Shown here: piece by piece, positions 1 to 21,454 of the stretch
How positions within the stretch are numbered: position 1 is the stretch's first letter
How the letters are laid out: each line of letters begins with the position of its first letter
Source of the DNA: a virus
IMG/VR virus record: IMGVR_UViG_3300021956_000090
Span: 1-21,454 of that record
DNA length: 21,454 nucleotides
Strand: one strand, 5' to 3'
Position numbers and translations under genes: made by a program
The notes under the pieces: generated by a model
Told to the model about the DNA's origin: nothing
What the model saw: only the letters and a program-made list of their open reading frames with translations
The model's database searches: none

Positions 1-528
1 TGGAAATCATCGTACAAGCCTGACTACTCAGGCGGGAAAGCCGCTGGGGAGGCTGGTGTGCGAATCAACCTTGCCGCGTTGTTTGTCAAATCGTCCAAAC
101 GCTACGCAAAAGACGAGCAGGCATCTGCGTTGCTGGCGTCAAAATTGAAGGCTAAGACCACGGCGTTTTTGAAACCGATGGAGCATAAGCTCCCCATCAC
201 GGCGTCGAAGTACAATGAACTGCTCCGCCTTGGGTACGCCAATATTGGAAGCATGGCCGCGGGCTGGAATGCCGCCGCAAGCCGGTTTGGTGTGCGTGGC
301 GTGCCGAACTGGATCAGCCGTCACGGTAACAAGCACGGGTCTATTTCCATCACCGAAACCGCAACCGGGTTTGCTTTTTCGGCGGTGAACAACACCAAAC
401 ACCGCAACTCTAGTTTCTTCCAGTCACAGCTCCAAATGGCGGTGACGGCGCAGGCTGCAAAGATGGAGAGGCGGTCAAATTACGTCACACTTCAAAACGC
501 CAAAAAGGCAGGGTTTAACGTGCTATGA
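1..528 (+). CDS. Phage morphogenesis protein, 5' end outside window
   Basis: The reading frame is open from the first base of the window, so the true start lies upstream and only the last 175 residues are visible. An internal GTG at 58 has no good ribosome binding site and is probably not the start. The protein is basic, with Lys/Ala-rich helical segments in the first half and a more beta-like second half. I do not recognise a family. Its position directly before a tape-measure-like gene, with a 4-base ATGA overlap at 525, suggests a head-tail joining, tail-completion or minor tail role. That function is inferred from gene order only. Confidence 0.7.
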   Translation, partial: WKSSYKPDYSGGKAAGEAGVRINLAALFVKSSKRYAKDEQASALLASKLKAKTTAFLKPMEHKLPITASKYNELLRLGYANIGSMAAGWNAAASRFGVRGVPNWISRHGNKHGSISITETATGFAFSAVNNTKHRNSSFFQSQLQMAVTAQAAKMERRSNYVTLQNAKKAGFNVL

Positions 529-1859
529 TCAAAGCAGAAATGGGGCTGGATATTGGCGGGCTTCAAAAGGGGCTCGACGACGCAAAAACGGCAATCGGCA
601 AGTTTGCCAAGCAAGCCGCGACCGTGGGCGGGCCATTGTCCGAGGTTGGCGGCATGGTCTCGGGCTCATTTGCCAAAATTTCGCAAGTCGCCGCCGCTGC
701 CATGTCTCCACTCGGCGCTGCTGTTGTTGGCATCGGTGCAGCCGCTGCGGTGGCTGGCGCCGGGATCAAAGGCATGATGGATTCCGTTGCCCGTGGTAAA
801 GAGTTGACGATGCTGGCGGAGCAGACATCAACAACCGTGCCGCAGTTGATGACGCTTGAAAAAGTCTTCGGTCGCGTTGGGGTCAGCATGGAAGAATTGC
901 CCGCCATGATGGCCAAATTCAACGGCGCGATGGGCGACATTGGCGATCCATCCAGCAAGGCGGCAATGGCACTGGCCAAGGTTGGCATTTCGGCGCAAGA
1001 CTTTCAAGGTAAGGACTATTATGAGTCCTTAAAACTGGTGGCCGGCGGCATGGACCGAGCAGCTTCGGCAACGGATCGCATGACGGTTGCCAGCGCCTTG
1101 TTCGGCGCGCGAAAAGGAAACCTGTTGCTGCCGGCGATGAAGGGAGAAGTCTTTGATCAAGCCGAACGCAAAGCAAACCCGGTGGCGCAGATCTACGAAG
1201 ATTTCGGGCCGGTGTTTGGCCAGTTCCAGTACCTCATCAAGCGGTTCTCGGTCAGCTTGGATCCGTTTTTTGCGGCGATGGCGTCATACATTATCCCAAA
1301 CCTCGTCCGTGTTGCGGCTAAGTTTGAAAGCATTGCTCCAATGCTTGTCGAAGCAGGGCTGCAAATTGGGGAAGGGCTTGCGGTTGGCGCGCTGTTGCTT
1401 GGCAAAGTCGTCGATAACTTATCTGAAAACTCTGAGGCGTTGAAAAAAAGCGTCAGCATTGCAGCGTCTCTTGCAACTGGAGATTTTGTTGGGGCAATGC
1501 AAAAAATGATGCCGGAAGCCGCTGGCGGTGGAGAGCAGAAAAGCGGATTCTTTGATGACCTCATTGCCGAGGTGAACAAAGTCAGGGATTCGTTTAGAAA
1601 TCCTGAGGGCGGGCTGAACACAGTCGACACGGGCATCAAAAAATTGACACAAGCCCCCAGCATGATTGCCAACTCGCTCGCTAAAGTTGGCGGCGGTGGC
1701 GGCGTGTTCTCCAGCGCGGCAAATGACATCGACATTCAACGCGACCAGCTCCGAATGCAAACGCGCATGGCTACGGCGCTGGAGGCATTTGTGCAAAAGT
1801 TTCAAGCTGAACCAAACCCCTACCTTGGAATGACCCCGGGGGCAGGAACCACCGCTTAA
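525..1859 (+). CDS. Short tail tape-measure-like protein
   Basis: 444 residues. The start ATG overlaps the previous stop by 4 bases. The N-terminus (LDIGGLQKGLDDAKTAIGKF) looks like the opening helices of tape measure proteins. A long Ala/Gly-rich hydrophobic stretch follows at about residues 55-85, then helical segments rich in Met, Ala and Lys (about 95-210), a second hydrophobic helical region (about 245-300) and a Gly-rich linker near 390. Tape measure proteins set tail length, span the tail tube and assist DNA entry. By the usual rule of about 0.15 nm per residue this one would fit a short tail, near 65 nm. No peptidase or lysozyme domain is visible. It could instead be another membrane-interacting minor tail or ejection protein. 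Confidence 0.65.
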   Translation: MIKAEMGLDIGGLQKGLDDAKTAIGKFAKQAATVGGPLSEVGGMVSGSFAKISQVAAAAMSPLGAAVVGIGAAAAVAGAGIKGMMDSVARGKELTMLAEQTSTTVPQLMTLEKVFGRVGVSMEELPAMMAKFNGAMGDIGDPSSKAAMALAKVGISAQDFQGKDYYESLKLVAGGMDRAASATDRMTVASALFGARKGNLLLPAMKGEVFDQAERKANPVAQIYEDFGPVFGQFQYLIKRFSVSLDPFFAAMASYIIPNLVRVAAKFESIAPMLVEAGLQIGEGLAVGALLLGKVVDNLSENSEALKKSVSIAASLATGDFVGAMQKMMPEAAGGGEQKSGFFDDLIAEVNKVRDSFRNPEGGLNTVDTGIKKLTQAPSMIANSLAKVGGGGGVFSSAANDIDIQRDQLRMQTRMATALEAFVQKFQAEPNPYLGMTPGAGTTA

Positions 1860-1860
1860 T

Positions 1861-2529
1861 ATGGCTAAAGTCCTCGTCAAAGAAGAATACTCGCGCGACA
1901 TCACCGGAATCATTGTCCGCACCGCGACGTATCAAGACATCGAAGACATCACTCCTGACGCTGACGCTAGGTCATGGCGCCAAGAACACGTCGACGCGGT
2001 TTATACGACCGTTGAGGAAAGCGTTTACGAGCAAGGCGCCCCAGTCTGGGCGGCGGATGCAACGGTGCAGAGTGAGCCGCTTGAGACAAACCATTACTTT
2101 GCGCCGATGGAGCAGGCCGTGCGCGAAAACTGGCTGCGTTGGAAAAAGAACCCGAACGACCCCAACTTTCAACCAACCAATTCACAACCGGATGTTTCAT
2201 CTTCAAAACCTTGGAAACCAGAGCTTGAGGGCGAGGAATATTTCGCTTGGCTTTATTCGCTGATTCAACGCGGGCAAGAGATGTATTTCGCGCCTCGAAT
2301 GATGGTGCGCATGACCATTCTCGAAAATGACCCGCCCAACGCCGAACGGCTCGGGCTTGTGGATCAACCCGAACAACACGGGTTTACAGGAACGGTTCCG
2401 GCGGGCGTTGACTTCCTTTTGAGTGCTGCCCGAGGCCAGCAGGAAGGCAACAAATGGCGCAACACCTACGAGTGGATGGGATCCGCTCCCGGTGGCTGGG
2501 ATCAGACGATTTACAACCCCGGCGTATGA
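1861..2529 (+). CDS. Hypothetical phage structural protein
   Basis: 222 residues, beginning one base after the previous stop (TAA-T-ATG), so probably translated by reinitiation. The protein is acidic and rich in Trp, Tyr and Pro: a charged N-terminal part, a Pro/Asn-rich stretch near residues 95-115, and a C-terminal part with GFTGTVPAGVDF near 180 and a Trp-rich end. There is no signal peptide or membrane segment. I do not recognise the family. Placement between the tape-measure-like gene and the fibre genes argues for a tail-tip, baseplate or adaptor component, by context only. Its last four bases overlap the next gene. Confidence 0.7.
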   Translation: MAKVLVKEEYSRDITGIIVRTATYQDIEDITPDADARSWRQEHVDAVYTTVEESVYEQGAPVWAADATVQSEPLETNHYFAPMEQAVRENWLRWKKNPNDPNFQPTNSQPDVSSSKPWKPELEGEEYFAWLYSLIQRGQEMYFAPRMMVRMTILENDPPNAERLGLVDQPEQHGFTGTVPAGVDFLLSAARGQQEGNKWRNTYEWMGSAPGGWDQTIYNPGV

Positions 2530-3089
2530 GTTACATCCCTCCCTATTTCGAGCGCGGGAAGCCGATTGAGGCGTCCAAGCTTAACACGATAATTGACCTC
2601 CTCAGGCAGGCAATCGTGCAACCTGGGCGCGGGTACAGCGTAACTCGCAACTGGGGCGGGACGTCGTTGAGCATCATCGACAAATCAACGGCGACAGGAT
2701 CGGGCGGCGGCGGCACCGCTGAAGCATTTTGCCCATTCAAGGTCACAGATGCTAGCGACGCCGAGGGACTGAAAGTTCTAGTACAGTGGGGCGTGATGGC
2801 TGGGAGAATCCCAACCGGCATGTTTCCGAACGATGATCCGCAACTGAAGCTGGACATCACCGGAACGTGCTATGTCTACGCACAAATTGATTGGGATCGA
2901 AACACGCTACAATCGACTGGGTGCAGCTTTACGACTTCAACGGACGTGCGCACAAACACCACGACGAGCACTTTCCAGCTTGTGGCGACCGTGCACGTTG
3001 ACACGACCGGCACGGATCCGGTGATCGATAAGATCATGAACGTCTGCTTGCAGCCAATCGAATCACCCTGCGGGCTGGCCGCATCTTAA
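2526..3089 (+). CDS. Hypothetical tail/baseplate-region protein
   Basis: 187 residues from the ATG at 2526, which overlaps the previous stop as ATGA. An in-frame ATG at 2454 lies deep inside the preceding gene and is not needed. The N-terminus (MSYIPPYFERGKPIEASKLN) followed by a helix resembles the short assembly helix seen at the front of many small phage tail-tip proteins. After a Gly-rich linker near residue 60 the rest is Thr-rich and beta-like, as in trimeric fibre or spike proteins. No family is recognised with certainty. It sits in an operon with structural genes and probably belongs to the virion. Confidence 0.7.
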   Translation: MSYIPPYFERGKPIEASKLNTIIDLLRQAIVQPGRGYSVTRNWGGTSLSIIDKSTATGSGGGGTAEAFCPFKVTDASDAEGLKVLVQWGVMAGRIPTGMFPNDDPQLKLDITGTCYVYAQIDWDRNTLQSTGCSFTTSTDVRTNTTTSTFQLVATVHVDTTGTDPVIDKIMNVCLQPIESPCGLAAS

Positions 3090-3090
3090 T

Positions 3091-4152
3091 ATGGGGTTCC
3101 TGGCGTGGCGAAAAGCGCACTACACGGTCACATGCTCGCTTTCCGTAGCAATCAAAGACACGGCAACCGGCGTCGACATCTCTGGGACTTTTACCCACGC
3201 AACGCCCGCTAGGGGAAGTCAAGGCATCACGCCGGCATCCATTGCGGCAAGGTTCGACGAGTGCGGCGGAGTTCCATTTTCTAACTCTGCACGCGTGGGA
3301 TTTGGCCTAAACCTAAACGCGAGTTCATACAACACCGCAGCCGGGTTCACTCGCGCGCCGAAGCGTCTCAAATGGGGGGACTGGGTTTACAACACGCCGG
3401 TCCTAAGCAATGGCGGACTGCTCAATGGAGATACGTTCCCAGTTGAAATGTACCTCCAAGTCTCGGAAGACACTGAGCTTCCGGACACAATTGACAACCT
3501 CCCGTTGACGCTTCGAAAAGGCCAGACGCTAACAGTGGGGGTGAGCACAACGGGCGTTCGCCGATGGTATCTCTGGGGAGGGCCAAAGGCTTACCCAGAG
3601 GCCGCAAAAACCCGCAACTGGGCATACAACAGCGACCCCATCGCCGCTTCTGGTGGCCTGCTTAACGGACTGCCGGCAAATTACAATACATGCCTGATCT
3701 CGGATTCAGCAGTGGAGTTCATCGACCCGCCCATCGACAACGTGACCAGTTTGTTTGTGGGCCAAGTGATTCAATGCTGCAATGGCGTCTGGGATTACGC
3801 CAGCGCTGGCGACGATACGCCATGGATGGGGCCGAATTTTGATTGCGTTGACTTTAATCAGATACAGGCATTCCTTCCTTCAAACTCTGAACCGCCGGGC
3901 CTGCTCCCATTTCCAAACCTCTTCCTTGGGTATTACCCTCCACCTCAATTTCAAGACCCGCAGTCTATCCGTTACCGTGTGCAGTTTGCTGCCAGTGGCG
4001 ACAAGACGATCTATCTGATTTTCGAGGACACAGGCGGCAACACCTATCAGGGATTGGTGACGATGGACACCAGCAACTCTTGGAGTGGCAGCAACGCCTA
4101 CGGGACCACGACCGTGGATGTAACTTACAATTACACTCTTGCACCCGTATGA
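3091..4152 (+). CDS. Hypothetical structural protein, beta-rich
   Basis: 353 residues; the start follows the previous stop by one base (TAA-T-ATG). Composition is rich in Asn, Thr, Gly, Pro and aromatics with few charged stretches, typical of an extended beta structure in tail tip or fibre proteins. A repeated theme is visible: Y-N-T-P-V-L-S-N-GGLLNGDTF near residue 100 and Y-N-S-D-P-I-A-A-S-GGLLNGLPA near 185. This suggests an internal duplication of a loop of about 12 residues. No enzymatic motif is evident. The position between tape-measure-like and collagen-like fibre genes suggests a tail-tip or host-contact role. The next gene overlaps by 4 bases. Confidence 0.7.
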   Translation: MGFLAWRKAHYTVTCSLSVAIKDTATGVDISGTFTHATPARGSQGITPASIAARFDECGGVPFSNSARVGFGLNLNASSYNTAAGFTRAPKRLKWGDWVYNTPVLSNGGLLNGDTFPVEMYLQVSEDTELPDTIDNLPLTLRKGQTLTVGVSTTGVRRWYLWGGPKAYPEAAKTRNWAYNSDPIAASGGLLNGLPANYNTCLISDSAVEFIDPPIDNVTSLFVGQVIQCCNGVWDYASAGDDTPWMGPNFDCVDFNQIQAFLPSNSEPPGLLPFPNLFLGYYPPPQFQDPQSIRYRVQFAASGDKTIYLIFEDTGGNTYQGLVTMDTSNSWSGSNAYGTTTVDVTYNYTLAPV

Positions 4153-4367
4153 TCCCAAACTGGCTTGCTCAAGACCGACAGCGCATTTGCTCCGAGTGCT
4201 TGCAAAAAGCAGATTGCAAGGCCAAGTTTCTGATGTTGCACGATGACATGCAGTGCCAGGAGGGCCGGCAACTCACAAAAGATGACGCCATCGCCGCCCG
4301 GGCATGGCCACAGGGCGCCGACCGCATCAGTGGTTGTTGTGACCCTATCGGCGCGGGCTGGGGCTAA
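4149..4367 (+). CDS. Small Cys-rich protein, possible zinc binder
   Basis: 72 residues from the ATG at 4149, which overlaps the stop of the preceding gene (ATGA). Cysteines at about residues 14, 17, 23 and 36 are spaced C-x2-C-x5-C-x12-C, with a further CC pair near 63-64. That spacing suggests one zinc or Fe-S site. The conserved-looking middle contains DDAIAARAWP. Similar small Cys-rich proteins occur in phage tail clusters, but I cannot give a function. Being fused by overlap to the structural operon, it may be a virion part or an assembly chaperone. It is the last gene before a promoter-like gap at 4368-4415. Confidence 0.7.
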   Translation: MIPNWLAQDRQRICSECLQKADCKAKFLMLHDDMQCQEGRQLTKDDAIAARAWPQGADRISGCCDPIGAGWG

Positions 4368-4368
4368 T

Positions 4369-4396
4369 TTGACGGGGCTGTAAACTGTGGTATCGT
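4369..4396 (+). promoter_or_regulatory. Promoter-like TTGACG-N16-TATCGT
   Basis: The 48-base gap between two genes holds TTGACG at 4369-4374 and TATCGT at 4391-4396, separated by exactly 16 bases. The next ATG is at 4416, so a short leader of about 12 bases without a clear ribosome binding site would be produced. A second copy with the same spacer length and an identical -10 box lies at 20995-21022. Promoter activity is inferred from resemblance to housekeeping-sigma promoters. Confidence 0.5.
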
Positions 4397-4415
4397 TTAC
4401 TGCGCCCCCTTTTGT

Positions 4416-4736
4416 ATGGTAGCGTCTGAATTTAGCGACACGGTGACAGTGGGCACGGATTATGTCCAAGGGATCCAATTGCAGGCGGGCGCAGGCTATC
4501 CTTTTCTTGACCTCACCGAGTTTGTCTTTTCGGGCAACCTTCAAAACTCAGCAGGCACACAACTCGCTGAACTCGATTTTGTGCTGGTGACACCGACTTG
4601 CGTACAAGCTCGGATTCCGCGCACGACAACTGCAACGCTTCCACGCCAATTTGGGGCGCGGATGAACATCCACTTTAAAGCAACCTCAACGGCGGAGCTT
4701 TTGCCTTTGGCCGTCGGCAGAATATCCATCGTATGA
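4416..4736 (+). CDS. Small tail protein, unknown function
   Basis: 106 residues, first gene after the promoter-like gap. It is almost all beta-prone with alternating hydrophobic residues (for example AELDFVLVTPTCVQARIP near 50-67) and Thr/Ala-rich turns; no helix-rich, membrane or catalytic region is visible. Small beta-sandwich proteins just before fibre genes are often fibre-attachment or baseplate components, but I do not recognise this one. It overlaps the next gene by 4 bases and probably shares a transcript with the two fibre genes that follow. Confidence 0.65.
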   Translation: MVASEFSDTVTVGTDYVQGIQLQAGAGYPFLDLTEFVFSGNLQNSAGTQLAELDFVLVTPTCVQARIPRTTTATLPRQFGARMNIHFKATSTAELLPLAVGRISIV

Positions 4737-5050
4737 GCTGCGAAAATACTTGCAACGAAGGTCTTGTCATCACGTTACTCCAAGGTCCGCCTGGGGTGCC
4801 CGGTACTGGCGGAGGCGGCGGCGGCAACTGGTATCTCTCGCAGTTTGAAGGTGATGGCGTTGTCTCAAGTTTCCACCCAATCAATGGGTTTTCCACGACG
4901 CAAGCCGAACGCTATCAGGTCGTAATTGATGGCTCTATCCAAGAGCCGAACTACAGTTACGACATTCTCGAAGATAATGGCGGCACGCTTCTTTTTCCCG
5001 TCCCGATTTACGCGGGCGCTCGAATTTCGGTAGTTACACAAAACACATAA
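4733..5050 (+). CDS. Short fibre protein with collagen-like stub
   Basis: 105 residues, starting at an ATGA overlap. The N-terminus has four Cys/Asn-rich residues, then a very short collagen-like run (GPPGVPG, about residues 18-24) and a poly-Gly linker. A beta domain follows at about 33-103, containing YQVVIDGSIQEPNYSY and the ending ARISVV. That domain resembles residues 436-518 of the large fibre encoded next ([15 protein letters not shown] and STIDVL at matching positions), so the two genes share a paralogous module. Probably a tail fibre or adaptor protein. The match was made by eye. Confidence 0.7.
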   Translation: MSCENTCNEGLVITLLQGPPGVPGTGGGGGGNWYLSQFEGDGVVSSFHPINGFSTTQAERYQVVIDGSIQEPNYSYDILEDNGGTLLFPVPIYAGARISVVTQNT

Positions 5051-5056
5051 TCATAT

Positions 5057-7114
5057 ATGGCACAAGCACTTACAAAAATTCAAACTGGGATGATTTCCCA
5101 GTCTGCACAGCAAGCCCTTCAGGGGCAGACGGGCGCCACGGGCCCTCAGGGCATTCAGGGCCAAATCGGGGATTCCGGTCCTCAGGGGATTCAAGGCCCC
5201 GTGGGTGCCACGGGCCCTGTGGGAGCTACGGGCCTAAGTATCACGGGCGCAACGGGCCAACAAGGGATTCAAGGCATCCAAGGCGAAGTTGGGCCGAGCG
5301 GGTTGCGTGGATTGCAGGGCGAGGTTGGCCCGAGCGGCGCCTCTGGCTTACAGGGCGAGGTTGGCCCGAGCGGCCCGCAGGGTGCCACCGGAACACAAGG
5401 CCCGATCGGAAGCACGGGCGCTACGGGCCCTCAGGGTGCAACTGGGCTTGGCGACAAATACTCCACCTATTCCACGACAACACTTACAATCGGCAACGGA
5501 ACTCAGTCGCTCTATGTTGAGCCTGGTCTTAGCTACACGCAAAATCAACCCGTCATCATTTCGCACACGGGCGGCACCGAGCACATGCACGGCACCGTAA
5601 ACGGGTACGACAAGATTGCAGGCGGGCTGTCCGTAAGCGTCAGCACTCACACCGGTTCGGGAACCTTCTCAGCGTGGATTGTCAACCTCGAAGGCGCGAT
5701 TGGTGCAGTGGGCGCAACGGGCCAGACGGGCGCTTCTGGGTTGCAGGGATTGCAAGGCAACGTTGGAGCAACGGGCCAGCAGGGCCCGAGCGGAGCGTCA
5801 GGTTTGCAGGGCGAGGTTGGCCCAAGCGGGTTGCAGGGCGTGCAGGGTGTCGCGGGCGACGTTGGAGCAACGGGCCAGCAGGGCCCGAGCGGTCAGGTGG
5901 GCGCCTCAGGCTTGCAAGGTTTGCAGGGCTCAACCGGCCCAAGCGGCCCTCAGGGCGTGCAGGGCGTTGCGGGCGAAGTTGGCCCCTCGGGTTCGACGGG
6001 CCCCTCGGGCGCTCAGGGCGCTACGGGCGTCGGAGAGCAGGGCGCAACTGGTTTGTCTGGAGACAAATACACAAGCACCAGCACATCGACATTGTCTCTG
6101 ACAACCGGCAGCAAGGTGCTCACTGTTGCCGCTGGCTTGGCGTTGTCGATTGGTCAGGATGTCATCTTGGCGCACGACGCCAACAACCGAATGGAAGGTG
6201 TCATCAGCGACTATAGCTCCGTGACCGGCGCTCTCACCGTTAACGTGACGCACATCCTCGCCGGCAGTGGCTCGCATTCGAGCTGGTCGGTGTCGCTCGC
6301 TGGCGCCGTGGGACAGGTGGGCGCCACGGGTGCCACAGGCCCAGCCGCTCCCGTTTTTGGCGGCGGCGTCCTCAGCCCGCGATTCACGGGCAACGGTGCA
6401 GCGTACACGTTCGGACCGCTCGAAGGTTGGGACGGCCCCATGAACGACGAGACCGGATACCTGGTCTATATCGACGGCGTGTTCCAACGCCCCGACGAAG
6501 TCAATGGTGGCTTCACGATCACCGGCACCGATTACGCGTCGTCTGCGATCGTGTTCCCCTCGGCGATCGCTGACGGATCGACGATCGACGTCCTCGCGAT
6601 TCAAGTGAGCGGTGCTCGCGGCGCGACTGGGGTTCAGGGTGCTACGGGCCCAGCCGGAAGCGGCGGTGGCGGTGGTGGCGAGTGGGACAGCGCTGTTGCG
6701 TATTCCAATGGAGACATCGTGACGTTAAATCATGACGTCTGGGTTGCGTTGCAGTCGTCGACAAATGAGCAGCCTGGGGAGTTCTCCGTTTACTGGCAAC
6801 TCAATCGAGGCGCTACGGGCGCGCAGGGAGCTTCTGGCCCTCAGGGGATTCAAGGCCCCGTGGGCGCTACAGGCCCTCAGGGCGATCCAGGCGGCGCCAC
6901 GGGCGCAACTGGAGTTGGAGAAGTTGGCCCCTCGGGCGCTACGGGCCCCTCGGGCGCGACGGGCGTTGGAGAGCCTGGATCCACGGGAGCTACAGGCCCA
7001 CAGGGCCCTGCTGGTGGAACGTACTCAGTGACAAGCAATTCGCCAAACAACCCTTCCTCTCCGGCGGGATGGCTAACGGATGGAACCGGCGGTTACATCC
7101 CGTTTTACAACTAA
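5057..7114 (+). CDS. Modular collagen-like tail fibre
   Basis: 685 residues. Collagen-like Gly-X-Y tracts lie at about 23-131, 217-334 and 584-655 and are built from GPQGIQG, GATGPQG and GEVGPSG type units; such tracts form trimeric rods in phage fibres. Between them are two paralogous beta domains of about 85 residues (132-216 and 335-419, both opening with GDKY and ending with SW-V-L-GA). A third domain (436-518) is related to the preceding gene. A short carbohydrate-binding-like module at 543-583 has the W-x-AYSNGDIV...YW pattern of CBM5/12 chitin-binding folds. The last 30 residues resemble a fibre tip. Likely the receptor-binding protein. The domain at 6362-6611 differs in codon use from its surroundings. 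Confidence 0.85.
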
Positions 7115-7128
7115 CATTCGTTAACATC

Positions 7129-7165
7129 AAAGCCGCTCAGGAGGAAGCTCTTGGGCGGCTTTTTT
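7129..7165 (+). terminator. Strong intrinsic terminator after tail module
   Basis: The left arm AAAGCCGCTCAGGAG (7129-7143) pairs with CTCTTGGGCGGCTTT (7148-7162) around a GAAG loop. The stem is 15 base pairs with two G-U wobbles, and the T run continues to 7165. It begins 14 bases after the fibre stop codon and ends the structural transcript. Confidence 0.85.
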
Positions 7166-7175
7166 GTGCCCAAAT

Positions 7176-7204
7176 TTGACGCGTTCGCCGCTGTGGCTTA
7201 CCTT
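7176..7204 (+). promoter_or_regulatory. Promoter-like TTGACG-N17-TACCTT before glycosyltransferase
   Basis: TTGACG at 7176-7181 and TACCTT at 7199-7204 with a 17-base spacer lie just downstream of the terminator. The ATG at 7212 sits 7 bases after the -10-like box, about where transcription would start, so the mRNA may be leaderless. The -10 match is weak. The call rests mainly on position and on similarity to the TTGAC boxes at 4369 and 20995. Confidence 0.35.
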
Positions 7205-7211
7205 GACGCCG

Positions 7212-8360
7212 ATGACAAATATCCATTGCCTCGCTGTTCCGCACACAGTCACTCATCCAGATTATTCCGCGTGCGCGTTCACGCAAAAAGTCTTGAAATT
7301 CTTGGAAATGTTCAAGGACTCGAAGAACTACCGCACGATTCACTATGGCCACCCAGACTCTCAAACGGCGGCGCACGAGCATGTTGACGTTACATCAAAC
7401 GATATCCTTGCCGAGACTTACGGCAACTACGACTGGCGGAAAAACCAGTTCCGTCACGACGTCAACGATCTCGCGCATCGGCACTTCAACGCGACTGCGG
7501 GCGCGGAAATTTTCAAGCGCAAAAAGCGCGGTGATTTGGTGCTCGCATTTTGGGCGGGAACAAAAGGCGCGTGCGACATCGCAAACCGAGACGGTGACCT
7601 AATCGTCGTTGAGCCTGGTATCGGCTCAGGATGGGCCTTTGCGCCCTTCCGGTGTTATGAGTCCTACCCGCTCAAATCAGCCTATGCAGGCACGCAAGGC
7701 GTGTCATTTTGCGATCCGAAGTGGTACCACAGAGTCGTCCCAAACTACTTTGACCTGCGCGATTTTGACCCGTACCAGGAGCGCGAAGAGTATGCACTCT
7801 ATATCGGCAGGCTCGGCACCAACAAAGGGTTGGACATTGCAATCGACGCTTGTACGCGCATGGGCATCAAGCTCAAGGTCGCCGGGCAGGGAGGGCCCGA
7901 TGGGATCGGACTTCGCGAGTGGCCAGCGTGCGTTGAGTTCATCGGTTACGCTGATATCGAGACACGCAAACAACTCATGGCGCGGGCAAAATTTGGGTTC
8001 CTGCTTTCGACGTATTGGGAGCCATTCGGCGGCACCGCCGTTGAGATGATGCTCAGTGGATGCGTTCCAATCTGCACCGATGCCGGCGCGATGACCGAAT
8101 ACATCGTGGATGGCGTGAACGGGTTCCGATGCAACACAATGGGAGATATCCTGCGCGCGATTCGATTGGTGCCCAAAATTGACCGTAAGCGCATGCGGTT
8201 ATTCGCCGCCGAGAACTTCGGGTTTGGCGTTGTCCGCGCAAAGTTTGAGCGCGCATTTGCTGACTTCGCGGATATTTGGAACCGCGCAGGCTGGTACGAG
8301 GACCACAACCGCCCGCTTGACACTGGGCTTGGGCTTGATTATTCGGCACTCTATCGGTAG
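7212..8360 (+). CDS. GT4-type glycosyltransferase
   Basis: 382 residues from the ATG at 7212. A longer frame from GTG 7164 would begin on the terminator's T run, and the N-terminus after 7212 (MTNIHCLAVPHTVTHPDYSA) looks like a genuine glycosyltransferase start. The C-terminal GT-B domain shows GRLGTNKGLDIAIDA (199-213), the nucleotide-sugar/phosphate loop and the retaining GT4 signature EPFGGTAVEMMLSGCVPI (about 270-287, E-x7-E). It should transfer a sugar from an activated donor to an unknown acceptor in the cytoplasm. It is flanked by the fibre terminator and the lysis genes. Possible roles are glycosylating the collagen-like fibre (many Thr/Ser), modifying host surface polysaccharide to block superinfection, or modifying phage DNA; the sequence does not decide between them. 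Confidence 0.85.
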   Translation: MTNIHCLAVPHTVTHPDYSACAFTQKVLKFLEMFKDSKNYRTIHYGHPDSQTAAHEHVDVTSNDILAETYGNYDWRKNQFRHDVNDLAHRHFNATAGAEIFKRKKRGDLVLAFWAGTKGACDIANRDGDLIVVEPGIGSGWAFAPFRCYESYPLKSAYAGTQGVSFCDPKWYHRVVPNYFDLRDFDPYQEREEYALYIGRLGTNKGLDIAIDACTRMGIKLKVAGQGGPDGIGLREWPACVEFIGYADIETRKQLMARAKFGFLLSTYWEPFGGTAVEMMLSGCVPICTDAGAMTEYIVDGVNGFRCNTMGDILRAIRLVPKIDRKRMRLFAAENFGFGVVRAKFERAFADFADIWNRAGWYEDHNRPLDTGLGLDYSALYR

Positions 8361-8369
8361 AGTGCGCTG

Positions 8370-8855
8370 GTGAGCTTTCTTTCGACGCTGCTTCCCACCA
8401 TCGGCAATCTCCTCGGTGGCCCCCTTGGCGGGGCCGCTGTTGAGGCAGCCGCGAAAGCTCTCGGCATGTCGGATGCGACAGCGGACAAGGTGCAAAAAGC
8501 TCTCACCTCGGGCAACCTCAGCGCCGACCAGATCGCCGCGCTCCAAGCCGCCGACCTGCAACTCAAAACCCGCATGGCAGAGCTGGGGATTGACGCGGAA
8601 AAGCTCGCTCAGGCTGACCGTGCATCCGCTCGCGAGATGCAAACGCAGTCGGGTTCGTGGGTGCCTTCAACGCTGGCAATTGGCGTCACCGTGGGCTACT
8701 TCACAATCCTCGTCGGGCTGATGTCGCATAAATTCGAGATCGCCAATTCCGAGGGGCTGACGCTGCTCTTGGGCAGCCTGACGACGGCGTGGGGCTCGAT
8801 CGTGGCTTTCTATTATGGTGCTAGTCACCTCCCTCAGCCCGGTGAAAAGAAGTGA
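8370..8855 (+). CDS. Holin-like membrane protein
   Basis: 161 residues with a GTG start, 9 bases after the glycosyltransferase stop. The N-terminus is a Gly/Ala/Leu-rich amphipathic or membrane segment (about 3-35). A charged helix follows (about 36-90), then two membrane segments: about 93-115 (VPSTLAIGVTVGYFTILVGL) and about 128-147 (LLLGSLTTAWGSIVAFYYGA), and a short charged tail. The last segment with W-G-S-I-V-x-F-Y-Y-G strongly resembles the three-segment holins of phages and gene transfer agents. A holin forms the timed lesion in the inner membrane that releases endolysin. The next gene overlaps by GTGA, placing it in the lysis operon. Confidence 0.75.
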   Translation: MSFLSTLLPTIGNLLGGPLGGAAVEAAAKALGMSDATADKVQKALTSGNLSADQIAALQAADLQLKTRMAELGIDAEKLAQADRASAREMQTQSGSWVPSTLAIGVTVGYFTILVGLMSHKFEIANSEGLTLLLGSLTTAWGSIVAFYYGASHLPQPGEKK

Positions 8856-9124
8856 TTCCAAAGATTCTATTGCCCGCGTTGAATTTGTTGGTGATGTCCC
8901 CTAGCATCTGGGTCGCATTGGCCGCTGGTGCGGGCTTTGTCGCAGGCATTTATTTCGAGCGCAAAAACATCTATGGAAGTTTTACCAGTCCCCTCCATTC
9001 CCGCCCTACAGAGCCGCTTTCTAAACAGCATTCCTCCGGCGGGACTCGTCATCCTCGAACGCCCAAAAAGGGTTCTGCCGCCGCTGGCAAGCGAGGGAAA
9101 CGGACTGCCCCAAGACACGATTAA
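8852..9124 (+). CDS. Small membrane-anchored lysis-region protein
   Basis: 90 residues with a GTG start in a 4-base GTGA overlap with the holin-like gene. One clear membrane segment (about 16-36, PSIWVALAAGAGFVAGIYFE) lies near the N-terminus, followed by a short charged turn. From about residue 41 the sequence becomes a basic, low-complexity Ser/Pro/Lys/Arg tail, exactly where a second frame (8973-9203) becomes protein-like. The 3' half may therefore be constrained mainly by the other frame. Topology (N-terminal anchor, the rest outside the cytoplasm) would suit an inner-membrane spanin (Rz-like), but there is no long coiled coil. The function is inferred from position. Confidence 0.55.
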   Translation: MIPKILLPALNLLVMSPSIWVALAAGAGFVAGIYFERKNIYGSFTSPLHSRPTEPLSKQHSSGGTRHPRTPKKGSAAAGKRGKRTAPRHD

Positions 9125-9203
9125 CCCGTACTCGGGCATCTACGACCGCAGCGGGAAGCTTCCCTCACCGCCTAACCGACTTGCGTTTGTGGCGTATGCA
9201 TAG
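8973..9203 (+). CDS. Nested Pro-rich small protein in lysis cassette
   Basis: 76 residues from the ATG at 8973, in the +1 frame relative to the membrane-anchored gene, overlapping its last 152 bases. It is Pro-rich (LPVPSIPALQ, RPKRVLPPLA, GKLPSPPNRL) and better balanced in composition than the other frame over the shared stretch. The layout recalls nested Rz/Rz1 spanin genes, where Rz1 is short and Pro-rich. However, there is no signal peptide and no Cys at all, so it cannot be a classical lipoprotein spanin. A GTG at 8928 would give a longer form. No strong ribosome binding site precedes either start; coupling or frameshifting from the first frame is possible. Confidence 0.5.
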   Translation: MEVLPVPSIPALQSRFLNSIPPAGLVILERPKRVLPPLASEGNGLPQDTINPYSGIYDRSGKLPSPPNRLAFVAYA

Positions 9204-9369
9204 AGACCACATCGGCGACGCGATACAGGTTGCATTTATCAATGCATTCGCGATGGGTTTTTCCATAGCAACCGCTGAAACGATTTTGCGCATCTCGTCG
9301 CTGGTGCTGGCGATCGTGTACACGGGCATCAAAATCAAGCAGGCACTCAAAGGAGACGACTCAGAATGA
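9196..9369 (+). CDS. Small one-span membrane protein, possible second holin
   Basis: 57 residues from the ATG at 9196, which overlaps the end of the Pro-rich gene by 8 bases; a TTG at 9181 is a less likely start. A hydrophobic helix runs from about residue 26 to 47 (AETILRISSLVLAIVYTGIK), preceded by an amphipathic segment and followed by a short charged tail. Proteins of this size next to an endolysin are often class II/III holins or antiholins, but there is no family signature. AAAGGAGA near the 3' end of this gene provides the ribosome binding site for the lysozyme gene, which overlaps by 4 bases. Confidence 0.6.
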   Translation: MHRDHIGDAIQVAFINAFAMGFSIATAETILRISSLVLAIVYTGIKIKQALKGDDSE

Positions 9370-9968
9370 TGAACTTAACCAAAGAAGGCATCGCTTGGAT
9401 CGCGGAACAGGAAAACTCGGTTGACTGCTACGTCTCCCGCCCCGAATGGCCCGGGGTCGATAGCGGGCTGACAATTGGTATCGGCTACGATTTGGGGTAC
9501 AACTCGCAAGCACAGTTCGAGGCCGACTGGGGGACGGTTCTCACGGGCGACCACCTGCGCCGGTTAAGCGGGTGCTGTGGGCTCAAGGGAGAGGCTGCTG
9601 CGGGCCTCCCAAGGCAGTTCGCAGACATTCACATTTCGCGCGAAGTAGCGCTCGACGTTTTTGAGCGCGTCACTGTGCCTCGGTTCTATCTTCAGACGCT
9701 GCGCATCTACCCGCAAACCATTGACCTCCCGCCCGATGCAGCGGCGGCGCTGGTGAGCTTGGTGTTCAACCGTGGCACCAAGCTCGACGGCGAACGTCGG
9801 GTTGAGATGGCACAAATCAAGGCGGCGCTGACAGCTCGCAATTGGGCGGCGATACCGGGGCTGTTTCGGGCGCAGAAGAGGCTTTGGCCGGACTGTGAAG
9901 GGCTACAGGCGCGCAGGGCTCGCGAAGCGGATTTATTCGCCGGCGCCGTCTTCAAGGCGACCGTGTAG
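9366..9968 (+). CDS. Endolysin, T4-type lysozyme (GH24-like)
   Basis: 200 residues, ATGA overlap with the previous gene and a good upstream AAGGAG. The N-terminal 45 residues carry the GH24 pattern: a catalytic Glu candidate in AEQEN (Glu14 or Glu16), then D-S-G-L-T-I-G-I-G-Y-D (Asp32, Thr36) corresponding to the Glu/Asp/Thr triad of T4 lysozyme, and a beta hairpin GIGYDLGY. A helical C-lobe follows with SLVFNRGTKLDGERR near 131-145, the usual 'FN-G' element. It should cleave the glycan strand of peptidoglycan between N-acetylmuramic acid and N-acetylglucosamine. There is no signal peptide, so it needs the holin for release. It is the last gene of the lysis operon. Confidence 0.85.
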   Translation: MMNLTKEGIAWIAEQENSVDCYVSRPEWPGVDSGLTIGIGYDLGYNSQAQFEADWGTVLTGDHLRRLSGCCGLKGEAAAGLPRQFADIHISREVALDVFERVTVPRFYLQTLRIYPQTIDLPPDAAAALVSLVFNRGTKLDGERRVEMAQIKAALTARNWAAIPGLFRAQKRLWPDCEGLQARRAREADLFAGAVFKATV

Positions 9969-9985
9969 GTTCTGGCCGGATGGTG

Positions 9986-10002
9986 CGCAGGGAGAGCCTG
10001 CG
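9986..10002. other. Hairpin downstream of endolysin
   Basis: CGCAGG (9986-9991) and CCTGCG (9997-10002) form a 6 bp stem with a GAGAG loop, 18 bases after the lysozyme stop. No proper T run follows directly, so it is at best a weak terminator or an mRNA-stabilising hairpin. The remainder of the 129-base gap (9969-10097) holds the two-copy promoter element and no gene. Confidence 0.35.
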
Positions 10003-10040
10003 ACGGGTTTGACTGTTGCCCTCTGAAACAAAGGCCGAAC

Positions 10041-10100
10041 TTTTTTTGAAAAAAATCGCTAAAGCGGGGGCGGGGCGCTGCCTATTAGGTAGGTACCATG
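10041..10100 (+). promoter_or_regulatory. Two-copy upstream element, copy 1
   Basis: The order is seven T, G, seven A, then TCGCTAAAGCG, a 12-base GC-rich stretch, TGCCTATTAGG, and AGGTACCATGAACA running into the start codon at 10098. The same boxes recur at 17658-17717 with the same 21 bases between GCTA and TATTAG. The A/T tract looks like a bent or UP-like element. TATTAG is a possible -10. TAAAGCG plus GCCTATTA also resembles the sigma-28 pattern (TAAA...GCCGATAA). It probably drives the DNA-metabolism operon; promoter function is inference. Confidence 0.6.
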
Positions 10101-10358
10101 AACACTACCACAGCCACAACCGCTAGCCCGATCACCGCCAGTTTCACCAAGCTCAACGGTGAATGGGTCGTTAAAACTGACCGCCAAATCACCAAATCGG
10201 ACTACGTCGCCGAATCACGCATGGTCATTGGCGGGGCAAAAGAAGAAACTCAAGTTTGCCGCCTTAAAGTGATTTTGAAATCTGGCGCGGCAAAAATTGT
10301 TGAAGTTTTGGAATACGCGACCAAAAACGAAAACGGCCATTTTTACTTTGTCCGCTAA
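10098..10358 (+). CDS. Hypothetical small protein, first gene of replication operon
   Basis: 86 residues, ATG 9 bases after the end of TATTAGG in the upstream element, with AGGTAGG as a possible ribosome binding site. After a Thr/Ala-rich start the sequence alternates hydrophobic and charged residues (GEWVVKTDR, CRLKVILKSG, KIVEVLEY), suggesting a small all-beta fold. I do not recognise it. The N-terminal MNTTTATTASPI is low complexity. The only other gene with this upstream element (17715) also starts MN and is beta-like early on, but the proteins are not obviously related. An early regulatory or host-takeover role is plausible from position only. Confidence 0.65.
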   Translation: MNTTTATTASPITASFTKLNGEWVVKTDRQITKSDYVAESRMVIGGAKEETQVCRLKVILKSGAAKIVEVLEYATKNENGHFYFVR

Positions 10359-10371
10359 CCTAGACACGAAC

Positions 10372-10551
10372 ATGAACGACACCGCACAATTCATCACTAT
10401 GTCGGCACTGATCGCCGCCGACGTGGTTTTCCTCAGGTTTTTCAACCCAAGCCCCGTGGAGGGGCTTATCGTCGCCGCGCTGGCGTTTGCCGCGATGGGT
10501 GTGAACATTCACCTTATGGGTGAGGCCATCAAGCGCGCTGGGCATGAATAA
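10372..10551 (+). CDS. Small two-span membrane protein
   Basis: 59 residues from the ATG at 10372, 13 bases after the previous stop. Two hydrophobic segments are visible: about 5-23 (AQFITMSALIAADVVFLRFF) and about 29-50 (EGLIVAALAFAAMGVNIHLM), joined by a short Pro-containing turn, with a short charged C-terminus. A hairpin in the inner membrane is likely. No family is recognised. Its place early in the replication operon could mean a membrane anchor or superinfection-exclusion peptide, which cannot be tested from sequence. The next gene starts inside its last 8 bases. Confidence 0.6.
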   Translation: MNDTAQFITMSALIAADVVFLRFFNPSPVEGLIVAALAFAAMGVNIHLMGEAIKRAGHE

Positions 10552-10741
10552 CTGCATCAACTGTGAGCTTCTTCTCCCCGCGCTGGAGGAGGAACTCGAC
10601 CGCCTACGCGCTCAACGGCGGCGCGCAATTCAGCTTGCCGATATGCTGATCAAGGCCCGTGATCAGCGCAACAGCGCCGACGGCGACTTCTGGAACGAGG
10701 CGCGCGTCGAATTTGAACGCTTCAAAGCGACCTGCTCATGA
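10544..10741 (+). CDS. Small coiled-coil protein with CxxC
   Basis: 65 residues from the ATG at 10544, overlapping the membrane gene by 8 bases. The N-terminus has C-I-N-C (a C-x2-C pair, residues 4-7), followed by a continuous charged helix (ELLLPALEEELDRLRAQRRR and onward) likely to form a coiled coil, and a second helix ending KATCS. A small dimeric protein with a metal-binding hook at one end is possible. No family is recognised. The next gene begins in an ATGA overlap. Confidence 0.6.
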   Translation: MNNCINCELLLPALEEELDRLRAQRRRAIQLADMLIKARDQRNSADGDFWNEARVEFERFKATCS

Positions 10742-11217
10742 ACACGATGAACGGAAAGCCATGCATTGGCGCACCTCGGCCTTTGTACGGGTCAAAGAAG
10801 CGGCTGGCTTACGAACCTGAGCCAGGACTACGCGCCGAGGAGCCGATCAATTTTGCCGAGATGCGGCAGATCGTCGAGCGGGCAATCCGTCGCGGGCTCC
10901 TCATCCCGGGGCCGGTTGAAGAGCCAACCGTGCGGCGGGCACCGGTCAAGCGGGGCCCGATCAAAGACGATTACGGGCAAATTCCGTGTGGCATCTGCGG
11001 CGCTCAATTCACAAAGCGCTCGATTGCCTCAAAATTCTGTGAGCCCTGCAAATGGGATCCGCGCCCGTGCATTACCTGCGGCGTGAGTTTTGTGCCCCGC
11101 TCAGGCCCGAAGCACGGCGGCATCATGCAGACATGCTCGAAGGTTTGCCAGTCTGCACTGCAATCAGTACGGCGTAAGGGCAAGGCGCCAGCCAACAAAG
11201 GAATCAAAAGAAAATGA
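10738..11217 (+). CDS. Zinc-ribbon protein, unknown function
   Basis: 159 residues in a 4-base overlap. The first 80 residues are basic and Pro-rich with a helix near 38-52 (NFAEMRQIVERAIRRGLL). The second half carries paired knuckles: C-G-I-C near 84-87 with C-E-P-C near 101-104, then C-I-T-C near 110-113 with further Cys near 128 and 132 before a basic tail (RRKGKAPANKGIKRK). Two zinc ribbons in series plus basic tails suggest nucleic-acid binding. It lies directly upstream of a nuclease gene with an ATGA overlap, so the two may act together. The exact family is not recognised. Confidence 0.65.
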   Translation: MNTMNGKPCIGAPRPLYGSKKRLAYEPEPGLRAEEPINFAEMRQIVERAIRRGLLIPGPVEEPTVRRAPVKRGPIKDDYGQIPCGICGAQFTKRSIASKFCEPCKWDPRPCITCGVSFVPRSGPKHGGIMQTCSKVCQSALQSVRRKGKAPANKGIKRK

Positions 11218-11555
11218 ACGCACGAGCAAAAGGCGCACGCGGTGAGCGCATGTGGCGCGACGTACTGCGCGAAGAAGGTTTTACAGCTCGTAGGGGTCAA
11301 CAGTTTGCAGGCGGGACAGACTCGCCAGATGTTGTCTGTGAAGAGCTGGCGGCGCTGCATTTCGAGGTCAAATGCGTCCAGGCTCTTAACCTTGAAACCG
11401 CAATCGAACAGGCAACGCGGGACGCAGGGCCGCTCAAAGATTGGGTGGTGGCGCACAAACGCGATCGGAAACCATGGCGCGTGACGATGAGCACCGAGCT
11501 TTTCTTTCGACTTTTGAAAGATGGCATGGATGGCTTAAAGAAGCTTCCTAAGTAA
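11214..11555 (+). CDS. PD-(D/E)XK nuclease, Hjc-like resolvase candidate
   Basis: 113 residues. The layout matches a compact PD-(D/E)XK core: Glu11 in the first helix (ARGERMWRDVL), P-D at 38-39 in GGTDSPDVV, then E-V-K at 51-53 on the next strand, followed by a helix with E-x3-Q (EQATRDAG). That spacing is that of archaeal Hjc-type Holliday junction resolvases and of VRR/RecB-like phage nucleases. Predicted role: metal-dependent cleavage of branched DNA during replication or before packaging. Substrate specificity cannot be read from sequence. It is transcribed with the recombination genes that follow. Confidence 0.75.
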   Translation: MNARAKGARGERMWRDVLREEGFTARRGQQFAGGTDSPDVVCEELAALHFEVKCVQALNLETAIEQATRDAGPLKDWVVAHKRDRKPWRVTMSTELFFRLLKDGMDGLKKLPK

Positions 11556-11580
11556 ATTTCAGGCAAGCGGGGGCGCGTCC

Positions 11581-12528
11581 GTGGCAACGCGCAAAACCAA
11601 GAAAAACGACATGAACATCCAACGCGGAATTATCAAATCACCTCAGAAGATCACGATTTACGGCCCAGAGGGCATTGGTAAATCGACATTGGCAGCGGCA
11701 TTTCCCGAGCCGCTTTTCATCGACACCGAGTCGAGCACCAAGCAGCTCGACGTTGCCAGGATCACGGCATCTTGCTGGGATGACGTAGAGCAGCCATTCA
11801 AGGCCGCTGCAACGCTCAAAGAGTTTCAAACGCTTGTCCTCGACACCGCAGACTGGGCCGCAAATTTCCTGCAGGCCAAAGTTTGCAAGGACGGGAAGAA
11901 AAATAGCATCGAAGACTTTGGATTTGGAAAAGGCTGGGTGCTGCTGGAGGAAGAGTTTGCCAAATTCCTGGCGCTGACAACTCAGGCCGCAGCGGCCGGC
12001 AAAACGATTGTGTTTCTCGCGCACTCTCACGTTAAGCGCCACGATGCGCCTGAGGGGTCATATGACCGCTACGAACTCAAGTTGCATAAACGCCTCTCAG
12101 CGTTGCTTAAAGAGGGGTCTGACGCAGTGCTTTTTGCGAGTTACAAGACGTCGCTTATCGAAGGCGACAACGGCAAAACCAAAGCAATCGGCGGGAAGGA
12201 ACGTGTTCTCTACACCCAGCATAGCGCCGCGTGGGATGCAAAAAACCGGCACGGATTACCCGAGCGAATCCCGATGACGATTGACGCCATTGCGCCTCTG
12301 ATTACAAGCGCGCCGATGACCGTAGAAGCGCCCGAGGCCGTCACAAAGATTCACCCAATGGACGTCATTTTGTCGGGCAAGAGCGCATCACAAAAGGCCA
12401 AGGTAACGGAGTCCGCAATCACTCGCGGGTGGATCCAACCAGGGCAAAGCTACCGCGACCTCAGCCCGAGCATCGTTGAGCGGGCGCAGGCGAATCCGGA
12501 GAAGTTTTTTGCCGCGTTTGGAATTTAA
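11581..12528 (+). CDS. Sak4-like RecA-fold ATPase (phage nucleotide-binding protein)
   Basis: 315 residues from GTG 11581; an alternative ATG at 11611 drops ten residues and also fits. Walker A is GPEGIGKST (28-36). LFIDTES follows at about 45-51, and Walker B is TLVLDTADW (84-92). A later strand, KTIVFLAHSHVK (about 141-152), then leads to a basic helix. This is the compact RecA-like core of Sak4 single-strand annealing proteins. The C-terminus has a separate helical segment ending FFAAFGI. Sak4 proteins anneal ssDNA and work with an SSB; here an SSB-like gene and a RecB-like nuclease follow within 1.4 kb, supporting a recombination module. Some relatives are annotated only as AAA ATPases. 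Confidence 0.75.
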   Translation: MATRKTKKNDMNIQRGIIKSPQKITIYGPEGIGKSTLAAAFPEPLFIDTESSTKQLDVARITASCWDDVEQPFKAAATLKEFQTLVLDTADWAANFLQAKVCKDGKKNSIEDFGFGKGWVLLEEEFAKFLALTTQAAAAGKTIVFLAHSHVKRHDAPEGSYDRYELKLHKRLSALLKEGSDAVLFASYKTSLIEGDNGKTKAIGGKERVLYTQHSAAWDAKNRHGLPERIPMTIDAIAPLITSAPMTVEAPEAVTKIHPMDVILSGKSASQKAKVTESAITRGWIQPGQSYRDLSPSIVERAQANPEKFFAAFGI

Positions 12529-12541
12529 CAATCATAAGACT

Positions 12542-12949
12542 ATGACAATCAACGGATTTGAAATAAAACCTAACGCGAACTTGATCCGCGCGAACTTGAG
12601 CGGCGCGGACTTGAGCGACGCGGACTTGAGCGGCGCGAACTTGATCCACGCGAACTTGAGCGGCGCGGACTTGAGCGGCGCGGACTTGCCTCAAATTCCA
12701 GTTGTGGAAAGTTTGTTGTCCAAAATTCCAGTAAATGGAATTTGCATGACAACGTGGCATGCTTGCGAGACTGCACATTGCCTTGCGGGTTGGGCGGTTA
12801 CACTAGCAGGTTACGAAGGTAAAGCCCTTGAGGAAAAACTTGGAACCAATGCAGCAGGCGCTTTGATTTTTCATGCGTCGATTGGAAAAATTCCAAACTT
12901 TTTTACCTCGGATGAAGAAGCAATTAAATGGGTGGAGGCAAACAAATGA
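12542..12949 (+). CDS. Pentapeptide-repeat protein
   Basis: 135 residues from the ATG at 12542. Eight pentapeptide units of the A(N/D)L-x-x type lie at residues 12-51, enough for two coils of a right-handed beta helix. A separate C-terminal domain has C-x4-W-H-A-C-E-T-A-H-C-L-A-G-W (about 61-76) and an acidic end (SDEEAIKWVEANK). The Cys/His-rich segment suggests metal binding. In Qnr and MfpA long pentapeptide helices mimic DNA, but this repeat is too short to claim that. It is inserted between the Sak4-like and nuclease genes, so it looks like an accessory gain in the recombination module. GGAGG near its end serves the next gene. Confidence 0.75.
   Translation: MTINGFEIKPNANLIRANLSGADLSDADLSGANLIHANLSGADLSGADLPQIPVVESLLSKIPVNGICMTTWHACETAHCLAGWAVTLAGYEGKALEEKLGTNAAGALIFHASIGKIPNFFTSDEEAIKWVEANK
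12575..12694 (+). repeat. 15-bp tandem repeats encoding pentapeptides
   Basis: Eight in-frame units close to GCGGACTTGAGCGGC encode the pentapeptides. Units are near identical at the DNA level, so unit number could change by slippage or recombination. Confidence 0.75.
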
Positions 12950-13908
12950 TCGCCCGCCCCTCATCACTCCCAAAGCTCGCGCTCTGCGGGCAGTTTGAAA
13001 GCTCACCAGGATCGTCTGATGCCGCAGCGCGCGGAACCCGCATTGATGCGCTGATGCGTGAAATGTGGACAACTGGAGAAGTACCACAAGGCGCCGAGGA
13101 CGAAATCAAGTTGGCTCGCTGGGCCGTCAATAAATTGATCGTCCTTTCTGCTGGCAAAGGCGGCGTCAAGACGGATGAAATCACCTGCAAGGTCTATATC
13201 CGACTACTCGGTGGCAGCGGCACCATGGATGCTTTGTGCGTGTCGCAAGGTTGGCTAGCCGACCTCAAAACTGGCCAGCGTCACAGCTACCGCGAACAGA
13301 TGGCCGCGTACGCGTTTGGATGCATGGAAGACCAGTTTGAGAACCGGTGGACTACGCATCTTCTGTTTGCAGATCAAGATGAAATTGTCAGCGAGACTTT
13401 CACTTACGAGCAAGCTCGCGATATTGTCCAATCCGCGATTAACAACATCGGCACCGCCCCAAAAGTGAACGACTACTGCGGCTGGTGCGCGAAGTCTTTG
13501 ACTTGCTCGGCTAGACTGGCTGCGCAGGAAAACGCATTGGCTACAACCTCGGACACGTTCATTCAGATCCTTGCCGACCCAGTGCGGTTGGGCGAATTTC
13601 TGACAAACTGCAAAACCTTGGAAAAGTTCCAAGCCGCAGCCGAAGAGAAGGTCCGCGAGTACCTTGAATCTGATCCTCAATCGGTGCCAGGCTGGAGATT
13701 GTCCAAAGGGCGGACGTCTGAGTTTGTCGATGCTCGCCAGCTTTACGCGCTGCGCGAGCAGCTCGGAATTCCAAACCTTTTTGAAGCCTTTGGAACTTTG
13801 AGCGGCAAGAAATTCCGTGAACTTTGGGCCGAAAAATGCCCGGATCAATTATTTCCCGAGCAGGTGCTCGGCAAAAAAACAACCAAACCCACATTGACCA
13901 AAATATGA
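12946..13908 (+). CDS. RecB/Cas4-like Fe-S nuclease (DUF2800-like)
   Basis: 320 residues from the ATG at 12946 (ATGA overlap, GGAGG 9 bases upstream); a GTG at 12928 is unnecessary. RecB-type nuclease motifs: G-T-M-D-A-L (Asp95), L-A-D-L-K-T-G (Asp106, Lys108) and the distal Y-R-E-Q-M-A-A-Y-A (115-123). Cys14 plus C-G-W-C-x5-C (178, 181, 187) match the split four-Cys Fe-S arrangement of AddB/Cas4 nucleases and of phage DUF2800 proteins. It probably processes dsDNA ends to ssDNA in partnership with the Sak4-like annealer. The C-terminal third (ATTSDTFIQ and onward) is helical, with GWRLSKGRTSEFVD near 246-259. It ends in an overlap with the SSB-like gene. Confidence 0.8.
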   Translation: MIARPSSLPKLALCGQFESSPGSSDAAARGTRIDALMREMWTTGEVPQGAEDEIKLARWAVNKLIVLSAGKGGVKTDEITCKVYIRLLGGSGTMDALCVSQGWLADLKTGQRHSYREQMAAYAFGCMEDQFENRWTTHLLFADQDEIVSETFTYEQARDIVQSAINNIGTAPKVNDYCGWCAKSLTCSARLAAQENALATTSDTFIQILADPVRLGEFLTNCKTLEKFQAAAEEKVREYLESDPQSVPGWRLSKGRTSEFVDARQLYALREQLGIPNLFEAFGTLSGKKFRELWAEKCPDQLFPEQVLGKKTTKPTLTKI

Positions 13909-14312
13909 AATTTGTACGCAAAGAAGAGGCCCAAAAAAGCGGATCGTCCAAAATGGCCGAAGGCATTCAAACCGCTGAAATCATCAACGCCAAAGAGGCG
14001 ACCGCAAAAAGCGGAAACCCGCTCCTCATTTTGACGCTACGCAACTCGACGGGGTTTTGTGATACGCGCTTGGTGCTAATCGAAAAAGCCGCTTGGAAGA
14101 TCATCCAGGCGCTTGAAGCGGTGGGCAAAGTGATTGGGATCGGCGATGAATTTGAGGCAACGCCTGAGGACTTTATCGGCGAAACCGTCACGGTCGAAAT
14201 CAAAAATAACGAGAACGATTGGCCGGATGTGGTAAGATTTCTCCCGCGCACTCAAGCGGCGGGCAAAAAGGCCGCGTCGACCGCACTCGAAGCCGACGAA
14301 ATCCCATTCTAA
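13905..14312 (+). CDS. SSB-like ssDNA-binding protein
   Basis: 135 residues from the ATG at 13905 in an ATGA overlap. The middle is beta-rich (GIQTAEIINAKEATAKSGNP, LLILTLRN, then FIGETVTVEIKNNEN) as in an OB fold. The protein ends with E-A-D-E-I-P-F, the acidic tail with terminal Ile-Pro-Phe that SSB proteins use to recruit partners. Small phage proteins of the DUF669 type share this size and tail. Expected role: coat ssDNA and load recombination and replication enzymes. Immediate neighbours are the Fe-S nuclease upstream and the Dps-like and helicase genes downstream. Confidence 0.7.
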   Translation: MKFVRKEEAQKSGSSKMAEGIQTAEIINAKEATAKSGNPLLILTLRNSTGFCDTRLVLIEKAAWKIIQALEAVGKVIGIGDEFEATPEDFIGETVTVEIKNNENDWPDVVRFLPRTQAAGKKAASTALEADEIPF

Positions 14313-14313
14313 A

Positions 14314-14670
14314 ATGCAAATCACCGCACCCCTCCTACAGTTCCAAAGTCAGCTCAAAGTTTGGCACTGGATGACCAAATCATTCGCCCAGCACGACGCT
14401 TTTGGCGATGCATACGAAGCCTTGGCTGACTCAGTTGACGAGTTTGTTGAGACGTATTTCGGCCGCTACGGTCGCGAGCCGTTGGCCGGGATCGTGGTAA
14501 GCCTCAAAACCACGGTGGACGCCTCAACGGTGGCCGCAGTGGTCAATGAGTTCAAGGTGTACCTGGGCTCGATGACCGGCGAACTGCGCGAGGCGACCGA
14601 CCTGCTGAATATGCGGGACGGCATCCTTGGTGAGGTCGACCATCTGCTCTACCGCCTGAGCCTTAGCTAA
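14314..14670 (+). CDS. Dps/ferritin-like helical protein (DUF5856-like)
   Basis: 118 residues starting one base after the previous stop. All helical. The front half holds LKVWHWMTKSFAQHDAF then DSVDEFVE, which recalls the first two helices of Dps: W-H-W, His27, Asp42 and Glu46. The spacing His27-Asp42-Glu46 (15 and 4) equals that of the Dps ferroxidase ligands, with His18 as the probable partner of the first Dps His. Relatives in phages and large DNA viruses carry the DUF5856 name and have no known function. It may bind metal or protect DNA from oxidation. No basic DNA-binding tail is visible. Confidence 0.6.
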   Translation: MQITAPLLQFQSQLKVWHWMTKSFAQHDAFGDAYEALADSVDEFVETYFGRYGREPLAGIVVSLKTTVDASTVAAVVNEFKVYLGSMTGELREATDLLNMRDGILGEVDHLLYRLSLS

Positions 14671-14687
14671 TTTCCTGCGCAAGGAAA
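14671..14687. other. Small hairpin before helicase gene
   Basis: TTTCCT (14671-14676) and AGGAAA (14682-14687) pair around GCGCA, directly after the stop of the Dps-like gene. The 78-base gap up to 14748 is unusually long for this operon and holds no gene. The hairpin could shape helicase translation or mRNA processing; it has no T run. Confidence 0.3.
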
Positions 14688-14748
14688 GCCTCGCGACACC
14701 TGCGTGAAGTGGTGTGACGGCGTGGAGAGACACGCACAATTTCGAGAC

Positions 14749-16089
14749 ATGAACACAACATTGCCGACGGCGGAACCCGCCGAGCGGATGGTACTCTCTT
14801 GCCTGCTGCAAGACCCGTTTGACGCGCTGGGCATCATCTTGTCCAAGGGGCTTAAAGCCGAGGACATCCACACCGAGCGCGTGCGCGAGATTTACGGTGT
14901 CGCGATGGCTCAAATCAAAGAGGGCCGAGAGCCGGAAGCCGTTGCAATCATTAGCCAGGTCAAAGGGCTAAGTTTCCCTGACCTCACAGACATTTGGGGG
15001 CTCGCTCCGTCGCTCGGGCCGCTTGGAGACTGGATTGATTTGGTGTTGGATGCATCAAAGCGGCGGGCGCTCCTGATTGCTTTTAAAAACGCGCTGGAGG
15101 CCATTTCTACTGGCGCACCTACTGCGGATGTCCTCGCAACTGCGGGCGAGAAGATTGAGGCCATTAAAGCTGAGCAGGGACTCGGGATGGTGATCAACGC
15201 GCCTGTGGAGACGTTGCTTAATTACGAGACCACAAAAGACCCTAACGAAGTGCTCGGCAATCGGTGGCTTTGCAAAGGTGGCTCAATCGTCATCAACGCG
15301 CAATCGGGCGTGGGCAAGTCGAGTTTGACGATGCAGCTTGCCATCGGTTGGGCGTTGGCTGACAGGCCGGTGATCCTCGATCACATGACATTTGGAATCA
15401 AAGCCAATAGGTTTTTGAAGTCTCTCATCATTCAGGCCGAAAATGACATGGGTGACCAAGCCGAGGTGATGCAATCAGTCATCAAAATGGGCCAACGGAT
15501 TGGGCAAATCCGAGAGCAGGAGATCAAAGACCTGGCCGAACGCTTGCACATTTACCGCGACAACATCCACGCCGGGGCTGAGTTTTTGGCGACAGTCGAG
15601 GCGCTTATAATGCGCCACTCTCCTGATATTTGCTGGGTCGATCCGCTCATGTGCTACCTCGGCGATGACATTTCCGACCAAGCCGTCGTGACGCAATTTT
15701 GCAACGCACTCAACCGCATCAGCGCCAAGACCGGCGTGATTTTTGCATTGATCCATCATTTGCCAAAGCCGAAAGAAGGTGGCGCCCGCACAGATTCTGA
15801 CCTTGCTTACGCTGGATTTGGAAGCTCGGCTCTGACGAACTGGGCGCGAGAGGTGGCAACCTTGCAATGCGTCAAAGTTCAACCTGGCGATGCACCGACC
15901 TTCTCACTGACCATGACAAAGCGCCGAAATCGAGCTGGAATGAAGGTTTTGGGGACTCAGCAAGTAACGCCTCAAATTTACATTCGGCACGCGAGAACCC
16001 CGGGTGATGGCATGATTTGGATTCAATGCGACGAACCAAAGCTGGAAGATGACGACCTCCCAAAAACAAAAATGAGGCGCGCAAAATGA
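14749..16089 (+). CDS. DnaB-like replicative helicase
   Basis: 446 residues from the ATG at 14749. A GTG at 14704 would add 15 residues through a hairpin-rich leader and is less likely. Residues 8-75 (PAERMVLSCLLQDPF then HTERVREIYGVAMAQI) match the helical N-terminal domain of DnaB. The RecA-like domain has Walker A AQSGVGKSS (184-192) and Walker B ICWVDPL (294-300). The motif near 335-345 (IFALIHHLPKP) and the C-terminal basic residues fit RepA/AAA_25-type hexameric helicases. Predicted role: unwinding at the phage fork, 5' to 3'. The initiator-like gene with candidate iterons lies about 1 kb downstream in the same operon. Confidence 0.8.
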   Translation: MNTTLPTAEPAERMVLSCLLQDPFDALGIILSKGLKAEDIHTERVREIYGVAMAQIKEGREPEAVAIISQVKGLSFPDLTDIWGLAPSLGPLGDWIDLVLDASKRRALLIAFKNALEAISTGAPTADVLATAGEKIEAIKAEQGLGMVINAPVETLLNYETTKDPNEVLGNRWLCKGGSIVINAQSGVGKSSLTMQLAIGWALADRPVILDHMTFGIKANRFLKSLIIQAENDMGDQAEVMQSVIKMGQRIGQIREQEIKDLAERLHIYRDNIHAGAEFLATVEALIMRHSPDICWVDPLMCYLGDDISDQAVVTQFCNALNRISAKTGVIFALIHHLPKPKEGGARTDSDLAYAGFGSSALTNWAREVATLQCVKVQPGDAPTFSLTMTKRRNRAGMKVLGTQQVTPQIYIRHARTPGDGMIWIQCDEPKLEDDDLPKTKMRRAK

Positions 16090-16313
16090 CGATGGACGAA
16101 ATTTTTACGAAGACTCGACCCAAAGCCGAAGCGGCATTCTGGGCGGTTTTTAAAGCACATGGCTATGAGCCAAAAGATTTGCAGACTTCGCCCGAATGGG
16201 CGGATACGGAGCATTGGAGAGCCTCAAAGGAGGCGGCATTTAGAGCGTTAGATGCGAAAGCAACGGCGCTTTTTTGCTATTTCGAGATCGAAAATTGTAA
16301 GGAGAGAAAATGA
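16086..16313 (+). CDS. Hypothetical small acidic/aromatic protein
   Basis: 75 residues in an ATGA overlap with the helicase. Predominantly helical, rich in Ala, Glu and aromatics (AEAAFWAVFKAHGYE near 14-28, EHWRASKEAAFRALDAKATA near 42-61). No membrane segment, Cys pair or catalytic motif. I do not recognise a family. A perfect AAGGAGAG near 16301 inside the gene's end is the ribosome binding site for the following gene. It could be a helicase accessory or loader-like peptide, based on adjacency only. Confidence 0.6.
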   Translation: MTMDEIFTKTRPKAEAAFWAVFKAHGYEPKDLQTSPEWADTEHWRASKEAAFRALDAKATALFCYFEIENCKERK

Positions 16314-16882
16314 ACGGAAATACATTAACACAAAGGATCAACGCAGAATTAGACTCATTTGACATTCCGAAAGGTGCTGGGTGGGACACGGTTTCGAGGA
16401 TTCACGAGCTTGGAAATCGGCTAATTGATGCCCGTGATTTACACGAAAATTACAGGCAACTATTGCACGACGCCCGCATCGAAAACAGCGGCCAGGCGGC
16501 AGAGATCGAACGGCTTCAAAAACATACAATTCAAGCCATTGATGAGCGTGATAATGCTTGCAGCAATGCGAGGGAATTAACGGCGCAACGCGATGAAGCG
16601 CGTTTGGATGTCGAGAGAATGTGGGCGTTGAATGGGAGGTTGACGGAAGAAAATAGGGAATGTCGCGCCGAGGCGGCTCAGCTTAAAGACACAGTTGCGG
16701 CTTATGAGCAGGCAACCGTCAAGCAACAGTTGACAGTTCGCCCCGAGCCTTCACGGCTAGAGATTGCGGCGATGCTAATGCAATCGCTTTTGACGTTAAA
16801 AAATTACGGAGTAAACCCCGTTACGCTTGCCCTTGAAGGGGCCGACGCACTAATCGCAGCAGCAAAGGAGGTGGTGAAATGA
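16310..16882 (+). CDS. Coiled-coil protein
   Basis: 190 residues in a 4-base overlap and preceded by AAGGAGAG. From about residue 40 to 135 it is a continuous charged helix with heptad character (AEIERLQKHTIQAIDERDNA; LTAQRDEARLDVERMWALNG). A shorter helical C-terminal domain follows (SRLEIAAMLMQSLLTLKNYG, then ALEGADALIAAAKEVVK). The C-terminal part resembles small helical caps of phage accessory proteins. It probably forms a dimer rod. No function recognised. AAAGGAGGTGG near 16865 serves the next gene. Codon use here is somewhat more AT-rich than in the helicase. Confidence 0.65.
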   Translation: MNGNTLTQRINAELDSFDIPKGAGWDTVSRIHELGNRLIDARDLHENYRQLLHDARIENSGQAAEIERLQKHTIQAIDERDNACSNARELTAQRDEARLDVERMWALNGRLTEENRECRAEAAQLKDTVAAYEQATVKQQLTVRPEPSRLEIAAMLMQSLLTLKNYGVNPVTLALEGADALIAAAKEVVK

Positions 16883-17067
16883 ACACCCCAAAACCTAAAG
16901 TCCTCCTGACTGTCCTTGGCCCCCTCGACATTGCGCAAATGCTGCTTCTGGATCACATGTTCCCTGGCGCAGCAATTCGGCAAGCTTCATCCGTCATGGT
17001 CGACGGCGTGGCGCGAGCAGTTTTTGAGATTTTGGAAGAAGAAAAGGAGTGGCCGAAATTGCCATGA
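16879..17067 (+). CDS. Hypothetical small protein
   Basis: 62 residues, ATGA overlap with a strong AGGAGG ribosome binding site. After a Pro/Lys start there is a hydrophobic strand (KVLLTVLGPLDIAQMLLLDH, about 7-26), a beta-like segment (SSVMVDGVARAVFEIL) and an acidic end (EEEKEWPKLP). Not hydrophobic for long enough to be a clear membrane protein. No family recognised. The next gene, the initiator-like protein, overlaps by 4 bases with AAGGAG 15 to 20 bases before its ATG. Confidence 0.55.
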   Translation: MNTPKPKVLLTVLGPLDIAQMLLLDHMFPGAAIRQASSVMVDGVARAVFEILEEEKEWPKLP

Positions 17068-17657
17068 GAAAACAACGCCCAGGTCATTGGATCTGGATCG
17101 ACCACGACGCACACCGAGCCGCAGCCAAGCTTGGGTGCGTGCCGTTGGCCGTTTATTCGGCTTTGTGCCTACTCGAATCAGAGACACGCGGCGCCGAACA
17201 AAAGGCCCGTTTTAAGGCCACTCTGAACGAGATTGCCGAGGCGTCTGGGTGCTCGCTGGCGACCGTCAAACGCATGATTCCGGTGCTGGAAGAGGCTGGG
17301 TTGGTCGCGGTCAAAAACGGAACTGGGCTCTCGCAAAAGACGAATCGTTATACGCTGTTGATGGGCTCACACAGAGCCTCTCGAGAGGCTCACACTGAGC
17401 CCCTCGAAGGGCTCACACAGAGCCCATATAGGGCTCACAGTGAGCCTACACTAACTATACAGAGAACAGAGAGTAATAGCAGCGGCCCCCGACAGGGGGG
17501 GCCGCTGGCTATTACAGCGGAGACAGAGAACGCGGCAGATTCCGCCCCCCCTCTGGGGGAGGGGGCGGAAGCCGCGCCGGAGACAGAGGAGGAGCGAAAG
17601 AATCGCGAATTTTGGGAACGGCATCGCGAAATTGTCAGGCTGGCGGACGGGGAATGA
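17064..17657 (+). CDS. Winged-helix replication-initiator-like protein
   Basis: 197 residues from the ATG at 17064; a GTG at 17049 adds five residues and is closer to the AAGGAG. Residues 1-50 form a helical start (GHWIWIDHDAHRAAAKLGCV). Residues 51-98 are a winged helix: recognition helix SLATVKRMIPVLEEAGLV, then the wing to NRYTLLM. Residues 100-160 are a low-complexity Ser/Pro/Gly/Glu linker, and the end (EEERKNREFWERHREIVRLA) is a charged helix. This N-terminal DNA-binding domain, linker and C-terminal helix plan is that of lambda O-like and DnaD-like initiators. The linker DNA holds four palindromic iterons and two GC-rich hairpins, so the gene probably also contains the origin. It could instead be a transcription regulator. 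Confidence 0.7.
   Translation: MRKQRPGHWIWIDHDAHRAAAKLGCVPLAVYSALCLLESETRGAEQKARFKATLNEIAEASGCSLATVKRMIPVLEEAGLVAVKNGTGLSQKTNRYTLLMGSHRASREAHTEPLEGLTQSPYRAHSEPTLTIQRTESNSSGPRQGGPLAITAETENAADSAPPLGEGAEAAPETEEERKNREFWERHREIVRLADGE
17363..17446. repeat. Four palindromic iterons, candidate replication origin
   Basis: Four copies of GGCTCAC(A/-)...GAGCC lie at 17363-17378, 17387-17401, 17409-17425 and 17431-17446, with starts 22-24 bases apart (about two helical turns, same DNA face). Copies 2 and 4 are perfect palindromes (GGCTCA-CAC-TGAGCC and GGCTCA-CAG-TGAGCC). Copies 1 and 3 read GGCTCACACAGAGCC, with 5 bp arms. They lie inside the linker-coding part of the initiator-like gene. Immediately downstream, 17447-17480 has only 12 G/C in 34 bases. 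Confidence 0.65.
17473..17515. repeat. 18-bp inverted repeat beside iterons
   Basis: GTAATAGCAGCGGCCCCC (17473-17490) pairs with the complementary sequence at 17497-17515 with a single bulged G, leaving a 6-base loop. It is far longer than coding sequence would give by chance and contains a run of seven G (17495-17501). It could be a cruciform, a replication block or primer structure, or an mRNA hairpin. Confidence 0.7.
17540..17570. repeat. Second GC-rich inverted repeat
   Basis: TTCCGCCCCC (17540-17549) pairs perfectly with GGGGGCGGAA (17561-17570) around an 11-base loop, 24 bases after the first hairpin. It contains a run of seven C (17545-17551), a possible slippage site. Confidence 0.65.
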
Positions 17658-17717
17658 TTTTTTTTGAAAAAATTGCTAAAGCGCCGCGCTAAGTCTGCCT
17701 ATTAGGAAGGTAGCATG
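17658..17717 (+). promoter_or_regulatory. Two-copy upstream element, copy 2
   Basis: Eight T, G, six A, then TTGCTAAAGCG, 12 variable bases, TGCCTATTAGG, and AAGGTAGCATGAACA into the start at 17715. It begins immediately after the stop of the initiator-like gene and fills the whole gap. Boxes and spacing match copy 1 (10041-10100); only the 12-base centre and a few single bases differ. Probably the promoter for the accessory operon. Confidence 0.6.
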
Positions 17718-18059
17718 AACATCAACTATACCCTCCCATCCGGAAAAACCGCAGTCATCACCGTGGCATCCAAAAAAAACTGGAACGGCACCATCAGCGC
17801 ATTGGTGACAGCTACAGTTGAGGGCATCGGCGGGATGCCTCAGTCTGATTGGCGTAAGCCGGCAGGCCTGCCCGCCTGGGCGGTGTCAGCAATCGGCAAG
17901 CTGCCGTTGACGGCAGAGGTTGACGCTCAGGTTGCTGGCGCTGTTGCTGCTATTGAGGCCGCAAACGTCGATCACAACGCGACAGCAACCGCCCACGTTG
18001 CCGAGCTTGATGCCGTAAGCGCGCACAGTGCGATGATTGCCCGCCGGATGGCCTGCTAA
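17715..18059 (+). CDS. Hypothetical protein, first gene of accessory operon
   Basis: 114 residues, ATG preceded by AAGGTAG from the shared upstream element. The N-terminal 45 residues are beta-like (NYTLPSGKTAVITVASKKNW, then TISALVTATVEG). The middle has WRKPAGLPAW, and the C-terminal half is an Ala/Val-rich helix (EVDAQVAGAVAAIEAANVDH and onward). No family is recognised. Position right behind a strong-looking promoter element suggests high early expression. A stable GC-rich hairpin follows its stop, which may reduce read-through or protect the upstream mRNA. Confidence 0.65.
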   Translation: MNINYTLPSGKTAVITVASKKNWNGTISALVTATVEGIGGMPQSDWRKPAGLPAWAVSAIGKLPLTAEVDAQVAGAVAAIEAANVDHNATATAHVAELDAVSAHSAMIARRMAC

Positions 18060-18072
18060 ACGCACAAAAACA

Positions 18073-18100
18073 CCCCTAGCGCGCCCGATGCGCGCTGGGG
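18073..18100. other. Stable GC-rich hairpin between small genes
   Basis: CCCC-T-AGCGCGC (18073-18084) pairs with GCGCGCTGGGG (18090-18100), an 11 bp stem with one bulged T and loop CCGAT, 13 bases after a stop codon and 18 bases before the next ATG (18119). There is no T run, so classical termination is unlikely. It may act as an RNA-stabilising or attenuating structure or a protein-binding site. Confidence 0.55.
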
Positions 18101-18118
18101 AATGTGGATACACCAGAC

Positions 18119-18355
18119 ATGACTAAAACATTCGATAAACTCAAATCCAGCTCTCAACAAGCTTGGGATGCTTTTGTATCAGTTTCCAAAACTGAATACG
18201 CGTACGAAGCTTTTACGACTTGGCTTCAGCATTGGAATTTGGTCGCAAACTATGTGCAGCGTAGCAACCGTTGGACCGCTGCCGAAAAGCAGCACATTTT
18301 TGCGCCTCTCACAAAAGAAAAAGCAGACGCAATGTTTGCGCGCATGACAGCCTAA
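18119..18355 (+). CDS. Hypothetical small helical protein
   Basis: 78 residues from the ATG at 18119; an in-frame GTG at 18104 would begin directly against the hairpin. All helical and aromatic-rich (AWDAFVSVSKTEYAYEAFTT; WLQHWNLVANYVQRSNRW), with a charged C-terminus. No membrane segment or Cys pair. I do not recognise a family. It is followed one base after its stop (TAA-T-ATG) by the Tad2-like gene, so the two are likely co-translated, and it may be another anti-host factor. Confidence 0.6.
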   Translation: MTKTFDKLKSSSQQAWDAFVSVSKTEYAYEAFTTWLQHWNLVANYVQRSNRWTAAEKQHIFAPLTKEKADAMFARMTA

Positions 18356-18356
18356 T

Positions 18357-18563
18357 ATGAGCTTTAACGACGCATTAAGCCGCATCAAATCCGACGGCAC
18401 CGTTGGCATGCGGCGCCCGAGTTGGTCGGCAGGGCTGACAATCAAATTTAACGCCGCAGATCAGTGGCTTAACTGGTGCCAAGATGGCTACGAGGCATTT
18501 GGTCTTGTGACCCTTAGCGCCGCTGGCATTTTGGCAAATGATTGGGAGGTGGTGCCTGTATGA
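18357..18563 (+). CDS. tad2: Tad2-like (DUF2829) anti-Thoeris candidate
   Basis: 68 residues. The pattern F-N-D-A-L-S-R-I-K-S-D-G at the start, R-R-P-S-W near 19-23, and the ending ILANDWEVV match the DUF2829/Tad2 family. Members are about 65-90 residues and share an opening 'F..AL..LK.G', an R..W, and a terminal 'hhA.DWE.V'. Known Tad2 proteins sequester cyclic-nucleotide signals made by Thoeris defence. The middle part (KFNAADQWLNWCQDGYEAFG) is divergent. Located in a run of small accessory genes, the usual place for anti-defence genes. Many DUF2829 proteins are untested, so activity is inference; the gene symbol reflects family resemblance only. Confidence 0.6.
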   Translation: MSFNDALSRIKSDGTVGMRRPSWSAGLTIKFNAADQWLNWCQDGYEAFGLVTLSAAGILANDWEVVPV

Positions 18564-18910
18564 GGCAGGCAGCTCAACGCTCGATTGTGTACCAGGACGC
18601 AATGCCTGCAGACGAGGCGTTGCACGGGTATCGGCACAATGCCGGCGGCAAACTCATGCTGTCCGCACTGCGGGCATGGGAGAAGGCCCGTGGAATCAAC
18701 ACGAACCTAGTGCCGCGCCGCAGGCTGGCAACGCCGGCGCCGAAGCAGGAGCCGAAGGTGAAGGCACCAAAGAAAACGCGGGAGGAACTTCTGGCCCGCA
18801 AACGCGAACTGGCACGCAAACGCTGGGCCGAGATGGATCCATCCAAAAAACAGGCGGCTAAACAGAGAATTTGGGCATGGGCCCGAGCACAAAAACAGAA
18901 AATAGCATGA
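18560..18910 (+). CDS. Basic hypothetical protein
   Basis: 116 residues from the ATG at 18560, in an ATGA overlap. The first 50 residues are mixed (RSIVYQDAMPADEALHGYRH; GGKLMLSALRAWEKA). The rest is very basic and Ala/Lys/Arg-rich, with a long helix (TREELLARKRELARKRWAEM) and a second basic helix at the end (KQRIWAWARAQKQK). Nucleic-acid or ribosome binding is plausible from charge. No family recognised. It overlaps the next gene by 4 bases. Confidence 0.6.
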   Translation: MRQAAQRSIVYQDAMPADEALHGYRHNAGGKLMLSALRAWEKARGINTNLVPRRRLATPAPKQEPKVKAPKKTREELLARKRELARKRWAEMDPSKKQAAKQRIWAWARAQKQKIA

Positions 18911-19068
18911 CTAAACTAACCTACGCAGTGACATCAGACTGGATCCCCTACCGAGTCTGGATAATTCGAGCCGAATCCGAGATCGAAGCCCGGCAAGCCG
19001 TGGCGGCACAGCTACAGTGCCCGCTTGAACACCTAGACGCCGCATTAACAAAGGAGGTGTGCGCGTGA
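18907..19068 (+). CDS. Hypothetical 53-residue protein
   Basis: Starts in an ATGA overlap at 18907. One beta-hairpin-like segment (LTYAVTSDWIPYRVWIIRAE, about 3-22) is followed by a helix (SEIEARQAVAAQLQCPLEHL), a layout like small phage beta-alpha 'DUF' proteins. It ends in E-V-C-A, encoded by AGGAGG plus TGTGCGCG; those bases double as the ribosome binding site and leader of the next gene. No function recognised. Confidence 0.55.
   Translation: MTKLTYAVTSDWIPYRVWIIRAESEIEARQAVAAQLQCPLEHLDAALTKEVCA
19053..19068 (+). repeat. 16-bp direct repeat at gene junction, copy 1
   Basis: GGAGGTGTGCGCGTGA joins the stop of one gene to the GTG start of the next and contains the ribosome binding site. 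An identical 16-mer lies at 19268-19283 at the next gene junction. Confidence 0.8.
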
Positions 19069-19283
19069 GTGCCAAAAAAAAGATACGAGTATGCGTTTAT
19101 GACAGCCCTCATACAATTCGCAGAGAATGTTGGGAAAATGGAAAACTCATTTATTCCATTGATGCTTTTTTACTAGCGCAAAAGGGAGGGCCAGGGTTTC
19201 CGATCTTCTTTGGGGCAAATATAGGCTTATGGAAGACTGGTCAAATTGTAGGAGACCCAAAAGCAATGGAGGTGTGCGCGTGA
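19065..19283 (+). CDS. Hypothetical 72-residue protein between repeats
   Basis: GTG start at 19065 in a GTGA overlap, AGGAGG 7 bases upstream; GTG 19059 overlaps the ribosome binding site too closely. The N-terminus is basic (SAKKKIRVCVYDSPHTI), the middle beta-like and aromatic (LIYSIDAFLLAQKGGPGFPI, then FFGANIGLWKTG). Codon use is more AT-rich than in flanking genes. It is framed by two identical 16-bp junction sequences and ends M-E-V-C-A like its upstream neighbour ends E-V-C-A, so it looks like a movable cassette. No family recognised. Confidence 0.55.
   Translation: MSAKKKIRVCVYDSPHTIRRECWENGKLIYSIDAFLLAQKGGPGFPIFFGANIGLWKTGQIVGDPKAMEVCA
19268..19283 (+). repeat. 16-bp direct repeat at gene junction, copy 2
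   Basis: Exact copy of the junction at 19053-19068: ribosome binding site, codons for V-C-A, and the overlapping GTG start and TGA stop. Confidence 0.8.
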
Positions 19284-19453
19284 CCAAACAATCCCTAGTC
19301 GAGGAACTCGCCCGCGTCACTCAAGAGCGGGATGAGGCAAGATATGAACGCGATTCTTACCGCGCAAAATGCGATGCGGCGGAAGTCACAATCGAAAGTT
19401 TGCGATTGCAAATTCAGGATATTCTGGACATTGCAAGGAGGGCACTGAAATGA
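19280..19453 (+). CDS. Small coiled-coil protein
   Basis: 57 residues with GTG start at 19280 in a GTGA overlap and GGAGG 8 bases upstream. Almost the whole chain is one charged helix with heptads (SLVEELARVTQERDEARYER; DAAEVTIESLRLQIQDILDI). Such short phage coiled coils are common between accessory genes, and their N-terminal 'LVEELARVTQERDEAR' resembles the coiled coil of the 190-residue protein at 16310. No specific role known. The next gene overlaps by ATGA. Confidence 0.6.
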   Translation: MTKQSLVEELARVTQERDEARYERDSYRAKCDAAEVTIESLRLQIQDILDIARRALK

Positions 19454-19668
19454 AATCCATCCGATTGTCTCCAACTTGCATCGTGAGTGTACCTGAATTT
19501 ATAGATCAGAGTATCATAGTTAATGGCCGCATTTGGCGGTTTGAGTTCGATAGAAGGCTTGGGCCTTTGTGGCTCAAGGCCGATGGGTTCACACCCAGAG
19601 AATGCCAAAATCCAAAAAAAGCAGTATGGGAAGCTTTTGAAATTTGGATGAAGGAGAACGTAAAATGA
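19450..19668 (+). CDS. Hypothetical 72-residue beta-rich protein
   Basis: ATG at 19450 in a 4-base overlap, with AAGGAGG 13 bases upstream (spacing a little long). Beta strands with alternating hydrophobics (SIRLSPTCIVSVPEFIDQSI; IIVNGRIWRFEFDRRLGPLW) precede a helix (PKKAVWEAFEIWMKENVK). Size and pattern recall small phage proteins of the accessory zone. I do not recognise the family. It overlaps the first of two duplicated genes. Confidence 0.55.
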   Translation: MKSIRLSPTCIVSVPEFIDQSIIVNGRIWRFEFDRRLGPLWLKADGFTPRECQNPKKAVWEAFEIWMKENVK

Positions 19669-20021
19669 CTGACGAACAAATCAACGCGGCGATCGCGGAG
19701 GCGTGTGGGTGGGTTAAAGTTGACGCAAAAGTAATTCGCGAGCGTAATTTTGCGCAGTGGCTACTCAGGGATGGGCAATGGTGGCGGCACGATGAAAACC
19801 GGGAAATTGCTCAAATTGACGGATTGCCTAACTACTGCAACGACCTCAACGCGATGCATGAGGCGGAGGAGGTTCTTTTATCAGGCAGCGGACCAGGGAT
19901 TTGGGAATGTTTTAGAAACAAACTGCGCTGCAAATATGGAGAAGATGACATCCATGCAACAGCCCGCCAACGCGCAGAGGCGTTTTTACGGACGCTCGGG
20001 AAATGGGAGGAGGACAAATGA
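19665..20021 (+). CDS. Phage ABA-sandwich-like protein, copy 1
   Basis: 118 residues. It starts MTDEQINAAIAEACGW, has L-P-N-Y-C-N-D-L-N-A-M-H-E-A-E near 55-69, and ends ATARQRAEAFLRTLGKWEE. This three-block layout is that of the small alpha-beta 'phage ABA sandwich' proteins common in accessory regions of many phages; their function is unknown. The next gene is a paralogue: the three blocks are nearly identical at DNA level, while the segments between them have diverged. Between blocks 1 and 2 this copy has Trp/Arg-rich sequence (FAQWLLRDGQWWRHDENREI). Confidence 0.7.
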   Translation: MTDEQINAAIAEACGWVKVDAKVIRERNFAQWLLRDGQWWRHDENREIAQIDGLPNYCNDLNAMHEAEEVLLSGSGPGIWECFRNKLRCKYGEDDIHATARQRAEAFLRTLGKWEEDK

Positions 20022-20425
20022 CTGACGAACAAATAAACGCTGCGATTGCGGAGGCGTGTGGGTGGAGACTGCAAGGCTCACCAGAACATCAAAAAGCAAC
20101 AGATGGATGGCAATTTGGACATACATTTGCAATAAACCCATCCGGTGAAGTAGTTTCACGCAACGGAATCCCAAAATACTGCAACGACCTCAACGCGATG
20201 CATGAGGCGGAACAGCATCAGTGGCGCAAAAGTTATTTTTCCCGATACGATTACGTTGACCAGATTGGGAAAATACTAAAAAAGCATCATTGGAACCGTA
20301 TGGAACCCGTTGACATGCTGGATGCAACAGCCCGCCAACGCGCAGAGGCGTTTTTGCGGACGCTGGGGAAATGGGAGGCAACCACCAAGGAATCCTCGGC
20401 AGTTCAGCCAACTAACAAAAATTAA
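20018..20425 (+). CDS. Phage ABA-sandwich-like protein, copy 2
   Basis: 135 residues in an ATGA overlap with copy 1 and preceded by GGAGG. It has the same opening (MTDEQINAAIAEACGWR), the same central block (P-K-Y-C-N-D-L-N-A-M-H-E-A-E) and nearly the same end (ATARQRAEAFLRTLGKWEA), plus a 14-residue tail. The variable parts differ in sequence and length from copy 1 (SPEHQKATDGWQFGHTFAIN between blocks 1 and 2; a Tyr/His/Lys-rich insert before block 3). The pair arose by tandem duplication with later change only in the variable segments. Function unknown. Confidence 0.7.
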   Translation: MTDEQINAAIAEACGWRLQGSPEHQKATDGWQFGHTFAINPSGEVVSRNGIPKYCNDLNAMHEAEQHQWRKSYFSRYDYVDQIGKILKKHHWNRMEPVDMLDATARQRAEAFLRTLGKWEATTKESSAVQPTNKN

Positions 20426-20437
20426 TTGTAAGTTCAA

Positions 20438-20623
20438 ATGACTGACAAACAACAAGACAAATTGAACGCACTCACCGAGCAACGCGACAACCTGCTGCGC
20501 ATCATCCACCACATGCGCAGGATTGCGCTCCCGTACCCGCAATGGGAGCAATCGTGGGCGCAGCTTGGAGGCGAAGTGGTGGCGATTGAGCGGAAGCTAA
20601 CCGAACAAGAGGAGGAAAAATGA
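20438..20623 (+). CDS. Small helical protein
   Basis: 61 residues; ATG 12 bases after the previous stop, in a leader with weak TAAG as ribosome binding site. It opens MTDKQQDK, resembling the MTDEQ start of the two genes before it, perhaps through shared upstream DNA. A helical hairpin is likely (KLNALTEQRDNLLRIIHHMR; WAQLGGEVVAIERKLTEQEE). No known family. GAGGAGG at its end drives the next 39-residue gene. Confidence 0.55.
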   Translation: MTDKQQDKLNALTEQRDNLLRIIHHMRRIALPYPQWEQSWAQLGGEVVAIERKLTEQEEEK

Positions 20624-20739
20624 TTGATGCAATATTCACTGTTTGTTTTGTCGTCACTGCAATTTCAATGAGCTTAATAGCAGCAGCAATCGCCGCACAC
20701 ATGGTGAATGAGGTTTGGAAAGATTGGAGACAACTATGA
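20620..20739 (+). CDS. 39-residue single-span membrane peptide
   Basis: ATG at 20620 overlaps the previous stop (ATGA) and follows a strong GAGGAGG. The peptide is one hydrophobic helix (about 5-28, IFTVCFVVTAISMSLIAAAI and on) followed by a charged, Trp-rich tail (NEVWKDWRQL). It is short enough to be missed by length cut-offs, but overlaps on both sides and the ribosome binding site support it. Tiny phage membrane peptides can inhibit host membrane enzymes or exclude other phages; no specific role can be assigned. Confidence 0.6.
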   Translation: MIDAIFTVCFVVTAISMSLIAAAIAAHMVNEVWKDWRQL

Positions 20740-21005
20740 ATAACCAACACGACGGCGGGCCCGCGTACCCAACTACGGACGGGGCAATGTTTGAGACGCA
20801 ATCCGACGGGAACTCCATCTACCGAGTTGCCCCGGGGTGTAACGGGATGTCCTTGCGCGACTACTTCGCGGCGGCGGCATTGCAAGGCATAATGGCGCAT
20901 GAGGGGCCAATTTTGAGAGATGATTGGAATGATGAATGGTTGTCTCAGACGGCATACGCGATTGCCAATGCCATGCTGCGTGCACGTACCCACGTTGACA
21001 GCTAA
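20736..21005 (+). CDS. Conserved phage accessory protein
   Basis: 89 residues in an ATGA overlap. The pattern N-x-x-D-G-G-P-A-Y-P near the start, G-M-S-L-R-D-Y-F-A-A-A-A-L-Q-G near 44-58, and A-Y-A-I-A-N-A-M-L near 79-87 is that of a widespread small phage protein of unknown function found in many tailed phages. It is the last gene of the accessory operon. Its last codons (cacgttgacagctaa) contain the TTGACA box of the next promoter. Confidence 0.7.
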   Translation: MNNQHDGGPAYPTTDGAMFETQSDGNSIYRVAPGCNGMSLRDYFAAAALQGIMAHEGPILRDDWNDEWLSQTAYAIANAMLRARTHVDS

Positions 21006-21022
21006 CCTTTAAGGGTTATCGT
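20995..21022 (+). promoter_or_regulatory. Promoter TTGACA-N16-TATCGT with palindromic spacer
   Basis: TTGACA (20995-21000) and TATCGT (21017-21022) are 16 bases apart, as at 4369-4396. The spacer contains a 16-base imperfect palindrome, TAACCTTTAAGGGTTA (21003-21018), sitting between the two boxes where a repressor operator would act. The GTG start at 21029 lies 6 bases after the -10 box, so the transcript is probably leaderless. Confidence 0.55.
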
Positions 21023-21028
21023 GGTGGC

Positions 21029-21436
21029 GTGCTAGAGCCATCAACTATCGACCCGCTCCCATCCGATCCGCTGGACGAACTCGCCGAGCTTGGTGTCCCA
21101 ACAGACGCCGCGCTCGGCGTTTTGGCGTGGCACCAAGACCGCTCGGCACGGATGCGCACCGATGGCGGGATCGCCATGCTTTCCCGGGCGCTGGGGTATC
21201 TGCTCGACGCACAAGGCGAGCGCAACCTGTTGTCACGCACTGCTGGCTTGTGCTGGGGGATGGGGCTGGGCGAGGGTATCACCGGTATGGATGCGACCAC
21301 AGCCGCGCCGCTGCTAGGTATGACCAAGCAAGCCTTGAGCCAAGCGGCAACCCGAGCGCGAGAGGCGATGATGGAAGGGCCGAGGATCGTCAAGCTGCCC
21401 ACCCCGGGTAAGGAATCTATTAGGCGCGGGATCTGA
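21029..21436 (+). CDS. HTH protein, possible small terminase or regulator
   Basis: 135 residues from GTG 21029. Acidic, Pro/Leu-rich start (DPLPSDPLDELAELGVPTDA), a helical middle (GGIAMLSRALGYLLDAQGER), then a helix-turn-helix near residues 89-113 (ATTAAPLLGMTKQALSQAAT, RAREAM) of the sigma-region-4/Trp-repressor style, and a basic tail. The gene follows a module boundary and has its own promoter. In many phages the next module is packaging, so a small terminase subunit is possible; a transcription factor is equally consistent. The stop is 18 bases before the end of the window. Confidence 0.6.
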   Translation: MLEPSTIDPLPSDPLDELAELGVPTDAALGVLAWHQDRSARMRTDGGIAMLSRALGYLLDAQGERNLLSRTAGLCWGMGLGEGITGMDATTAAPLLGMTKQALSQAATRAREAMMEGPRIVKLPTPGKESIRRGI

Positions 21437-21454
21437 TCGCGGTTTCGGCGTATA

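Follow-up and report, generated by a model that had tools for sequence, protein, structure and literature searches.

A modular collagen-like phage tail fibre with a common shaft, rods of coupled length and an exchanged tip

In the window (the whole stretch of DNA analysed, 21,454 nucleotides of the IMG/VR virus record IMGVR_UViG_3300021956_000090), the open reading frame at 5057-7114 very probably codes for a genuine modular phage tail fibre, and the explanation that we favor for it commands good confidence as a whole. A shaft of constant layout would comprise an N-terminal anchor, two near-equal collagen arms, each closed by a beta domain that we name the GDK domain, a fixed 15-residue link and a further globular domain, C. 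The distal tip would be swapped as a block between phages, and would be built from CBM5/12-like modules, short “LQ” repeats, more collagen and a C-terminus of about 30 residues that is alike in eight of 14 fibres. The fibre is presumed to be a homotrimer placed on the tail. Exchange would take place at links of Gly-X-Y (GXY) or Gly-rich sequence, at which joints made in frame should cost little; the tip most likely touches a surface carbohydrate, its exchange probably tracks changes of the host surface, and the equal arms might serve a mechanical purpose in a hinged, foldable or evenly spaced fibre. The domain homologies, the layouts, the edges of one exchange and the coupled rod lengths are direct observations.

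Parts of the fibre and their homologies

The gene, its parts and its immediate neighbors are as follows (loci of relatives are denoted by L numbers):

4733-5050, + strand: preceding gene, a short GXY/Gly stretch followed by a C-like domain (PHROG tail fibre match, E 0.0011)
5057-7114, + strand: collagen-like tail fibre gene, 685 residues (translation, Pfam, PHROG)
5057-5122, + strand: non-collagen N-terminal anchor, residues 1-22, with an LTKI motif (residues 1-22 identical in L004; LTKI in 14 of 14 fibres)
5123-5449, + strand: rod 1, residues 23-131, 109 residues of GXY with a single break at LSIT
5450-5704, + strand: domain A, residues 132-216, first copy of the GDK domain (BLASTP, profile comparison)
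5705-6058, + strand: rod 2, residues 217-334, 118 residues of GXY
6059-6313, + strand: domain B, residues 335-419, second copy of the GDK domain, with six predicted beta strands
6314-6358, + strand: short GXY link, residues 420-434 (15 residues in 14 of 14 fibres)
6359-6610, + strand: domain C, residues 435-518, homologue of the preceding gene’s product
6611-6676, + strand: short GXY and poly-Gly link, residues 519-540, containing the left edge of the tip exchange
6653-7114, + strand: tip block replaced relative to L004 (binned DNA identity)
6677-6808, + strand: module D, CBM5/12 fold, residues 541-584
6809-7021, + strand: rod 3, residues 585-655
7022-7114, + strand: C-terminal tail W...G.IP.Y, residues 656-685, and stop codon (similar tails in eight of 14 fibres, by a profile built from tails picked by eye, those eight included)
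7129-7166, + strand: terminator-like hairpin and U run between the fibre and glycosyltransferase genes (-29.7 kcal/mol for 7112-7175, z -5.28)
7212-8360, + strand: glycosyltransferase (GT), phrog_3408, group 1, with a conserved ATG start at 7212 (PHROG E 3.2e-100, Pfam 1.1e-15)

The Pfam Collagen family (PF01391) scores 119.1 bits on the product against a cut-off of 27.2 (E 6.6e-35), and PHROG tail fibre families match it with a best E of 2.1e-63, in part via the low-complexity collagen repeats. A tape-measure-like gene lies upstream at 525-1859 (PHROG E 1.1e-13), placing the fibre among tail genes. GXY runs of at least four triplets span residues 23-61, 64-132, 213-326, 416-430, 519-542, 585-614, 621-638 and 641-655. 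The initial annotation, made from the DNA alone, had counted three collagen-like rods; the three long rods are indeed there, and the count is a slight simplification in that two short GXY stretches also link B to C and C to D.

The same annotation had proposed that residues 132-216 and 335-419 are paralogous 85-residue domains, with boundaries that proved exact: domains A and B are 41% identical by BLASTP (E 4e-10), and their profiles align over 84 of 85 columns with a probability of 99.8 (E 1.5e-27), versus a probability of 0.2 (E 0.34) for the negative control of A against C. Its third domain, C, is likewise borne out as a relative of the preceding gene’s product (4733-5050), both by BLASTP (29% identity, E 2e-6) and by profile comparison (probability 95.6, E 1.2e-8). 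Directly before that C-like gene, at 4416-4736, we observed an LtfC-like beta-sandwich (PF23926, E 2e-5; its 25.5 bits fall short of the cut-off, 27).

No Pfam family matches domain A of the window at E 1. We found 101 copies of the GDK domain in 68 viral loci, 93 of them flanked on either side by four or more GXY triplets (redundant contigs are included in both counts), and these flanks mark it as a domain repeatedly inserted into collagen rods. An AlphaFold2 model of residues 335-584 (B-C-D, as a monomer) has a mean pLDDT of 68, with ten-residue means of 77-90 over most of B, 83-88 over most of D and a moderate 56-81 in C. With Foldseek, this model has no match in the PDB at E 0.001. Among the viral folds of BFVD, it has 35 matches at E<=0.001, the best at 7.6e-12, to “Collagen triple helix repeat” proteins from uncultured phages of the Caudovirales, several of them over 84-105 columns at 36-43% identity, which probably fall on the GDK domain. 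These proteins are mostly unnamed, and were compared with the window fibre by the B-C-D fold. Against 50,697 named phage records, the window has no relative at the DNA level and domains A and B have none by tblastn at E 0.01; scans of cellular genomes with the fibre and with the GT yielded no relatives of either. Elsewhere in the window, two adjacent overlapping genes (19644-20021 and 20003-20425) have paralogous ends (MTDEQINAAIAEACGW ... RAEAFLRTLGKWE) and differing middles.

As a general idea, exchangeable domains linked by collagen are already known, as the available portions of two papers attest (PMC3368898, PMC5601072). In EPclA and EPclB, which are encoded by prophages of E. coli O157:H7, collagen stretches join globular domains and domain mixing was noted, likewise as here, and EPclA was shown to be trimeric (PMC3368898, in part). 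By the names of their domains they stand apart from the window fibre: they use PfN, PfC, Pf2 and a coiled-coil, whereas the latter has GDK, C, CBM and LQ elements and length-coupled rods. In Streptococcus thermophilus phage antireceptors, collagen-like repeats lie between distinct domains in some cases, again as here, and the variable region VR2 is the purported host-range determinant (PMC5601072, in part); compared at the level of layout, the phages of the window group differ from these in keeping the shaft constant and exchanging the distal block as a whole. The portions of the literature available to us held no earlier account of a constant shaft with an exchangeable tip across a phage group, of an intra-collagen domain without a Pfam family, or of coupled rod lengths.

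The common shaft, the exchanged tip and module D

Domain C occurs in 21 fibres (20 contigs and the window), of which we compared 14, the window included; of the other seven, one is cut and six have a layout already represented among the 14. Ordering the rods and domains of related phages, a comparison that the initial annotation had recommended, reveals one shaft (anchor, rod 1, A, rod 2, B, link, C) in all 14 and nine tip layouts, with a CBM-like module in 13. The closest relative of the window fibre is that of L004, which lies on the same contig as L011. In 60-base bins, DNA identity to L004 is 77-87% at 6353-6652, falls to 45-60% at 6653-7132 and rises to 92% from 7133, and by this measure the tip of the window fibre is replaced as a block, from the Gly-rich link (about 6653) to the stop codon. 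The earlier idea of a fibre assembled from exchangeable modules gains support from the one shaft with nine tips and from this replacement of a whole tip, as well as from the composite gene of L013 and L014 and the module common to L014 and L038, both described next.

The tips of other relatives vary in several ways. In L013 and L014, an N-terminus that by eye resembles the preceding gene’s family is followed by a long rod, C, LQ repeats, a CBM and the tail, an arrangement that may represent a fusion of the preceding gene with the fibre gene. The CBM-like module of L014 (on a 29.8-kb contig) is 83% identical over 47 residues to that of L038 (on a 198-kb contig), and GXY adjoins the module in both, being short in L038. 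The fibre of L019 bears a long extra rod before its CBM, which suggests that the geometry of the tip is loosely constrained. At the end of the L017 fibre gene (4609), the CBM and tail are replaced by a second C-like domain together with a region that by eye resembles LamG.

Module D was initially described as a CBM5/12-like patch, and a carbohydrate-binding fold is indeed recovered at residues 541-584. PF02839 matches at E 0.0014 (19 bits) with the whole protein and at 3.5e-5 (24.2 bits) with this piece alone, in both searches under the curated cut-off of 26.2 bits; all 13 module copies, picked by eye from the window and related fibres, match this family at E<=0.1, the best member at 8.1e-10. 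The profile of the 13 copies matches the chitin-binding domain of ChiA1 (1ed7) at E 7.8e-9, and the predicted fold of D superimposes on the chitin-binding domain of ChiC (2d49) at 1.0 Å over 42 columns, with a TM-score of 0.72 by target length and a Foldseek E of only 0.083. Module D thus has the fold and core motif of CBM5/12 domains in common; it differs from them in the aromatic positions that serve as their chitin contacts. These are, in ChiA1, a Trp two positions before a Pro and, in CBM5, a WW pair. WW is absent from 13 of 13 copies, none has the Trp two before the aligned Pro, and any aromatic residue at that position is seen in two of 13, the window copy not being among them. Since these contact aromatics are missing in the window copy, chitin is not favored as the receptor. 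The suggestion of a polysaccharide receptor, perhaps chitin-like, therefore divides: because the fold is real, a sugar-binding role is plausible on the strength of the predicted structure, and a chitin-like ligand is weakly supported.

The same missing aromatics make it quite possible, at somewhat less than an even chance, that module D is a structural brick and no sugar binder at all. In keeping with this, the module profile finds weak matches in solved phage fibres and spikes (9rkv, E 0.0038; 8fqc, E 0.027; 25vf, E 0.16). Against the brick stand the predicted fold, which is that of chitin-binding domains, and the binding of host cells by two CBMs of 936 phages, from which it follows that this class of module is able to bind (PMC6669499, in the portion available).

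Rods of drifting sequence and coupled length

The two shaft rods range in length (rod 1/rod 2) from 98/110 to 137/145 residues across the 14 fibres and are correlated at r 0.998; rod 2 is longer by 8-12 residues in every one, over a span of 98-137 residues for rod 1. Phylogenetic contrasts, computed on a FastTree of A, B and C, which are domains of the same gene, give r 0.996 over 13 contrasts, with the five large ones sharing one sign and a similar size. The sequence of the rods behaves otherwise: identity of rod 2 to L004 drops to 40-63% in the bins at 5753-5992 versus 78-93% in the A and B bins, with its length unchanged. The window’s break in rod 1 (residues 59-64) reads S[IV]TG at the same place in L011, L015, L016, L017 and L019, and is not found in L020 or L042.

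Ungapped alignments of rod 1 with rod 2 of the same gene give values inside the range of the shuffles for all ten fibres compared. Between orthologous rods, the ungapped register is kept in close relatives of equal rod length (51% and 40% identity at non-Gly positions for the window and L011; 71% and 70% for L017 and L019), and it is lost in more distant pairs as well as between L042 and L044, which are 88% identical in domains A and B. Once gaps are permitted, the alignment of orthologous rods scores above every one of 200 triplet shuffles in 19 of 20 comparisons, which cover both rods of ten pairs spread over the tree. The remaining comparison, rod 2 of L042 versus L044, is equalled by 93 of 200 shuffles, and this rod looks rewritten. 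Rod 1 against rod 2 of one gene beats all shuffles in none of ten cases, 8-148 of the 200 shuffles scoring as well. Together, the gapped and ungapped alignments point mostly to drift by substitution with matched steps in length, and not to the copying of one rod onto the other. Homogenisation of rods by copying is thereby rejected as the cause of the equal lengths. The initial proposal that the fibre grew by shuffling between repeated Gly-X-Y DNA finds no support in the form given, in that orthologous rods align, the two rods of one gene do not, and their lengths are coupled.

There is nonetheless a signal of sharing within genes: DNA words (12- and 15-mers) are shared more between the rods of one gene than across phages, orthologous rods included (for 12-mers, 0.051 versus 0.015-0.021; permutation p about 0.0003). 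Peptide words within a gene exceed those shared with non-orthologous rods of other phages and about equal those shared with orthologous ones, and codon use may account for part of the DNA word sharing. Relative to another collagen gene carried by the same phage, the within-gene excess is clear in four of seven phages (L033, L042, L044 and L071, of which L033 and L042 are near-identical). On account of this sharing, a limited internal exchange between the rods of one gene is possible.

What couples the lengths can be read in more than one way. It is conceivable, though at clearly less than an even chance, that the coupling is inherited or mechanistic and serves no function, with rod 1, A and rod 2 recombining as one block that exists in few ancestral length states. 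Shorter and longer states do occur in both halves of the tree, and tips travel as blocks; however, four matched shorter states (109/118, 106/116, 112/121 and 98/110) are hard to obtain from two ancestral blocks.

More tentatively still, and by analogy, arm length and not arm sequence might be what is selected, in a two-arm single-chain fibre with a knee at domain A, an equal-arm rule convergent with the long tail fibre of phage T4 and a freely exchangeable tip. Here domain A would act as a hinge, and the equal arms would allow the fibre to fold back and stow its tip in the manner of the T4 fibre halves. The constancy of the rod difference across all 14 fibres and the concordant large contrasts speak for such a design, as does the fact that neither copying of rod 1 onto rod 2 nor tape-measure length explains the match. 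In the available part of its description, the T4 long tail fibre has near-equal arms of 700 and 740 Å, a knee and a distal tip (PMC3004832); its arm ratio of 1.06 compares with 1.08 in the window, an analogy that concerns arm lengths alone, and it is made of four proteins, as opposed to one polypeptide with collagen in the window. Against the knee, the comparison comes down to some nine different fibres, with five contrasts of large size on a tree drawn from domains of the same gene, folding back is pure conjecture, and even spacing of two barrels would give the same lengths. Moreover, equal rods are not a general rule of the collagen genes in these phages, as the genes of col-CBM-col layout have unequal rods of 69/51, 37/53 and 32/50 triplets.

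We also rejected tail length as what sets rod length, there being no link among five phages: tape measures of 444, 457, 564, 734 and 727 residues (the last two, which have no BLAST match, assigned by position and size only) accompany rod 1 lengths of 109, 136, 106, 137 and 112. A search of CC-licensed PMC papers, in the portions available, turned up neither a rod length rule nor glycosylation of collagen rods by a phage enzyme.

The neighboring glycosyltransferase

Downstream of the fibre gene lies the GT, in which E272 and E280 are invariant in 21 of 21 sequences; such an E-x7-E pair is the motif of group 1 glycosyltransferases. The family is found in 66 IMG/VR loci. Among named phage records it occurs in 52, 51 of them of Synechococcus phages, at a best identity of 45.5%; in Synechococcus phage ACG-2014f its position is three genes downstream of a collagen gene, and a gene annotated as PiuC follows it. 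In L046, L047, L053, L059, L066 and L069 the GT is followed by genes that by eye are second glycosyltransferase-like, FkbM-like or otherwise methyltransferase-like. The actinophages E7 and F5 also encode glycosyltransferases and carry collagen-like genes in a variable island (PMC10202952, in part).

A collagen open reading frame ends at most 2 kb upstream of the GT in 40 of the 49 loci (out of 67) with at least 2 kb of upstream sequence; after clustering at 90% identity, the same holds for 17 of the 20 clusters that could be evaluated. Pfam collagen is present in 45 of 50 GT records (44 over its cut-off) versus none of 44 control records of 12-43 kb, which are anchored on one kind of helicase, that of the window, and are not fully matched; one of these controls does carry the GT, being cut just beyond it. 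All 20 contigs with domain C are among the GT contigs (names compared by eye). On eight large contigs, the GT lies at most 3 kb downstream of a collagen match in five (P 1.1e-4 against random placement), a distance chosen after the gaps were seen, with P 0.05 at 1 kb, 0.012 at 2 kb and 5e-4 at 5 kb. Other genes, however, share this proximity: a collagen frame lies at most 2 kb upstream of 50 of the 76 genes located in the 4 kb that precede the GT and of 56 of the 95 located in the 2 kb that follow its start, as against 10 of 313 further downstream. Because neighboring genes behave alike, the link to collagen marks a fibre neighborhood and may not be specific to the GT. We take the GT as part of a host-recognition module.

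As to its target, a change to the host surface is more likely than collagen, by analogy with other phages. Specifically, the GT might alter a surface polysaccharide of the host, the class of molecule that the fibre would read, and so block superinfection or re-adsorption at the stage of release, a proposal whose chances we place just short of even. Host recognition clusters of pelagimyophages hold glycosyltransferases for which this role was proposed (PMC7029224, in the part available). The GT is, moreover, kept where the fibre gene differs, and further glycosyltransferase- and methyltransferase-like genes, recognized by eye, adjoin it in several phages.

That the GT instead glycosylates the collagen rods at Thr and Ser in the Y position is improbable. 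Beyond the proximity of collagen frames and the record and contig counts given above, this reading can draw on the Y-position residues of the fibre, which are Thr in 27 and Ser in 18 of 108 triplets, and on glycans reported on phage capsid proteins (PMC11256854, in part and citing other work). Besides the proximity of collagen to other genes as well, several features of these loci tell against it. In the window, the terminator-like hairpin parts the fibre from the GT; among 15 fibre-GT junctions of relatives, a hairpin with a U run recurs in L011 and L015 and one without a U run in L016, L052 and L063, L053 has a long gap and the other nine have gaps of 0-40 bases without a strong hairpin. The gene directly before the GT in L028 codes for 996 residues without visible collagen repeats and stands between the collagen gene and the GT, a place taken in the others by the GDK fibre; the spacing is the same in L029 and L036, L028 being the one of the three that was read. 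The gene that precedes the GT in L047, truncated at the end of the contig, is without collagen, and its counterpart in L054 and L070 resembles another glycosyltransferase by eye. The nearest upstream Pfam collagen matches in L038 and L040 are 11.9 and 12.8 kb away, although short GXY genes lie 2-4 kb downstream. Among the 68 GDK loci, within the flanks covered, a GT is close by in 20 and further away in one.

Collagen-like fibres are recurrent in environmental phages and yet poorly explained. A constant shaft with coupled rods turns the role of collagen in a phage into a measurable question, and if the rule holds, rod length would be a readable design constraint in metagenomic fibres.
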